A stretch of 64,000 nt of DNA, from NCBI RefSeq assembly GCF_004212215.1, contig NZ_QVFV01000001.1:210740-274739 (forward strand). Direction: 5' to 3'. The DNA comes from Leptolyngbya iicbica LK. GTDB lineage: Bacteria; Cyanobacteriota; Cyanobacteriia; Phormidesmidales; Phormidesmidaceae. The notes under the pieces were generated by a model. It saw only the letters and a list, made by a program, of their open reading frames with translations, did no database searches and was not told where the DNA came from. The first letter of the stretch is position 1. Every line of letters begins with the position of its first letter. Shown here in pieces: positions 1-64,000 of the stretch. The position numbers were made by a program, and so were the translations under genes.

Positions 1-260
1 AAGCCCATTACCCAGATCAAGAAGTGTAAAGCGCCGCGAACTGTTTGCAGTATCGCATCTCGGTTCGCCGTGAGTAGACGGATTGCCTGATGTCGGCAGC
101 CTATGCCGTGAGTTTTGCGGCGCTACCGGAAAAAAAGAGCCTGTCCGGCAGAGGGCAGACTACGGATGGAGATAGGGTCATCCAGGTTAGTCGGGAAGAC
201 CACCATTCCCCAGCATCCCAATATCGCGCTTCGGCTTTTGCTCGCTTGAGCGCATGGACT
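1..260. other. left edge, no gene recognised
   Basis: I see no supported gene here. A 61-codon open frame on the plus strand (90-275) has no ribosome binding site and no recognisable motif, and it runs into the 3' end of dusA. The rest shows no tRNA or other RNA signature I can recognise. Confidence 0.4.
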
Positions 261-1295
261 TTATACCAAGACTGAGGCGTTAGCCGCCTTTTCTACTCCA
301 GCCAAAGCGGCTTCCAGCACCTCGCTCCCAGCACCGGGAAGGCAGGCATTTTCAGTAATCAACCGTCGCCAGGTGCGGCTGCCGGGTTGGCCGTGAAACA
401 GCATCAGCATATGGCGGGTGATGCTGTTGAGTTTGAGTCCTTGCCCCGTCCAGTGGTCAACGTAGGGCAGCATGGCGTGGACAACCTGCGATCGCGTCGG
501 CACCGCCTCGGTGCTGCCAAAAAATTGGCGATCGCACTCAGCAAACAGGTAGGGCGTATCGTAAGCGGCGCGGCCAATCATCACCGCATCCACCTGTGCC
601 AGATGAGTTTGGGTTTGGGCCAGGGTGGTGATGCCGCCGTTGATCTCAATCCACAACTGAGGAAAGTCACGCTTGAGGCGATATACATCGGCATAACGCA
701 GGGGCGGCACATTCCGATTTTCTTTGGGGCTCAGCCCCTTCAACCACGCTTTGCGGGCATGGACGGTGAACCGCTGACAGCCCGTGGCCGCCACCGTCGC
801 GACAAACTGCGCCATGGCGTCATAGCTGTCGAGATCATCAACGCCAATGCGATGCTTCACACTGACGGGAATTGATGTGGCCGCCATCATCGCCGCGACG
901 CACTCGGCCACCAGCTCGGGTTGCGCCATCAGACAGGCGCCAAAGTTACCGCTTTGCACGCGATCGCTCGGGCACCCGACATTCAAATTGATTTCGTCAT
1001 ACCCAAAGTCTTCAGCGATGCGGGCGCACTCCGCCAACAGTTGGGGATCGTCGCCCCCGACTTGCAGCACCAGTGGCTTTTCCGCCGGAGAGAAGCCCAA
1101 TAATCGATCGCGATCGCCATGTTTGATCGCCTGAGCCGTGACCATTTCGGTGTACAGCAGCGTCCGCTGGGTAATTTGCCGCATGAAGTACCGATAGTGG
1201 CGATCGGTGCGATCCATCATGGGCGCAATGCTGACGGGATACCCCATGACAGAGGGTGGGTTAGAGATGGAGTGCGAGGAGGCAGCGACGATCAT
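261..1295 (-). CDS. dusA: tRNA-dihydrouridine synthase DusA
   Basis: FMN-dependent enzyme that reduces uridines in the tRNA D-loop (U20/20a in the DusA group) to dihydrouridine, acting in the cytoplasm. The TIM-barrel starts with APMMDRTDRHYR (about residues 24-35). NVGCPS (105-110) carries the catalytic cysteine, Cys108, KHRIGVDD (147-154) is the typical FMN/tRNA-binding segment, and GRAAYDTPY near 242 is the C-terminal phosphate-binding stretch. The length of 344 aa suits the DusA subfamily. Met17 (MGYPVSIAPMMD) is an alternative start closer to the conserved domain. It lies downstream of accC on the same strand with a gap of about 140 bp, so co-transcription is possible but not shown. The family is clear; the exact uridine target is inferred from DusA-like motifs. 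Confidence 0.93.
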   Translation of the reverse strand: MIVAASSHSISNPPSVMGYPVSIAPMMDRTDRHYRYFMRQITQRTLLYTEMVTAQAIKHGDRDRLLGFSPAEKPLVLQVGGDDPQLLAECARIAEDFGYDEINLNVGCPSDRVQSGNFGACLMAQPELVAECVAAMMAATSIPVSVKHRIGVDDLDSYDAMAQFVATVAATGCQRFTVHARKAWLKGLSPKENRNVPPLRYADVYRLKRDFPQLWIEINGGITTLAQTQTHLAQVDAVMIGRAAYDTPYLFAECDRQFFGSTEAVPTRSQVVHAMLPYVDHWTGQGLKLNSITRHMLMLFHGQPGSRTWRRLITENACLPGAGSEVLEAALAGVEKAANASVLV

Positions 1296-1433
1296 GCCGA
1301 CATTAGGACGATTAACGGGTCTTTCAACTTAACTCAAAACCGAGGTTTCCTCACCGTCAGCCGGCTCGATCAAGGCCTGGGCAACAGCCGCTTTCTGAGC
1401 GCTCCGGTGCCGCGATCAGGGATTGAGAAGCCC

Positions 1434-2780
1434 TTAAGTATCTAGCAGTTGATTTACAAAGTTGGTATAGACTTCCCCAGAGAGAAAATTGGGGTTTTCT
1501 AGCACCATTTGATGGAAGGGGATCGTGGTGGGCAGTCCGGTGATGGCACATTCCCGCAGCGCCCGCTTCATACGGAGGATAGCGGTGGCGCGGTCGGGTC
1601 CCCAGACGATGAGTTTGCCGACGAGGGAATCGTAATAGGGCGGAATTTCATAGTCGGTGTAGACGTGGGAGTCGATGCGGACGCCAGGGCCACCGGGGGG
1701 CAGATAGCCATTGATGCGACCCGGCGCAGGACGGAAATTATATTTCGGGTCTTCGGCGTTAATGCGGCACTCGATCGCGTGTCCTTGCAGGTTCACCTGT
1801 TCTTGGGTGATGGAGAGGCGATCGCCCTGGGCAATCCGAATCTGCTCCCCAATCAGGTCAATGCCCGTGACCATCTCCGTCACGGGATGCTCCACCTGAA
1901 TGCGGGTGTTCATCTCCATGAAGTAGAAGTTGCCGTAGGCATCCACCAGAAACTCCACGGTGCCCGCCCCGACATAATTGATGGACTTCGCGGCTCGCAC
2001 CGCCGCATCGCCCATTTTTTCTCGCAGTTCTGGGTTCAACGCCGGACTGGGAGATTCTTCCAGCAGTTTTTGGTGCCGTCGCTGAATGGAGCAATCGCGC
2101 TCCCCCAGGTGAATCACGTTGCCGTAACTGTCGGCCAAAATCTGGAACTCCACGTGGCGCGGCTTTTCGACAAACTTTTCCATGTAGACGCCGGGATTAC
2201 CAAAAGCGGCTTCCGCTTCGCCCTGGGCGGCAAGGAATAGTTTTCTGAGTTCGTCGGCGTGTTTGACCAAGCGCATACCGCGACCGCCGCCCCCTGCGGT
2301 GGCTTTAATCATCACCGGGTAGCCGATGTCATCCGCGATCGCTTTCGCCTCGACTTCGCTTTTCAACAGCCCCTCGCTGCCAGGAATGGTCGGGACCCCG
2401 ACCCGCTGCATCGTTTCCTTGGCGGTCGATTTATCGCCCATCGCTAACATGGATTCTGGCGTGGGGCCGATGAAAGTGAGATTGTGGTCGGCGCAGATTT
2501 CCGCAAAGCGCGCATTTTCCGCCAAAAATCCATAACCCGGATGGATCGCCTCGACGCCCCGAGTCAGCGCCGCCGCAATAATATTCGGAATGTTCAAATA
2601 GCTTTTGCTGCTGAGAGCTTCGCCGATGCAAACGGATTCGTCGGCCAACTGCACATGCAGGGCATGGCGATCGACGGTAGAATGCACGGCAACCGTGGCA
2701 ATGCCCATTTCTTCGCAAGTGCGGAGAATTCGGAGCGCAATTTCCCCACGGTTAGCAATCAGAATTTTGGAAAAGCGCAT
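1434..2780 (-). CDS. accC: biotin carboxylase subunit of acetyl-CoA carboxylase
   Basis: Carboxylates the biotin on BCCP (AccB) using ATP and bicarbonate, the first half-reaction of fatty-acid synthesis. All landmarks of the three-domain biotin carboxylase are visible: N-terminal Rossmann-like domain starting [13 protein letters not shown] (5-17), Gly-rich ATP lid AGGGGRGM (162-169), [12 protein letters not shown] (227-238) in the active site, and [12 protein letters not shown] (288-299), which holds metal-binding and catalytic residues. At 448 aa it is full length. It is a stand-alone subunit, as usual in cyanobacteria; accB, accA and accD are not in this window. The start at [12 protein letters not shown] matches the family's conserved N-terminus. 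Confidence 0.97.
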
Positions 2781-3400
2781 TCGACTCGCAGTACCCTCAG
2801 CAGCATAGACAGCGGCTTATGGGCTCGCTCGATAGCTCACCAAGAGAGTGGGGAGTCGCCATCCAGCCAAGCCTTAAACCGTAAGACGGTAGCTAATCCT
2901 ACCATGGGGCAGGGGCGTGGGCAGCGTGAGTAATCTGTTGTGCAACGATCTGGCCCTCACCTCCCCAGCCCTTCTCTCCCAAAACTTGAAGAGGAGGGAG
3001 TTTGAAGGGGTTCTGGTGCCCTTCTCCCAAGGTTGGCTACTCAGTACACACAGCTCGGTTGCTCTCGCAAAGGGGGCTAGATTAATGGCCAGTTATTACG
3101 GACACCTTGTGTGTACGTAGTAGCCCAAGGTTGGGGACAAACGCAGTACTGACAAGCTTTTCGGGAAAGTGGCCCGTCGCGTGAGTCGGTGCAAAGGTGA
3201 TGACAAGGCTAATGTCTTACCGCTGAGTGGTTTCGATGTCGCGAATTGGTGACAACTACTCAAGCGATCGCTGACCGAGAAATCCTCTGGGGCAAGCGGG
3301 GTGTCAATTACGGTTGATGTCAAGAAATCCAGCCGCAACAAGGATTTAAGCCGGTTGAGGCCACCAACGGACGAGGGGACCCGCATGACTTCAGGAACAC
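2781..3400. other. intergenic region with a C/T-rich repeat
   Basis: No convincing gene lies here. Positions about 2949-3030 hold a CCCTCACC/CCCTTCTCTCCC stretch followed by GGAGGGAG, a low-complexity inverted repeat of a type seen again near 20630-20700 and 60880-60990 in this window. Short open frames at 2917-3120 (+) and 3096-3386 (-) overlap it, have no ribosome binding site and show no recognisable motif. Promoter elements for accC are expected near its upstream end, but I could not single one out. Confidence 0.4.
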
Positions 3401-3571
3401 CTAAGTCAAAATTTGGCGGCGGCCAGTACCGCGATAAATATAGCCCTGGCTGACTAAATCGGCTGCCTCAAACTGGGCGTGGCTGGCGGTGGGTGCGATC
3501 GCGCTGCCCAAGGTCGTCACGACTGTCGCGGCGATCGCGATCGGCAAGGCACTCAAAACAATGACTTTCAT
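3401..3571 (-). CDS. patX: PatX-like small exported peptide precursor (RGTGR)
   Basis: Predicted 56-aa protein with a hydrophobic signal-peptide N-terminus (MKVIVLSALPIAIAATVV) ending near ASHA-Q, followed by a short tail ending YRGTGRRQILT. The pentapeptide RGTGR fits RG[ST]GR, the HetR-binding motif of PatS and PatX. PatX (Elhai and Khudyakov 2018) is described as a short protein with a hydrophobic N-terminus and this motif, found with HetR in filamentous cyanobacteria and preceded by a DIF1 (TCCGGA) element within 69 nt. TCCGGA is present here 51 nt upstream of the ATG. I chose the internal Met (ATG at 3569-3571) because the 31 codons before it do not look like a signal peptide. No Shine-Dalgarno is obvious. 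HetR itself is not in the window, so function is inferred from architecture. Confidence 0.72.
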   Translation of the reverse strand: MKVIVLSALPIAIAATVVTTLGSAIAPTASHAQFEAADLVSQGYIYRGTGRRQILT

Positions 3572-3622
3572 CACAAACTGAAATGTAGGGAACACTTCAC
3601 TTTTCGGTAAACCGACTGCCCA

Positions 3623-3628
3623 TCCGGA
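3623..3628 (-). promoter_or_regulatory. DIF1-type TCCGGA element upstream of patX-like gene
   Basis: The palindrome TCCGGA sits 51 bases upstream of the proposed patX start. DIF1 is known as a -35-region element of HetR-dependent promoters in Anabaena and is reported within 69 nt of patX genes. A clear -10 hexamer at ideal spacing is not evident, and I see no NtcA box (GTA-N8-TAC) just upstream, consistent with a strain that does not form heterocysts. Confidence 0.6.
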
Positions 3629-3697
3629 GAGTTCAGCACCCGCAATGGCTCCATTGCAGGGCAAGATGGATCACAGTTGTCGGGCCATGACTGAACT

Positions 3698-4546
3698 ATG
3701 GAGAAATTGGAGACCCAAAACCGACTGCGGCCTCGAGGCGGCGGCATCCCCGGCATCTTGCTGGGTTTCACCTATCCTCTACGGACACTGCGCCTGTTTC
3801 TGCGAGAAAAATCGCTGTTGCCCTTTGTGCTCATTCCCCTGGCGATCAACACGGTGCTGGGCATCACGCTGTATACGCTCGGCGTGCGGTGGGGATTGCG
3901 CCTCGTCGATACCTGGGTGCTGCAGCTCACGACCTGGCTCGAACCCGCCTGGTTGGATACCACAGTGCAAATCCTGGCCCCGGTGGTTCAGGGCGTCCTG
4001 ATTTTGCTGTTGTTCATCGTGTTGGGATTTGTGCTGCTGCAATTTGGCACCATTCTCGGTTCACCCTTTTACGGGCAAATGTCGGAAAAGATTGAACTGC
4101 TGCGGTCTGGCCAGCTAGAACGGCCCGAATCACTGGGAGCCGGAGCGATTTTTATTGACATCTGGCGGGCCATTTTGTTTGAGCTCAAAAAGCTGCTGCT
4201 GTTAGCGTTCATTGGCCTACCGCTATTGCTCTGCAACTTTATTCCCGGTGTCGGCACGCTGATCGCCACCAGCGGCGGCATTGCCCTCGCCTGTCTGCTG
4301 ATCTGTCTCGATATGTTTGATGCCCCGTTGGAACGTCGCCGCCTCAAGTTTCGCCAAAAGTTAGGCATTGTCTTTCGCGGCTTACCGGCCAGCGGCAGCT
4401 TTGCCTTCGCCTGTTTTTTCCTGGTCAGCATTCCGTTTATGAATTTGTTAGCGATTCCGGTCTGTGTGGCTTCGGGAACGCTGTTTTTCTGCGATCGCAT
4501 CCTCCAACCGCTGCCCGAGGAGGCGTCTTCGAAAGCGTCTTCCTGA
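3698..4546 (+). CDS. EI24/CysZ-like integral membrane protein
   Basis: 282-aa membrane protein with about five or six hydrophobic segments (roughly residues 42-62, 92-118, 160-180, 185-205 and 230-262) and the loop GSPFYGQMSEKIE after the second or third helix, typical of the EI24 domain (formerly DUF540) shared with the sulfate transporter CysZ. In bacteria this family includes CysZ, but cyanobacterial members are uncharacterised, so a transport role is only possible. No partner gene is adjacent: the PatX-like gene is divergent upstream and a repeat block follows. The start at MEKLETQNRLRPRGG lacks a good ribosome binding site. Family assignment is fairly secure, function is not. Confidence 0.75.
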   Translation: MEKLETQNRLRPRGGGIPGILLGFTYPLRTLRLFLREKSLLPFVLIPLAINTVLGITLYTLGVRWGLRLVDTWVLQLTTWLEPAWLDTTVQILAPVVQGVLILLLFIVLGFVLLQFGTILGSPFYGQMSEKIELLRSGQLERPESLGAGAIFIDIWRAILFELKKLLLLAFIGLPLLLCNFIPGVGTLIATSGGIALACLLICLDMFDAPLERRRLKFRQKLGIVFRGLPASGSFAFACFFLVSIPFMNLLAIPVCVASGTLFFCDRILQPLPEEASSKASS

Positions 4547-4548
4547 GT

Positions 4549-4664
4549 GGCTGGGTGATGGGGTGGTTAGGTAGCTGGGTAGTTGGGTGGCTGGGTAGCT
4601 GAGTGGCTGGGTGATGGGGTGGTTGGGTAGTTGGGTAGTTGGGTAGTTGGGTAGCGGTAAGTCA
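4549..4664. repeat. G-rich degenerate tandem repeat (GGGTAGTT/GGGTGGCT)
   Basis: Units of 7-9 bases such as GGGTAGTTG, GGGTGGCT and GGGTGATG are repeated about a dozen times directly after the EI24-type gene. Positions 4625-4651 contain four GGG tracts separated by identical 5-nt loops (TAGTT), a textbook intramolecular G-quadruplex pattern on the plus strand. Confidence 0.8.
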
Positions 4665-4739
4665 GCCGATAGGACTTGATCCCTGAGCAATTGAAATGCG
4701 TTAATAGAATTCTCTAAAAGCATAGACACAGCCCCGTAT

Positions 4740-4866
4740 CTAAACTCTCACACCTGCCACCCTGCCACCCTCACACCCTGCCACCCTCGCACCCTGCCAC
4801 CCTCATACCCTCGCACCCTGCTACCCTCACACCCTGCCACTCCCCACTACCCCCTCACACTCCCCC
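4740..4866. repeat. C-rich degenerate tandem repeat (CACCCTGC/CACCCTCA)
   Basis: About fifteen near-copies of an 8-base unit (CACCCTGC, CACCCTCA, CACCCTCG) run right up to the start of the following Hsp70 gene, leaving it without a recognisable ribosome binding site. The same unit in the opposite sense (GTGTGAGG) occurs inside mfd at about 53965-54000. This is a low-complexity repeat, not a CRISPR: there are no unique spacers. Confidence 0.8.
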
Positions 4867-4875
4867 ACCCTGTCC

Positions 4876-6474
4876 ATGACCTTTGCGATCGACTTTGGCA
4901 CTAGCAACACCGTCATTACCCGCTGGAACAGCGCTACCCAAGTCCCTGAAGTGATTTCTTTGCCGGGATTGGCTCAGAAAATTGGCCAAAATCCGCCTTT
5001 GGTGCCATCGCTGGCCTATATCAAAGATGCGGCGGCGGGCAGCGTCCAGATTGGCCAACAGGTGCGCGATCGCGGGTTGGATGTGAGCAGCGATCGACGA
5101 TTTTTTCGCAATTTCAAACGCGGCATTGGCACCTCGATCCAGGGCTTTTTGCCCGAGTTGGATGGGCAAACCGTATCCTTTGAGCAAATCGGCAGTTGGT
5201 TCTTGACTGAGGTCATTGCCACCCTACAAACCCGAGAAGGCACCGCCGATGCCCTCGTTTTCACGGTGCCCGTGGACAGCTTTGAGGTGTACCGCAACTG
5301 GCTGGGGCAAACCTGTGAAGCGCTTGATTTGCAACAGGTGCGGATGTTGGATGAACCGACGGCAGCGGCGCTCGGCTACGGCATTCAGCAAGAAGAAACG
5401 GTGCTGGTGATGGACTTTGGGGGCGGCACGCTGGACTTTTCCCTGGTGGAGTTGGCGATCGCCGCTGACCGCAAACCCCTGGGCTTTATTCTGCGCTGGG
5501 GCAACAAGTCCCTGGCCGAATCCTCCTCGCAAAAGCCCCAGCGGGCCAAGGTGCTCGCCAAAGCCGGAGAAAACCTGGGCGGTGCGGACATCGATAATTG
5601 GCTGGCCGACTACTTTCACGAACAGCAAGGTATTGGGGTGACGCCCCTCACGCAACGATTGGTCGAGCGGCTGAAAATCCAGCTGTCGGACAAGGCCCAG
5701 GCGACGGAGAGCTTCTTTGACGACGAAACCCTGGACAGTCTTACCCTCAAGCTGGATCGCGCCACTTTTGAAGACATTCTGCGGCAGCGACAGTTTTTCG
5801 AGCGGTTGGATGGCTGCATGGAGCAAATCTTGCAGCAGGGACGCCGCCAGGGCATCAGTATTCAAGATATTGACGCCGTGTTGTTGGTCGGTGGCACGGC
5901 CCAAATTCCCGCCGTGCAACAGTGGCTGGCTGGCTATTTTCCATCGGAGAAGATTCGCGGAGATCGCCCCTTTACCGCCGTCGCCGAAGGAGCCTTGCAA
6001 GTGCAGCAAGGCATCGAACTCACCGACTTTCTGTATCACAGCTATGGCATCCGCTATTGGGATCGCCGCAACCGTCGTCACGGCTGGCAACCCATCATTC
6101 GCTCGGGCCAGCCTTACCCCTCGCCCGCACCGGTCGAGATGGTGCTGGGGGCTTCCACCGACAATCAGCCCAGCATTGAGCTGGTAATTGGTGAACTGGG
6201 CAACGAAGACGCCCTGGTTACGACGGAAGTGTTTTTTGAGGGCGATCGCCTGGTCACTCGCCAAACCCAAAAAGACGCCCAACAGATACAGCCCCTCAAT
6301 GACACCGGAGCCGGACGCACCATTGCCAAGTTGGACCCGCTGGGCGTGCCGGGCAGCGATCGCATTCGCGTCCAGTTTGCCGTGGATGGCGATCGCACCT
6401 TACGCATTACTGTCGACGACATCCTCACCGGGGATACCCTGGTCGAAAATCGCCCCGTCGTGCAACTGAGCTAA
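4876..6474 (+). CDS. Hsp70 family protein (DnaK-like, divergent)
   Basis: 532-aa actin-fold ATPase of the Hsp70 superfamily. The phosphate-1 loop is FAIDFGTSNT (3-12), the phosphate-2 loop VMDFGGGTLDF (about 178-188), the conserved DEPTAAALGYG lies at about 160-170, and the adenosine loop LLVGGTAQIP at about 336-345. The C-terminal part is short and beta-rich and ends without the acidic EEVD-like tail of DnaK, so it probably lacks the usual helical lid. It resembles the second class of Hsp70-like proteins common in cyanobacteria rather than a housekeeping chaperone; true dnaK follows 1.5 kb downstream. The start ATG lies at the end of a C-rich repeat block with no Shine-Dalgarno, so translation initiation may be unusual. 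Substrate unknown. Confidence 0.85.
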   Translation: MTFAIDFGTSNTVITRWNSATQVPEVISLPGLAQKIGQNPPLVPSLAYIKDAAAGSVQIGQQVRDRGLDVSSDRRFFRNFKRGIGTSIQGFLPELDGQTVSFEQIGSWFLTEVIATLQTREGTADALVFTVPVDSFEVYRNWLGQTCEALDLQQVRMLDEPTAAALGYGIQQEETVLVMDFGGGTLDFSLVELAIAADRKPLGFILRWGNKSLAESSSQKPQRAKVLAKAGENLGGADIDNWLADYFHEQQGIGVTPLTQRLVERLKIQLSDKAQATESFFDDETLDSLTLKLDRATFEDILRQRQFFERLDGCMEQILQQGRRQGISIQDIDAVLLVGGTAQIPAVQQWLAGYFPSEKIRGDRPFTAVAEGALQVQQGIELTDFLYHSYGIRYWDRRNRRHGWQPIIRSGQPYPSPAPVEMVLGASTDNQPSIELVIGELGNEDALVTTEVFFEGDRLVTRQTQKDAQQIQPLNDTGAGRTIAKLDPLGVPGSDRIRVQFAVDGDRTLRITVDDILTGDTLVENRPVVQLS

Positions 6475-6855
6475 GCGGAAGCAGGTCTAGCTCAGCAACA
6501 GCCATTATTAATGTGGGTTTACGATGGGGAGAACTGTGCCAGCAAATTTCAGGCGAGAAAAATTCAAAATTCAACCCTCTTGTTCTCACCCACAAAATCC
6601 TCAGATCTAAAGACAGTAATTAGCCCTAACAAAACACTTTCCAAAAGAATTTCAGAGGCTGACAACGGCGACCCTTTTGATTAGCCAGGAATCATGTCAA
6701 AGCTGATGAATAGTGGCGATAAGATTTATCGCGATCGCTCGCCGCTTGTCCAAATGCTCACAATCACAGCGTTATATTGAAGATACGAAAAGGGTGCTGA
6801 ATCAGTTTAATTAAGTTTAAAAACAGCCGTCAAAACATAAACGGGAGGTGCCGCG
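6475..6855. other. intergenic region, no gene seen
   Basis: A+T-rich 380-bp spacer between the Hsp70 gene and a small hypothetical gene. It contains an AAATTCAAAATTCAA stretch (about 6560), the same short unit that is repeated inside mfd, and a perfect Shine-Dalgarno (GGGAGG, near 6843) for the next gene. I see no strong terminator. Confidence 0.4.
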
Positions 6856-7191
6856 ATGCTGTCACCTTTGAAGGAACAACCTTTAACCTACAATCTATTC
6901 CCACCGATCGCTGATCCCTGGACGTTACCGTTGGAATCGGCGTCCCACTTTGCCACATGGCCTCGGTCAGTGCCCCTCGACCCTAGTCACGAATTAACGG
7001 GCATGCCACTGCCAGAAATGTTGATGCCAGAGGGCGTGCCGGGAGTACCTTGCTTGTCGGCCCCCTTTTCAAGCCAAAGTGCGATCGCGATCCTGTTAGC
7101 CGATGAACTCAAATTGGCACCGACAGCTGATGATTCCTTGCGGCGGGGAGTGGAAGATGCGATCGCGGTTTTGACCGCAGGGACAGCTTGA
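6856..7191 (+). CDS. hypothetical protein
   Basis: 111-aa protein with no family I recognise. The support for a real gene is the strong ribosome binding site (CGGGAGG about 8 nt before ATG) and a reading frame open over its whole length with HIP1 sites inside. The N-terminal half is Pro-rich (PPIADPWTLPLES, then PLPEMLMPEGVPGVP), suggesting disorder. The last 30 residues (ILLADELKLAPTADDSLRRG onwards) look helical. There is no signal peptide or membrane segment. It precedes the CBS-CP12 gene by 100 bp on the same strand, so the two may be co-transcribed. Confidence 0.6.
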   Translation: MLSPLKEQPLTYNLFPPIADPWTLPLESASHFATWPRSVPLDPSHELTGMPLPEMLMPEGVPGVPCLSAPFSSQSAIAILLADELKLAPTADDSLRRGVEDAIAVLTAGTA

Positions 7192-7292
7192 AGCGATGAC
7201 CGTGCAGTGATGCAGAGTGTATCGAAGGTGAGCCATCCTCTTCGGTCATTAGCTATGGTCTAGCCACTGGCGCTGAATTTACGAGAGACCCG

Positions 7293-7916
7293 ATGAAAGT
7301 TGCCGACATTATGACGTGCCCGGTTGTGACGATTCACAATACGGCCCCCGTTGCTGCTGCCGCCAAATTAATGCAGCAACGCCAGATTCAGGCGCTAATC
7401 GTGCCGCCCAGCTATGAGCAGGATGCCTACGGCATTGTGACGGTGGAGGATATCGTCGGCAAAGTCATCGCCTTTGGCCGCAATCCGCAGCACTTGCGCG
7501 TGTTCGAGATTATGACCAAGCCCTGCATCGTGCTCAATCCTGACTTGGGGGTGGAATATGCCGCCCAACTCCTGACGCGCTATCAACTCCACAGTGCGCC
7601 GGTCATCCAAAAAGAATTGCTGGGACTGCTTTCCGTGACTGATATTTTGGCGCGGAGTGATGCCCTAGAGCAGCCGCAAGAACTGCTGCTCGCCCACAAG
7701 ATTGAAGAATTGTCAGCGATCGCCCGTCAGGTTTGCCAAACGCAAGGCCCCGGTTCTGAGGCCTGCGCCAAAGCTTGGGCCGCCGTCGATGCCCTCCAGG
7801 CAGAGAGCGCTCACCAGCAAGCCAAACCCCTTGAGCAAACAGCTTTTGAAGCTTTTTGTGACGAATTTCCTGAAGCGCTGCGCGATCGCGACCTCGACGC
7901 CTGGTGCAGTGGTTAG
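7293..7916 (+). CDS. CBS domain pair fused to CP12-like domain
   Basis: 207-aa fusion. Two CBS domains (about residues 1-60 and 70-128; MKVADIMTCPVVTI and VFEIMTKPCIVLNPD begin them) form an adenylate-binding Bateman module. Residues about 135-207 match CP12, the disordered redox protein that ties GAPDH and PRK together in the Calvin cycle: a cysteine pair spaced as in CP12 (C-QTQGPGSEA-C), the core AWAAVDALQAESAHQ corresponding to AWDxVEELQAExxHQ, then FCDEFPEA and a last Cys close to the C-terminus. The second pair is spaced more widely (15 intervening residues) than in classical CP12 (about 8). Such CBS-CP12 proteins are known in cyanobacteria, including Microcystis. Likely role: energy-charge- and redox-dependent control of PRK/GAPDH; targets here are inferred. 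Confidence 0.85.
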   Translation: MKVADIMTCPVVTIHNTAPVAAAAKLMQQRQIQALIVPPSYEQDAYGIVTVEDIVGKVIAFGRNPQHLRVFEIMTKPCIVLNPDLGVEYAAQLLTRYQLHSAPVIQKELLGLLSVTDILARSDALEQPQELLLAHKIEELSAIARQVCQTQGPGSEACAKAWAAVDALQAESAHQQAKPLEQTAFEAFCDEFPEALRDRDLDAWCSG

Positions 7917-8046
7917 CCGCGATCGCCTAGAAACACTCCAGGGTCCGCCCCATCCGGTTTCCCTACACCCAAGTTCGGTATCCCCCCCTACAGCGAATCC
8001 GGCATACCCGGCACACTGTGAATAGCTGTTAAGCCGGAGCAAATCT

Positions 8047-9963
8047 ATGGGAAAAGTCGTTGGTATCGACCTCGGAACTACAAACTCAGTTGTGGCAGTG
8101 ATGGAAGGGGGTAAACCCACCGTTATCGCCAACGCTGAAGGTTTTCGCACGACGCCATCTGTCGTGTCTTATGCCAAGAATGGCGATCGCCTCGTGGGGC
8201 AAATCGCTAAGCGCGGCGCGGTGATGAACCCCGAAAATACGTTTTATTCAGTCAAGCGCTTTATTGGTCGCCGAGTCGATGAAGTCGGCACCGAGTCCAC
8301 TGAAGTCGCTTACAAAGTGTTGACTTCGGGCAGCAGCCTCAAGCTGGACTGTCCACAAGCAGGCAAACAATTTGCCCCCGAAGAAATTTCGGCACAGGTG
8401 CTGCGCAAGTTGGCGGATGACGCCAGCAAGTACCTGGGCGAGACCGTCACCCAAGCGGTGATTACGGTGCCTGCCTATTTCAATGACTCCCAGCGTCAAG
8501 CCACTAAGGACGCAGGCAAAATTGCCGGTCTCGAAGTGTTGCGAATCATCAACGAGCCGACCGCCGCTTCCTTGGCCTACGGTTTGGACAAGAAGAGCAA
8601 CGAAACCATTCTCGTCTTTGACTTGGGTGGCGGTACCTTCGACGTCTCCATTCTGGAAGTCGGCGACGGCGTGTTTGAAGTGCTCTCCACCTCAGGTGAC
8701 ACTCACCTCGGGGGTGACGACTTCGATAAGAAGATCGTGGATTACTTGGCTGAAGACTTCCAGCGCAATGAAGGCATTGACCTGCGCAAGGACAAGCAAG
8801 CCTTGCAACGTCTGACCGAAGCCGCTGAGAAAGCCAAGATTGAGCTGTCTAGTGCCGGACAGGCAGAAATCAACCTGCCCTTCATCACGGCGACTCAAGA
8901 TGGTCCTAAGCATTTAGAAACGACGCTAACGCGGGCCAAGTTTGAGGAACTCGTTTCCGACCTGATTGATCGTTGTCGCATTCCCGTTGAGCAGTCGCTT
9001 AAAGATGCCAAGCTCAATCGCGAAAACATTGACGAAGTGGTACTGGTCGGTGGTTCCACCCGGATTCCCGCTGTTCAGGAAGTCGTCAAAAAAATCTTGG
9101 GCAAAGCGCCGAACCAGACCGTGAACCCGGATGAAGTGGTGGCCATTGGTGCAGCCATTCAGGGCGGCGTGTTGGCTGGCGAAGTGAAGGACATCCTGCT
9201 GCTGGACGTGACACCGCTCTCCCTCGGTGTAGAAACCCTGGGCGGCGTGATGACCAAGCTCATTCCTCGGAACACCACTGTCCCCACCAAGAAGTCTGAG
9301 ACCTTCTCCACGGCAGTGGATGGTCAGACCAATGTGGAAATTCACGTGCTCCAGGGTGAGCGGGAAATGTCCACCGATAACAAGAGCCTGGGTACCTTCC
9401 GCTTGGATGGCATTCCCCCGGCACCTCGAGGCGTGCCTCAGATTGAGGTGACCTTTGACATCGATGCCAACGGGATCTTGAGCGTTACTGCCAAGGATAA
9501 GGGCACGGGCAAAGAGCAGACCATCAGTATCACGGGCGCTTCGACTTTGGATGATAACGAAGTCGATCGCATGGTGAAAGACGCTGAAGCCAATGCGGCG
9601 GCTGACAAAGAGCGCCGTGAACGGGTCGAACTCAAGAACCAGGCCGACACGCTGGCCTATCAAGCCAAGAAGCAGATTGAAGAGCTGGGCGATAAAGTGC
9701 CAGCCGATGAGAAGACCAAGATTGATGGTCAGATCAAAGAGCTGGAAGAAGCCGTGGCGTCTGAAGACTACGACAAGATGAAGTCTTTGACCACGGAAGT
9801 GCAGCAAGCGCTGTACAGCATCAGCGCCAACCTGTATCAGCAGGCGGGCGGCCCTGAGGCGGCGGCTGGTGGCGAAGCCCCTGGCGGTGACGCTGGAGAT
9901 GCAGGTTCCAGCGGTGGCGAAGATGTTATCGACGCTGAATTTACTGAGCCTGAGAACAAGTAA
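8047..9963 (+). CDS. dnaK: molecular chaperone DnaK
   Basis: Canonical 638-aa Hsp70 chaperone. The ATPase domain starts [17 protein letters not shown], with [13 protein letters not shown] near 195-207 and [13 protein letters not shown] near 335-347. The linker and substrate-binding domain follow ([14 protein letters not shown] near 390), then a helical lid and a Gly/Ala-rich tail ending [13 protein letters not shown]. Cyanobacteria usually have two or three DnaKs; the length and acidic end fit the general housekeeping type (DnaK2-like), though that is an inference. GrpE and DnaJ are not adjacent. The upstream GGAGCAAATCT is an acceptable Shine-Dalgarno. Transcription probably stops at the hairpins just downstream. 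Confidence 0.97.
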
Positions 9964-9972
9964 GTTCTCAGC

Positions 9973-10004
9973 GGTCGACAGGCCCTTCTGGAAACCTGTC
10001 GACC
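9973..10004 (+). terminator. stem-loop just after dnaK
   Basis: Perfect 10-bp inverted repeat GGTCGACAGG / CCTGTCGACC with a 12-nt loop, starting 9 nt after the dnaK stop. No T-tract follows, so alone it is more likely a 3'-end-stabilising or pausing hairpin. A true rho-independent signal follows 43 bp later. Confidence 0.55.
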
Positions 10005-10046
10005 CAACTCTCAGCCCAAAAGCTTGCTCCGGCTAGCAAGGAAAAA

Positions 10047-10074
10047 CGGATGGCGATCGCCATCCGCTTTTTTG
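10047..10074 (+). terminator. rho-independent terminator built on a HIP1 palindrome
   Basis: The 20-bp perfect palindrome CGGATGGCGATCGCCATCCG is followed by C then six T. Folding gives a 8-bp G+C-rich stem and a tight 4-nt loop plus U-tract, a good intrinsic terminator for dnaK. The centre contains the HIP1 core GGCGATCGCC. On the other strand there is a shorter A-rich flank, so it may act weakly for the convergent gene as well. Confidence 0.85.
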
Positions 10075-10092
10075 TGTCAATTTTTCGGGCGC

Positions 10093-10506
10093 TCAGATAG
10101 GAAACCGATAGATAATGCCGCCGGACTCGGTCGCTTCGTACAAACCGTTGAGCTGCACCGCTTTTTCATCCAAATAAGCTTTGGCATCATCTAAGGAAAG
10201 ATCGGTCTTTGTGGCAAAAATGATCGGGCTTACCACGCCATTATTCGCTTGCAGTTCGGTGAGAAAGAGTAACTCAAGTTCGCGATCGCTCTTCTGCTCA
10301 CTGGCTTGGTGTTGTTGCCGCAGACTGTGAATCAAAAGTCCGCTAATGGCGATCGGGGGCAAGCCGAAAAAGATCAGCGCCGGGATGGCTCCTTCTTTAT
10401 CCTCTGCTGGAATATTCGGGTTGAAGGCTTCCACGGTTGCCCAAATGCTGAGCGGGAGCCCCCACAGCAGCAGCAATCCGGCCACAATCTTTTTCACCAG
10501 CTTCAT
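10093..10506 (-). CDS. two-TM membrane protein with small C-terminal helical domain
   Basis: 137-aa protein starting MKLVKKIVAGLLLLWG. I prefer this start to an upstream in-frame Met because GAGAGGAGT lies about 8 nt before it and because the longer frame would overlap the methyltransferase gene. Two membrane segments (about residues 7-27 and 43-63) are followed by a charged linker and a region (about 75-137) that looks like a small winged-helix-like fold (ELELLFLTELQANNGVVSP...DDAKAYLDEKAVQLNG). No specific function recognised. It is convergent with dnaK and lies downstream of the methyltransferase, 85 bp away. Confidence 0.65.
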   Translation of the reverse strand: MKLVKKIVAGLLLLWGLPLSIWATVEAFNPNIPAEDKEGAIPALIFFGLPPIAISGLLIHSLRQQHQASEQKSDRELELLFLTELQANNGVVSPIIFATKTDLSLDDAKAYLDEKAVQLNGLYEATESGGIIYRFPI

Positions 10507-10591
10507 GAAGACTCCTCTCGGATGAATCCTTCTCCTGATAAGGTATGCCCAAAATGGGAGAAAATTGCTGAAATTTACAGGAATTTTGATG

Positions 10592-11551
10592 TCAGTGGGC
10601 AGTTTCTGTAGAGATTGGCGGGGCGGAGTTGCGTTCCCAAAAGTAACCGTCGGTATAGCCTTGAATGCGGCGATCGCGCTCCGCCAAGGCCAGTCGCTTT
10701 TCGGCCAGACAGCAATACTCCCGGTTGGTCTCAATGCCGATGTAGTGGCGCTGCAGCTTTTTGGCCACCACCGACGTGGTGCCTGACCCTAGAAACGGAT
10801 CGAGCACCACATCCCCAGCCTGACTGCTGGCAAGAATGAGCTTGGCGATGAGCTTTTCGGGCTTTTGAGTCGGGTGGTCGGTGTTTTCCGGCATCGACCA
10901 AAACGGCACCGAAATATCCGTCCACAAATTCGACGGGTGGGTCAGGCGAAAGCGGCCCTGCTGGGAGTCTTGCCAATCTTTGGGCGCACCGTGGCGATCG
11001 CGATAGGGAGCGATCACCCGGCGCTTCAGCTTCACCGCCTCCACGTTAAAGGTGTAGCGATCGGAAACCGTGGCAAACCAGATATCTTCAGCGGCGTTCT
11101 TCCAATTCGTTTTGGCTCCTCGCCCCTTTTCGCGCTCCCACGTAATTCGATTGCGGATGGTGAAATGCTCCGCCAGCAACGGATACAAAATGGCCGATGA
11201 TTGCCAGTCTGCACAGACGTAGAGTGAGGCGGTGGGCTTGAGCAAGCGCTTGAGGGGCAGCAGCCAGGACTCAAACCACGTGAGGTAATCGACGGGCGAT
11301 CGCGACTGAAACAATTGGCCGTTGAAATTTTTGCGGAGATTGTAGGGGGGGTCAAGTATAAGGAGATCGATGCAGGCAGTGGGCAGATAGGCGATCGCCC
11401 CTTGGCAATCTTGCTGCACCGTCGTGTCAAGCACGGCCTCAAGCGGCATCGCCTGAGTCCACCGTTGGAGCCGCGCCCCATAGATTTGACCGTCAGTGGA
11501 CGACAGCGTCAAGGTACGATTACGAGGGGCTTTCGGTTTTGATGGCGACAC
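10592..11551 (-). CDS. orphan site-specific DNA methyltransferase
   Basis: 319-aa amino-methyltransferase (N6-adenine or N4-cytosine). Catalytic motif IV is DPPYN (67-71) and SAM-binding motif I, DPFLGSGTTSVVA, lies near the C-terminus (about 250-262), the beta-class order. HPTQKPEKL (about 226-234) is the usual motif preceding it. No restriction endonuclease gene is adjacent, so it looks like one of the solitary methyltransferases common in cyanobacteria. The recognition site cannot be read from the protein; GATC-, GGCC- and HIP1-related targets are all known in the phylum. Upstream it is divergent from the DUF2126 gene. Confidence 0.85.
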   Translation of the reverse strand: MSPSKPKAPRNRTLTLSSTDGQIYGARLQRWTQAMPLEAVLDTTVQQDCQGAIAYLPTACIDLLILDPPYNLRKNFNGQLFQSRSPVDYLTWFESWLLPLKRLLKPTASLYVCADWQSSAILYPLLAEHFTIRNRITWEREKGRGAKTNWKNAAEDIWFATVSDRYTFNVEAVKLKRRVIAPYRDRHGAPKDWQDSQQGRFRLTHPSNLWTDISVPFWSMPENTDHPTQKPEKLIAKLILASSQAGDVVLDPFLGSGTTSVVAKKLQRHYIGIETNREYCCLAEKRLALAERDRRIQGYTDGYFWERNSAPPISTETAH

Positions 11552-11665
11552 AGCACAATCCTAAAAGTCCGAAAAGATTTAGCACGGTTCCAACCACGCT
11601 GCCCTAGGATAGCTCTGACATCATTTCGATTCACCCCTCCCGCCGATTGCTTAAGCACGAAGCCT

Positions 11666-13930
11666 GTGACTATTCAGCCGTTTACCAAAGCTCAGTGGAC
11701 TGCGATTGACGCCCTGGGTCGCCAAATTGACCAACGGTTGCACGCCGCCCAAATTGGGCTGACGATGGGGGGTGAGCCGACCTACGTTTCGGCCCGCGAT
11801 CGCACTGATTTGCAATGGCGCTACGAAGCCCTGGGCACCGAAAAACGGCAGCTCGCCGAGGCCCTATTACTGCGTTTGGCACAGCGCTTAAACCCGGTTG
11901 GCGGCCTACGACATTACGGCATCGGCAAACTATATCCTGGCGAACCCTATCCGCGCTGGGCTTTGGGATGTTTTTGGCGACTGGATGGCCAACCGTTGTG
12001 GGGCAACGCCGACCTGCTCGCCACCGCTGCCCCCTCGGGGAAGCCCCAAACTTGGGCGGCCGCCAAAAGCTTTATCTACGAATTGGCTACCTGTCTCGCG
12101 ATTCCCCACGCGGCGATCATGCCCGCCTACGAAATCGAAGAAACTGTACCTGCTGGCTTTGTACTGCCGTTGCTGACCACGGAAGTGAATGGCACCCCCC
12201 TCTGGCAAAGCTGCCGCTGGACGGGCTTTGACCAAGGCATGGTGTTGGTGCCGGGGGATGGCCCCGTCGGGCTGCGGCTGCCCTTGACCGAACTCACCGA
12301 TACCGAGCAGCTTTTGACCGAGGCGCAACCCGCCTTTGATAGTGCCCCTATTCGCCCTGAAGCGGTCTCCTCCCTTGCCCCGGCGGATAGTATTCGCCTC
12401 GCTTTGGTCGTCTCTGTAGAAAACGGCATCGTGCAGGTGTTTTTGCCGCCGATCGCCACAGGCCGCAGCTTTGCCGACGTGATTACCGCGATTGAGGCCA
12501 CGGCAGAAGTGCTGGATCAGCCCGTGCAGTTGAGCGGCTATGGTCCCCCCATTAATCAAGGCATTGAGGGGTTTAAACTCACGCCAGACCCGGGAGTGTT
12601 GGAAGTTAACATTCACCCGGTTGCCACCTGGCCCGAGCTGGTGCAGTTACACCACGCATTGGATGAGGAGGCGATCGCCTGCGGCCTCGCTTGCGAAAAA
12701 TATGGTCGTGACGGTCAGTTGCTGGGCACGGGCGGCGGTTCGCACATCACCATTGGCGGCAAAACGCCCGCGACCAGTCCCCTCCTCCAACGACCAGATT
12801 TGCTGCGCAGCTTGATTACCTACTGGCAGCATCACCCCAGCCTGTCCTATGTCTTCGCGGGGCAATACATCGGCCCCACCAGCCAGTCGCCCCGCATTGA
12901 CGAAGCCCGCCACGACAGCCTGTACGAACTGGAACTGGCCTTTCTGGCCTTGATGCCGGGCAAAGCGATCGCCCCTGAAGTGGTGGATCGATTACTCAGT
13001 CCCCTCTTGCAAGATGTGACCGGCAACACCCACCGCACCGCCCTCTGCATCGATAAGCTGTACCCCACCTATAATCCCGCTGCCCAACTCGGGCTGCTGG
13101 AATTTCGCGGGTTCGAAATGCCCCCCTACACGGGTCTGCGGCTGCTGCAAATGTTGCTGATTCGGGCCTTAATCGCCCGCTTTTGGCAACAGCCGTTTAC
13201 CCAACCGCTCAAGCGCTGGGGACCAGAGCTGCGCGATCGCTGGCTGCTGCCCCACTATTTAATTCAAGATTTTCAAATCGTGCTGAAGGAGCTAAAAACC
13301 GCAGGTCTGCCTTTTGAGCTGGACTGGTTTACGCCGTTTTTGCTGCGTCGATTCCCGCAAAACGGCAAGATTGCGTTACGCGACAACCCGGCACAGGTGC
13401 TGGAACTCCGCACCGCCCTGGAACCATGGCCGGTGATTGGCGATGCCGGAGGCGGGGGGACCTCGCGCCCGGTGGATAACTCAATGGAGCGGGTGCAACT
13501 CTTTCTCACCGGGGCGGTCGGCGATGCCCCCGCAGTCGGCGCCCTCGCGAAACGGTACGCCATTTTATGTAACGGTCATCGGGTGCCCCTACGTTCCACA
13601 GGGGTAGCGGGCGACTACGTTGGAGCCGTGCGCTTTCGAGCGCGATCGCCCCTCGATACCGATCATGCGGCCTTAACGCCCCACGTGCCCCTGCGATTTG
13701 ACGTGATTGATACTTGGAAATCGCAGCACCTCGGCGGCATGATTTATCACACCGACCCCGTTGATGCAGAGACGCTGCCCCCTTCCCTCGAAGTCGCGCG
13801 ATCGCGCTTCCAGCAAAGGTTTGTGCCCGTGACGGATGGTCCAGTGCCCGAGCCCCTACCCCCGCTAGTGGTTCACCCCGAAGCCCCTATGACCCTGGAC
13901 CTGCGATTGGTGCATTTGCGAACCGAGTAG
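11666..13930 (+). CDS. DUF2126 protein (amidoligase-associated), no transglutaminase domain
   Basis: 754-aa protein matching the large C-terminal DUF2126 region found fused to transglutaminase-like domains in many bacteria (about 1100 aa there). The start IGLTMGGEPTYVSARDR, the middle motif LEVNIHPVATW and the loop LLGTGGGSHITIGG are characteristic. The family is linked by gene neighbourhood to circularly permuted ATP-grasp and alpha-E proteins thought to make peptide or amide conjugates. Neither partner is present here, and the N-terminal transglutaminase domain is missing, so this is a stand-alone version. No signal peptide, so cytoplasmic. The exact start is uncertain because no clear Shine-Dalgarno precedes it. 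Biochemical role unknown. Confidence 0.75.
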   Translation: MTIQPFTKAQWTAIDALGRQIDQRLHAAQIGLTMGGEPTYVSARDRTDLQWRYEALGTEKRQLAEALLLRLAQRLNPVGGLRHYGIGKLYPGEPYPRWALGCFWRLDGQPLWGNADLLATAAPSGKPQTWAAAKSFIYELATCLAIPHAAIMPAYEIEETVPAGFVLPLLTTEVNGTPLWQSCRWTGFDQGMVLVPGDGPVGLRLPLTELTDTEQLLTEAQPAFDSAPIRPEAVSSLAPADSIRLALVVSVENGIVQVFLPPIATGRSFADVITAIEATAEVLDQPVQLSGYGPPINQGIEGFKLTPDPGVLEVNIHPVATWPELVQLHHALDEEAIACGLACEKYGRDGQLLGTGGGSHITIGGKTPATSPLLQRPDLLRSLITYWQHHPSLSYVFAGQYIGPTSQSPRIDEARHDSLYELELAFLALMPGKAIAPEVVDRLLSPLLQDVTGNTHRTALCIDKLYPTYNPAAQLGLLEFRGFEMPPYTGLRLLQMLLIRALIARFWQQPFTQPLKRWGPELRDRWLLPHYLIQDFQIVLKELKTAGLPFELDWFTPFLLRRFPQNGKIALRDNPAQVLELRTALEPWPVIGDAGGGGTSRPVDNSMERVQLFLTGAVGDAPAVGALAKRYAILCNGHRVPLRSTGVAGDYVGAVRFRARSPLDTDHAALTPHVPLRFDVIDTWKSQHLGGMIYHTDPVDAETLPPSLEVARSRFQQRFVPVTDGPVPEPLPPLVVHPEAPMTLDLRLVHLRTE

Positions 13931-14013
13931 TCGCCAGTTTTTCACATTGCGGTTAAATTAAGCCAGAATACAGGGTGTTTATAAATTCCATTTGTAATCA
14001 TAAGTAGGCAGCC

Positions 14014-15129
14014 ATGGCGTTGCAGTTTCACCAAGAGTGGCAGCGAATTCAGCGATTGTGTCATCGCGACCCTAAATTTCCCCTGCGGCGGCTGACCTTT
14101 GCCAGCGGGGCCTTGTTATCTGGCGCGTTGATATTCAAGGCGATGCCCACTGTCGGCAGCACTGCCACCCCGGTTGAAGAAAGCTTATGGCGCACGACCG
14201 GGGCGGTGCGGCAGGCTGTGGTCGATTTGTACCGCATTCAGCGATCGCAACGACACACCGCGATCGCCAACCCAGCTGCGCCTCCCCCCTCATCCGCTGA
14301 CCAGACCGCCGGTAATTCCACCGCCAGCGCCGCATCGGCCACTGCCCAGTCACAGCCCGAGGCGCCGCAAGTGCAATCCGTCGCCATTACGGGCGATGTG
14401 ATTGATAACGTTTTAGAAATGCGGGTTGCGATCGCCCGCGATGTCTCATCCCTAACCGTCGGCTCAAGTTCCCAAGGGTGGGTCATCACTACCGACGGGT
14501 CCGCCCACTGCGACATCGCCGCCCAAACCAGCTTGACCGCGTCTCCAACCGCTTCGGGCATCAGCTTTGGGGGTTGCCAACTGGGGGGAGCCGTGTGGCT
14601 AGAGGCCGAGTCCGGCGGCTTCGTCTTTGTCAAAAATGGTTGGTTCAAAGGGCGAGTACTGCTCTACAACGATGGCGGCCAGTTGATGGCCGTGAACTTT
14701 GTCCGTTTAGGCGACTATCTCTCCAGCGTGGTCGGCAGCGAAATGTACCACCACTGGCCCCTCGAAGCTCTCAAAGCTCAAGCGGTCGCGGCTCGCTCTT
14801 ACGCCCTAACCCACCACGTGCGTCCTGCTAGCGATTATTGGGATCTCGACAACACCCAGCGGTTCCAGGCTTACAAAGGCATCAACCTGGAAACCGCCAA
14901 CACCCAACGCGCGGTGGCTGAAACGGCGGGTGAGTTCATCAGCTACAACGGTGGTATTGTCGAGTCTCTGTATGCCGCGTCTGATCAAATTGTGCAAGAG
15001 GCCCACGGTGGTCAGGGGATGAGCCAACACGGGGCCAAAGACCACGCCGTCAACGGCTACAGCTACGACCAAATTTTGGGCGTGTACTATCCCGGCACCA
15101 GCCTGTCGCGCCTCGTGGTGGAGCAGTAG
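14014..15129 (+). CDS. SpoIID/LytB domain protein, exported
   Basis: 371-aa protein with an N-terminal membrane anchor or signal segment (about residues 27-47), a Ser/Ala/Pro-rich linker (about 85-120) and a C-terminal SpoIID domain. The hallmarks are YLSSVVGSEMYHHWPLEALKAQAVAARSYAL, where SEM..WP..ALKAQAVAARSYA is the family signature and the Glu is the catalytic residue of the lytic transglycosylase SpoIID, and GMSQHGA near the end. (The motif is quoted in two pieces: YLSSVVGSEMYHHWP and LEALKAQAVAARSYAL.) In sporulators SpoIID cuts denuded glycan strands with amidase SpoIIP; in cyanobacteria a role in septal peptidoglycan remodelling is plausible but not proven. No partner gene is adjacent. 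Confidence 0.88.
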   Translation: MALQFHQEWQRIQRLCHRDPKFPLRRLTFASGALLSGALIFKAMPTVGSTATPVEESLWRTTGAVRQAVVDLYRIQRSQRHTAIANPAAPPPSSADQTAGNSTASAASATAQSQPEAPQVQSVAITGDVIDNVLEMRVAIARDVSSLTVGSSSQGWVITTDGSAHCDIAAQTSLTASPTASGISFGGCQLGGAVWLEAESGGFVFVKNGWFKGRVLLYNDGGQLMAVNFVRLGDYLSSVVGSEMYHHWPLEALKAQAVAARSYALTHHVRPASDYWDLDNTQRFQAYKGINLETANTQRAVAETAGEFISYNGGIVESLYAASDQIVQEAHGGQGMSQHGAKDHAVNGYSYDQILGVYYPGTSLSRLVVEQ

Positions 15130-15304
15130 TCGACAACAGATCCTGCATTACCCGTGTTTTTTGTCGCTTGGCTACCCTCACCGTCTGCGGTTCTTTCCAT
15201 TAACCAGGACGGCAACGCAACTACATGACATAGCTTCACTGAGCTTTAAAGGCAACCATCTGGGCACCTTTAGCTTAAGATTAGTTTAATAATCTATAAA
15301 AGCT

Positions 15305-15502
15305 ATGGACAATACTCAATTTGTACAGCTGTCGGCCTTGCCGGGATGGATCATTGGTGTCAGTCATAACCGCCAGCACGGGTATCAATGTTGGCTGATC
15401 AACTCGGCGCTGGACGTATTGAATGACGGTTATGAATACTCGACCAGCAGTGCCGCATTGATGGCGGGTCGCTCATTCATCGAAAGACAGTACGAAGCGT
15501 AA
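15305..15502 (+). CDS. small conserved-looking hypothetical protein
   Basis: 65-aa protein (MDNTQFVQLSALPGWIIG...). It has a coherent composition with several aromatics and a Gly-Tyr-rich middle, starts after an A+T-rich stretch (TTAAGATTAGTTTAATAATC) that could hold a promoter, and ends cleanly. I think it is a real small cytoplasmic protein but cannot name a family. It is isolated between the SpoIID gene and a dispersed hairpin repeat. Confidence 0.55.
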   Translation: MDNTQFVQLSALPGWIIGVSHNRQHGYQCWLINSALDVLNDGYEYSTSSAALMAGRSFIERQYEA

Positions 15503-15610
15503 GCTTGGCGTTGGCGATCGCCCCCATTAACCTGTTACGGCTAAGTCAGGCAGCACTACAAATCAGGTGTTCCGGCCTATCGATTAAGCCGGTAGCCTAA
15601 AAAGATCTCT

Positions 15611-15639
15611 GTAGGGGTTGGGCAATGCCCAACCCCTAC
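15611..15639. repeat. dispersed hairpin repeat (GTAGGGGTTGGGCA)
   Basis: Perfect 14-bp inverted repeat GTAGGGGTTGGGCA / TGCCCAACCCCTAC with a single-base centre, between a plus-strand and a minus-strand gene. It has no T-tract, and its sequence looks like a dispersed palindromic repeat of filamentous cyanobacteria. It may act as a barrier between the two convergent transcripts. Confidence 0.7.
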
Positions 15640-15733
15640 TGTTTCTCAGCTGATCTAAAAAGGTTATTTCAGCGCAACGCTCTTAGTGCCGCATCATGCA
15701 CAACCGATCGGTATTGTTATTCCTGGCGTTCTC

Positions 15734-17008
15734 CTAAGACCCGATCGCCATTTCGTTAATGCGCTCCAAGAGGGGCGATTGGTACTTGCGCTTGGTCAGC
15801 AAATGATCGGCAATATATTGAGCATCGCGGGCGACCCCAGAAAACCGCCCTGACCCCCAGGTATACAGCCAGGGTAAACCGATAAAGTACATGCCTTTAA
15901 CGGCAGTGACGCCACGATCATGGCAAGGATAGCCCTGGCCATCAAACACGGGCACCTCAATCCAGCGGAAGTTGGTGTGATAGCCCGTAGACCAGATTAC
16001 TGAGCGGATGTTGGCATCGGCGATCGCCACATCTGTGGGATCTTTTTGTGGTTCCCAAATGGGACAGTACGGCGCTTCGGGAGGAATATCGAGTTGCTGC
16101 TGCTCGATGAACCGATCCACCGTTTTTTTGATGCTTTCGGCAACGGCATCAGCCCCATCTAAGTTTTGCTTCAAGTCGGGCTTGAAGTAGAGGCGATCGC
16201 CATCAATATCCTGCAAACGTCCGTAGAGCTGCATGCCTTCAGTGGCGAACTGCCGCAGGTCAATCTCGCGACCGCCATCTCGCCCAGTGAGGTAATGATT
16301 GGTGCGATGGCGCACGGTCTCCTTCTGCGGATGCTCGTCGATCGGCATATCGTAATAGCCCATTTGATCGAGCCAGTCCACGACATCTTTGCCACGATAG
16401 CGACGGGGCGATCGCGGCGCACTGCCTACACAGAGGTGCACTCGTCGCCCGGCCAGGTGCAAATCTTCCGCAATTTGGCAACCGGATTGTCCGGTGCCGA
16501 CCACCATGACGTCGCCCTCAGGTAGCTGATCGGGGTTGCGATACTGCGAAGAATGGATTTGGTGAATCGACCGGGGCAGTCGCTCTGCCAAACGGGGAAT
16601 GCGGGGTTTGTGATACCCCCCCGCCGCGATGACCACCTGATCAGCGGTGAACTCGCCCAGGGAGGTGCTCACCCCAAAGCGATCGCCCAATTGCTGCACT
16701 CGCGTCACTGCCACCCCCTCTTTCACGGGAGCGTCAAAGCTTTTGGCATAAGCCCGAACGTATTCAACGATTTCCGACTTGACCATAAAGCCGTGGGGGT
16801 CGTCGCCCTGGTAGGGAAAGCCCGGTAGCTGACATTGCCAGTTGGGGGTGACCAGACAAAATGAATCCCACCGTTTGTCTTGCCAAGAATGGGCCACCTG
16901 ATGTTTCTCAAAAATCAGGTGATCAAGATTCCGCTGCTTGAGGTAATAGCTCACTGAGAGCCCCGCCTGACCACCCCCAACAATGAGTACGGAATAGTGG
17001 GTTTTCAT
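15734..17008 (-). CDS. nitH: MSMEG_0569-family flavin-dependent oxidoreductase (NitH-like)
   Basis: 424-aa flavoprotein related to flavin monooxygenases. An FAD-binding motif GGGQAG (11-16) opens the protein and a second Rossmann site VVGTGQSG lies near 170, as in FAD/NADPH monooxygenases. The pairing with the divergent genes for a Sll0783-like protein, nitrilase and radical SAM protein identifies it as the flavoprotein of the Nit1C cluster (NitH), linked experimentally in other bacteria to cyanide or nitrile use as nitrogen source. A canonical NtcA-type promoter reads into it with a leader of about 200 nt. Individual reaction unknown. Confidence 0.85.
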   Translation of the reverse strand: MKTHYSVLIVGGGQAGLSVSYYLKQRNLDHLIFEKHQVAHSWQDKRWDSFCLVTPNWQCQLPGFPYQGDDPHGFMVKSEIVEYVRAYAKSFDAPVKEGVAVTRVQQLGDRFGVSTSLGEFTADQVVIAAGGYHKPRIPRLAERLPRSIHQIHSSQYRNPDQLPEGDVMVVGTGQSGCQIAEDLHLAGRRVHLCVGSAPRSPRRYRGKDVVDWLDQMGYYDMPIDEHPQKETVRHRTNHYLTGRDGGREIDLRQFATEGMQLYGRLQDIDGDRLYFKPDLKQNLDGADAVAESIKKTVDRFIEQQQLDIPPEAPYCPIWEPQKDPTDVAIADANIRSVIWSTGYHTNFRWIEVPVFDGQGYPCHDRGVTAVKGMYFIGLPWLYTWGSGRFSGVARDAQYIADHLLTKRKYQSPLLERINEMAIGS

Positions 17009-17215
17009 ACTTAATAACCAGACCCCAAAATGACTAAGTTAACGGACTAAAAAACCAAGACTGCCGATTCAAAACCAGCGAACCATTGATTACAGTTCCA
17101 GCCACCCTGAAGGCGAACCGATCACTGGCCAACAAACTATTTACAAACAAACCGTTGGCACGACTTGTCAGCATTCGTGAGAAAAACTGAACAGGACCTA
17201 AGTTCTGTTAAATTC

Positions 17216-17257
17216 ACCGTAATGGGGAAAAATCATGGTGCGTGTAGTGCTCGCTAC
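17216..17257 (-). promoter_or_regulatory. NtcA-activated promoter for the flavoprotein gene
   Basis: Read on the minus strand: GTA-N8-TAC at 17257-17244, 22 nt, then TACGGT (TAN3T) at 17221-17216. This is the consensus class II NtcA promoter: activator box centred near -41 and a -10 hexamer. The palindrome also has a TACCGT at 17278-17283 on the plus strand, 20 nt away, so weak bidirectional use is possible. Confidence 0.75.
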
Positions 17258-17530
17258 AGAACTTAACGCTCTGTCGATACCGTTAGGGTCTTATGGTGAA
17301 AAGATGTCTGTGGTCAGTTATCTAACCGGGTAGCGAGGCCCACAGGAACCTGATGATGGGACGCGCGATCGCTCTCCAGGCAAGGCATTTCCAACGTGAG
17401 CGCATGGCTGAGCAGCCCCAAAGCAGCGATCGCCCACCTATCACTTTAGACAGGTTGATCCGCCGCGATCGCGCCAATGCCTGGTGAAATCTACAGACCC
17501 GCTGTCTTTAACGCCAATCCTCAAGCTTTT

Positions 17531-17572
17531 GTAAATCTCGATACATGCATTAGGAAAAGAGACCTTTACGGT
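17531..17572 (+). promoter_or_regulatory. NtcA-activated promoter for nitB-nitC-nitD
   Basis: GTA-AATCTCGA-TAC at 17531-17544, exactly 22 nt, then TACGGT (TAN3T) at 17567-17572. Box, spacing and hexamer fit the NtcA class II consensus, and the hexamer is the same as on the opposite promoter. Predicted transcription start is about 17579, giving a leader of about 54 nt. Confidence 0.82.
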
Positions 17573-17632
17573 GCAGTTTATTGCCGTTGAGATAACTGCA
17601 ATCCCTCGAAGTTTTTTTTAGGAATTGAATCC

Positions 17633-18115
17633 ATGCCTGAAGTGACGACCCCTGCCCATAAGGCTGGCGACTTTTTTGTTGATTACGAAGAGAAAGTCTT
17701 TCCCGATGTCCAGGCAGAACCTGGCGAGAAGGCCCTGGTTACGTTTCACACGGTGGCTTTTGAAGGCTCGATCGGTTTGGTGAATTTGTTGCAGGCGACC
17801 CGCTTGATTCGCAAAGGGTTTGACACTTCTGTGTTGCTCTATGGCCCCGGGGTGACGTTGGGAGTCCAGCGCGGCTTTCCAAAGCTGGGGGATGAAGCGT
17901 TTCCCGGTCACATGGCGATGAATAACCAGCTGGTCAAAGTGATGGAAGAAGGCGGTAAAGTCTATGCCTGTCGCTTTGCCCTGCAAGCGCTCTACGGTCA
18001 CGGCGAACCGTCTTTGATTCCTGGCATTCGCCCCATCAACCCGCTGGATGTGCTTGACATTGTGCTGGTTCATCGCAAAGAGGGCGCCTTTATTCTCGAT
18101 ACTTGGACCATGTAA
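17633..18115 (+). CDS. nitB: MSMEG_0572/Sll0783-family nitrogen starvation response protein
   Basis: 160-aa soluble protein of the family named for Synechocystis Sll0783, strongly induced by nitrogen starvation there. The segment [21 protein letters not shown] and the motif [15 protein letters not shown] suggest a DsrE-like alpha/beta fold (the first motif is quoted as [16 protein letters not shown] plus KGFDT). No catalytic residue can be assigned. It is the first gene of the plus-strand Nit1C run, preceded by an NtcA promoter and a TTAGGAATTGAATCC ribosome binding site. A long inverted repeat separates it from the nitrilase gene. Family assignment is strong; role in the pathway unknown. Confidence 0.88.
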
Positions 18116-18124
18116 GCGATCGCG

Positions 18125-18172
18125 GCGGCTGGTCTTTGGTCGCCTGATCAGGCCGCATCAAAGACCAGCCGC
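18125..18172 (+). promoter_or_regulatory. long stem-loop between nitB and nitC
   Basis: Perfect 13-bp inverted repeat GCGGCTGGTCTTT / AAAGACCAGCCGC enclosing a 22-nt loop that itself contains the palindrome GCCTGATCAGGC. There is no T-tract. It could set the nitB:nitC mRNA ratio by partial termination or by protecting the nitB 3' end. Confidence 0.6.
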
Positions 18173-18227
18173 ATTACGATAGATCCTGTGTGTTTCCCCC
18201 TGTTGTCCGCTGGCTCTCCTGATACCG

Positions 18228-19250
18228 ATGAATGACGCCAAAACAGTTCGTGCTGCCGCCGTGCAGATTAGTCCTGTCCTCTACAGTCGCGATGGCACGA
18301 CGGCAAAAGTGCTAGAGGCGATCGCTGCTGCCGCCAAAGAAGGGGTGCAGCTCATCGTTTTTCCGGAAACGTTCATTCCCTACTATCCCTATTTTTCCTT
18401 TGTGGAGCCCCCGGTGCTCATGGGCAAAGCCCACATGTTGCTGTATGAGCAGGCGGTGACGGTGCCCGGTCCTGTCGTGGATGCGGTGAGTCGTGCGGCC
18501 CGCTCTTATGAAATGGTGGTGGTGCTCGGCGTAAATGAGCGCGACGAAGGCTCGCTGTACAACACCCAACTCATCTTTGATGCCGACGGTACTCTAATCC
18601 ATAAGCGTCGCAAAATTACACCGACGTACCATGAGCGCATGGTGTGGGGCCAGGGCGATGGAGCCGGACTCGCCGTGCTGGATACTGCCGTTGGTCGGGT
18701 GGGTGCCCTAGCCTGTTGGGAGCACTACAATCCCCTGGCGCGATACAGCCTCATGGCGCAGCACGAGCAGATTCACTGTGGGCAGTTCCCCGGTTCCATG
18801 GTGGGCTCCATTTTTGCTGAACAGATGGAAGTCACGATGCGGCATCACGCGCTGGAATCTGGCTGCTTTGTGGTGAACGCGACAGGTTGGCTCACTGCGG
18901 AACAAAAGACTCAGATTACGCCCAACGAACAGCTCCATAAGGCGCTAAGTGGCGGCTGCTATACCGCCATCATTAGTCCAGAAGGGGCGCATCTCTGTGA
19001 CCCGGTGGTGGAAGGCGAGGGGATGGCGATCGCCGATCTCGACTTTTCCCTGATTGTGAAACGCAAGCGCATGATGGATTCGGTCGGCCACTATGCCCGC
19101 CCCGATCTGCTTAAGTTACAGCTCAATCAGCAAGCCTGGGCCGTGATGCAGGCTCAGGGCGCCCCCGTGCCTCAACTGCCTGCGGTAGAAGCAGACGCCA
19201 CCCCGTCAGATGCCGTACCCCCCACTCCAGAACCCACTCCCTCCGATTAA
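18228..19250 (+). CDS. nitC: nitrilase, Nit6803/Nit1 type
   Basis: 340-aa nitrilase-superfamily enzyme that hydrolyses nitriles to acid plus ammonia. The catalytic triad is visible: Glu47 in [13 protein letters not shown], Lys129 in [16 protein letters not shown] and Cys163 in [14 protein letters not shown], plus the extra Glu136 of the branch. The sequence type matches the cyanobacterial Nit6803 nitrilase. The last 35 residues are Pro/Thr/Asp-rich and probably disordered. It lies in the Nit1C order after nitB and before nitD, so nitrogen-limited expression with release of ammonia from a nitrile or cyanide-derived compound is likely; the natural substrate is not known. Confidence 0.93.
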
Positions 19251-19480
19251 TCCGTCCCCCGCAGAGGTGCAGGGCCATGGTTTAGCCGGGATCGGGGGAT
19301 GATTAATCAATCCCGACCAGCGGCGGGCTCGCCCCGCAAAATGATTCCCCTGGTTCCGCAAAATCACTCCAACGCCTCTGTGCCGGTGGCTCCCGCTGCC
19401 CCCCTTCCCCGTTAGCCACTACTGCTGCGTGGCTTCCGGCTCGCTCAATTTAGACTCTGCTACTCGTCATCTGAAGAATC

Positions 19481-20566
19481 ATGAACAAGCAACGACTCAT
19501 CACCGAATTGCAAACCCACGGTCTGAAGATGGTCGACCCGGCAGTGGGAGCCGCTGGCCGCAAGGGCGGGGCAGGACCGTCGGATCACAAAGCCGTGACC
19601 GTAGACGGAACCACAGTGATGGTGCCGATTTACACGGGGACTGCCAGCCAGTCACCCTATTCCGTGCAGAGCAGCGATGCGGCCACAGCGACGCTCGCCC
19701 ACGCCGATGAAGCGATCGCCCCCATCGCCTTTCCCAAGCAGCCAGAGTTCTACAACTTGACGACCGCTGACGGCATTCCCTATTGGAAGATTGCGCTGCT
19801 GCACAGTCACGATGTGCTGGCGACCACCGTGCAGCAAACCTGTATGCGCTATCGCGACGAATCGACGGCCTGTCAATTTTGCGCCATTGAAAAATCTCTG
19901 GATGCCGATCGCACCATCGCCCGCAAAACGCCGGAACAGCTGGCAGAAGTCGCGGAAGCGGCCGTGCGTTTAGATGGCGTTTCTAACATGATCATGACTA
20001 CGGGGACGCCCAACAGCAGCGATCGCGGCGCGGCCTACCTGGCGGAATGTGCCAAAGCCATCAAAGCTCGGGTGAACCTCCCGATTCAGGCGCAGTGCGA
20101 ACCGCCGGACGATTTTGTCTGGTTTGAGCGGATGAAAGCGGCGGGCGTCGATAGCTTGGGCATGCACTTAGAAGCGGTGGACCCCGAAGTGCGGGCTCGC
20201 ATCATGCCGGGGAAAGCGGAAGTGCCTTTGAGTCATTATTTTGATGCGTTTGAGGCAGCGGTGAAGGTGTTCGGTTGGGGCCAGGTGAGCACTTATTTGC
20301 TGGCAGGACTGGGCGATAGTTTAGAAACGCTGGTGGAGGCGAGCGATCGCCTCATCAACTTGGGCGTCTACCCCTTCGTTGTGCCCTTTGTGCCCATTAG
20401 CGAAACGCCGCTGGCCAACCATCCCGCCCCTAGCAGCGACTTCATGTTTGCCCTGTATCAAAAAGTGGGCGCGTTGTTGAAAGCCGCTGGCATGACCTCA
20501 GAAGCCATCAACGCCGGATGTGCAAAATGTGGCGCTTGTTCCGCCCTTTCCACATTTGAGAAATAG
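19481..20566 (+). CDS. nitD: MSMEG_0568-family radical SAM protein
   Basis: 361-aa protein of the radical SAM family that accompanies Nit1-type nitrilases (Sll0785 in Synechocystis). The candidate cluster-binding cysteines are Cys121, Cys131 and Cys134 (C-MRYRDESTA-C-QF-C), a C-x9-C-x2-C spacing rather than the usual C-x3-C-x2-C. A second cysteine group, CAKCGACSAL, lies near the C-terminus (about 349-358) and may hold another cluster. The domain is a TIM-barrel with conserved acidic stretches such as LGMHLEAVDPEV. It is the last Nit1C gene here; the acetyltransferase, AIR-synthase-like and remaining genes usually found next are missing. Reaction unknown. Confidence 0.88.
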   Translation: MNKQRLITELQTHGLKMVDPAVGAAGRKGGAGPSDHKAVTVDGTTVMVPIYTGTASQSPYSVQSSDAATATLAHADEAIAPIAFPKQPEFYNLTTADGIPYWKIALLHSHDVLATTVQQTCMRYRDESTACQFCAIEKSLDADRTIARKTPEQLAEVAEAAVRLDGVSNMIMTTGTPNSSDRGAAYLAECAKAIKARVNLPIQAQCEPPDDFVWFERMKAAGVDSLGMHLEAVDPEVRARIMPGKAEVPLSHYFDAFEAAVKVFGWGQVSTYLLAGLGDSLETLVEASDRLINLGVYPFVVPFVPISETPLANHPAPSSDFMFALYQKVGALLKAAGMTSEAINAGCAKCGACSALSTFEK

Positions 20567-20793
20567 CGGTTCTGGCGATCGTCAGTAATCCCAATTCTCT
20601 GCAACAGGACTGCAAACCCCACTCCCTCAAAGCACCTCTCCCTTTCTTGAATGCCCCTTGGGCTATAGCTTGGGAGAGGGATTGGGGTGAGGGCCAAATA
20701 TAGCGGCAAAGTACAGAATTGAGATGAGGAAACGATCCCCCTCAATCAGAACAGCCGAGACGGCTGTTCACACTTCGTTGGTTGAGTTGCTGC
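20567..20793. other. intergenic repeat-rich gap
   Basis: Between the convergent nitD and cbiO genes. It contains a C/T-rich stretch ACCTCTCCCTTTCTTG with its G-rich complement GGGAGAGGGATTGGGGTGAGGG (about 20635-20692; the second is quoted whole only by its ends GGGAGAGG and GGTGAGGG), a degenerate inverted repeat of the same type as near 2950 and 60880, and the MITE core listed separately. Confidence 0.5.
20749..20775 (+). repeat. MITE core fragment (copy E)
   Basis: GAACAGCCGAGACGGCTGTTC followed by ACACTT, identical to the palindromic core and its right flank in the 105-bp element described elsewhere (the 21-base core is two halves, GAACAGCCGAG and ACGGCTGTTC). The rest of the element is not recognisable here. 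It lies 20 bp from the cbiO stop codon. Confidence 0.75.
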
Positions 20794-21624
20794 TTACGGT
20801 CGGATGTTGTGGTGCATTTCGATGTGGGGCATGAGGGAATGGGGCTTTTCCAGGCCATGTTTTTCCATGAGGGCTTGGTCGCCCATGATGTCGACGGGGT
20901 TGCCATCCGCGATTAAGCGACCCTCGTCGATCAGGAGAACGCGATCGCACACCTCCAGCAAAAACTCCAAATCGTGGGAAGCCAGCAACAGCGTCTCGTC
21001 AGACCTTTGCAAAAACTGAATCAGGCGGCGGCGGGTGCGCATGTCGAGGCTGGCGGTGGGCTCGTCATAGAGCAACACGCGGGGACACATCGCCATCAGG
21101 CCTGCGATCGCCACCATTTGCTTCTCACCGCCAGAGAGGTGGTGCGGGGGGCGATTGGCCAGAAATTGGATGCCTGTGAGTTCCAGTGCCGCCTCAACCC
21201 GCTCGTGAACTTCGGCCTCTGATAGGCCCAAATTCAACGGGCCAAAGGCAATATCGTCCCGCACGGAGGGCGAAAATAGCTGGTCTTCGGGATCTTGAAA
21301 GAGAAAGCCCAACTCGGGACGAAACTGATTCGGCTCGACGGGGCGATCAAACAGGTGAATGGTGCCCGACTGGGGCGCGAGCAAGCCGCACAGCAACATG
21401 AACAGAGTGGTTTTGCCGCAACCGTTGTGGCCAATCAGCCCAACCCGCTCGCCTTCGCGGATATCAACGGTCAAGCCGCACAAAATATCGGGATTGTCAG
21501 GATAGGAAAAGGCCAAATCCTGTAGCGCGATCGCCACTGGGCGAACCAGACTGTGGGGAGCGGTAGGAATCGACACGACCGGTGACGGGCTAGACGATGA
21601 GACTGAGTTTAGAGAAGGTTTCAT
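20794..21624 (-). CDS. cbiO: ECF transporter ATPase CbiO (nickel/cobalt)
   Basis: ABC ATPase that powers a group I energy-coupling-factor transporter for Ni2+ or Co2+. Walker A is GHNGCGKTT, the signature LSGGEKQ, Walker B VLLYDEPTA, followed by a switch His (ASHDLEF). The start at 21624 is chosen because its ATG overlaps the cbiQ stop (ATGA), indicating translational coupling; an upstream in-frame Met adds 8 residues. About 25 residues of Ser/Pro-rich sequence precede the ABC domain. Last gene of a five-gene operon. The metal cannot be told from this subunit. Confidence 0.92.
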   Translation of the reverse strand: MKPSLNSVSSSSPSPVVSIPTAPHSLVRPVAIALQDLAFSYPDNPDILCGLTVDIREGERVGLIGHNGCGKTTLFMLLCGLLAPQSGTIHLFDRPVEPNQFRPELGFLFQDPEDQLFSPSVRDDIAFGPLNLGLSEAEVHERVEAALELTGIQFLANRPPHHLSGGEKQMVAIAGLMAMCPRVLLYDEPTASLDMRTRRRLIQFLQRSDETLLLASHDLEFLLEVCDRVLLIDEGRLIADGNPVDIMGDQALMEKHGLEKPHSLMPHIEMHHNIRP

Positions 21625-22400
21625 AACGATGCCAGAGAAAGTTCGCAAATCACAACGCTGACGGCAGCCGTCAACGTCAAAATGGTGGGCAGGGTGAGGG
21701 CTGCTCCCGCAGTGCGCTGCAAGGCGCGAGGCGGTTGCTGACCGTAGCCCCGAAGCCGCATCGCGCTGTAAACTCGCTGCGATTGTTCATAACTGCGCAG
21801 CAGCAAACTACCAAAGAGGGCTGCGAGCCAGTTCCAATGCCGCCGCAGCGTTTGTCGCGAGTGGCCATAGCCGCGCAACTCCATCGCTTGGCGCATAGTG
21901 GCGAGTTGGTTGGCGACATCAAACAAATAGCGATAGGTCAGCAACGTCATATCGGTCAATAACGTAGGGATGCCGAGCGATCGCATGGCTTCTAGCAGGG
22001 TCAGAAAGGGAGTCGTCCCTAACAACACAAACCCGGTGGTCAAAATCGCTAGAAAGCGGCCCGCAATGAGCGCCGCCATTTGGATGCCTTCCAACCGTAA
22101 GGAAAAAATCCACCCTTGCCAGAGCACCGTTTCCCCCGAAATCCACGGCAACAGCCCCACCATCGCCACGATGAAAAGCCCTGGATAGGGGAGCCGACGG
22201 CAAAGATAGGTGAATGGCAGCTGCGACCACAGATACAGGCTAATCACCACCCCAAATACCCATGGCAGCAATACCAAATGTCGCACCATGGCGATCGCAA
22301 ACATCAGCCCCAGCAGGCTGAGCAACTTGGGCCGCGCCGCCCAGCGATGAATCGCCGATTGGCCAGGAATATAAACATCGGCATGGAGACTAACAGCCAT
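21621..22400 (-). CDS. cbiQ: ECF transporter transmembrane protein CbiQ
   Basis: 259-aa membrane T component linking the substrate-binding CbiM to the ATPase CbiO. It has about five or six membrane segments (residues roughly 25-55, 60-90, 100-125 and 230-255) and the two short cytoplasmic coupling motifs typical of CbiQ: AMELRGYG near 185 and AMRLRGYG near 220 (the family's A-R-G signature, which contacts the ATPases). Stop overlaps the cbiO start; the gap to cbiM upstream is 4 nt. Confidence 0.92.
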   Translation of the reverse strand: MAVSLHADVYIPGQSAIHRWAARPKLLSLLGLMFAIAMVRHLVLLPWVFGVVISLYLWSQLPFTYLCRRLPYPGLFIVAMVGLLPWISGETVLWQGWIFSLRLEGIQMAALIAGRFLAILTTGFVLLGTTPFLTLLEAMRSLGIPTLLTDMTLLTYRYLFDVANQLATMRQAMELRGYGHSRQTLRRHWNWLAALFGSLLLRSYEQSQRVYSAMRLRGYGQQPPRALQRTAGAALTLPTILTLTAAVSVVICELSLASL

Positions 22401-22404
22401 AACA

Positions 22405-23049
22405 TTAACGCTCTAATAATTCGGGTTTGACGCGCAGTAAGAAAAAGCACAGCAGCACGGCAAACACCCCTTCTAAAAAAATCAGGGGAATGTGGCCCAA
22501 CATCAGCGCCGTGAGAAAGCTTTTTTCAGTACTTTGTTCGAGCGTCGAGGGAATCGCAAAAATCACTAAGGCAAAAAAGACCAGCGCCGACAGGCCCACG
22601 CCAAACGCGCCCGCGACAAAGCTAAACAAACCGAGGGAGACCTTGGGCGGCAGCGACTTGCCCAGGTAATGACGGAGTTGAAACAGTTGCCCTGCCAGCA
22701 AAGCGGGAATGCCCATCATGACGGCATCGACGCCCAACGTGGTGACGCCCCCGTGCCCCAGCAATATCGCCTGAAGCAATAGGCCAATTAAAATCGCGGG
22801 CCAGGCGTACCAGCCTAAAACGATGCCGAGTAGGCCGTTCAGCACCAGATGCACCGAGACGGGCGGCACCGGCAGGCTGAGGGAGGAACCGACAAAAAAC
22901 GCGGCGGCCATGAGGGCAGCTTTGGGGACTTCGACCTGAGAGTCTGACGTTTTCTTGATTTGCTTGAGGGCGACCCAGGTCATGCCCCCCGCGATCGCAT
23001 ACCCAGCGACGCAGACGGGAGCAGGCAAAATACCGTCAGGAATATGCAC
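22405..23049 (-). CDS. cbiM: ECF substrate-capture protein CbiM/NikM
   Basis: 214-aa membrane S component with about six or seven helices. The N-terminus MHIPDGILP is the invariant CbiM/NikM start, whose His2 enters the metal site, and conserved HLVLNGLLG and LGHGGVTTLGVD loops contain the other metal-side histidines. It selects Ni2+ or Co2+ but the choice cannot be read from sequence. The start codon overlaps the stop of the NikL-like gene by 1 nt. Confidence 0.93.
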   Translation of the reverse strand: MHIPDGILPAPVCVAGYAIAGGMTWVALKQIKKTSDSQVEVPKAALMAAAFFVGSSLSLPVPPVSVHLVLNGLLGIVLGWYAWPAILIGLLLQAILLGHGGVTTLGVDAVMMGIPALLAGQLFQLRHYLGKSLPPKVSLGLFSFVAGAFGVGLSALVFFALVIFAIPSTLEQSTEKSFLTALMLGHIPLIFLEGVFAVLLCFFLLRVKPELLER

Positions 23050-23519
23050 TATTGCTTACCTCGTCGCCCAAAAAACAATGCCGTGCCGACACAGCCCCAG
23101 GTTACCGCCCCCGCTACGATCCCGCGCTGTAGCAGACTCAGACCGGCATCATTCGTAAAGGTACTGGCGATCGCCCCCTCAGACTCGACGGGGACGACGG
23201 CAATATCACCATGCCCCGCTTGCCGCACCGACACCTCCCAATTGCCCGGAGCTGTGGGCACAAACACAAATTTGCCGTCGGCATCCGTCAGGCCAGTGTA
23301 TACCGGCGTCTGCGGATCATCGGGCGCAAAGACCTGCACCGTCGCCTCCGCCAGCGGCTCACCCGAGTCATAGGTGGCTTGAATTTCCATCGCCGTGGCG
23401 GTGCGCGCTTGAATATGCGCCCCGTGGGCGATCGCGACTCCGGGCAAGCTGCCCATCGCGATCGCCACGATGCCTAAGTGTTGGAGACCGCTACGCAGCG
23501 CTGAACCGAACCCCTTCAT
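23049..23519 (-). CDS. NikL-like periplasmic/membrane component
   Basis: 156-aa protein with an N-terminal signal segment (about 14-31) followed by HGAHIQ, a carboxypeptidase-regulatory-like beta domain (about 40-115: YDSGEPLAEATVQVFAP, DADGKFVFVP) and a C-terminal membrane helix near 130-150. This architecture fits the additional NikL/NikK-type component of nickel ECF transporters, which replaces the small CbiN/NikN subunit; HG-AH at the mature N-terminus could bind metal. It favours nickel over cobalt as substrate but does not prove it. Adjacent genes overlap by 1 nt on both sides. Confidence 0.7.
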   Translation of the reverse strand: MKGFGSALRSGLQHLGIVAIAMGSLPGVAIAHGAHIQARTATAMEIQATYDSGEPLAEATVQVFAPDDPQTPVYTGLTDADGKFVFVPTAPGNWEVSVRQAGHGDIAVVPVESEGAIASTFTNDAGLSLLQRGIVAGAVTWGCVGTALFFGRRGKQ

Positions 23520-24388
23520 TAGCTATCCACCAGTTGAGTTTCCTCGCAGTGCCCCTCGCCCACGTGGCCGAGACTGGGCAAAATTCCCATCAGGGTTTGG
23601 TATTCTTCGGGCGTTAGTTGGGCCTCCAGCGCGGCCATATCCACATCGAGGGTGCCACCATCCGCGATCGCCGCCAGCGGATCGAAGCCCAGCGCTCCGG
23701 TATTGATGTCGTCATCGGCAGGCGCTTCGCCATCGCCAAATAAATGATCAAAGTGGAAGGTGGCCTCTAAATCAGCCGCTTCATCAGCATTGAGAATGCC
23801 TTTGCGCTCGTCGCCGACAAAGTCGCCACACACATACTCCAGCTCGGGATCAAGCTTCACGACAAAGTCGATGGTCTCGCCCGCTTTGGTAGCCGTCCCT
23901 TGCATCCAAATGGTTTGGCCAGCGGCAGGTCCCTCCGCAGCGGGCATCATCTGCCAAGACAAGGCATTGTAGCGACCGGCGGGCGCTTCAACGGATTTCA
24001 CCATGATGGGTTCAGCATTGTCGTCGCCCTCCGCCAAGTCGACCGTCACAGTTTCGGCAATAGCGACGGTTTCGGTCGCTTCGGGGGTGCCCCCAGCCTC
24101 GGCGTCGAATGGCGGATCGCTCTGGTAGGCGGTAATCCCCGTTAGGGTGACGTACACATGGTCAAAGCTGACTTCCCAGCCATCTTTGGTCACAAACCCC
24201 TGACGGACAAAGTCTTCACCATTCGCTCGAATGGTTAACTCGCCCGTGCCATCGGTGGCCGCAGCGACTTCTTCTTCGGGGGCCGATTCGGAAGTGGTGT
24301 CGGCGTCCGGAGTGGTTTGGGGGCTACAGGCAAGCAGCAGTGTAGGCAGGGAGGCAGCGATCGCGGCTTGAGTCAAAAATCGATTCAT
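23519..24388 (-). CDS. lipoprotein, MbnP/DUF4382-like, first gene of metal-uptake operon
   Basis: Secreted lipoprotein, about 289 aa from the start chosen at 24388 (an ATG two codons upstream is equally possible). The signal peptide ends with the lipobox LLLAC-S. A 30-residue acidic/Thr linker (PDADTTSESAPEEEVAAA) precedes a beta-rich domain with several Asp/Glu/His positions, for example FHFDHLFGDGEAPADDD and a C-terminal HVGEGHCEE. As the first gene of an overlapping Ni/Co ECF operon it is a candidate extracellular metal-binding or capture protein. The domain family is assigned tentatively. Confidence 0.6.
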   Translation of the reverse strand: MNRFLTQAAIAASLPTLLLACSPQTTPDADTTSESAPEEEVAAATDGTGELTIRANGEDFVRQGFVTKDGWEVSFDHVYVTLTGITAYQSDPPFDAEAGGTPEATETVAIAETVTVDLAEGDDNAEPIMVKSVEAPAGRYNALSWQMMPAAEGPAAGQTIWMQGTATKAGETIDFVVKLDPELEYVCGDFVGDERKGILNADEAADLEATFHFDHLFGDGEAPADDDINTGALGFDPLAAIADGGTLDVDMAALEAQLTPEEYQTLMGILPSLGHVGEGHCEETQLVDS

Positions 24389-24590
24389 CAACATGCAGAA
24401 AAGCTCAAAATCTAGGGGCAACGTTGAGTGCAATCCACACTCCGTTCTCACCCCTCAGTTAAGCCACCCCAGTTGGGAAATACAATACCCCCCTGGGGCA
24501 TCAAGCCCGGAAATCGGAGACTTCTTAGGCTTTTCCCAACGTTCCGGCAACGTTTAGTTACCGCTAGTCAAGTTTTCTTTGAGCATTGTT

Positions 24591-25517
24591 TTAAGTTGTT
24601 GCGATGCGGCCAAATTGCTGCAGCACCAGGAGGTTGTTAAGCGTCAAGACCCCGGCCCATTCTCGTTGCGCGATCGCCCAAGCCTCAGGAAAGTCGTCTG
24701 CCCACGACCAGGTCGGTCCCCAACTGCCATCAGCGGCCTGGGTCGCAATCTCATAATCCAAGTTCGCTTCGATCGCCGCCTCTAAACCAGCTCGAAAGGG
24801 CGATCGCGGCTGCTCGACGACCTGCAACGGTCGCAGCCCATAGTCAGCCCAACTCGCAGGTTCGGTATCCACCGTTTGCGGCACCAAAACTTTGAGCTTT
24901 GCCATCAGAGGCTCCGCGACTGCCGCTGGGAGCGTTTCGGTTTGCCCCAACCGCAAACAACAGAGGAGATCATGCATTTCTAAGGCGTCGCACTGTTGCA
25001 CTGTCTCGACTACTTTGGCAGTGACCTGAGCAATGATCTCGGGGGGCACGGCATCGGCGTAGTCATACAAATAGCCCAAAATTTCAGCTGTGGGATTGAG
25101 CGAAAATTCGTCGTAGAGATCGCTGGCCGAGTTGCCCCACCACGGCGCATGGGGACTCTGATCCACCGTCGGCGGTATCGCGCGCCAATTCACTGTCTGC
25201 GGATTGTACTGCTCGATCAAATAAGCCAAACCCGTTTTCACCAGCGGGTGGGTGGCAGGGGTGTGGAGCGATCGCAATACTTGGAAGGAGATCGACGTGC
25301 AAATCACGGAACTCTCTGGCGATCGCACGTCGGCCTCTAAGCCATGGCCAAAGCCGCCATCGGCATTCTGCCAGGTTGCCAACGCCGACCAGACGGCCTC
25401 TGCCGAACCTTGCTCGAAATAATAGTCAAAGCGGGCCTTTTCTAGCGATCGGGCCTGGGTCTTGATAAAGGTGCGGGCCGCGGCAAAAGCAGTTGGAGAA
25501 AGTTGCATAACATTCAC
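24591..25517 (-). CDS. alpha/alpha-toroid (prenyltransferase/squalene-cyclase-like) protein
   Basis: 308-aa protein with terpenoid-cyclase-fold repeats: QNADGGFGHGLE (about 50-61) and QAADGSWGPTWSW (about 270-282) are QW-type motifs (Q-x-x-D-G-x-W/F-G) at both ends, with LNPTAEILGYLYDY-type helices between. No DXDD or DDXXD motif that would make it an active terpene cyclase is obvious, so it is best seen as a hypothetical toroid protein. It lies 200 bp upstream of the metal operon on the same strand. Confidence 0.6.
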   Translation of the reverse strand: MNVMQLSPTAFAAARTFIKTQARSLEKARFDYYFEQGSAEAVWSALATWQNADGGFGHGLEADVRSPESSVICTSISFQVLRSLHTPATHPLVKTGLAYLIEQYNPQTVNWRAIPPTVDQSPHAPWWGNSASDLYDEFSLNPTAEILGYLYDYADAVPPEIIAQVTAKVVETVQQCDALEMHDLLCCLRLGQTETLPAAVAEPLMAKLKVLVPQTVDTEPASWADYGLRPLQVVEQPRSPFRAGLEAAIEANLDYEIATQAADGSWGPTWSWADDFPEAWAIAQREWAGVLTLNNLLVLQQFGRIATT

Positions 25518-25948
25518 CTGTCATACATTTGTACCATTTTACCCATCAACCCAAATGGGTCAAATGGGTGGCAGAGCTAAGGGGCCTGTTTGGTTGTATA
25601 GCGTTGCGCAGATAGCTCCGTTCATTGATTTGAGGGAAAAACGAGGGGCTTAGGTTAGGAAGCAGGATGTTTCAAATCCAACCCAAGTTTTGTTGAGCAA
25701 GCATCTTGCTCGCCCCAGGACAGCCGAGACGGCTGTCCACACTTCGATTCAATGCCCATACTTTAAACTTTTGGGCTCTCGGCACCTGACTGCGGATTGC
25801 TATAGCGCCATCCTCACCCAATCGACCACCCAGTAGCCTAGCGAGACGCCCGCGATCGTGTATCTTGGCTATGCGCTCCCGCAAGTCTTGCTCGGCGTGA
25901 ATTGTCCTAGCCCTTAGCCTGCCAACTCATCTCTGCCCCGAGCCCGCC
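25518..25948. other. intergenic region containing MITE copy D
   Basis: Between divergent genes. It holds the degenerate element copy D (25649-25755). The rest has no open frame I would support. A CGATCGTG-TATCTTGGCTATGC stretch near 25854-25872 might include a -10 for the following glycosyltransferase. Confidence 0.4.
25649..25755 (+). repeat. MITE-like element, degenerate copy D
   Basis: Shows TTAGGAAGCAGGAT near the left end, CCAAGTTTTGTTGAGCAAGCA in the middle (quoted in parts: CCAAGTTTTGT and GAGCAAGCA) and the core GGACAGCCGAGACGGCTGTCC with ACACTT after it (core halves GGACAGCCGAG and ACGGCTGTCC). It aligns along its length with copies B and C but the right terminal repeat is lost. Confidence 0.65.
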
Positions 25949-27505
25949 ATGACTTCTTTAGTACTGCGCCGCTACTGGCGCATTCTTTTATTACTGCTGG
26001 GCCTGCGACTCATCTATTGGCTGGGGGCGTTTCCCAATCCTGATGAGGCATATTACTGGCTGTGGGGGCAGCATCTCGACTGGTCTTATTTTGACCATCC
26101 GCCCTTTCACGCCTGGGTGCAGGGCATATTTGCAGCGGCTTTTGGGCGATCGCCCTTCGTTCTACGGCTGCCCAACTTCATCACGACGGGCTTGCTATTG
26201 GGGCTGTATTGGGTCATTTGCCAACGCTTGTATGGTCGTCAGGGGGGCAATGCCTTTTGGCTCACAGGCTTGCTGCTGCTCTCTTCGCCGTTATTTTTCT
26301 TGTTCTTAGCCATGGCCTGGCACGACCACTGGCTGATCTGGTTTGGGACGGCGGCCAGCTATTGTCTGATTCGTTTCCTGAACCGCGATCGCCCCCACTC
26401 TTATGCCTGGCTGTATGCCGCTGGGCTGCTCATCGGGTTGGCAGGGCTGTCTAAATATGTGGCGCTGTTTTTGGGGGTGGGCTTTTTGGTGGCGATCGCT
26501 ACCCACCCCCGCTGGCGATCGCTCTTCACAAACGGACACCTGTATGGTGCGATCACCCTGGCCTTGCTCGTGATGACCCCGGTGTTTTGGTGGAACTCGC
26601 AGCACGATTGGGCTTCCTTTCAGTTTTATTTAGGTCGCAGCGTCCAGACCCCATCATCCACAATTAACTGGTTTGGCCCCATCGGGTTTGCGCTGCTCAG
26701 CGCCTTGCTCTTTGGCCCGCTGCATAGTTGGCTCACCTGGCGCTGCCCCCAGCGAGGCTTTACGTCAGCCTTTGGGGCGACTTATCAGCGAGTCGCGCTC
26801 ATCATTTTCGCCACGTCTTCGTTGCTGCTCGCGGCGTTGTCCCTCATCGCGCCCGTCCTTTATTACTGGAACATTCTGGCCTATCCGCTGTTGTTTCCCT
26901 TACTGGCGGGGCAGTTTCTCAGTTCCCAGCGATCGCATCAGGTACGCGATCGCCACCTGCTTAATACGACTCTCGGGTTGGGCACCGTCGTCGCAACCCT
27001 CCTCGTTGTTCATTTCACCTTCATGCCGATTTCCGCCCTGATCGCCGACACGGGAGACGATGATACCCGCATGGTGTATGGTTGGCAGCTGACCGCTGAG
27101 TGGCTCAAGCGCGAGGCCGCCCCCTTTGCTGAACCGCCGCTGCTGTTAACAACCGATTATCGTTCTGCCTCGGCGCTGGCTTACCTGCTGAATGACCCAA
27201 CCGTGCTGGCGATTTCGGGGCGGATTGACCAGTTTGACTTTTGGTACGATGCCGCCCAGCTCGATGGGCGGGCGGGCCTGCTGTTAGGAGACGACTGGCA
27301 CCCCATTTGCCCCACGCATCTGGCCATGTTTGACGAGACCACCCCGCCCAAAACGTTTGCCGCACAGCAATGGGGCACCTTCATCAAGCAATACACCCTG
27401 GTGGGCGGCGACGGATTTCGCGCTCAAGGCAACACCGCGGACCCGCTCAGCCCCGACTACCCGCTAGCCTTCACCACCGATGGCGAAAGGTGTGCGAGTC
27501 CCTAA
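25949..27505 (+). CDS. GT39-family (ArnT/PMT-like) glycosyltransferase
   Basis: 518-aa integral membrane protein of GT-C fold with about 11 hydrophobic segments. FPNPDEAYYWLWGQHLDWSY (about 29-48) with the Asp-Glu pair, and DHPPFHAWVQ (about 50-59) match the dolichyl/undecaprenyl-phosphate sugar transferases (PMT, ArnT, RgtA). The soluble C-terminal part (about 385-518) faces outside. It likely transfers a sugar from a polyprenyl-phosphate carrier to a lipid or surface glycan; acceptor unknown. The last codons run into the end of MITE copy A and the stop codon TAA is part of that element, so the C-terminus may have been altered by insertion. The length is normal for the family. Confidence 0.85.
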   Translation: MTSLVLRRYWRILLLLLGLRLIYWLGAFPNPDEAYYWLWGQHLDWSYFDHPPFHAWVQGIFAAAFGRSPFVLRLPNFITTGLLLGLYWVICQRLYGRQGGNAFWLTGLLLLSSPLFFLFLAMAWHDHWLIWFGTAASYCLIRFLNRDRPHSYAWLYAAGLLIGLAGLSKYVALFLGVGFLVAIATHPRWRSLFTNGHLYGAITLALLVMTPVFWWNSQHDWASFQFYLGRSVQTPSSTINWFGPIGFALLSALLFGPLHSWLTWRCPQRGFTSAFGATYQRVALIIFATSSLLLAALSLIAPVLYYWNILAYPLLFPLLAGQFLSSQRSHQVRDRHLLNTTLGLGTVVATLLVVHFTFMPISALIADTGDDDTRMVYGWQLTAEWLKREAAPFAEPPLLLTTDYRSASALAYLLNDPTVLAISGRIDQFDFWYDAAQLDGRAGLLLGDDWHPICPTHLAMFDETTPPKTFAAQQWGTFIKQYTLVGGDGFRAQGNTADPLSPDYPLAFTTDGERCASP

Positions 27506-27609
27506 GCAATGGAAACTTAATTAGGTGCGGACAGCCGTCTCGGCTGTTCAAGAGCTGGTAAGATGCCTGTCCGACAAACCTGGCATTTTATAAAATCCTG
27601 ATCCCTAAG
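27501..27609 (-). repeat. MITE-like element, copy A
   Basis: About 109 bp, in inverse orientation to copies B and C. The ends are CCTAAGCAATGG and ATCCCTAAG. The core is ACAGCCGTCTCGGCTGT, and an ATTTTATAAAATCCTGATC stretch lies near the right end. The first CCTAAG supplies TAA, the stop codon of the upstream glycosyltransferase. Confidence 0.85.
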
Positions 27610-27649
27610 CACCCCTCTGAATACTTGCCGCCAAGCTGGATGAATCTGG

Positions 27650-28114
27650 CTATTGAGCGTTATCGCAGACGGCTTCAGTACCTTCTAACCGGGGAAGGGG
27701 AATGCCCGCTTCGGATTCACACTGGGCGACCACTGTCGTGGTACCGTTAGCCCCCTCGATCGCAAATACGCCCGCCGCAAAATTAGGATTGCCCGGGGTT
27801 TCGGGTGTGGCCGTCATCACCACCTGAGTCGGCTGCAGATCAGCGATTTCCACCTGATAGCCGCCTTCACCCGGGCGGACCCCAATATCAAGATCGGCGA
27901 TCGCGCTGGCAAATTGCCCATTCTCCAGATAATAAGCCTGCTGTCCCCGCGTCAAAGACCCCAAAATGGTGCGAATTTGAGCCGTTTCGGAAGCGGTCGT
28001 GTCGGGGGCAGGGGCGACTCCACCTCCCGGTGGCGAGAAGAAGCCTAGGCAGCCAGCCGTTAGCGTTGTCGATAATAGGCTGCCGGATACAATCAACCAC
28101 CGATGGCAATTCAT
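27650..28114 (-). CDS. pilin-like G/H domain protein with lipobox
   Basis: About 154-aa protein, start chosen at 28114 (MNCHRWLIV). The N-terminus is a lipoprotein signal with lipobox LTAGC-L, not a class III prepilin leader. After a Pro/Gly linker, RTILGSLTRGQQAYYLENGQF (about 45-65; quoted as TRGQQAYYLENGQF) and the FAxxxxDLDIGV motif are typical of cyanobacterial type IV pilins and pilin-like G/H proteins. Two Cys near the C-terminus (QCESEAG...AVCDNA) could form the D-loop disulfide. A lipid-anchored, non-assembled pilin-like protein is therefore likely. No pilus genes are adjacent. Confidence 0.7.
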   Translation of the reverse strand: MNCHRWLIVSGSLLSTTLTAGCLGFFSPPGGGVAPAPDTTASETAQIRTILGSLTRGQQAYYLENGQFASAIADLDIGVRPGEGGYQVEIADLQPTQVVMTATPETPGNPNFAAGVFAIEGANGTTTVVAQCESEAGIPLPRLEGTEAVCDNAQ

Positions 28115-28176
28115 AAGCGCTCTCAAGTGACGACATGGAATCACAATGCCAAGATCTGGCTGAAAAACTTAAATGT

Positions 28177-29565
28177 CTAATGGGACAGTTGCGCTTTTAA
28201 GCGCTCATTTTCAGCCTGGAGCTGAGCGACCTCTGCTTGCAACTGCTCATGTTTCAAGGCCCGTTCGATCGCCGCTCCTGCGTGAATGTTGAACGCCAGC
28301 ATAAAAAACTCATCGTCGTCGGTAAAGCTGGTCTTAAAGCAGGTCGGCACTTCCACATTGGCTGGCTCGGGCACCACTGAAATGGGCGAGATGCCAGAGC
28401 GATATTTATTGAATACTTGCGTGACGGCAATGAGTTGTCCGGCGGTATCAAAGACAGGCATACAGAGCAGGCTATAGGTGCGGTAATGGCCCTCGCGATC
28501 AACCCGTTGAGCCAGTTGCGAATCGGGGCGAGCGTACACGTCACAGGGCAAGTTCAAAATGGTTCCCGTTTCCGCGACTTGACCGACGTAGCCGTCGCCA
28601 ATGGGCGATCGCATGCGGTGCGTGGTGCCATCGGGCAGCGGCAAATCAGTCCACAGGTCGCCGCGATCGCGATCTAATAGCCAAATCGTGCTGTGGTCCG
28701 CTTCCAGCAAATATTGCGCCTCTTGCTTAACCCGATGCAGGGTGGCCGCTAGCGAAGACCCGCTATAGTTCAGGGCTTGGGTCGCCTTCACCAACAAAGT
28801 GGCCGATTTTTGGCGCTTAGCCGCCTGAAAGAAGGCTTGTGAGCTTTCTAAGATCAGCCGGAACACATCCCGAAAGCTAGCAAACAGCACCTCATCCGCT
28901 TGCGTAAAGCCTTGCAGATCGATCCGGTGAATGAGAGGCACACGGGGATCGGCATCCGGCAGACATTTATTCAACACCTCCACAACGGCGAGCACTTCTC
29001 CATGCTGATCGATCACGGGTAACGCCATTAACGTGTAGGTGCGATAGCCAGTCTGCGCTTCCAGCTTTTTGGCCGCCCCGGAGCGCACATCATCATAAAA
29101 ATCGAACGGCACATTGATCGTGGTTTTGGTGCAGGCCACTTCGCCCGCAATGCCTTGGTGCCACGGCAGACGAATTTCGATGCCGGCGGTGGAGTGATCC
29201 GTTTCCGTGACGGTTGACCACAGCTCTTGACGATTGTGATCAACCAGAAAGACGGTGGTGCGATCGGCGTTGAGAATTTCCCCCACCTTGAGGGCAAAGG
29301 TGCTCAACATGTCTTGCAAAATCACGTCGAAGGTTTGGCTTTCGAGCATCGCCAGGGTTTGTGTCACTACCTGCAATTGCAACTCAACCTGATGAATCAC
29401 CTCGTGGCAAATATCGCGATTGAGCGGAGCTAACAGATCAGCAAAGGAATGTCCGGGAGATTGCGATCGCTCCAGCAGCGGCGAATTTAATTTGGCAATG
29501 ACTTCAAAATCTAGCTCTGAGGCCAGTTGCGACCAATCAACAAAACACCCGTTAGTGACAACCAT
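28177..29565 (-). CDS. tandem GAF-domain sensory protein
   Basis: 462-aa soluble protein with two GAF domains (about residues 70-225 and 250-420) and a C-terminal coiled coil (QLQAEVAQLQAENERLKAQL). Each GAF has the typical NADRTTVFLVD/ADHSTIWLLDRD strand and the AVVEVLNK/AVTQVFNKY end. There is no GAF cysteine in a phytochrome-type position and no kinase, cyclase or HTH output domain, so it may act as a ligand-binding adaptor or oligomer. Ligand unknown. It follows the pilin-like gene's strand, 62 bp upstream of it, and could be co-transcribed. Confidence 0.85.
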   Translation of the reverse strand: MVVTNGCFVDWSQLASELDFEVIAKLNSPLLERSQSPGHSFADLLAPLNRDICHEVIHQVELQLQVVTQTLAMLESQTFDVILQDMLSTFALKVGEILNADRTTVFLVDHNRQELWSTVTETDHSTAGIEIRLPWHQGIAGEVACTKTTINVPFDFYDDVRSGAAKKLEAQTGYRTYTLMALPVIDQHGEVLAVVEVLNKCLPDADPRVPLIHRIDLQGFTQADEVLFASFRDVFRLILESSQAFFQAAKRQKSATLLVKATQALNYSGSSLAATLHRVKQEAQYLLEADHSTIWLLDRDRGDLWTDLPLPDGTTHRMRSPIGDGYVGQVAETGTILNLPCDVYARPDSQLAQRVDREGHYRTYSLLCMPVFDTAGQLIAVTQVFNKYRSGISPISVVPEPANVEVPTCFKTSFTDDDEFFMLAFNIHAGAAIERALKHEQLQAEVAQLQAENERLKAQLSH

Positions 29566-30022
29566 GTGCGATTTCCCGATTCCAAAACAGTGACTCTCAA
29601 GGTCGTGCCGTCAAGCCTGCCCTTGAGCGATCGTCGAGCCCCTTCCTTCAAGTCATTGGTGGATCTGTCCATACCGGCATGACCGGGATCAGCTCGACAG
29701 CAGAACTCCCGTGTTAATAGTTAGAGTCTGCCCATTGGTCAGAAGGGGCTTGACATAGGGACACTGTTTTTTACTTTTACCCGGTGCCCGGTGTCGCCCG
29801 CGCTGACGCGACAATTGCGCTTGGACTAGGACGCAGATTGTTCTACCAGAAACGAGTCAGGGTCTGGTCGTCCTGAGACGTGAGCGGGGCCAACAGTTGC
29901 AGGAGATCTCCAACAGTGGGCTCAGTCATGGGGATCTCTCCCCAACCCGAACGGAGACTGAATCACGGCTGGGGAGCAAGGGCCGCTGAGAAGCATCGCG
30001 CGATCAGGGCTACCATGGGGCT
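29566..30022. other. intergenic region, no gene seen
   Basis: A 457-bp divergent spacer between the GAF gene and the SDR gene. It contains short inverted repeats but no convincing open frame, terminator or RNA. The proposed SDR start ATG (30023) lacks a strong Shine-Dalgarno, so its true start may be at 30047, where ATG begins the residues MRDRHVLVTGG. Confidence 0.35.
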
Positions 30023-30742
30023 ATGCAGACAGAGCCAACAGAGTTTATGCGCGATCGCCACGTATTGGTCACTGGGGGCACGGGCGGTTTGGGGCGCGGC
30101 GTCACCGCCGTGTTGCTCGCCCAAGGCGCCTCGGTCACAATTCCCTACATCAAGTCCCAGGGGGTGGAAGCCTTCCAGGCACAACTGTCGGAAGCGGAGC
30201 GATCGCGGGTGCGGTTCGTCTCCGCCGATATGAGCAACGAAGCTTCAGTGATCTCGTTAATTCAGAGTCACGATCGCCTGGATGCCACCATTCATTTGGT
30301 GGGGGGCTTTGCCATGGGGCCGACTGCCGACTTTAGTTTTGCCGAATGGCGACAGCAGTTGGACTTAAATTTGAACACCACGTTTCTGGTCTGTAAGCAC
30401 AGCTTGCAAAAAATGCTGCAGCAAGACTATGGCCGCATTGTCACCGTGGGATCACGGGGGGCGGTGCAGCCAACCGGACAGTTGGCCGCCTATTGTGCCT
30501 CGAAGGCCGGTGTCGTGGCGCTGACCCAAGCGATCGCCGACGAAACCAAAGGCACTGGCGTCACGGCGAATGTGGTTTTACCCAGCGTGATCGACACCCC
30601 CGGCAATCGTGAGGCCATGGGGGCAGACCAAGCTGACCAGTGGGTAACGCCCGAGTCACTGGGCCAAGTGATTGCCTTTCTCGCTTCCCCCGCTGCCAAA
30701 GATATTCGGGGAGCGGCAGTGCCGGTATATGGCCAAACTTGA
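30023..30742 (+). CDS. short-chain dehydrogenase/reductase
   Basis: 239-aa NAD(P)-dependent SDR. The nucleotide motif VTGGTGGLG lies near residue 14, the active-site Ser is in VTVGSRGAVQ and the YxxxK motif is YCASKAG (about 157-163), with ALTQAIADE after it. The gene overlaps the following CPBP protease by 14 nt, so the two are probably translationally coupled. Substrate unknown. Met9 (MRDRHVLVTGG) may be the true start. Confidence 0.9.
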   Translation: MQTEPTEFMRDRHVLVTGGTGGLGRGVTAVLLAQGASVTIPYIKSQGVEAFQAQLSEAERSRVRFVSADMSNEASVISLIQSHDRLDATIHLVGGFAMGPTADFSFAEWRQQLDLNLNTTFLVCKHSLQKMLQQDYGRIVTVGSRGAVQPTGQLAAYCASKAGVVALTQAIADETKGTGVTANVVLPSVIDTPGNREAMGADQADQWVTPESLGQVIAFLASPAAKDIRGAAVPVYGQT

Positions 30743-31616
30743 CCCCACAACCGTCTTTGCACAACCCACCTTTCGGCGTTTGTTAGGCGTCATTGTTTTG
30801 ATGTGGGTCGTCTTGGGGGTATTGCTGGCGATCGCCACCTTAAACCAGGGCGTCGCCGCTACGGATCCCCTGTTGACCCCCATTTTTTACCTCATTGTGT
30901 TTGGGGGCGGCAGCCTGTGGGTGCTCTGGCAATATCGCCGCCGCCAGGTCAACCTCAAAATGTTAGTGGGGCCATGGCCTGAGCATCCAGACTGGCCCGC
31001 TTGGTTGGGCCTCTGGATGGCTTCTTTTATGTTTTCGCTTGGGGCGTTTCAGCTATCGTTTGTGGCGTTGTCTTACTGGTCGCCAGACTGGGTCACCACC
31101 ACCTTGGCTGAGTCGCTATTTTTGGACGCAGACGCCACGGCGATTCCCTGGCTGTACAACCTGCTGATGGTGCTACTGCTGGTTGTTGCCGCCCCAGTGC
31201 TCGAAGAGTTTTTGTTTCGGGGCTTTTTGCTGCATCGCTGGGGCACCCGTTGGAATCCGCCGCTGGCAGTATTACTGACCTCGGTGCTATTTGGTGTTCT
31301 GCACGGCAATGTCATTGGGCTCACGCTGTTTGGTTTGGTGTTGGCCTTGCTGTATTTGCGCACTAACAGCTTAGGCGTCGCGATCGCCATTCATGCGCTC
31401 AACAATGCGATCGCGGCCAGTCTCGAAGTCATCTCGCGCTTCACGGGCAATACGGAACCCACCTCGCTAGAGGACTTCCGTGCCGGCATCTGGTTTGGCG
31501 CCATCTTGCTGGGCGTATCTCTCCCGTTTTTGGTCAAGTTCATTCGCCGCAGTTGGCCAACCAAAGACACCCCCTTGCCCTATTGGGCCAATCGCGATCG
31601 CACCTTGGCACCGTGA
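30729..31616 (+). CDS. CPBP-family intramembrane metalloprotease
   Basis: 295-aa membrane protein, about six to eight helices. The metal-binding motifs are PVLEEFLFRGFLL (EExxxR), FGVLHGN and IHALNN, the standard Abi/CPBP set (Glu-Glu, then two His). These proteins are intramembrane proteases of the CAAX-type fold. I chose the start ATG at 30729 (MAKLDPTTVFAQ) because it overlaps the SDR stop; a longer frame reads back into the SDR gene. Function could be peptide-signal processing or self-immunity, but nothing nearby decides this. Confidence 0.85.
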   Translation: MAKLDPTTVFAQPTFRRLLGVIVLMWVVLGVLLAIATLNQGVAATDPLLTPIFYLIVFGGGSLWVLWQYRRRQVNLKMLVGPWPEHPDWPAWLGLWMASFMFSLGAFQLSFVALSYWSPDWVTTTLAESLFLDADATAIPWLYNLLMVLLLVVAAPVLEEFLFRGFLLHRWGTRWNPPLAVLLTSVLFGVLHGNVIGLTLFGLVLALLYLRTNSLGVAIAIHALNNAIAASLEVISRFTGNTEPTSLEDFRAGIWFGAILLGVSLPFLVKFIRRSWPTKDTPLPYWANRDRTLAP

Positions 31617-31690
31617 CGCTCTCATCCTGAACTTGTCCTGGCAGCCCCCTGCTAAATCATCGCGATCGGCTGAACGCTGGAGGTACGGCA

Positions 31691-32416
31691 TTAATCCTCC
31701 GCAGATAGCGGCTCTGTCGAGTTGTCTAACAAGCCTAAAAGCGGGCCGATGAGCGCCCCAAACACAAACCCGCCAGCGTGAGCCCAGTAGGCAATGCCTC
31801 CTTCCGCCATGCCGATATTGGCCGGAGCGTTGAGACTCGTTAAGCCGTAGGCTGCCTGCTGCAAAAACCAAATGCCCAGGTAGAACATTGCCGGAATTCG
31901 CAGGGGCAAAAACAAGAATCCCAGCGGCACAATCGTCAGAATACGAACATCCGGAAAGCGAAAGATGTAAGCGCCCATAACACCTGCGATCGCACCACTA
32001 GCCCCCAGCGAAGGCACTTCGGAATACATACCAAAGAACCACTGCGCCAACGTCGCTAGAACGCCGCAGATCAAGTAGAAGAAAAGAAAGCGAGCGTGGC
32101 CGAGTTCTTCTTCAACGTTGTTCCCAAAGATCCACAGATAGAGCATGTTGCCGCCGACGTGCAAAAAGCCCGCATGCATAAACTGGGCCGAAACCAGAGT
32201 GAACCACTCGTGGACCGTAAAGATGGTGACGCCGCCAGGTGCTTGCAGCGCTTGAGTGAGCTGCTCTGGCACCACCGCCCAAGTCCGAAAAAACGTCATC
32301 AGTTCCACTGGCGACAGCGTTAATTCGTACAAAAACACCAGCAAATTTACGGCAATTAAGCCATAGGTCACATAGGGCGTAATTTTGATCGGGTTGTCAT
32401 CTTTGAGAGGGACCAC
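31691..32416 (-). CDS. rhomboid-family intramembrane serine protease
   Basis: About 241 aa with six or seven membrane segments. The catalytic Ser is in GASGAIAGVMGAY (GxSG) and the His in HAGGFVFGALIGPLLG (AHxxGxxxG). The start is probably GTG at 32416, giving the conserved MVPLKDDNPIKITPYVTYG; an ATG 7 codons upstream (32437) or at 32452 would add a non-conserved extension. Substrate unknown. It is convergent with the CPBP gene, so two unrelated intramembrane proteases lie back to back, tail to tail, within 1.7 kb. Confidence 0.88.
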   Translation of the reverse strand: MVPLKDDNPIKITPYVTYGLIAVNLLVFLYELTLSPVELMTFFRTWAVVPEQLTQALQAPGGVTIFTVHEWFTLVSAQFMHAGFLHVGGNMLYLWIFGNNVEEELGHARFLFFYLICGVLATLAQWFFGMYSEVPSLGASGAIAGVMGAYIFRFPDVRILTIVPLGFLFLPLRIPAMFYLGIWFLQQAAYGLTSLNAPANIGMAEGGIAYWAHAGGFVFGALIGPLLGLLDNSTEPLSAED

Positions 32417-32452
32417 GGCACACCAATAATCTTTCATCTGACAAGCTATCAA

Positions 32453-33403
32453 ATGTCGACGTCACCTACGACCATCCACCGAATGATTCTGCACGGGCTG
32501 GCAATTAACACGGTTGCCAGCCTTGCTGAATCGCCTCCCATCCACCGGCAAAGTGATACTCATAACTGCGACGGGTCTTGGCGAAAATTGAAAAGTCGAT
32601 GGCCTGCGTAGGCTTGCTCACAGACGGAGCAAGCCTTGGGCAACTCGTCTTGAACAGTCTGTGAATTGCTTCTGTCAGCCAGTCAGCACCTTCAAAGGTT
32701 CAGCTCTGGTCAGCTTACTGAGCCAGACAATTACAGATAAAGAAGGATCGAACGCAATCCTTGCGGGAGCCGATGGTGAGTAGGGATCGTTGATTATCGT
32801 CAAATCAGATTCGGTAGGTTCCTCCTGACCCACCTGCGAGCCCATTACCTGGCAGCCCTATACAATCAGCAAAGTTTAGGGATCGAAACTTTCAAGTATT
32901 CATAGCTACTTTTTGTCGGCCATTGCCACTATCACTCCACAGCCATTAAAACAATCACTTAAAAGTCTTAAAAGTCATGAAAGTTAGAAAATAACCGATT
33001 CTAGCAGGATTTTTCTAGACACTATTTCGTATTCAAAAATACGAAATCAAATACAGACTTTCACCTGTTCTCGCGATCGCGATTATGCAAAATCAATACC
33101 TAGCCATCGCTTGTGGTGATCGCGATCGCATTACTGGCACCAGCTTCGCAAAGAAAGTTTATTTATCAACGGCGCAGTCAACGGAATGACCATGATCCCC
33201 ACCCGAAGAGGGATGTGGACATTTGGGTCAGTGATCAGACGTTCTTAAAAAGCAGTCTGCGATACCAATCAGCTGAAATATTGTTGCGGTTTGTAGCAGT
33301 TTGTAATTGCTTGGGGATCGTTGGTAGTCGCGTTTACAGCCAAATTTCCGATGGAAGTGTTAACTTGCATTTATGTTGTTAGTCCTACCTATTTTGAAAA
33401 CCC
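32453..33403. other. long intergenic region with an A+T-rich palindrome
   Basis: 950 bp between the rhomboid gene and the DUF1830 gene. An open frame 33113-33382 (+) has no ribosome binding site or motif and I do not support it. Features seen: A+T-rich stretch with AAAAGTC repeats near 32955-32985, a perfect inverted repeat at 33024-33047, and HIP1-like GCGATCGCGAT near 33075. This is the longest gene-free stretch with no repeat element, so a small RNA or long 5' leader is possible. Confidence 0.4.
33024..33047. promoter_or_regulatory. A+T-rich palindrome, possible operator
   Basis: ATTTCGTAT-TCAAAA-ATACGAAAT, a perfect 9-bp inverted repeat with a 6-nt centre, 357 bp upstream of the DUF1830 start. 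The shape fits a dimeric transcription-factor site or an RNA stem-loop. The regulator is unknown. Confidence 0.35.
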
Positions 33404-33739
33404 ATGGCTCAGATCATCGATCATATTCCTACTGAACAATCCGAGTCGATTCTTTGCTGCTATGTGAATGCTACTAGCAAGATGCAAATTGTTCGAATTA
33501 CTAATATACGTGACTGGTACTTTGAGCGTGTTGTCTTTCCGGGGCAGCGGTTGATGTTTGAAGCGCCGCCCCAAGCTCAGCTCGAGATTCATACTGGCAT
33601 GATGGCTAGCGCCATTTTGTCCGACACGATTTCTTGCGCTCGCTTGGCGGTCGATCCCGAAGAAAATGCTCCCTGGGAACAGCAAATCGCTGCCAACCCT
33701 CAGGCTGAGCAAGCCACCGCCGTGACGGCTGGCTCTTAA
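33404..33739 (+). CDS. DUF1830 domain-containing protein
   Basis: 111-aa protein of the cyanobacterial DUF1830 family: SILCCYVNATSKMQIVRITNI and FERVVFPGQRLMFEAPP are its signature segments (quoted in pieces no longer than SILCCYVNATSKMQIV). It is small, soluble, with a Glu/Ala-rich C-terminal tail that is probably disordered. Function unknown; the conserved ILCCYVN start suggests a compact beta domain. It is followed by a strong rho-independent terminator. Confidence 0.85.
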   Translation: MAQIIDHIPTEQSESILCCYVNATSKMQIVRITNIRDWYFERVVFPGQRLMFEAPPQAQLEIHTGMMASAILSDTISCARLAVDPEENAPWEQQIAANPQAEQATAVTAGS

Positions 33740-33858
33740 GATCACGTTGGCTGAGCCATATCGAGAGCGTGTTTGAAATAAACGCCTTTGAAAAAACTTT
33801 AATATTTTTGCGATGGTCATTCATCGTTGACGCTTTAGAGAAGTCGTGTCTGCTCCTC

Positions 33859-33890
33859 AGTCGATAACCCACCAGTTATCGACTTTTTTT
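33859..33890 (+). terminator. rho-independent terminator after DUF1830 gene
   Basis: AGTCGATAAC-CCACCA-GTTATCGACT with seven T directly after: 10-bp stem, 6-nt loop, U-tract. It is well formed on the plus strand, 120 bp after the DUF1830 stop. The out-of-frame tail of the DUF924 gene on the other strand is read from this same sequence, which shows that tail is not real protein. Confidence 0.9.
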
Positions 33891-33905
33891 GTGCTCCAAG
33901 CACTG

Positions 33906-34543
33906 CTAAAAGCGAGAGCCGGGCTGTTGGAGAAATTCACTTTCGGCGGGGGTTGTAGAGCGGCCCAGGCTCTCATTGCGATGGGGAAACGACCAAATTG
34001 AGCAATGACATCGCGGTGGCGGTAAGCATAATCGAGGGTGGACTGTAACTCTGGTGCGACTTGTACCAGAGTTTCAAACAGGCTGACGGCCTGCTCTTGG
34101 TGCTCGATGTTTTCGCTGTGTTCAAACGGCAGGTAAAAGAACACGCGCTCGACGGGGAGCAGAGCTTGGTCATAATGGCGGGCGATCGCCGTCTCTGCCG
34201 TTGCCAACGCCTGGTCATCGGCCTCCAAGCAGCGGGCCGTGCCCCGAAACATATTCCGAGGAAATTGGTCGAGCAAAATCGTGAGGGCAAGGGTGGCAGA
34301 GGGTTCTGCCAGCCAGCGATCGCACTCTCCCCGCCGCGCCTGCTCGTAGAGCGGTAAAAAGCGATCGCGCACCTGTTGATCAAAATCGGGATCTTTACGA
34401 AACCAGATTTGGCGCTGTTGCCCATATTCGCTATCCGGTGCAGCGGGATCATCAAACCAAAAGTTCAAAATTGCCTGCGCTTCTGGCCACTGAGATGTCG
34501 TCATCTTAGATAGTGCGGAGGATATATTGCTGTGAACATTCAC
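33906..34543 (-). pseudogene. DUF924 protein gene with a C-terminal frameshift
   Basis: The frame from 34543 encodes a typical DUF924 protein (EAQAILNFWFDDPAA..., LDQFPRNMFRGT, FFYLPFEHSENIEHQE, YRHRDVIAQFGRFP) up to residue about 187. At 33983-33989 (minus strand GTTTCCCCATCGC) the frame breaks. In the -1 frame the expected family C-terminus continues: FPHRNESLGRSTTPAESEF followed by LQQPGSRF and a stop TAG at 33906-33908. In the unshifted frame a 40-residue unrelated tail runs to 33857 through a terminator. A single missing base in the T/C run explains this: real mutation, assembly error or rarely frameshifting. Start may be Met14 at 34504. If intact the protein would be about 210 aa, of TPR-like fold and unknown function. 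Confidence 0.8.
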
Positions 34544-34652
34544 TCACCAGGAAACGGTGCCCGAACAAATCGACCGACCTGTTCGGGATTAGAAGAGGGA
34601 ACCGTCCCTTTTACGAAGGGAACCGTCCCCTTTAACTACAGTCCCCAGGCAA

Positions 34653-34759
34653 CTAAGGAATCAGGATTTTATAAAATCCAAGTTTTGTCGGGCAGCATTT
34701 TGCCTGCTCTTGAACAGCCGAGACGGCTGTTCACACTTAATTTAATTCCAATTCCTAAG
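34653..34759 (+). repeat. MITE-like element, copy B
   Basis: About 107 bp. Left end CTAAGGAATCAGG, then ATTTTATAAAATCCAAG, GGCAGCATTTTGCC (a small inverted repeat), the core GAACAGCCGAG-ACGGCTGTTC, and the right end ATTCCTAAG. The right end supplies the TAG stop codon of chlB on the minus strand (GCT-TAG). About 90 bp upstream is a 15-base direct repeat, GGGAACCGTCCC. Confidence 0.88.
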
Positions 34760-36281
34760 CGCCGACCGCTTCTTTGGCGGCATACATGACTTCGACATCA
34801 ATGCTGGCATGACCATGGTCGCGGGCAAACTTTTCGGTGTTGCGCTTCACCTTGCCCCGCACAAAGCCGGGCACCCGCTTGAGTTCCGTCATGGCATCTG
34901 CCGTCCAGGTCAAATCACCATCGGCTGAAACGGTCTTGGTAATCACTTCTTTGGTGTCGTGACCGCCAAAGATTTCCAGCAGATGATCTTCCATACCCAG
35001 GGTGAAGGAGTTGTAGATCAGATCCACCAACTGGTTCGAGCCTTCATAACCAAGGAAGGGGCGATACCCAACGGGGAAATTTTGGATATGGATAGGAGCC
35101 GCGATAACCCCACAGGGAATATCCAGGCGCTTACCCACATGGCGTTCCATTTGGGTGCCAAAGATGGCGGCGGGCTCAATCGTGGCAATTTTGTCCGCGA
35201 TCGCGCCGTGGTCTTCGCTAATCAGCACTTCGTCACAGTACTCGCTGACCTGCTGCCGGAACCAGGCTTCATCGTATTTGCAGTAAGTGCCTGCGAGCAC
35301 GACGTGAATGCCCATCTCTCGGGCCAAAATCTTGGTCATCGCCGCAGCGTGGGTGCTGTCGCCAAACACCACAGCCTTTTTACCCGTCAGGTTTTGACAG
35401 TCGATGGAGCGCGAGAACCAGGCTGCATTGGAGACAAACCGCGTTTGCTCATCAATAAATGCTTCGTAATCGACGGCTGCGCCTTGTTCATTCACCACTT
35501 GTTGAATGCGGCGAATGCAGCGAGCGGTCTCCACAATGCCCATGGGGGTAATATCGACCGTCGGCTGATCAAACTGTTCCTGTAAATAGTTGGCGGTGGC
35601 TGGCCCCACTTCCCGATAGGGCACCAGGTTGAACCATGCCCGAGGCAACTGCTTAATCTGATCGACGGAGGCTTTATCAGGCAGCACTAAATTGACTTCG
35701 ATGCCCAGATCGCCCATCAACTTCACCAGTTCAGTGCGATCGTGGTTGTTGTGAAAACCAAGGGTCGTCATGCCAATAATGTTGACCGAAGGCTTTTCAC
35801 TGCGCTCGGTCAGCAAGTCGCCCTTTTTGCGGGCCTTGTCGATGTAAAACCGCACAATTTGCTGCAAGGTGCGATCGGCTGCCTGCAACTCGTTGACGCG
35901 GTAATGATTTACATCCGCCAGCAAGACATCGCATTGGGCGTCCAGACTCGCCCGCTCCACAAAGTTCTGCAAATCTTCTTGCAAAATGCTGGAGGTGCAA
36001 GTGGGGGTCAGCACAATCAGATCCGGGGTCTCTTCGTGATCTTTGCGCACGATATTATCGACCACCTTTTCTTGCGAGCCTTGGGCCAGCACATGGCGAT
36101 CGACAATGCTGGCGGTGACGGGGGTAAAGTCGCGTTCCCGCTCCAACATTGAGCGCATGACGTTGAAATAGTCGTCACCTAAAGGTGCATGCATAATGGC
36201 ATGCACGTTTTTAAATGAGCTGGCAATCCGGAGGGTGCCAATGTGGGCCGGCCCTGCATACATCCAGTAAGCCAGTTTCAT
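34755..36281 (-). CDS. chlB: light-independent protochlorophyllide reductase subunit B
   Basis: 508-aa ChlB, which with ChlN forms the catalytic NB component of dark-operative protochlorophyllide reductase and, with ATP-dependent ChlL, reduces protochlorophyllide to chlorophyllide a. N-terminus [20 protein letters not shown] is diagnostic (quoted as [15 protein letters not shown]), and [13 protein letters not shown] (about 109-121) includes the Cys that binds the intersubunit iron-sulfur cluster. The C-terminus carries the short domain ...[11 protein letters not shown]. The enzyme is O2-sensitive and works in the dark. chlN and chlL are not in the window. The stop codon is provided by the inserted MITE end, so the last residues could differ from close relatives. 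Confidence 0.97.
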
Positions 36282-36665
36282 AGAGTGAGTCTCCTGTCGT
36301 GAGATTTAAAGTCGTGTTTGAGGTTTTTTGCCGAAAACCCTCGCTACCCATCGACGCAAGATTCACTACTGCATATTCAGGTTGTCGTTTTTAATCTAAC
36401 TAGGGTGCATGTGTTCAGTAGCTTCACTATAGTCAGCGATCGCAGTCAAACCCCGACTGTTACCGCGGCATTCACACACTGCAAAGTTACGCAATAGTCG
36501 GCCGCATTCGCCACGGTGCTGCATACCTGGAAACCGGCTGATCATCTGGTTCTTTACAGGATTGCCAAGGCGTTTTCCTGCCAGGCAAGATCTATCTATT
36601 GGTAGTGGCTGTGAGGGGGCTTTGACCGCCTATGTTGAGGTATAAGAAAATTTTAATGGCGCATC
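36282..36665. other. divergent spacer of chlB and the hybrid kinase gene
   Basis: 384 bp with no open frame I support. CTTCACTATAGTC at about 36422-36434 contains a good -10 hexamer (TATAGT) for the plus strand. A ribosome binding site for chlB (CAGGAGACTC) is present just before its start codon. Confidence 0.4.
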
Positions 36666-37811
36666 ATGGCAGTTAAACCCGATCACGTTTTTGTGGTAGA
36701 TGACTCCGCCGATAATTGTTTTTTGCTACAGGCGCTGCTAGAGGATGAAAACTATCGAGTCACCACCTTGTCTAGCGGCATTGAACTGTTGAATGTGGTG
36801 GGCGAGCAGCTCCCCGATCTGATCTTGCTGGACGTTATGATGCCGGAGATGAGCGGGTACGAAGCCACTCGACGCATTCGCGAGCGGACCAATCTGCCCT
36901 TCATTCCGATTTTGCTGGTAACGGCCCATGAGCGCTCCAACGTCGTGGAAGGGTTGGACATTGGAGCGGATGATTTTATTCGTAAGCCGTTTAATGCCGA
37001 TGAGCTACTGGCGCGGGTGCGGGCCTTGCTACGCCTAAAGCATAGTGTCGATGCCGAGCGCGAGATGACTCAACAGCGAGATGATTTTGTGTCGCGATTG
37101 ACTCACGATTTGCGCACGCCTTTGGTCGCGGCAAATCGCATGTTGACCCTGGTTACGGAGGATACGTTTGGTGATATTCCTTCCGAGGCTAAGGGGGCCA
37201 TCACCCAAACCATTCGCAACAACGACCACTTGCTGGCAATGGTGAATACGTTGCTAGAGGTCTATCGCTACGAAGCCGGACGCAAAGAAACCGCGATCGC
37301 TCCCTTTAATCTCAAGCGCCTGTTGGAAGAGGTGGTGGGCCAGCTGCAGCCCCTAGCCCAGGAAAAACATCTGGATTTGAAGCTGGAAGATGGGGTGAAT
37401 TATCAGGGCGACGATCGCTGCTATACCTTGTTTGGCGATCGCCTAGAACTGCGGCGCGTCATCCTTAATTTGATTGATAACGCTCTAAAATTCACCGACG
37501 CTGGACTAGTTCAAGTTCGCTTTGAAAAAACACCGGCTGCCGACCCAACTCACTGGTGCATCCAGGTTAAAGACACGGGGCCTGGTATTCCGGCGGCTGA
37601 GCAGGCAGAGATTTTCGCCTGGTTTCGCCCCGGTAAGCATCGCCGCTCCGGCAGTGGCTTGGGCCTGCATCTGTCACAACGCATCATCGCCGCCCACGGC
37701 GGCACCCTCACCCTCACGTCAGAAATGGGCCAAGGCAGCACTTTTGTCGTCAATCTGCCCATACAGCCAACCGCTGAAGATACCGCGTTCAGTATGTCAA
37801 ACAGCAGATGA
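36666..37811 (+). CDS. hybrid response regulator-histidine kinase (REC-HisKA-HATPase)
   Basis: 381-aa protein. An N-terminal receiver domain (about 7-125) has the Asp-Asp pair VVDDSADN, phosphoacceptor Asp in LILLDVMMPEMSG and Lys in IRKPFNADEL. A HisKA domain (about 138-205) has H in SRLTHDLRTPL, and an HATPase domain (about 250-370) has N (LNLIDNALKFT), G1 (DTGPGIP) and G2 (GSGLGLHLSQRI) boxes. There is no sensor or membrane segment, so the kinase is soluble and probably controlled by phosphorylation of its own receiver. The partner regulator and signal are unknown. It is divergent from chlB. Confidence 0.92.
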   Translation: MAVKPDHVFVVDDSADNCFLLQALLEDENYRVTTLSSGIELLNVVGEQLPDLILLDVMMPEMSGYEATRRIRERTNLPFIPILLVTAHERSNVVEGLDIGADDFIRKPFNADELLARVRALLRLKHSVDAEREMTQQRDDFVSRLTHDLRTPLVAANRMLTLVTEDTFGDIPSEAKGAITQTIRNNDHLLAMVNTLLEVYRYEAGRKETAIAPFNLKRLLEEVVGQLQPLAQEKHLDLKLEDGVNYQGDDRCYTLFGDRLELRRVILNLIDNALKFTDAGLVQVRFEKTPAADPTHWCIQVKDTGPGIPAAEQAEIFAWFRPGKHRRSGSGLGLHLSQRIIAAHGGTLTLTSEMGQGSTFVVNLPIQPTAEDTAFSMSNSR

Positions 37812-38168
37812 GCCCCAACAGCCATGGTGGTTACAGCAAGCTAAGCCAGCCAACTCGGTAATTCACAGCACGGTCGCCGACGCTGAGGGCGATCGCGAGA
37901 GCAGCTCATCCAGCTTACTCGTCAGAGGGATTAGCGCACTTCGTTTGCATGAGCTGTGCAGGTTTCATGGCGTAACGACGGTACCACTGGTCTTACACCA
38001 TTCAGAAGTCCCGGCGGTTATAGTGCCAGCGAGGCGACTGCACCCAGGCAAACCCAGTTCTGAACTGGCTCAATGTCTCTGTCAACAACCTCTGAAGTCG
38101 CACTCGCAGCCAGTATCAATGGGCTAGTATATTCATCTGGAAAGCATTTTGGCAGGATAAGCAGGCAT
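37812..38168. other. leader region upstream of leuC
   Basis: 357 bp before leuC. It contains an open frame that reads in frame into leuC from 38073, which I reject as extra sequence. A possible -10 TATATT near 38133 and the ribosome binding site AGGATAAGCAGG (about 38153-38164) fit the leuC start at 38169. I see no leucine-rich leader peptide. Confidence 0.45.
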
Positions 38169-39572
38169 ATGAGTCGCGGCACGCTGTTTGATAAAGTTTG
38201 GGACTTGCACACCGTCGGCACGTTAGCGTCTGGGCAGACTCAGCTATTTATCGGCTTGCACCTGATTCACGAAGTGACGAGTCCGCAGGCGTTTGCCATG
38301 CTGCGTGAGCGCGGCCTATCGGTGATGTTCCCTGAGCGGACGATCGCTACTGTGGATCATATTGTGCCAACAGAAAGCCAAGCACGTCCCTTTGTCGATG
38401 TGCTGGCGGAAGAGATGATTACGGCGTTGGAGCAAAATTGCCGCGAGCACAACATCCGGTTTTACAACATTGGCTCTGGCAATCAGGGCATTGTCCACGT
38501 TATTGCGCCCGAACAAGGATTAACCCAACCGGGCATGACCATCGCCTGCGGGGATAGCCACACCTCAACGCACGGCGCGTTTGGGGCGATCGCCTTTGGC
38601 ATTGGCACCAGTCAAGTGCGTGACGTCTTAGCCTCTCAAACCCTGGCTCTGGCCAAGTTGAAGGTACGCCGCATTGAGGTTAACGGTGACTTGTCCCCTG
38701 GTGTCTATGCCAAGGATGTGACCCTGCATATCATCCGCCAACTTGGGGTGAAGGGCGGCGTCGGTTATGCCTACGAATATGCCGGCAGCACCATCGCAGC
38801 GATGTCAATGGAAGAGCGCATGACCCTCTGCAATATGGCGATCGAAGGGGGCGCCCGCTGTGGCTATGTCAACCCCGATGCGGTGACCTACGACTATCTC
38901 AAAGGCCGTGAGTTTGCCCCTAAGGCTGAGCAGTGGGATGAAGCGGTGAATTGGTGGGAAAGTCTGCGCAGCGACCCTGACGCGGAATACGATGATGTCG
39001 TCGTGATTGACGCTGCCGACATTGCGCCCACGGTCACTTGGGGCATTACTCCAGGTCAGGGCATTGGCGTGGATGAGCACATTCCCACAGTGGAAGAGTT
39101 GCCTGAGGGCGATCGCGCGATCGCGACCGAAGCCTATCAATATATGAATCTGCAACCCGGCACCGCAATTCAGGGCACGCCGGTGGATGTGTGTTTTATC
39201 GGCAGTTGCACCAACGGACGATTGAGTGACCTGCGCGAAGCTGCGAAGGTGGTGCAGGGCAAGAAAGCGGCTGCCACCGTTAAAGCCTTTGTCGTACCGG
39301 GCTCAGAGCGGGTGAAACAAGCCGCCGAAGCAGAAGGGCTGGATACGATTTTTGAAGCAGCAGGCTTTGAATGGCGCGAAGCGGGCTGTTCGATGTGTTT
39401 GGCGATGAATCCGGATAAGCTGCAAGGCAACCAGATCAGTGCCTCGTCTTCGAATCGCAACTTTAAAGGACGGCAGGGTTCATCTTCGGGCCGGACGTTG
39501 TTAATGAGTCCAGCTATGGTCGCAGCGGCAGCGATTTCGGGTCAAGTAACCGACGTGCGCAAACTACTCTAA
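38169..39572 (+). CDS. leuC: 3-isopropylmalate dehydratase large subunit
   Basis: 467-aa aconitase-type subunit of isopropylmalate isomerase, second step of leucine synthesis (2- to 3-isopropylmalate), cytoplasmic. The [4Fe-4S] ligands are seen in [11 protein letters not shown] and [12 protein letters not shown], and the motif [12 protein letters not shown] lies near 135. The start [11 protein letters not shown] is preceded by a good ribosome binding site; an upstream in-frame Met would add 32 unrelated residues. The small subunit gene leuD, often next, is not adjacent here and must lie elsewhere. Confidence 0.96.
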
Positions 39573-39584
39573 TTGCGCCCATCG

Positions 39585-39690
39585 CTTAGGAATCAGGATT
39601 TTATAAAACCCAAGTTTTTTCGGCAGCATTTTGCCTGCGCTTGAATAGCCGAGACGGCTGTTCACACTTAATTAAGTTCCCATTCCTGAG
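39585..39690 (+). repeat. MITE-like element, copy C
   Basis: About 106 bp: CTTAGGAATCAGGATTTTAT at the left, GGCAGCATTTTGCC in the middle, core GAATAGCCGAG-ACGGCTGTTC (one arm has a change) and right end CCATTCCTGAG. It starts 13 bp after the leuC stop and is close to identical to copy B. Confidence 0.85.
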
Positions 39691-39729
39691 TAATCAATCG
39701 AGGTCGCGCCGCGCTATTAGCGATCGCCC

Positions 39730-39897
39730 TTATTCCGGTGTTGAACTTTGTTGCTGGCGCTCTAAAGTTTCGATCGCTGCATTCAACGCCGCCAGACGAG
39801 CCTCCAACGAGTCGCGCATGGCTTTCAACATACTGATTTTGTGCGCCCGGTACTGCTTGCGGGTCTCTTCGTCCGGAAAGAAGCAGCTCAAAAACAT
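39730..39897 (-). CDS. small helical hypothetical protein
   Basis: 55-aa protein, start chosen at 39897 because TTAGGAGGCG lies about 9 nt upstream, a near-perfect Shine-Dalgarno. An upstream frame would overlap the start of the next gene. The sequence MFLSCFFPDEETRKQYRAHK is followed by an amphipathic helical stretch (MLKAMRDSLEARLAALNAAI) and ends EETLERQQQSSTPE-like. Likely a short coiled-coil protein of unknown function. Confidence 0.55.
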   Translation of the reverse strand: MFLSCFFPDEETRKQYRAHKISMLKAMRDSLEARLAALNAAIETLERQQQSSTPE

Positions 39898-40024
39898 CAA
39901 TTCGCCTCCTAATTGCAACCGTGTGGCTATGAGCATACCGACTGAGCCTCGGCCATGCTGTGTTGTAGACCGCAGTTTATAGCGCCCATTATCATAGGAG
40001 AACGATCGCTCCAGCGTGACACCC

Positions 40025-40834
40025 ATGGTTGAGTCTGACCGCTACCGAACGCTGCCCACTAGCGACGAGTTGCCCGACTCGGATGGGTTGCCTGTGGATA
40101 ATGAAGAGCAAAATCTGCTGCCCAATTATCTGTTGTTCTTACTGCAATTCATCTGGCCTGAGCGCTACGACTGGTACTTTGCGGTCGATATGGGCATTTA
40201 TCACCTCACCGGGGTCAATCCGCGCGTGCCAGTAGTACCGGACGGATTTCTCAGTTTAGGTATTCCTCGCCGCAAACCCGGTCGACGCTTTCGGAAAAGC
40301 TACGTCACCTGGGAAGAAGATGGCATCGCGCCAATCCTTTTGCTAGAGGTGGTTTCACAAACTCCGGGAGGCGAGTACGACAACAAACGCGCGATTTACC
40401 AAAACCTGGGGGTGCTGTACTACGTCATCTACAATCCCGAATACTGGCAGCGCGATCGCCATCAACCCTTTGAGGTATACAAACTCATCGAGGGAGAATA
40501 TCGGTTGCAACTGGGCGAACCCTACTGGATGCCGGAAGTCGGACTCGGTCTTGGCCGCTTTCAGGGAGAATTGGCCGGTATCGAGCAAGAGTTATTGTCT
40601 TGGTTTGACCAACAGGGCCAACGTTATCTCTCCGCTACTGAACAAGCTTCGCAGGCTCAGCAGCAGGCATTACAAGCTCAGCAACAGGCGTTACAGGCTG
40701 AAGCGGCGGTGCAAACAGAACGCCAAGCTCGGTTAAGCGCAGTTCAACGACTACAGCAAATGGGGCTGAGTGCAGAGCAAATTGCGGCAGCCCTAGGGCT
40801 ATCGATTGAGGTCGTGACTCAGCACCTGGAATAG
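40025..40834 (+). CDS. Uma2-family restriction-endonuclease-fold protein with coiled-coil tail
   Basis: About 269 aa. The N-terminal 190 residues are a Uma2 (DUF820) PD-(D/E)XK-type domain: VPDGFLSLG, PILLLEVVSQTPGGEYDNKRA (quoted as LLEVVSQTPGGEYDNKRA) and IYQNLGVLYYVIYNPE are the family signature. A C-terminal extension has tandem AQQQALQ units (about 213-232), predicted as coiled coil, and a short helix-turn-helix-like end (LGLSIEVVTQHLE). The family is highly expanded in cyanobacteria and its function is not established. ATG at 40016 is also possible. Confidence 0.8.
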   Translation: MVESDRYRTLPTSDELPDSDGLPVDNEEQNLLPNYLLFLLQFIWPERYDWYFAVDMGIYHLTGVNPRVPVVPDGFLSLGIPRRKPGRRFRKSYVTWEEDGIAPILLLEVVSQTPGGEYDNKRAIYQNLGVLYYVIYNPEYWQRDRHQPFEVYKLIEGEYRLQLGEPYWMPEVGLGLGRFQGELAGIEQELLSWFDQQGQRYLSATEQASQAQQQALQAQQQALQAEAAVQTERQARLSAVQRLQQMGLSAEQIAAALGLSIEVVTQHLE

Positions 40835-40905
40835 AATTGTCGCGATCGCTCTAGCAAATATCCCAGTCCACTGAAATTCTGGGGCTTCAGCGGTTTGGGG
40901 CCAAC

Positions 40906-41541
40906 TTATTGTTTGATAAAAATCGCCCGAAAAACGGGTAAGCCTTTGCCGAGGGTTAATTCCTCTCGATCAGTTTGCGCCGGAAACGGACTCGTCGCCA
41001 ACCAATCCGGCTCAGTACGCTGAAAGGCCACATTTTCAGCAAAGCGATCGCACATTTCCCGTGCAACCTCCTCCACGTCTGACTGCAAAATCACCCGTCC
41101 ACCCGTTGGCAAAAAGCTTGCCAAGGCTTGCACCAGTTCTGGCTGTACGACCCGACGTTTTTGGTGACGCTTCTTAAACCACGGATCGGGAAACTGAATA
41201 CTCACTTGTTGCAAAGTATCCGGCGGCAAAGTCTGGAGCAACTCAGCCAGGGAAGCATTGGCATTACAAAACAAAAAATGTAAGTTGGTGAGTCCGGCGC
41301 GATCTCGCTGTTGCTGAGCATAATCCACCAGCGGAGCCCGAATTTCCAGTCCCAAAAAGTTCCAGTCTGGCTGTAGTGCCGCCATCTGGTTAATAAAGTG
41401 GCCCTTGGCGCAACCAATATCGATATGCAAAGACTGATGTGGATTTTGGTAAATCTCGGCCCAGTCCAATGCCTCAACCTTAGTCTGGTACTTATAGCTA
41501 AGGGGATTCACATGTTGCCGAACGCGGACAGCCGCCACCAC
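40906..41541 (-). CDS. trmB: tRNA (guanine(46)-N7)-methyltransferase
   Basis: 211-aa SAM-dependent enzyme that makes m7G46 in tRNA variable loops. SAM motif I is HIDIGCAKGHF (about 39-49), FLGLEIR lies near 63 and the signature QFPDPWFKKRHQKRR at about 117-131 contains the catalytic Asp. The length is full for cyanobacterial TrmB. It is divergent from rpsP. The assignment is secure. Confidence 0.95.
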   Translation of the reverse strand: MVAAVRVRQHVNPLSYKYQTKVEALDWAEIYQNPHQSLHIDIGCAKGHFINQMAALQPDWNFLGLEIRAPLVDYAQQQRDRAGLTNLHFLFCNANASLAELLQTLPPDTLQQVSIQFPDPWFKKRHQKRRVVQPELVQALASFLPTGGRVILQSDVEEVAREMCDRFAENVAFQRTEPDWLATSPFPAQTDREELTLGKGLPVFRAIFIKQ

Positions 41542-41756
41542 AGACTCCTAAATTACTTACAGATATCTACCCTACAGCAAACCTCAGTCCTTGGAAAAAG
41601 GCCGCTCGTCAGGCTAATTCAATCAACTCAAGTACAGATAATTCACAGGTCTGGGCTTAGCTGATAGAATAAAAGACTTGCGAATCCAAGATCAGTTCAC
41701 TAGGATCGAGGTCTTGTCATTTTCAGTCGTTGTCAATTCTAAGCAGTCAAACATCC

Positions 41757-42002
41757 ATGATTAAGTTGCGTCTAAAGCGATTTGGTAAAAAGCGTGAAGT
41801 CAGCTACCGTATCGTCGCCATGCCTAGCCAAGCTCGCCGTGATGGCCGTCCCCTCGCTGAGTTGGGCTATTACAACCCCCGCACCGATGAAACGCGGTTA
41901 GAGGTGCCGGAAATCGTTAGCTGGCTACAAAAAGGCGCTCAGCCCACGCCAACCGTGCGCAGCATTTTGCAAAAAGCCAGCGTGTTTGATCAGCTGAAGT
42001 AA
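41757..42002 (+). CDS. rpsP: 30S ribosomal protein S16
   Basis: 81-aa S16, which binds 16S rRNA at the 30S platform/body. The N-terminus [20 protein letters not shown] is diagnostic. The start at 41757 fits the family; an upstream in-frame ATG at 41730 would add 9 non-conserved residues. First gene of the rpsP-KH-phoH cluster, an order conserved in cyanobacteria. Confidence 0.97.
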
Positions 42003-42069
42003 ATTCTATCCCCGGCGCAGGCTGTGTTTCCTGTTGAGCCGCACTGCTAACCCCATGAAATAAGCTGCA

Positions 42070-42426
42070 ATGGCTGAAAAACCAGACTATGAGGGCCTAG
42101 TCAGCTACCTGATGAAGCCCTTCCTCGACTCTCCTGAAGCACTCAAAACTGACATCGAGCGTGTCACTGGCAAGTCTCGGGTAACTTTGAGAGTCGCCTT
42201 TTCACCAGAAGATCGCGGTCGCATGTTTGGGCGAGGTGGTCGTAACATCCAAGCCATCCGCACGGTCTTGCAAGCGACGGCGGCTTTATATGACGAACGA
42301 GTATCTCTCGACGTTTATGGCGAGTCGGCTCACAAATCGCGCAATGATGATGAAGGTGGCGGTTCCCGTCGTCGTCGCCCGCCCCGCCGCGGCGGCGATC
42401 GCCCCGCGCCACCGCGTAAGAAATAA
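42070..42426 (+). CDS. KH-domain RNA-binding protein (KhpA-like)
   Basis: 118-aa protein. A single KH domain covers about residues 5-85, with the RNA-binding loop FGRGGRNIQAIR (GxxG), followed by a basic Arg/Pro/Gly-rich tail (RRRRPPRRGGDRPAPPRKK) that is probably disordered and binds RNA. It resembles KhpA, which in other bacteria controls RNA and division; the tail makes it longer than typical KhpA (about 80 aa). It sits between rpsP and phoH. Confidence 0.88.
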   Translation: MAEKPDYEGLVSYLMKPFLDSPEALKTDIERVTGKSRVTLRVAFSPEDRGRMFGRGGRNIQAIRTVLQATAALYDERVSLDVYGESAHKSRNDDEGGGSRRRRPPRRGGDRPAPPRKK

Positions 42427-42434
42427 CTGTTCTA

Positions 42435-43436
42435 TTGACGCCGAGATGCCTCTGCATGCAGCAGACCGCCCACATCGATTTATCTTCCTCTGAAAGCGCG
42501 ATCGCGCTTTCTGGTCAACAGAACGACAACATTAAGTTCATCGCCGAGCAAACCGGAGTCAAAGTTGCCCTGCGAGGTCGTGATTTATTGCTATCGGGCA
42601 CGGCAAAAGGGGTTGAGCTTGCCCAAAAAATTGTTCGTGCTTTAGAGCCGTTATGGAGCGAAGGTACGATTATCAGTCGGGCTGATATTCTGACGGCGCG
42701 TCAAGCCATTAACACTGACCAGCTAGACGAACTGCGGGCCATTCAAAGCGAAACCGTTACCCGCACCCGACGCGGGGAGATCATCAGGGCCAAAACTTTT
42801 CGCCAGCGGCAATACATCCAAGCGCTTAGAAAGCACGATCTGATTTTTTGCAGTGGGCCAGCGGGCACAGGCAAAACTTTTTTGGCCGCAATGGTCGGCG
42901 TACAAGCGTTGCTCAACGACGAATATGAGCGCTTGATCTTGACTCGTCCCGCCGTCGAAGCGGGCGAGCGCCTGGGTTTTTTACCCGGTGATTTGCAGCA
43001 AAAGGTGAATCCGTATTTGCGGCCCCTCTACGATGCGCTGCACGAGCTAATTGACCCCGAAAAAATTCCAAGTCTGATGGAGCGCGGCGTCATCGAAGTC
43101 GCGCCGCTCGCCTATATGCGGGGCCGTACTTTGAGTAACGCCTTCGTGATTTTGGACGAAGCGCAAAATACCACCCCAGCCCAAATGAAAATGGTGCTAA
43201 CGCGATTGGGCTTTCAGTCGCGCATGGTGATTACCGGCGACACGACGCAGACTGATTTGCCGACCACTCAAACCTCAGGCATGGCAGTGGCCCAAAATAT
43301 TCTCGCCTCCGTCGAGGGGATTGCTTTTTGCAAGCTGACTCAAGCAGACGTCGTGCGCCATCCGCTGGTGCAGCGCATTGTCGCCGCCTACGAAAAGTAC
43401 GAAACAACTCGCCCTCGTCGTCAAAACGCTGGCTAA
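42435..43436 (+). CDS. PhoH-family ATPase
   Basis: 333-aa P-loop ATPase of the PhoH superfamily, often near RNA-processing genes. A divergent N-terminal KH-like region (about 25-95: DNIKFIAEQTGVKVALRGRDL) precedes the ATPase with Walker A GPAGTGKTFLA (about 142-152), Walker B FVILDEAQN (about 239-247) and TGDTTQTDLP. Met8 (42456) is an equally good start. It is probably an RNA-acting enzyme in the same process as the KH protein, which it follows by 8 nt; direct function is unproven. Confidence 0.9.
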   Translation: MTPRCLCMQQTAHIDLSSSESAIALSGQQNDNIKFIAEQTGVKVALRGRDLLLSGTAKGVELAQKIVRALEPLWSEGTIISRADILTARQAINTDQLDELRAIQSETVTRTRRGEIIRAKTFRQRQYIQALRKHDLIFCSGPAGTGKTFLAAMVGVQALLNDEYERLILTRPAVEAGERLGFLPGDLQQKVNPYLRPLYDALHELIDPEKIPSLMERGVIEVAPLAYMRGRTLSNAFVILDEAQNTTPAQMKMVLTRLGFQSRMVITGDTTQTDLPTTQTSGMAVAQNILASVEGIAFCKLTQADVVRHPLVQRIVAAYEKYETTRPRRQNAG

Positions 43437-43452
43437 GCGGTTGTGTATTTGC

Positions 43453-44175
43453 TCAAGACAGCTGAGGGCGGAGAACGTAATACTCTGCCAAACGCTGTTG
43501 GAACTGATGCCAATGAGTTTGCAAGTCGGCCTGATCGAGCCAAAAGGTTTGCGCTGGCGCATCATCAAGAGCGATCGCAATGAGTGCCCCCTCAATCTTC
43601 AGACCCGTGGCCTCATACACCTGGTCCACCGCCTGGGCATAGGCGCTGACCTGCAGACAGTAATCGCTGATCCACTCGCGCTTTTTGGGCTTAATCGCCG
43701 TCTTCCAGTCGCAGACACACAGTTTGCCCTGATAGGTCATCACTGCATCCGGAAAGCCCACATACCCGGCATCGTGCCACACCGCCCCCTCCACCAGTAG
43801 CGCCTCTTCTACCTGATTGAGAATGGGCCACATCGACTCCCAGTAACCACCGATATCTGCGGGAATATCAACAGCATTGCCCTGCAGAAACGCCGCAATT
43901 TGCTTGTGCAGGCGGGTGCCCGCTGATGAGGCCTTGTTGGAGATTGATTGAGCCGCTTCCTGACCAATCCGCTGCCGCCACTCATAGAGCGCCTTTCTCG
44001 CTTCGGCTGGCTTCGTGACTGAGAGCACCGTCGTCACTCCCGGATACCGATAGCCATTGATTTCGTAAACCCGCCGACGATTTACCCGAACCGTTTTGGC
44101 CTGATACCGCTGTAGTTGCAAACGAGAACTCCTGTATTGGAGGACTTCATACGCCTCATCTATCAGGGCGATCAA
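43453..44175 (-). CDS. PD-(D/E)XK nuclease (RecB/MGME1-like)
   Basis: 240-aa nuclease-fold protein. Motifs: GVTTVLS near residue 48, GTRLHKQIAAF (about 88-98), the Asp in GFPDAVMTYQGK (about 140-151) and Glu/Asp-x-Lys as VCDWKTA (about 155-161), followed by QVSAYAQAV, the QxxxY motif of RecB-type nucleases. The order suggests a single-strand exonuclease of the Cas4/MGME1 kind. It is convergent with phoH (16 bp apart) and borders the A+T-rich island. Role in DNA repair or mobile-element processing is inferred. Confidence 0.75.
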   Translation of the reverse strand: MIALIDEAYEVLQYRSSRLQLQRYQAKTVRVNRRRVYEINGYRYPGVTTVLSVTKPAEARKALYEWRQRIGQEAAQSISNKASSAGTRLHKQIAAFLQGNAVDIPADIGGYWESMWPILNQVEEALLVEGAVWHDAGYVGFPDAVMTYQGKLCVCDWKTAIKPKKREWISDYCLQVSAYAQAVDQVYEATGLKIEGALIAIALDDAPAQTFWLDQADLQTHWHQFQQRLAEYYVLRPQLS

Positions 44176-44388
44176 GAAGAGTAATTAGGACAGCGCCAAT
44201 GGCAAATACCTCTAAACATGCCGACCAAGAGTTCTCCCAAAATAAAGACACACGCCGCTCAAACGTACAGAGCAAATTCCAAACATCATCGAATCATGTA
44301 AAAAACAAAGCACTTAGTAACTAAGCAACCTTACTCAACAGCAAAGCAAGGAAGACATACAGAAATGCGCTGTAAATCAAACAGACTC
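44176..44388. other. start of an A+T-rich accessory region
   Basis: Short spacer between the nuclease gene and the first small peptide gene, noticeably richer in A+T than the neighbouring core genes. No open frame is supported. Confidence 0.35.
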
Positions 44389-44559
44389 TTAGTCAAGCTC
44401 ACCCAAAGCTGGAGGCATATCGGCAATCCCTCCTCCCGCTTTATTCAACGAATGACTCGAAAAAGAATCAGACAAGTGCGTACAAGCTGAAATTGCGAAA
44501 GTAACTAAAAAGCCGCAAACGAGGATAAGTACATACTTTCTATCTAATAGTCCGCGCAT
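44389..44559 (-). CDS. small lipoprotein peptide with GGGIADMPP motif (peptide 1)
   Basis: 56-aa precursor too short to be noticed easily. Start ATG is preceded by TTTTAGGTGGGTT, a good ribosome binding site. The N-terminus MRGLLDRKYVLILVCGF runs into a hydrophobic stretch and a lipobox-like ISAC-T (Cys25), then a 30-residue polar tail SDSFSSHSLNKAGGGIADMP ending PALGELD. The tail motif GGGIxxMPP recurs in the neighbouring peptide 2, which implies related function. I know no family with this motif. Likely secreted or membrane-anchored. Confidence 0.65.
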   Translation of the reverse strand: MRGLLDRKYVLILVCGFLVTFAISACTHLSDSFSSHSLNKAGGGIADMPPALGELD

Positions 44560-45143
44560 AACCCACCTAAAATGTGGTTAGTAAGTACACAAGTAAGCTA
44601 ATCGTCGTCGGAGACAGCAACCGCTCACATTGATTGCTTCAACACCTGACAAGCATTGCCCGTAAAGATAGAGCGTCAGCTTCGAAGCCAATAAGAATAT
44701 CCTGCAGCGAGCCTATTATATGCCAATGGTGAATCACTTGCCACACTTTTTACGTCAATTCACGAAAGTCGAATACAGTTTGTTTGAACTACATTTGGGT
44801 GCGGCGAAATAAAAATCAGTCCCTTACTGAGAGTCACTTAACTGACTCAGAGGCACATGAGTCTATATTGCAGGTGCTCAGTCTTACCTTGGTTATAGAT
44901 GTGTATGCGGAGATTCTACCGAGAGGAGACCGAAAGCACTCCTTAAATTCAGGATAAGCCGATTTCCAGGAACGCAGAGGATGTTGAATATTCCACAAAA
45001 GGCACCCCACTTGCTCAAAAGAAGTGAGCAAATGGGGCGTAGTTGATATCGTAATACCAAGAACCTTTCCTGGAATGGCAACCGCAGGCCTACCGAGTTA
45101 AATAGCACTAAGTGTTTTGATAATCTGCAACGACAACAAAATA
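44560..45143. other. A+T-rich spacer between the two small peptide genes
   Basis: About 580 bp with no supported gene. Two overlapping minus-strand frames (44834-45031 and 44893-45108) have no ribosome binding site or secretion signal. Because the peptides share a motif, this spacer could hold regulatory sites or a decayed third copy, but I see none with the GGGI motif. Confidence 0.35.
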
Positions 45144-45320
45144 TCAGAATCTTGTTGGTGGCATACTACCGGAATAGGGTGGTGGCATTCTCCCAATGCC
45201 CCCGCCAGTTGCATTAAAACTGTCTGCTCCTTTAAAGATTTCCTTGGAAACACCAAACGAAACCAATAAAAATGTTGATGCTAGAACACTGCCCAGTAGA
45301 ACAAGAAATGATCTGCTCAT
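45144..45320 (-). CDS. small exported peptide with GGGIGRMPP motif (peptide 2)
   Basis: 58-aa precursor, start chosen at ATG 45318-45320 (MSRSFLVLLGSVLASTFLLV), where a signal-peptide or single-TM segment begins; the longer frame from 45437 adds 39 residues that do not look like a signal. The tail is KEIFKGADSFNATGGGIGRM followed by PPPYSGSMPPTRF. It shares GGGIxxMPP with peptide 1, but has no lipobox cysteine, and the MPP is repeated (MPPPYSGSMPP). Ribosome binding site weak. Function unknown. Confidence 0.55.
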   Translation of the reverse strand: MSRSFLVLLGSVLASTFLLVSFGVSKEIFKGADSFNATGGGIGRMPPPYSGSMPPTRF

Positions 45321-45473
45321 AGGTTTTGGTGAGTGCAACTCACTGATTCGTTGGACATGCCGATAGTAAATAGAATGCTGCCCATAAACCATCTCAGAAA
45401 ACTCAGCTAACTTCAGGCGTTTTTTCAGGATCACCAATTAACGGGTTAAGTATGCACCCAAACAGTCTTTCGC

Positions 45474-46454
45474 TTAACTAGATCCACTGAGAGGGGATTG
45501 TTGCAAAGGACACGTCAATGCACAAGGATAAGCTGCATAACTGTCAGAATCTAATGCAGATGCAGTTAAAAGCGGCTTCAAAATGCGGTTGTTATTGAGG
45601 CTAATACCAGCACCTTCGTAATAGTTAGTATTGATTTCTGTAAGCTTACTTTCGATCATATTAAGAGCGTCAGGAGTCGACATTCCTCCATAGCGATGTA
45701 AAAGAGCAAAAGCCAAGGCAGTATTAAAGTTGATCCTGTCAGGAATGAAGTTTTTTTCGTCATACATCCAATTAATCCAAGCCATAGCTTCTTCACTGGT
45801 ATCTTGCTTAACAAAATCAATCAGTTGAAAAGCAGTTTCGCCATCTTCAATAGCTATACGAGCATACTTTAGAGCGGATATCTCATCGCATTCCACATCG
45901 CTAGCAATCAGATAGGCATACTGAGAGTAGTGATATTTAGCAATTTGGGCACCCAGATCTTTTTCAATACTTGAATCCTGAATTAAATGAAAACGTTCGC
46001 CTATATTACTGGCCTGCCTACGAATTTGCTGGCATGGATTAGCATTTTCTTCCATCTCGTCTAGTCTTTCCCAGTCGTTTGAGAGTAATGCCAGCTCTTT
46101 GTGTAATTTATCGAGTTGATTAATCTGTGGCGATCTTGGGTCGTCGATAACGAGGGACGCAGGATTCAGTAAATAAATAAGGACGAAGACAGCAATCGCT
46201 CCTCCAGCCTTTACGATGCCAGATATATTTACGTTGATCAGTCCTGGTATAATCGCAGCAACGCCCGCAGCTGCAAGCGCTAATACCACCCGAAATACAA
46301 AAAACTGAAAAGCAGTTGGGTTTGGTGTCCGAAAGGCGATACCAAGTAAAGCGACAATCAAACTAGCTCCAAACAAAAAAGCCAGGATTAATTGAAGCAG
46401 TCCGTACTTATCCGACGAGTTTGGATCTGGTTGGCCGTTATGGTTGTTGCTCAT
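45474..46454 (-). CDS. membrane protein with helical-repeat domain
   Basis: About 326 aa, start chosen at 46454 (MSNNHNGQPDPNSSDKYG). Three membrane segments lie in the first 125 residues (about 19-40, 50-75 and 83-100), with PTAFQFFVFRVVLALAAAG and NVNISGIVKAGGAIAVF typical of a recurrent hydrophobic module in hypothetical proteins of cyanobacteria and proteobacteria. The rest (about 115-320) is helix-rich and resembles TPR/Sel1-like helices, with Cys pairs. No catalytic motif is seen. It is 150 bp upstream of peptide 2 on the same strand, with no terminator between them, so co-transcription is possible. Unknown function; its low G+C suggests transfer. Confidence 0.5.
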   Translation of the reverse strand: MSNNHNGQPDPNSSDKYGLLQLILAFLFGASLIVALLGIAFRTPNPTAFQFFVFRVVLALAAAGVAAIIPGLINVNISGIVKAGGAIAVFVLIYLLNPASLVIDDPRSPQINQLDKLHKELALLSNDWERLDEMEENANPCQQIRRQASNIGERFHLIQDSSIEKDLGAQIAKYHYSQYAYLIASDVECDEISALKYARIAIEDGETAFQLIDFVKQDTSEEAMAWINWMYDEKNFIPDRINFNTALAFALLHRYGGMSTPDALNMIESKLTEINTNYYEGAGISLNNNRILKPLLTASALDSDSYAAYPCALTCPLQQSPLSGSS

Positions 46455-46973
46455 CTCGCACCCAGTCAATCGAAAACATAGAGTAAAACCACTAACAAAA
46501 CTCGTAAAGTGTTTTGCCTTGTCACACAAAGCGAAGAATTTTAGGATCAGGCTTCAGGCAGACGTCTAGTCGCAATCTTAACTGCTAAGACTGTTTCATA
46601 CAAGGAGAATGGAGGCACTGAAAAATATTCAATTTTCTCTAGTAAAACCTTCTGTAATGATTATATCGATTTGATTGAAGCGACTTTATCTTTCTCCTTG
46701 CCATTTCAACGTTTTCTCTACTGAACCGGGGCTTCGACGTAGAAAAAGATTATCAACGTGCATCTGCCCCAGACCTTAAAGCCGATTTTGTGCATAGATC
46801 CTTACATCAGCAACCAGGAGTAATCCCAACAATTGTGCTCGCTAACAAGCACAATTGTTGGGATTACTTGAACGCTAATCGTAGTGCAATAGTCTAACCA
46901 GACTGACTATTTATGGATGAACAGCATGGATGAATAGCGGAACAATCGAAAAAAGGTGAGGGTGATTAAGCCT
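46455..46973. other. A+T-rich intergenic region with a large hairpin
   Basis: About 520 bp between the helical membrane protein gene and the EEP gene. The only structure is the 48-nt hairpin at 46820-46867. No gene supported. Confidence 0.4.
46820..46867. repeat. 20-bp perfect stem with 8-nt loop
   Basis: GTAATCCCAACAATTGTGCT / AGCACAATTGTTGGGATTAC, a perfect 20-bp inverted repeat around CGCTAACA. The right arm is not followed by a T-tract. It marks the boundary between the accessory island and the next gene. It could be a terminator-like barrier, a mobile-element scar or an RNA structure. Confidence 0.75.
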
Positions 46974-47993
46974 CTAAATCATTAAATCCAACACCACTGG
47001 GCGATGGTCAGAGCCAATATCCGGGCCAATCTGGACGCGCCCGACCGTCAACTCTGGACTGACCAACCCGTGGTCAATGGGAATAGCGAGCCAGGGCGTC
47101 AACCAGCTAGGGAGAGGCGGAAAAGATTCAGCGCTTGGCCAACTGGGCAAAATGCCAAAGCCGTGGCGGACGTTTTTGAGTCCTGTTTGCTGCTGCCAAC
47201 GCCGATAATAGGGCGACCACATCGTAATGTTGAAATCGCCGATAACCACTTGGGGCAACTCGACGGTTTGGAGGTATTGGCCTAGCTGCTCAAGCTGTCG
47301 ATTGCGAGACTGAAAGTATTGGCGATTGACCGGCGGCAGAGGATGGGTACCCACGATCGCCAATGACTCCCCTTGCACAGTAGTCGTCGCGACAATGCTG
47401 GGCATACTGTCAGCCGCAAAATTCACCATCTCCGCCGTAGTGAGCGGATAGCGGCTGTACAGCACCAGGCCGAAGTTGTCGTCACGGTCTTGACCCGCCA
47501 TATGGGGCAGTTCTGCTTGAAGCGGAGAAAGTTGTTCAACCCAACGCGCATCAACCTCCATAAATAGTGCCAGGTCAGGATTAGTTTGCTGGGCCCATTG
47601 CAAAACTGCTTCAAAGTCGCGATTTTGGCGGTTTACGTTCGCAATCAGAATGCGGTAGTTGCCTGGTTCACTGGCGGCCACAAAATGGGGCGGCAGATAC
47701 CAGGGCAAAAGTTGAGCCGTTAGGGCCGTGACGCAGAGGAGGCTAAGACAGAACGGTAGACGGCGACGAGTCAGTCCGATTGTTCCCATGCCCAGCACAC
47801 TCAAGCCCCAGTATTGACGCTGAAAATGCGACAGCAGTTCTAGATATAGCGGCCAGCCAAAGTGACTGCTGATCAGAGCGATCGCCGTCACTACCCCAAC
47901 GCCAACGAGCAGCCCCCAAGCGAGCAGATGGCCGAAACGCGATCGCGGTTGCCCCATAAACGCAAAAACCCTACTCACAGGAGTAGGGTACAC
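46974..47993 (-). CDS. endonuclease/exonuclease/phosphatase-family membrane protein
   Basis: 339 aa. Three N-terminal membrane segments (about 22-42, 55-75 and 80-102) precede an EEP domain. Seen are the N in ILIANVNRQN, E in LALFMEVDAR, GTHPLPPV, D-x-N in VVIGDFNITMWS and the terminal GSDHRPVV, the metal- and phosphate-binding motifs of the family. The domain is predicted on the outside of the cytoplasmic membrane, where it could hydrolyse phosphoesters or nucleic acids; substrate unknown. It follows the SRPBCC gene by 21 bp on the same strand. Confidence 0.85.
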   Translation of the reverse strand: MYPTPVSRVFAFMGQPRSRFGHLLAWGLLVGVGVVTAIALISSHFGWPLYLELLSHFQRQYWGLSVLGMGTIGLTRRRLPFCLSLLCVTALTAQLLPWYLPPHFVAASEPGNYRILIANVNRQNRDFEAVLQWAQQTNPDLALFMEVDARWVEQLSPLQAELPHMAGQDRDDNFGLVLYSRYPLTTAEMVNFAADSMPSIVATTTVQGESLAIVGTHPLPPVNRQYFQSRNRQLEQLGQYLQTVELPQVVIGDFNITMWSPYYRRWQQQTGLKNVRHGFGILPSWPSAESFPPLPSWLTPWLAIPIDHGLVSPELTVGRVQIGPDIGSDHRPVVLDLMI

Positions 47994-48014
47994 AATCTGT
48001 TCATCGAATGACGC

Positions 48015-48584
48015 CTAAGCTGCGCCATTCGCGGCGATCGCATAATTACGAATCGCCTGAAGATTTTGGGTCAGGTCGTGACGCAAATGCCGCTCAATTA
48101 GCACGGCAGGAATGGCCCGAGGCGGACAAATCGTGATTTCGTAGTTCAAGCGAGTGCCCTGTTCAGCGTCTTCGGCTTGCTCTAGTTTCCACGCCCCCTC
48201 AAAAGATTTGAAGTCGCCTTCCACCATGGAGAAACCAATGCAATGGGGAAACTGCTCGGCCATATCGAGCACTACCCGCGCACAAAACTGAATATTAAGG
48301 AAACACTGAGAGCCGACCTGTTCTAGTAAGGTACGCGAGCCATCGGTCTCTAAGCGACGGCTGACTGTCAGGTTCGGGATGAAGCTGGACAAATTTTCGT
48401 AATCGGTCAAGATGCCCCATACTTGCTCGACCGAACAAGGAATGGAAATCGAAGCGAGAATCCGACGATGGCGGTGCGGCAGCTTTTCCGTCGCAATCGA
48501 CAAATTACCTTCACTGGGGAGTTCCTCCACTGAAGGGTCGAGTTGAGTGTCTTCTACGGTTTCGAGCGGAGTGGCGTCAGTCAT
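48015..48584 (-). CDS. SRPBCC-fold (START/cyclase-type) protein
   Basis: 189 aa from the start chosen at 48584 (MTDATPLETVEDTQLDP), where the conserved region is near and an upstream in-frame Met would add 21 residues. ILASISIPCSVEQVWGILTD and YENLSSFIPNLTVSRRLE are typical of the polyketide-cyclase-type SRPBCC fold, which binds hydrophobic ligands. Similar cyanobacterial proteins are common and uncharacterised. It lies upstream of the EEP gene and both are probably transcribed together. Confidence 0.8.
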   Translation of the reverse strand: MTDATPLETVEDTQLDPSVEELPSEGNLSIATEKLPHRHRRILASISIPCSVEQVWGILTDYENLSSFIPNLTVSRRLETDGSRTLLEQVGSQCFLNIQFCARVVLDMAEQFPHCIGFSMVEGDFKSFEGAWKLEQAEDAEQGTRLNYEITICPPRAIPAVLIERHLRHDLTQNLQAIRNYAIAANGAA

Positions 48585-48877
48585 GATTGATGCTTGCCGA
48601 TACCTACTGCATATTAGACCCAAATTTCCACGATTGATCAAGTCCATGGCCTGAACTCCACCTCAATTATGACTAACATTGAGTCGTTAATTCATAGCGT
48701 ACTGTGGGGCTTGGTCGTCATATCACCGTGGAATCGCGGCAGTTTTAGCGGCAGCAACGTCCGGTTCCGTAAAATCCCTAATTTTGCTGCACGTCAGAAA
48801 ATTATTGATTGTGCTGACTGCTGCCCCATGCGAAACATTTGCACTATAGTTTTGCTTAGGAGAATCCGGAATCCGCT
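48585..48877. other. divergent spacer upstream of herA
   Basis: Divergent spacer between the SRPBCC and HerA genes. A 70-codon open frame (48669-48881, plus) overlaps the HerA start and has no motif, so I reject it. AGGAGAATCCGGAATCCGCT before the HerA start contains TTAGGAG as a possible ribosome binding site about 14 nt away and a TCCGGA that is probably coincidental. Confidence 0.4.
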
Positions 48878-50548
48878 ATGACCGCAGATATGCTTCAAGT
48901 TGTCGGTACTGTGAAAGGCCCTGGTGAAAACGGCAACGAGTATTTGTTCATCACTGCTGATAATCGCGAGGTCAAAATTGGCGAATTCGTGGCCTATCAG
49001 GTGCAACAAGGGGACGAAACGCTCGATATCTTGGGCAAAATTGCCGATCGCCGGTTAATCGACCATCTACCTGATCGCATCTTTGCCGATACTGCAATCA
49101 GCCCTGAAGCGATCGCGGCCTTAGTCGGCTTTGCCTATCCTGATCCCGAAATCTACGAAGTCACCGTTACGGTCATCGGCTACTTCCATCCCGCCTTAGG
49201 ATTCATCAATCCCCGACTGACGCCAGATCCGGGTGCCAAGGTCTATCGGGTCGATGACGCCACGCTGGTTCAGGTCGTGAACAAAAGGCAACCGGGGGAA
49301 ATCGGTGGGGCGCATGTCGGCTCCCTGTTGCTGCGTCCGGGCGAAGCGGTACCCGTGGCGCTCGATGTGAAAGAACTGGTGAGTACCCACATGGCGATTC
49401 TCGCCGGGACGGGTTCCGGCAAATCGTACACGGCTGGGGTGCTGATCGAAGAGTTGCTGCGCCCTAACAATCGCGCTGCCGTTCTGGTGTTTGATCCCCA
49501 TGGCGAATACGGCACACTGGGCGACATGCGAGGACATCCAGCCTTTCAAGGCGATGATGGCTATGCGCCCCAGGTCAAGGTACTAAAGCCGGAGGATATT
49601 CGCATTCGCATGTCCTCGCTGGATTATTACGATGTCATGACCCTGCTGCCGAATATGAGCGATCGCCAGCAGGCCATTCTCAGCAAGGCATTCAAGATTC
49701 TCAAGCGCCATCGCCACGGCGACTATCGCTGGGATGTGGAGGATCTGATTCGCGCGGTGAATGAAGCGGACACGAGCGAAGACGAGGACGGCAATCCCAA
49801 GATTGGGTCATCGGCGCCCGCGATCGAATGGAAACTAGAAAAGCTCGCCAGTTCCGACTATTTTCACCAGGCGGAACACTTGGCCCCAAAGGATTTGTTT
49901 GAGCCAGGGCAAGTAACCGTACTGCAAATGAACGAAATCAGTCAAGAAGAGCAGCAGGTCATTTGTGCGGCAGTCTTGCGGCAGAGCTATCAGGCACGCA
50001 TGGGTACGGAAAAGCAAAACATCTCAGATGGAGATGAAAATTATTTGCCCTATCCGGTATTCATTTTGCTGGAAGAGTCGCACCGCTTTGCCCCCGCCCA
50101 TGAACCGGCTCGCTGCAAGCAAGTGCTGCGGACCATTCTGAGTGAGGGGCGCAAGTTTGGCATGGGAGTGGGCCTGATTACCCAGCGTCCCGGCAAGTTG
50201 GACTCGGATGTGTTGTCGCAATGCATGAGCCAGTTTCTCATGCGCATTGTGAACCCAGTGGATCAGGAAAGTTTGAAATATGGCGTTGAAGCAGCAGGGC
50301 GAGATCTACTGAAAGAGCTGCCAGCCCTCACCAAAGGTCAGGTGATCATTTCAGGGGCCTGTGTGAACACTCCGGTGTTATGCCAAGTCCGCAAACGTCT
50401 CACCCAGCACGGTGGCGAGACGATGGATGCACCCCAAGATTGGCAACGATATTTTCAGCAGCACCACGCGCGCAAACGCAAAATCGAAAAATCCACTGTG
50501 GCTCGCCCCAGACCCGCCGAAACTGTCGGCGGCATCAGCATTGAGTAG
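48878..50548 (+). CDS. HerA-type bipolar DNA-translocating ATPase
   Basis: 556-aa FtsK/HerA-superfamily ATPase. It begins with a HAS-barrel-like N-terminal domain (about 1-120), then Walker A GTGSGKSYTAGVLIEELL (about 172-189), Walker B-type FILLEESHRFAP (about 395-406) and the Arg-finger-like SEGRKFGMGVG, followed by TQRP. HerA usually pairs with a NurA nuclease or another effector in DNA-end resection or defence; none is adjacent here, though the 16-bp neighbourhood does contain mfd remnants and VapBC downstream. The start is set by MTADMLQVVGTVKGPG. Confidence 0.88.
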   Translation: MTADMLQVVGTVKGPGENGNEYLFITADNREVKIGEFVAYQVQQGDETLDILGKIADRRLIDHLPDRIFADTAISPEAIAALVGFAYPDPEIYEVTVTVIGYFHPALGFINPRLTPDPGAKVYRVDDATLVQVVNKRQPGEIGGAHVGSLLLRPGEAVPVALDVKELVSTHMAILAGTGSGKSYTAGVLIEELLRPNNRAAVLVFDPHGEYGTLGDMRGHPAFQGDDGYAPQVKVLKPEDIRIRMSSLDYYDVMTLLPNMSDRQQAILSKAFKILKRHRHGDYRWDVEDLIRAVNEADTSEDEDGNPKIGSSAPAIEWKLEKLASSDYFHQAEHLAPKDLFEPGQVTVLQMNEISQEEQQVICAAVLRQSYQARMGTEKQNISDGDENYLPYPVFILLEESHRFAPAHEPARCKQVLRTILSEGRKFGMGVGLITQRPGKLDSDVLSQCMSQFLMRIVNPVDQESLKYGVEAAGRDLLKELPALTKGQVIISGACVNTPVLCQVRKRLTQHGGETMDAPQDWQRYFQQHHARKRKIEKSTVARPRPAETVGGISIE

Positions 50549-50559
50549 CCTTGAGTCGA

Positions 50560-50661
50560 GCGATCGCCCCTACCCCCACACTTTCCTTCTCAGGCAAGCC
50601 TGCCGCCTGCATGAGTTGGAACCACTCCAGCAGATTGTCTAACTGCTTTTCGGGCTTGAGG
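50560..50661 (-). pseudogene. mfd 3'-end remnant
   Basis: On the minus strand, the last ~33 codons of mfd recur here: [18 protein letters not shown] then AGLPEKESVGVGAIA, matching the true C-terminus [18 protein letters not shown] / [14 protein letters not shown] at 51447-51545. I count about ten mismatches in about 98 aligned bases plus a 3-bp insertion. The normal stop codon is lost. It lies 900 bp beyond the real mfd end, on the other side of VapBC. Confidence 0.85.
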
Positions 50662-50736
50662 CGCGAACGGTGGATTTGGCTCATTTTTTTGCTTAATCAC
50701 AGTTCAAACTCTGTTTAAGCCACTTATGGCTCTTAC

Positions 50737-51138
50737 TTACTCCGGCAAGGTCACCCTCACGTCACATTGCTTTAGGTCTACTGCCCATTTTACAAAGCGC
50801 TGATCAAACGTATACAACGTTTCACAGCTCTGACACTGGGCCAGATGTAGAGCATCGGCAAAATCCAATCCGGTCTCATGCCAACGCAATGCGAGGGCTA
50901 ACTGGCTTCCGTTATCCACCCGCACGTTGGGCAACCCCAACACCTTTCTTAAGGCAGTGCAAATTGCTTTTGGCTGAAAGTCATACAGAGTCCGTAACAC
51001 CCAAGCGGTTTCTAGGATCACGGTTGTAGGTATGAAAATCGTATCGGGGCTTTGAAACAGCTTTACACTTCGCTCGTATTGATCAGCATCATCCTGTGTG
51101 AGTAGCCGCACCAGCACGTTGGTATCGACTGCAATCAT
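50737..51138 (-). CDS. vapC: PIN-domain ribonuclease toxin VapC
   Basis: 133-aa PIN-domain RNase, toxin of a type II pair. The acidic residues are in MIAVDTNVLVRLL (Asp5), ILETAWVL (Glu), LDFADALHLA and YTFDQRF, as expected for VapC, which cuts tRNA or rRNA when free of antitoxin. The start ATG overlaps the antitoxin stop (ATGA), implying coupling. It is flanked by mfd 3'-end sequences on both sides. Confidence 0.9.
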   Translation of the reverse strand: MIAVDTNVLVRLLTQDDADQYERSVKLFQSPDTIFIPTTVILETAWVLRTLYDFQPKAICTALRKVLGLPNVRVDNGSQLALALRWHETGLDFADALHLAQCQSCETLYTFDQRFVKWAVDLKQCDVRVTLPE

Positions 51139-51389
51139 GACCACTGTTCCTTGAGGGTTTGGGCGATCGCCTGGTCAAACTCCTCAAGCGATTTGGGTGG
51201 GCCTTCATACCGCAGGCAACCCGCAACTTCCTCTAGCGTCGTTGTTTGAAAGGGTGGCTTCGGTTGTAGTAACACTCCATTATCGGTATCAATAGCCACA
51301 AACTCCTGGCCTGGCTCCCACTGGTGGGCTAATCTCAGCGACATTGGAATGATGACTTGGCCATCACTTGACAAGCGCGTTACTTCCAC
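51135..51389 (-). CDS. vapB: AbrB/MazE-type antitoxin VapB
   Basis: 84-aa antitoxin. The N-terminal swapped-hairpin domain reads MEVTRLSSDGQVIIPMSLR (residues 1-19), typical of VapB/MazE operator-binding proteins, and the C-terminal half (EEVAGCLRYEGPPKSLEEFD) is the toxin-binding arm. It precedes vapC with a 4-nt overlap. It should repress its own promoter, which would lie in the 50-bp gap before the mfd stop or in the upstream sequence. Confidence 0.88.
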   Translation of the reverse strand: MEVTRLSSDGQVIIPMSLRLAHQWEPGQEFVAIDTDNGVLLQPKPPFQTTTLEEVAGCLRYEGPPKSLEEFDQAIAQTLKEQWS

Positions 51390-51442
51390 AGCCCTGGCTC
51401 CCTGGATAAGTCATTTGGAACTATTGTATTGAATCAAGTTGC

Positions 51443-54400
51443 TCACGCGATCGCCTCTAACCCCACACCTTCCTTCTCGGGCAAGCCCGCTTGCATCAGT
51501 TGGAACCACTCCAGTAGATTGTCCAACTGCTTTTCGGGTTTGAGGACGCCGAGGCCGCGGACGGTGACTTTGCCGCCGGCGTAGATAAAGCGGGACTTGA
51601 GGTGGCCGGGGATGGCGTCGAAGAGGAGCTTCCAGGCGGGTTCCTCCATCGGGGTTTCGAGGATGATGTGCTGCTTACCTTCCGGCTTGATGCGGGAGAA
51701 GCCGAGGCGTTTGCCGAGCTGCTTGAGTTCCAGCACGCGGATGAGCTGTTCGGTGGCGAAGGGGATGGTGCCGTAGCGATCGTTGAGGTCGGCGGCGACT
51801 TGGGCCAGTTCGCGTTTGCTGTCGGCGGCGGCGAGGGCGCGGTAGGCGCTCATCTTCTGTTCCGTGTCGTCGATGTAGTCGTTGGGGATGAAGGCCGTGA
51901 CCTTGAGATCCACCTGGGTATCGTCCACCTTGGGAATCTCCTGGCCGCGAATTTCGGCGATTTCTTCCTCCAGCATGTCCATGTAGAGGTCAAAGCCGAC
52001 GGCATCCATCTGGCCGGACTGCTGGACGCCAAGCAGGTTGCCGACGCCGCGAATCTCCATGTCGCGCATGGCGAGCTGATAGCCGGAGCCGAGTTGGGCA
52101 AATTCCTGGATGGCGCGGAGGCGCTGGCGGGCTTTGGGCGTGAGGGTTTGCTGGCGCGGGTAGAACAGCCACGCATGGGCTTGGATGCCCGATCGCCCCA
52201 CCCGTCCCCGGAGCTGATACAGCTGGGATAGGCCGAATTTATGGGCATCTTCGATCAGGATGGTGTTGACGCGGGGAATGTCCAGGCCGGACTCGATGAT
52301 GGTGGTGCAGACGAGAATATCCGCCTCGCCGCTGCTGAAGCCGAGCATGGTGGATTCCAGTTCGCCTTCCTGCATTTGGCCGTGGGCAATCATGATGCGG
52401 GCACCGGGAATCCATTCCCGCAGGCGAGCGGAGACATCTTCGATGCCTTCGACACGGGGCACGACGTAGAAGATTTGGCCGCCGCGATCGAGTTCCTGCC
52501 GCGCCGCACTACGGATGGCTTCGGGATCGTAGGGGGAGAGGTGGGTTTTGATGGGGCGGCGGGAGGGGGGCGGCGTGGTGATCAGGCTCATCTCGCGCAC
52601 GCCGGACAGGGCCATGTAGAGCGTCCGGGGAATGGGGGTGGCGCTGAGGGTGAGCACGTCCACCTCCGTCTTCAGGGACTTGATTTTCTCCTTTTGGTTC
52701 ACCCCGAAGCGCTGTTCTTCGTCCACCACCATGAGGCCCAGGTCTTTGAACTGGACGCTTTTGCCGAGAAGCTGGTGGGTGCCAACGACCACATCCAGTT
52801 CACCCGTTTTGAGCCGTTGCAGGATGTCTTTTTTCTCTTGGGCGGTGCGGAAGCGATTCAACAAGCCGACCTGGATGGGGTAGGGGGCGAAGCGTTCTTT
52901 CAGGGTGTGGTAGTGCTGCTGGGTGAGGATGGTGGTGGGGGCCAGCATCGCCACTTGTTTGTGGGAATTGATGGCTTTGAAGATGGCGCGGACGGCGACT
53001 TCCGTTTTGCCGAAGCCGACATCGCCGCAGACCAGGCGATCCATGGGGCGATCGCTCTCCATGTCCAGCTTCACGTCCTGTACCGCTTTGAGCTGGTCGG
53101 TGGTGGGCTGGTAGGGGAAGGAGTCCTCCAGTTCTTGCTGCCAGGGGGTATCGATGGGGAAGCGGAAGCCCTCCAGCTTGGCCCGCTGGGCATAGAGCTT
53201 GAGCAAATCGACTGCCACTTTTTGGACGGCTTTGCGGGCTTTGCCTTTGGTTTTCTCCCAGGCTTTGCCCGTCATTTTGTTGAGGGTGGGCGCGCGCTCG
53301 GTCGTCGCCCGGTAGCGGGAGAGGGAACCGACTTGATCCGCCGCCACCCGCAGCAGTCCGTCTTCGTACTGGATGACGAGGTATTCGCGGGTTTCGTTGT
53401 CTACCGTCAGGCTTTCGAGCTTGAGGAAGCGCCCGATGCCGTGGTTGCGGTGAACGACGAAGTCTCCCGGCTTCATCTTGTTGGGATCGACCTGTTTAGA
53501 GGTGGCTTTGCGCCGCTTGCGGACGTAGCCGGGGGTAGCGAGGCTGTGCTGGCCGAAGAATTCGCGATCGGTGACGATCGCAATCCGAAACGTCGGCAAC
53601 ACAAACCCTTCCAGTTCCGCCAAACCGGAATACTTCAGTGCCACGGGGATGTGCTGCCCCTGCAATTTCTCAATGGCGGGGTAGTCGCGGGTATTCGGGA
53701 TGAACTGCGCCGGACAGTCGTGCTCTTGCAGCAGCGCCACGGAGCGGGACGGCTGGGCGGAGATCAGCCAGATGGCAAAGTTGCGATCGCGCTCCCCCCG
53801 AATGGTTTCTGCTAATTTGCCAAACTGGTGGGGAATGGCGGGAATGGGGCGACTCGCCAAGTTCAGGCTGCTGTTGTTGGCTTCGGCGATTTCCGTCAGG
53901 TGAACGGCGGGGAACAGGGCGATTTCGTCCAGGGCATCGGTGAAGAGACGGTGGATTTTTGGAAGAGTGTGAGGGTGTGAGGGTGTGAGGGTGTGAGGGT
54001 CCGAGGTTGGCTCAGAACCTGATAGATCGTCTTTTGAATTTTGAATTTTGAATTTTGAATTTTGAATTTCCCGCCAATGGTCTTCGACGTGTTCGATCCA
54101 GCGATCGCTGTGGGCCTGGCATTGATCCGGTTCGTCCAGGGCGATGACGGTGTTCTCTGGCAGGTAGTCGAGTAGGGAGGCGGGGGAGTCGAAGGCCAGA
54201 CCGAGCCAGCGGCGAACGCCTTCGGGGAAGATGCCGTCGGCCAGTCCTTCGAGGGATTCGGCGGGGAAAATCTGGTCGAGGAGGTTTTTCTCTTTGAGGA
54301 CATCCAGGATGAGGGGAACGTAGTCGGTGGGGGTGAGGACGAGGCGATCGATGGCGTCGAGCGATCGCTGGGAGGAGGGGTCAAATTCGCGAATGCGCTC

Positions 54401-55012
54401 CAGTTCGTCGCCGAACAGTTCCAGACGAATGGGCAATTCGGAGGAAACGGGAAACACGTCGATGATGTCGCCCCGCTGCGCCCACTGGCCTTCCGTTTCG
54501 ACGAGGGGCACTTTTTCGTAGCCGAGGCGCGCCAGCCGCAGGGCGAGATCCTTGAGGTTGATCTCCAGCCCTTTATTGAGGGTGAGGCAGTAATCTTTGA
54601 GGACTTCGACGGGAGGCAGGTGGGGCTGAAGGGCGCGTTCGGTGGCGACGATCGCGGTTCTATCCAAGCCGCTCTCGCTGGTGAGGTCGGCGAGGGCTTG
54701 CAGTTGGCCCCAGGTCATTTCCGATTCCTGGTCAAAGGGTTCGTAGGGGGAGGCTTCGGAGGTGGGGTAAAAGTGGACGGTGCTCCAGCCCATCGCTTCG
54801 AGCTGAATCGCCCAACGGCTGGCTTCTTCGAGGGTGGCTGTCACTACCAGCATCGGCGCTTGGGATTCCTGCGCCAGGGTGGAGGCAACGAGTCCTTTGG
54901 GTAGCCGCGACGCCCCGCTGAGCTTGACGCGCCCCTGCTGCTGCAACTTGCTAAGAAGTTCTGAGGTGAGGGGCGATCGCCCTAATGCCCGAACTACTGA
55001 AGAAAATGCCAT
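51443..55012 (-). CDS. mfd: transcription-repair coupling factor Mfd
   Basis: 1189-aa Mfd, which removes stalled RNA polymerase at DNA lesions and recruits UvrA. The start is set at 55012 ([15 protein letters not shown]). Domains in order: UvrB-like N-terminal part; RNA polymerase-interacting CarD-like domain ([19 protein letters not shown]); SF2 helicase motifs [27 protein letters not shown] and [15 protein letters not shown]-terminal domain. Residues about 314-349 are an insertion encoded by short tandem repeats (53965-54070) and are unlikely to be ancestral. Fragments of the gene's own ends lie beyond both neighbours. Confidence 0.96.
53965..54070 (-). repeat. tandem repeats inserted in frame in mfd
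   Basis: Two short-period repeats within coding sequence. Five units of TTTTGAA (about 54033-54069) encode [10 protein letters not shown]-type peptide, and four units of GTGTGAGG (about 53967-53999) encode Pro/His/Thr-rich sequence [11 protein letters not shown]. Both unit types occur outside genes in this window (about 6560 and 4740-4866). Confidence 0.85.
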
Positions 55013-55181
55013 GTCAGTTCCACCACCCAATCAAAAACGCCCCCTAATGTGCAAACACCAGGGGTTGAAGCTAGTTTTCAGTTACTTGTTTGCGATCGCT
55101 GCCCTCCCATTCACTTCAGGACGAGCCAGACAGCAAACCGCTTTTCATTTTAAGAGGGTTTTTACTCGGATTGCTAGGACT
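54973..55181. repeat. mfd 5' region, first copy of a direct repeat
   Basis: This segment covers the first 13 codons of mfd and about 170 bp of its upstream leader. It recurs at 56757-56959 in the same orientation with about 85-90% identity by eye. It probably contains the mfd promoter. Confidence 0.8.
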
Positions 55182-55632
55182 GCAGGGAAGTAGTTGCTGT
55201 CTAGGAGACACTACAGCAAAGTACTGACTGTTCAAGCAATTATCAGCAATTTGAGATATGGAGTTTTTGAAACGGGTGAAATAATTAATGCTGTAATAGC
55301 CTGAAATCCATATGATCAGCTAATTGCCTACCTCACCAGGCAAGGAAATACTGTAAGCCAAGGCAGCAACAACTAGGAACCTTACTCTGCCATTATTCTC
55401 ATCTCAAATTAATGAAATTTATCATTAAAGAACTAATGTTTCGGCCAACTCAAAGAGAAAAACAACCAATTAAAACTAGAAATTTTTCTCCTCATACATT
55501 TCAATAATCAGTAGGCATCTCATCCATCATTTTCCTTCTTGCCGAATAGCCTATCAACTCGAACAGCTAACCAAAGAGATGCCGGAAAATTCGAGCTTCG
55601 TTGACTATCATGTCTACAATATGTCAGGTCAG
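55182..55632. other. A+T-rich spacer upstream of mfd's repeat
   Basis: About 450 bp, low G+C compared with core genes, no supported gene. It may be regulatory or a remnant of transferred DNA along with the glycosyltransferase. Confidence 0.35.
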
Positions 55633-56580
55633 TCAAGTAATTTCTTTCGCAGGAGTTCCCGTTCGATAAGTTTTTTTCTGTAGCTTCCACTTCAGCGATT
55701 TACCCACTATCCGGGGCAGATAAGACACCTTGTTGAAAAATAAGTTCCAAAAATAACCGTACTGAGGAAAATGCTTGACTAACAGAAAATCTGATAGGAA
55801 GTGATAGCGTGGTGGCTTTAGGGCCGGATCTTGACTGATAAACCGAACTTGGGCGGGTCGGGGCATCCAGTGACCTACAGTTATGCCAGATTCAAAACAG
55901 GTGGCTTGCACAAATAATCCCATCAGGCGGTCAAAACCAGAGCGTGGTATCCATGTGAGTATGCCCCCTAGAATCGTTGCCTGAGAAATTTCTACCAAAG
56001 ATTTCTGCACAACATCATTGCGCCAAACCTTAGTGTTGAAATTTTCGATATGGGGAGCCCGGTCGTCTCGGCGTTCGATGAAGGGCCAGACGAGATAACG
56101 CTTATCAAAAGGAATATCAAGAGGAGCAATGGGCAACTGCTGCAATTGTCCGGCCTGTCTTTTTCCCTCCGATAAGTTAGAAACTGCTGGAATGGGCTCC
56201 CATGCCCGACGATATGCTTCAACGTTTTGCTCGTCAATTTTGTCGGTCATCAGCCGCAGCACTATGCTGTCTGGAAAGCGTTGAAAGTAGGCAGCAACAG
56301 TAGCAACGACCTCAGGGTGCAGATAATCATCGTCGTCCAGGGCAATAACATAGTCACCGTCCGCATTGAGCAGGCCGACAAAACGCTGAAACATTTCACC
56401 TTTGTAGGGACTCTGCAAGACCTTGATGCGGGGGTCAGCAAAAGATTGATATCTGGTTCCTGGCGGAAAGACCAGCACGAACTGCACCTCTCCTTGAATA
56501 CAAAGTAACTGCTCCAGCCAGTATTCTGAAAAATTTCCACGGGTAGGGGTCACAACCGAAAGGATAGGCTTGGCAGTCAT
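55633..56580 (-). CDS. family 2 glycosyltransferase
   Basis: About 315 aa, start chosen at 56580 (MTAKPILSVVTPTRGNFSEY) with GCGGAG about 10 nt upstream; Met at 56598 is possible. A GT-A fold begins with SVVTPTRG, the sugar-nucleotide-metal motif is IALDDDDYLHPEVV (DXD, about 88-101), and the C-terminal half has WPFIERRDDRAPHIENF. There are no membrane segments. It probably builds a surface polysaccharide, but no other polysaccharide genes are adjacent, and it sits between two copies of the mfd 5' region, so it was likely acquired. Confidence 0.82.
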   Translation of the reverse strand: MTAKPILSVVTPTRGNFSEYWLEQLLCIQGEVQFVLVFPPGTRYQSFADPRIKVLQSPYKGEMFQRFVGLLNADGDYVIALDDDDYLHPEVVATVAAYFQRFPDSIVLRLMTDKIDEQNVEAYRRAWEPIPAVSNLSEGKRQAGQLQQLPIAPLDIPFDKRYLVWPFIERRDDRAPHIENFNTKVWRNDVVQKSLVEISQATILGGILTWIPRSGFDRLMGLFVQATCFESGITVGHWMPRPAQVRFISQDPALKPPRYHFLSDFLLVKHFPQYGYFWNLFFNKVSYLPRIVGKSLKWKLQKKTYRTGTPAKEIT

Positions 56581-56756
56581 AGAACCATTTCTCCGCAAGG
56601 TGCCAATTCAGTCTGCCCAGAAACTCTCCGGGAAACAGAATGTTTTTCAAGCTTCACTCCGATTTCAAAGGAATGTTAAGAAAGAATTGATGATGGCAGA
56701 ATTGCTACTTGAGAGAACTGTGGATGCAATGCTTCAATCGCTCCTCCAGCACAGGC

Positions 56757-56959
56757 CGATCGCCCTAATGCCCGAACTACTGAAGAAAATGCCATATCAG
56801 TTCCACCACCCAATCTAAAACGCCCCCCAATGTACAAACACCAGGGGTTGGAGCTAGTTTTCAGTTACTCGCGATCGCTACCCTCCCACTCACTTTTGAG
56901 AGATTCAGCAACGAATCGATTTTCATTCTAAAAGGGTTGCCACCCGGATTGCTAGGACT
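56757..56959 (-). pseudogene. mfd 5'-end and leader remnant
   Basis: Second copy of the mfd start region. On the minus strand ATGGCATTTTCTTCAGTAGT and following bases encode [13 protein letters not shown], the true first 13 residues of mfd, then the sequence departs (ACAGGAIEA). The leader of about 150 bp upstream also matches. No full gene follows; the rest of this mfd is missing. Confidence 0.85.
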
Positions 56960-57059
56960 TGGGGGAGCGATCGCCCCCTCAATGTCTCATTAACTTGCTG
57001 CGCGCAAATCAGTTTTAGGTAGAGTCAGTTAGTGATGATCTGGGTTAGCATCAAGGGGG

Positions 57060-57707
57060 TTAGCGATCGCGACAAAACTGCCGAACGGCTCTGATTACCG
57101 TCAAGTCCGTTCCCGTCTTGCGCAGTTGAATCCACTGATCAAGCTGGGGCGCTGAGATTTCAGGAAAGGCGCGACTAAACCTTTGAGGTTGATATTCGTC
57201 AGCTTCAAGCACCAAAATAGTCAATTACTCTTGACGGCAAAGCCAGATCTCAGGCACTGCCATCGCTTGATAGATCGGCAACTTACTGTCAGAGCGATTG
57301 GCGATATCGACTTCTATCGCTAAATCGGGTGGCAAATCTTGCGGAACGGTCGTCTCAATCCCCTGTCCAGCTTGGGCGTTTTGCAGGTAAAAGCAACTGT
57401 CTGGTTCGATGCCCTTGTCCAAATCAGAGCGGTTCATCCGCATTGAGCCTAAATTGTTGAACTCTAAGCCGAGTTCTTCCGCCAATACCAGGATGATTGC
57501 GGCTAGCACTTGATTCAGGACTTCATGCAACTGTCCCGGCATTCTGATTTCGAGGACTCCACTGTCATAAGCTATGCGCGTCTGGCGACTTTCTCCCAGT
57601 TCGCTGAGCAACGCGACATAACTTTCCCAAGTGACACCTGTAATCCGCAAGGCACTACCGGGGGTGAGTTCGATCTGACTGAGCGGCGTCGCAAGTATCG
57701 CTGTCAT
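57060..57707 (-). pseudogene. Uma2-family gene with an in-frame stop
   Basis: The frame from 57707 encodes a Uma2 (DUF820) domain protein: RIAYDSGVLEIRMPGQLHEV, then EPDSCFYLQN, PPDLAIEVDIANRSDSKLPI and YQAMAVPEIWL. After CRQE a TAA (57225-57227) interrupts, but the same frame continues for 54 further codons with sequence typical of the family's end: LTILVLEADEYQPQRFSRAF, then PEISAPQLDQWIQLRKTGTD. The single change AAA to TAA (Lys to stop) would explain it. The product of the truncated gene is 160 aa instead of about 215, which probably removes the end of the fold. Confidence 0.82.
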
Positions 57708-57892
57708 GCTGACCAGAGAAAACGACTAATTCAAGTATGGTCTATGGCCTGAAATTTGAGCCGGAAATTGCAATTCGCAGCGACACCCTAAAAGTTTGTG
57801 AACAGAGATTGCCCCGACGCCCCCTTACATCACTTCGGTGCGATCGCCTATCCCATTTCTAGCGCTGTGATAGCTAGAGTGTTTGCAACCAG

Positions 57893-58408
57893 TTAGGACG
57901 ATCGCCGAATTTCGGAACAAAAGGACGCCATTTGATAACCGTCGGCCCGTTTGACCAGACTGGTGCGCATCCGCAGGTTGGGGTTCATATACCACAGCCG
58001 CTCGTCTGACTGAAATTCCTCGTTACGAACGCTGAGGGTCAAGACTTCACCCTCCAAACAATATTTGCCCGCGATCGCGGGTTCGCGGTCAGTTTGGCTA
58101 AAAAACTGGCCTGAGCAGTCATCGTCAGACTTGAGCCCCACCATCAGGGTCGTGCGTGGCGGTGTGGCGGCACCACTGCCATAAAGGCTCGCTTGCCCTT
58201 CTTGCTGAATGGTGTACGCAAAAATCGCGGCATTCGCATCGGCGTTGCACTGCTGGCACAGAGCCGTTACCCGAGCATCACTGGTTTCAACGCGGGCGAT
58301 CTTGAGCGTCGCCTGCCCAGTTTGGGAAGGTTGCCCGGGGGCAAAGTGGGTCGTGCGTTGTGAAAACCAGGTTCCTTCAACTGTTTCAAAAAAATTAACG
58401 ATACTCAT
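57893..58408 (-). CDS. CpcS/CpeS-family phycobiliprotein chromophore lyase
   Basis: 171-aa protein, start chosen at 58408 (MSIVNFFETVEGTWFSQRT), where the family begins; an upstream Met would add 39 non-conserved residues. The beta-barrel motifs WFSQRTTHF near the start, SDERLWYMNPNLRMRTSLVK (quoted as DERLWYMNPNLRMRTS) and ASFCSEIRRSS at the end are the T/S-type lyase signature. It attaches bilin to a cysteine of a phycobiliprotein beta subunit. No phycobilisome genes are adjacent. Whether it is CpcS, CpcU or CpeS cannot be decided here. Confidence 0.85.
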   Translation of the reverse strand: MSIVNFFETVEGTWFSQRTTHFAPGQPSQTGQATLKIARVETSDARVTALCQQCNADANAAIFAYTIQQEGQASLYGSGAATPPRTTLMVGLKSDDDCSGQFFSQTDREPAIAGKYCLEGEVLTLSVRNEEFQSDERLWYMNPNLRMRTSLVKRADGYQMASFCSEIRRSS

Positions 58409-58583
58409 GCCAATGCTTTCAGGGGCGTCAAATGTCCTTGTGCCCTTTATTCTACGTTGAAGCGATCGCTCTCCCTCGGTAAAAAACGGCAAACTCCTGA
58501 GAACCCCTGAGATAGGGGGCTTCACTGAATGTTACGCTAGCCTCTACGCTTAAAAACTTTTCGTAAACACAGGTAAAGCTTCA

Positions 58584-59648
58584 ATGACTGGTTTGAATCA
58601 GGAACCTTTATTACTTCGGGCGGCTCGCGGCGAATCGGTAGAACGCACCCCCGTTTGGATGATGCGACAGGCCGGGCGCTACATGAAGGTCTACCGTGAT
58701 TTACGCGAAAAGCATCCGTCCTTTCGAGAGCGGTCCGAAAATCCTGAGTTAGCGATCGAAATTTCCCTCCAGCCGTGGAAAGCGTTTCGTCCCGATGGCG
58801 TCATTATGTTTTCCGACATTTTGACCCCGCTGACGGGAATGGGCATTCCTTTCGACATTGTGGAAAGCAAAGGCCCAATGATTGATCCGCCCATCCGCAC
58901 CCAGGCACAGATCGACGCGGTTCACGAACTCGATCCCGATACGGCGACTCCCTACATCCGCACCATTTTGAGTACGTTGCGATCGGAAGTGGGCAACGAA
59001 GCAACGGTATTGGGCTTTGTCGGTTCTCCTTGGACCCTGGCCGCTTATGCCGTGGAAGGGCGCACCTCCAAGAATTACGCCAACATTAAGGGCATGGCCT
59101 TTTCAGAGCCCGCCATGCTGCACCAGCTACTCAGCAAGCTAGCAGACAACATTGGCATTTATGCTTGTCACCAAATTGAATGCGGTGCGCAGGTCGTTCA
59201 ACTGTTTGACTCTTGGGCGGGTCAGCTCAGCCCCATGGACTACCGCACTTTTGCGTTGCCCTATCAGCAGCAGGTGGTGCGTCGGGTCAAAGCGAAGTAT
59301 CCCAACACGCCCCTCATCCTCTATATCAGCGGCAGTGCGGGGGTGTTGGAGCTGATGGGCGAGTCGGGTGTCGATATCGTCAGCGTGGACTGGACCGTGG
59401 ACATGGCGGAAGCGCGTCGTCGCCTCGGTCCTGGAATGGCGGTTCAGGGCAACGTTGACCCCGCCGCCCTGTTTGGCTCGAAGGACTTTATCCGCGATCG
59501 CATTCTCGACACCGTCCAAAAAGCCGGACGCCAAGGCCACATCCTCAACTTGGGCCACGGCATTCTACCCGGCACCCCCGAAGAGAACGCCGCCTTTTTC
59601 TTTGAGACAGGCAAGAACCTGGATCAACTGCTGGCGGTGCCTGCGTAA
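58584..59648 (+). CDS. hemE: uroporphyrinogen decarboxylase
   Basis: 354-aa HemE, which decarboxylates uroporphyrinogen III to coproporphyrinogen III in tetrapyrrole synthesis, cytoplasmic. N-terminal [15 protein letters not shown] (about 24-38) is the PROSITE-type signature, [17 protein letters not shown] contains the catalytic Asp, and the C-terminal [18 protein letters not shown] is standard. It feeds chlorophyll and heme and bilins; the divergent neighbour is a bilin lyase. Start [17 protein letters not shown] is the family's usual. Confidence 0.97.
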
Positions 59649-59711
59649 GCCGAATTTTTCAGTCGGGTGATACGCTGGGATCACCCCAAACTCGTCTCAT
59701 CGCGATAGCGG

Positions 59712-59742
59712 ACGCTGCGTTCCCACAATGGGGGCGCAGCGT
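59712..59742 (+). terminator. possible terminator hairpin after hemE
   Basis: ACGCTGCG / CGCAGCGT, 8-bp perfect stem with a 15-nt loop, followed only by TTG, so it is weak as a rho-independent terminator. It lies 63 bp after the hemE stop. Confidence 0.35.
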
Positions 59743-59785
59743 TTGCGTATGATTGGGGCTTTGAGTGTGTTTTCCCAGCAGTACC

Positions 59786-60772
59786 GTGTCTGAACTAAAC
59801 CCAGCTTTCGAGAGTCCGCAGCCGAAACGAATTTTCATCACCGGAGCCAGTGGCTGCATCGGCCATTATCTGGTCGAAACTTTGCTGAACGATACCCCCC
59901 ACGAACTCTTTTTGCTGGTGCGCAATCCGGCGAAGCTGCTCTTTAACTGGCAGGACGAGCCGCGCCTCCATGTGATTCAGGATGACATCCGCAATATCGA
60001 CGCCCATGCCGAATTGCTAAAGACCATCGACACGGCAATTTTGGCGGCAACGTCTTGGGGCGGCGCACCGGAAATTTACGATATCAACGTCACGGGCAAT
60101 CATCGGTTAATGGAGCTGTTGGATGGCGATCGCTGCCAACAGGTGCTCTACTTCTCCACTGCCAGCATTTTGGACAGCAATAATTTGCCGCTCAAGGAAG
60201 CGGGCGAAATCGGCACTGATTACATTCGCAGCAAATATCAGTGCTACATGCAATTGCCGGAGCTGGCGATTTATCCCAAAATCACCACCGTGTTTCCGAC
60301 TCTGGTGTTTGGCGGCGACAAAGACAAACCCTACTCCCACATTTCCGCTGGCATCACCGATGTCACGAAATGGATGGGGATCATTCGGTTTCTCAGAGCT
60401 GACGGCAGCTTTCACTTTGCCCACGGCAAAGATATTGCCCTCGTAGTGACCCATCTCGTCGATCATCCCCCCAGCCCCGAAGCGGCCCATCAGGTCATTA
60501 TCGGCAATCCGGCCCTCACCATCGATCGCACCATTGAAGAAATTTGCGAGTACTTAGACAAACGCATCTATTTCCGCATTCCCCTATCCATGTGGCTGGC
60601 CGATCGCATCATCGACTGGTTCCACATTCGCATGGCCGACTGGGATCGTTTTTGTCTGCACTATCGCCATTTTGTTTACAATCAACCCGTCCATCCCGAA
60701 AAGCTCGGTTTGCAGCCCTATTGCCCCACCGTGGCGGATTTGATGCGGGTCAGTGGCGTGCAGCCGGGTTGA
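59786..60772 (+). CDS. NAD-dependent epimerase/dehydratase-family protein
   Basis: About 328 aa, extended-SDR fold. NAD-binding motif FITGASGCIGHYL (G-x-x-G-x-x-G, about 14-26), then the active-site segment YFSTASIL and the pseudo-YxxxK DYIRSKYQC. I suggest the GTG at 59786 (MSELNPAFESPQPKR) as start; the longer frame has no ribosome binding site. Substrate unknown. It follows hemE by about 140 bp. The C-terminal half has aromatic-rich helices (WLADRIIDWFHIRMADWD) and may bind membranes or a lipid-like substrate. Confidence 0.78.
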   Translation: MSELNPAFESPQPKRIFITGASGCIGHYLVETLLNDTPHELFLLVRNPAKLLFNWQDEPRLHVIQDDIRNIDAHAELLKTIDTAILAATSWGGAPEIYDINVTGNHRLMELLDGDRCQQVLYFSTASILDSNNLPLKEAGEIGTDYIRSKYQCYMQLPELAIYPKITTVFPTLVFGGDKDKPYSHISAGITDVTKWMGIIRFLRADGSFHFAHGKDIALVVTHLVDHPPSPEAAHQVIIGNPALTIDRTIEEICEYLDKRIYFRIPLSMWLADRIIDWFHIRMADWDRFCLHYRHFVYNQPVHPEKLGLQPYCPTVADLMRVSGVQPG

Positions 60773-61074
60773 GTAATACGACCGTTCTCATTAGAATCAG
60801 AGGCAATCTGCGATCGCGCCAGCCTTCGTTGAGAACTACACCAGCGTGTTCATGGGCAATCCGACCTCACCGCCTGCGGCACCTCTCCTTGCCAAGGAGA
60901 GGTTTAGGGGAGTGACTGTTCTCTCCCAAAGGCTTAACAAAACCCCGATTCCTCTCCTTGAGAAGGAGAGGTTAGGAGAGGTTCATCGATCGCATATGGC
61001 TTTAGCATGCAACCTCCATCAGGGTTAATGCGCACTCAGTACTTAGTATTAAAAATCTCTCGCCCACCGAGTTT
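60773..61074. other. intergenic region with GGAGAGG inverted repeats
   Basis: 302 bp before ruvB. ACCTCTCCTT-GCCA-AGGAGAGGT (60881-60904) is a near-perfect hairpin, and a second, CCTCTCCTT-GAG-AAGGAGAGG, follows at 60951-60971, each with an unpaired core. These are dispersed low-complexity repeats and also appear near 2950 and 20640. No gene is supported. Confidence 0.5.
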
Positions 61075-62226
61075 ATGGCTATTATTTCTTCCAAGTCATC
61101 ACCAGAGCCAAAACCACCGAAAAAGGGCGATGCCCCTTTGGAGACGACAGCCGCACCCAAGCAGTCAGCCCCAGAGTCGCTAGTGCGAGAGCCCAAGACT
61201 CCGCCCCAGAACGACGCAACTCCGGCGGCGGTGCCGGTAGAAGATGGGCTGCGACCGCAAAAGCTGGCGGATTACATCGGGCAAAAATCGCTGAAGGAAG
61301 TGCTGGACATCGCCATTCGGGCAGCGCAGTCGCGGAAGGAACCGCTGGACCACTTACTGCTCTATGGACCGCCAGGACTGGGCAAAACCACGATGGCGCT
61401 GATCTTGGCCCAAGAGATGCAGGTTGATTGCAAAATTACCACCGCGCCCGCCCTCGAACGCCCCCGCGACATTGCTGGCCTGCTGGTGAATCTGAAGCCA
61501 GGAGACATCCTGTTTATTGACGAAATTCACCGCTTACCGCGCGTCACCGAAGAGATTTTGTATCCGGCGATGGAAGACTCGCGGCTGGATATCACCATCG
61601 GCAAGGGCCAGAGCGCACGCACCCGGAGCATTCCCCTGCACCCATTCACGCTGGTGGGGGCGACGACTCGGGTGGGAGCGCTGACCTCGCCGCTCAGAGA
61701 CCGCTTTGGCCTGATTCAACGGCTGCGATTTTACGAGGTAGACGAACTCACGAAAATTGTGCAACGCACGGCGCAGGTGCTGAGTACCCCCATTCAGCCG
61801 GATGGAGCGGAGGAGATTGCCCGGCGATCGCGCGGCACCCCCCGCATTGCGAACCGATTGCTCAAGCGGGTGCGCGACTATGTGGAAGTGAAGCAGTCGG
61901 GAGACATTGATGAGGCGATCGCGGCAGAAGCCCTGGAACTCTTCAATGTTGATCCCTGTGGTTTAGATTGGACTGATCGCCGCCTGCTCTCGGTCATGAT
62001 TGAAAACTTTAACGGCGGCCCGGTCGGGCTCGACACCATGGCTGCGGCCACGGGAGAAGACGCTCAGACCATTGAAGAGGTCTACGAACCCTATCTGATG
62101 CAGCTTGGCTATTTGCAACGGACTCCTCGGGGCAGAGTGGTCACTCGCGCCGCCTGTCGCCATTTGGGATACGAAGACAGTGCTGTGCCCGATTTCCATG
62201 GTGAACAGCAGCTATCCATCATGTAG
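61075..62226 (+). CDS. ruvB: Holliday junction branch migration ATPase RuvB
   Basis: 383-aa AAA+ motor of the RuvABC resolvasome. The N-terminus has a Pro/Lys-rich extension of about 55 residues, probably disordered, before the core [20 protein letters not shown]. Walker [10 protein letters not shown] (about 101-109), Walker B FIDEIHRL (about 152-159), sensor 1 [10 protein letters not shown] and the winged-helix end [16 protein letters not shown] are seen. Core length matches other RuvBs. ruvA and ruvC are not in the window. Confidence 0.96.
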
Positions 62227-62403
62227 GGCCAAACCAATGGGAGCTAACGCTACCGGTAGCGTCAAAGGCTTCAGGTCGTTGCTCATAACTTTACAGAGAA
62301 AAACTAGACATTTGCGCGAAGTTCAGTACAATACAGCGTCATGGCGTCCAGTCAGCGAGTCTCCGGGAAATTCTGGTCGTCAGCCTGTTTTAGGACTTTA
62401 CCC

Positions 62404-63300
62404 ATGACCTCAGTTGTTACTCGGCCCACTAGCAGCAACTATGACCGACTGCCCGAAGAGGTACGCACAGCGTTGAGCGATCGCCTCCAACCCACGGGGT
62501 TAGCCACACCGAGCCAACCGCCATCGCCGCCTACAGCAGAGCACAAATTGCCCAAACAGGCGCGTCGCCCTGCCGCCTCAGGGACAACAGCTCAATCGTC
62601 GACCAAGACTCGGCAAACGGCCCCCAATCGGGATGTCGTCGTGGCTCTGCAAAACGTCTCTAAACAGTACGCCAAGGGCAAGCCCGCCCTCGTAGACGTC
62701 AACTTACAGATGCACAAGGGGGATTTCCTTTTTATCACGGGGCCATCTGGTGCCGGGAAATCGACTCTGCTGAAGCTACTGTATGGTCAAGAGCGTCCCA
62801 CTTCTGGAGAAGTGATTGTTGAAGGCACCCCCATCAGCCAACTTCGGGGCAACCAACTCGCAAAAGTTCGTCGTCGCATTGGTGTGGTCTTTCAGGACTA
62901 CAAGTTGATTCCTCGGCGCACCGTGGCCGAGAATGTGGCGTTTGTGCTGTGGGCGCAGGGCTATTCCCGCAAAGAAATTCACCGCCGCCTCTGGCCGACA
63001 CTCAAAATGGTGGGCCTGCAAGACAAGTCAGAATCTTTTCCCCATGAGCTCTCTGGGGGCGAGCAGCAGCGCGTCAGCATTGCCCGTGCGGTGGTGGGCA
63101 CGCCGCCACTCCTGTTGGCCGATGAGCCCACGGGCAACCTCGACCCCGACAATGCCCTTCAGGTCATCAAAATTCTCAAAAAGCTCAATTCCATCGGCAT
63201 CACCGTCGTGGTGACCACCCACAATGAACAGTTGGTCAGGGTGTCGAACCATCCGGTAGTGCAAATCAAAGACTGCCATTTGCGGCATGTGCGCAAGTAA
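62404..63300 (+). CDS. ftsE: FtsE-like cell-division ABC ATPase with N-terminal extension
   Basis: 298 aa; start chosen at 62404 ([20 protein letters not shown]). The first 75 residues are Pro/Ser/Thr-rich and disordered; the ABC domain follows, with Walker [11 protein letters not shown]-loop VFQDYKLIP, signature LSGGEQQR and Walker [11 protein letters not shown]. The YKLI sequence and overall match to FtsE suggest it drives FtsX-dependent peptidoglycan hydrolysis at the septum. ftsX is not next to it in this window. Confidence 0.85.
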
Positions 63301-63349
63301 GCGCGATCGCGCCTCTTTGCCTGGTCAATCCCTCTGTGATGACATCATT

Positions 63350-63393
63350 GCTGCGTCATTGCCGATATCGCAGTCAATCGCTCATGACGCAGC
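63350..63393. terminator. candidate bidirectional stem-loop between convergent genes
   Basis: GCTGCGTCAT / ATGACGCAGC, a 10-bp perfect inverted repeat with a 24-nt loop, between ftsE and the DUF2808 gene. It has no U-tract, so it is only a candidate. Confidence 0.3.
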
Positions 63394-63987
63394 TCAATCA
63401 AAGAAGATAAAGTCTCGCTGGTAAATGTGGATGCGGCCCGTGCCGACTCGCTGAAATTGGGGCTTTTCACCCGCTGGGGCAGCCGTCACTTCGTATAAAT
63501 AAACGCCTTCCCAACGGGGATTGCGCACCAGTGTGAGGGCAAAGGTGAGCAGTTGCCCGGGTTCGGCGGGCTCGGCCAGTTGCACAGTGAGGGTTTGCGA
63601 ATCGGCGTCATAGTCCGCCGTGGCAATGTCGTACGATGCACCGCGATCGCGCCGGGTGCCCGTAAACACCTCAATGTCCTGAGTGCGATAGTTCAACCGC
63701 GTAAACCGCCCCTCAATGAGCGACACGGTCAGGGTTTCGAGGGGTTCCTCAGCATCAGGCGGCAGGTTGACTGTGACGTAATAAGTTGGCCGACGGTCAT
63801 AAGTATCGTTATCCAGCGTGACGAAGTCGGCCAAGCGCGGGGGACTCGTGAAGACCGTCGTGCCATCCCCCAGCTGCACGGCGGCGGTTGGCCCCAGTGG
63901 CAGCACGACTGTCGCTATGCAAGTGATACTCGCCAGGGCTAAAGCGAGTCGCGATCGCCCTCGTCTCCGTGGCTTTCCCAGTTTCAT
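63394..63987 (-). CDS. DUF2808 domain secreted protein
   Basis: 197-aa protein with a basic N-terminus (MKLGKPRRRGRSR), a hydrophobic signal segment to about residue 36, and a beta-rich DUF2808 domain (TTVFTSPPRLADFVT to IHIYQRDFIFFD). The family is found mainly in cyanobacteria and is exported; function unknown. No cysteine or lipobox, so it is probably periplasmic or secreted. The gene ends just inside the window, near the right end. Confidence 0.85.
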   Translation of the reverse strand: MKLGKPRRRGRSRLALALASITCIATVVLPLGPTAAVQLGDGTTVFTSPPRLADFVTLDNDTYDRRPTYYVTVNLPPDAEEPLETLTVSLIEGRFTRLNYRTQDIEVFTGTRRDRGASYDIATADYDADSQTLTVQLAEPAEPGQLLTFALTLVRNPRWEGVYLYEVTAAPAGEKPQFQRVGTGRIHIYQRDFIFFD

Positions 63988-64000
63988 GATGACTTTCCTC

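Follow-up and report, generated by a model that had tools for sequence, protein, structure and literature searches.

What is the role of a 56-codon gene with the marks of the HetR inhibitor PatX in a cyanobacterium that, judging from its named relatives, is presumably filamentous and without heterocysts? The part played by hetR and patX in filaments of this kind has been called a mystery (PMC11298460). Here, we analyse such a gene, named patX2, in a 64-kb stretch of DNA (the window) from a genome of 5.7 Mb in 16 contigs (G000), where it lies on contig C1. Among named organisms, Halomicronema sp. CCY15110 and a MAG of Leptolyngbya sp. SIOISBB hold the closest relatives of its peptide; Halomicronema is assigned by NCBI to Nodosilineales. 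PatX, as Elhai & Khudyakov 2018 are said to define it, has a hydrophobic N-terminus, RG[ST]GR near the C-terminus, a DIF1 element within 69 nt and a HetR in the genome, and its definition reportedly includes HetR-dependent expression and inhibition of differentiation.

The small gene and its promoter

The original prediction described an open reading frame (ORF) of 56 codons with a hydrophobic N-terminus, RGTGR near the C-terminus and TCCGGA 51 nt upstream of the ATG, and each of these elements was found as described (table 1). The translated product is MKVIVLSALPIAIAATVVTTLGSAIAPTASHAQFEAADLVSQGYIYRGTGRRQILT; its N-terminus reaches a maximum 13-residue hydropathy of 2.64, and its C-terminus reads YRGTGRRQILT, placing five residues between the pentapeptide and the stop. 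The frame is open up to a TTG at 3664 in the ORF list, and the ATG start is preferred because both the position of the promoter and the relatives favour it. An upstream GTG start (64 aa) was rejected, as it is not kept in the related genome G005 and lies near the predicted transcription start.

Table 1. Coordinates of features in the window and of two hetR-linked genes elsewhere.
Feature	Position	Strand	Remarks
patX2, PatX-like small gene	3401..3571	-	ATG at 3571; 56 aa plus stop
RGTGR codons	3419..3433	-	residues 47-51, then R52
GAAAAG, presumed -10-side element	3600..3605	-	begins 17 nt after TCCGGA
TCCGGA, DIF1-type hexamer	3623..3628	-	palindromic; at the corresponding place in orthologues
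CysZ/EI24-family membrane protein (PF07264)	3698..4546	+	divergent neighbour; locus marker in other genomes
Tandem array	4543-4655		8/16/56-bp units GGGTAGTT...; between EI24 and Hsp70-like gene
Tandem array	4753-4840		8-bp unit CCTGCCAC; between EI24 and Hsp70-like gene
Hsp70/MreB-like actin-fold protein	4876-6474	+	532 aa; near EI24 in several other f1 loci
CBS-CP12 protein	7293-7916	+	207 aa; joins CBS domains to a CP12 domain
hetR-linked PatX precursor of G000	L061:8952-9299	-	four RG[ST]GR copies; contig C4, outside the window
hetR-linked PatX precursor of G034	L044:8580-8999	-	nine copies, most 12 codons apart

The combination of hydrophobic N-terminus, C-terminal RG[ST]GR and upstream TCCGGA occurs once in the window and in none of 150 first-order random windows of 64 kb each; when the hexamer is no longer required, 0.027 such ORFs arise per random window. 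TCCGGA taken singly is found nine times in the window, against 18 expected from composition. The ratio dN/dS is 0.21 between G000 and G004 and 0.22 between G000 and G005, two pairs with unsaturated dS on which the estimate rests, dS being saturated for G004-G005. Constraint is strongest in the tail, where dN is 0.06-0.14 over the last 16 codons. Judged by its orthologues, its retained promoter and its substitution pattern, the ORF is a real gene under purifying selection (dN/dS about 0.2). Rfam and tRNA scans of the 64-kb window gave no match.

The promoter of the window gene, TCCGGA-N17-GAAAAG, matches the TCCTGA-N17-GAAACA found before the hetR-linked patX of the same genome, and the promoters of its orthologues in the genus retain TCC[GT]GA-N17-GAA. 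There is no NtcA-type GTAN8TAC within 300 nt upstream of the gene. In Anabaena, the DIF1-type promoter is HetZ-dependent, and its hexamer precedes the point where transcription starts by about 35 bp (PMC7377430).

HetR and the hetR-linked PatX

Lack of hetR had been named as grounds for abandoning the prediction, as had lack of expression together with lack of conservation of RGTGR or TCCGGA in close relatives; neither ground holds outright. The window gene is conserved there, and G000 carries two HetR-family (PF03574) genes, on contigs C4 and C7, one of which, the first, passes the HetR equivalog model with 535 bits (cut-off 489). The first HetR retains R223, E253, E254 and D256, so that its pocket letters are intact; E253, E254 and D256 we take to be peptide-pocket residues. 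The role of R223 is taken from PMC7476756. HetR2 (L005:1195-2148, minus strand) keeps R223 and E253, but V occupies the E254 site in its peptide pocket, and the remoter HetR paralogues L092 and L183 show further changes there. Across the class, hetR was detected in 196 of 388 genomes. G000 has a nifH that exceeds the curated cut-off; G004 retains RGTGR and has no nifH above that cut-off, and nitrogen fixation was rejected as the link.

The window gene is not the sole PatX of its genome. A paralogous ORF of 115 aa with a hydrophobic N-terminus shares its strand with hetR, which it precedes by 338 nt, and contains, in order, HRGSGR, YRGTGR, HRGSGR and YRGSGR; the YRGTGR of the window gene is identical to the second repeat. 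The pattern [YH]RG[ST]GR has 22 matches in G000, and the same pattern reversed, as a control, has 28. The window gene and the four repeats account for five of the 22; of the other 17, six were inspected and none looked PatX-like, and further PatX copies may exist elsewhere in the genome.

Such linkage is widespread. A PatX gene precedes hetR in 81 of 109 scanned hetR neighbourhoods, within 1 kb in 80 and at 5.9 kb in G257; the 28 neighbourhoods without one partly reflect contigs or stretches that ended early. TCCTGA stands before all of the 81 genes except that of G257, start codons having been picked by preferring an upstream TCC[GT]GA, which favours a hexamer, not T over G. Precursors with several motifs (two to nine) occur in 32 of the 36 genomes from the organism's own family, f1, and in none of 45 outside it. 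The four single-motif f1 genomes all belong to genus g13, and the maximum of nine is reached in G006 and G034. Two genomes outside f1 come close to being exceptions: G190, with degenerate extra motif copies, and G324, with the two-motif gene given below. A quick HetR tree places 44 of the 45 non-f1 rows on one side of a branch (SH-aLRT 94), and the f1 rows with one long-branch f19 row on the other; the one/many motif state changes at least four times on this tree. Two further arrangements were seen: a two-motif PatX-like gene with TCCTGA in G324 of family f41 (L287:1039, plus strand), for which hetR linkage is not established, and a tandem pair of patX-like genes preceding hetR in G149 (L078:6183 and 6980, plus strand).

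The curated model NF047413 (heterocyst_PatX, equivalog) gave no match to the window peptide up to E = 1. NF047413 is a narrow model: its threshold is 30 bits, and with E <= 1e-6 taken as about the cut-off it recovered none of 16 f1 hetR-linked PatX proteins (out of 36), five of them at 0.01 and the best at 1.9e-6. For 12 others (10 hetR-linked and two f32 genes) the counts were three at 1e-6 and nine at 0.01, and for class-2 proteins, the unlinked type described below, two of 15 at 0.01. Three genes of f32, presumably a family of heterocyst formers, pass the model, with scores of 49, 62 and 78 bits; all three, from G384, G135 and G257, have TCCGGA, the hexamer of the window class. With its N-terminus, motif, DIF1 element at 51 nt and a HetR in the genome, the window gene counts as a PatX under the definition attributed to Elhai & Khudyakov, and not by NF047413. 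Its place on C1 and its TCCGGA also set it apart from the hetR-linked type, which lies upstream of hetR and has TCCTGA.

A second, unlinked class of PatX genes

The window gene is a member of a second class, unlinked to hetR, whose core is G[ST]GRR. The expectation of a PatX-like, DIF1-type gene in a genome with hetR held, while the simple PatX reading gave way to this class. Orthologues are present in all six genomes searched of the genus. A first sequence search found the gene in five of 59 genomes (G000 included), all within the genus, and the sixth, G003, was recovered through the adjoining EI24 gene. Among 24 genomes searched for EI24, 11 matched, nine of them with the small gene beside it; it lies about 7 kb from EI24 in G011, is near EI24 in two pieces in G027, and does not accompany EI24 in G014. 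Between the divergent genes lies a block, CATCTTGCC, that was considered as an element of the peptide gene and rejected; it is probably an EI24 element, because it is kept at EI24 in G011, where the peptide gene moved away.

Profile searches extended class 2 to families f3, f4, f10, f19, f24, f32 and f41. Its tail-to-tail neighbour is a protein-kinase/TPR gene, with domains read in G037 only, in the f1 genera g4 and g12, in f3, in G062 (f4) and in G198 and G285 (f24); two further f24 genomes, G097 and G259, again show the divergent arrangement with EI24. Both neighbourhoods thus span f1 and f24, which suggests that the gene is old, and the relatives indicate that the two-gene arrangement, hetR-linked plus unlinked, is old and conserved. 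Eight genes (G266, G044, G324, G115, G384, G135, G357 and G038) were classed as class 2 by sequence type alone, those of G357 and G038 at contig ends, and the gene of G082 was excluded from the table because it is hetR-linked. At E <= 0.001 the class-2 profile found no match in f1 genera g2 and g13, and weak matches inspected in G010 and G322 yielded no class-2 gene by the motif filter. HetR2 as an obligate partner of class 2 was rejected on G037, which has a class-2 gene and one HetR counted.

The hexamer sought 40-69 nt upstream of the 45 tabulated class-2 genes is TCCGGA in 23, TCCTGA in three, absent in 18 and unreadable in one, at a contig end. Where it is present, G[AT]A follows in 26 of 26, at a distance of 17 nt in 21 genes and of 18 nt in the other five. 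The hexamer-less genes are all 18 of genus g12, none with TCC[GT]GA at 40-69 nt; those inspected have GCTGGA-like letters at the corresponding place. Both hexamers could be read in 18 genomes, which are related and not independent events: 17 combine an unlinked TCCGGA with a linked TCCTGA, and G003 has TCCTGA on both genes. Conservation of the hexamer within the genus was borne out in five of six genomes, the sixth having TCCTGA. For RGTGR the expectation was half right, the motif being intact in G000, G004 and G005 and the other three reading GGTGRR.

Proposed function of the unlinked gene and comparison with known systems

We lean towards reading patX2 as the gene for a second HetR-inhibitor peptide, made as a precursor, in a cyanobacterium that is presumably filamentous and non-heterocystous. 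In favour of this are the HetR with its intact pocket letters, the YRGTGR shared with the hetR-linked PatX of G000, the low dN/dS, the promoter that matches the linked one, the hexamer in 26 of 45 class-2 genes, the behaviour of PatX in Nostoc, and the TCCGGA of the f32 genes that pass NF047413. A mechanism can be proposed by analogy with Nostoc PatX (PMC12756182) and the Anabaena DIF1 promoter (PMC7377430). Transcription of patX2 would start about 35 nt downstream of TCCGGA, near 3593, in cells with an active HetR/HetZ circuit, and the 56-aa precursor would be exported through its hydrophobic N-terminus. A periplasmic peptidase such as PatP would then trim it to YRGTGR(R), which may enter the same or neighbouring cells, bind the HetR Hood-domain pocket and lower HetR activity. 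The four-motif PatX under TCCTGA would be the partner source, and the window gene a separately tuned second one. In Nostoc, PatX is exported and cut by PatP, cleavage having been seen in an E. coli reporter, and the peptide PatX6 (HRGTGR) binds HetR with a KD of 88 nM (PMC12756182).

Against this reading stand the erosion of RG[ST]GR in relatives, the loss of the hexamer in g12, the lack of an NtcA-type site upstream, and deletion transcriptomes of patX and hetR in Leptolyngbya BL0902, from which the authors conclude that the action of PatX is largely HetR-independent (PMC11298460). The motif erosion and the BL0902 transcriptomes favour a conserved exported peptide of PatX descent whose present target is not, or not only, HetR, a reading we consider distinctly less probable though far from negligible. 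G[ST]GRR is kept in 45 of 45 class-2 genes, partly a detection bias as the searches in part asked for that core, whereas RG[ST]GR is intact in 27 and lost in 18. The letter before GTGRR is G in G001, G002, G003, G008 and G012, and S, P or F precedes GSGRR in 13 of the 18 g12 genes. Because the constrained core is G[ST]GRR, the target may be a HetR paralogue, a peptidase or an envelope protein, and the altered pocket of the genus HetR2 agrees with this. Yet three orthologues of the genus keep the full motif, as do all 15 genes outside f1 (within f1 as a whole, 12 of 30 do), and the single HetR counted in G037 also speaks against another target. As for BL0902, the passages on that strain mention no second patX, and masking by another copy may be at work (PMC11298460).

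A redundant or decaying PatX duplicate, of little function in this strain, is improbable. The damaged motifs of G001-G003 and G012, the hexamer loss in g12 and the lack of class-2 matches in g2 and g13 would fit decay, but purifying selection, strongest in the tail, and the retained hexamer and spacing do not. That ORF, motif and hexamer all arose by chance is conceivable for a short frame where single TCCGGA hexamers are common, but the conservation of protein, promoter and synteny in many genomes and the random windows refute it, and its probability is negligible.

If the gene does encode a second HetR inhibitor, filaments without heterocysts might run two parallel inhibitor sources, a linked one with TCCTGA and up to nine copies in f1 and an ancient unlinked one with TCCGGA. 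The DIF1 variants would then be two regulatory channels, and the TCCGGA class perhaps ancestral to heterocyst PatX regulation; we offer this wider picture tentatively and rate it as somewhat doubtful. With a second inhibitor gene and multi-copy precursors, the effect of deleting a single patX may be hidden by a remaining copy, and the two promoter forms, TCCTGA and TCCGGA, lend themselves to a reporter comparison. In a model-based survey (PMC12756182), Leptolyngbya-like genomes appear with hetR and no patX, as pattern 0110. Because NF047413 reached its approximate cut-off for none of the f1 hetR-linked proteins scored, such surveys may undercount patX, as far as can be judged from genomes other than those of that survey. 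In the open-access literature, a scope that leaves Elhai & Khudyakov 2018 outside, neither the two PatX classes nor multi-motif precursors nor TCCTGA came up; with the reservation that they may already stand in that paper, the second class and the multi-motif precursors appear to be new.

PatX of heterocyst formers is likewise small, with a hydrophobic N-terminus, RG[ST]GR near the C-terminus and TCCGGA some 50-60 nt upstream (PMC7761841; PMC12756182). Unlike it, the window gene coexists with a hetR-linked four-motif PatX, has the tail RRQILT, and is too distant for the curated PatX model. PatS of Anabaena, which ends in the pentapeptide motif, is likewise the source of an RGSGR-type HetR inhibitor with a TCCGGA promoter. 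It is a 17-aa product (PMC12756182), and its gene lies 580 nt downstream of a start point that the hexamer precedes by 35 bp (PMC7377430); the window gene, unlike PatS, has an export-like N-terminal segment and five residues after the pentapeptide. Heterocyst formers also have an 'alternative PatS', which PMC7761841 equates with PatX; it is of similar type, with 65-115 aa, Y/HRGSGR and a long N-terminal part, but prolines precede its motif and it is described beside PatS, not as a second PatX (PMC5812504). Closest in setting is the hetR-linked PatX of non-heterocystous strains (GFS31_32390 in Leptolyngbya BL0902), which likewise has a hydrophobic N-terminus and RG[ST]GR (PMC11298460). Its promoter spacing is the same, TCC[GT]GA being followed by G[AT]A after about 17 nt, whereas the window gene is unlinked, with TCCGGA and one motif, and the hetR-linked gene lies upstream of hetR with TCCTGA.
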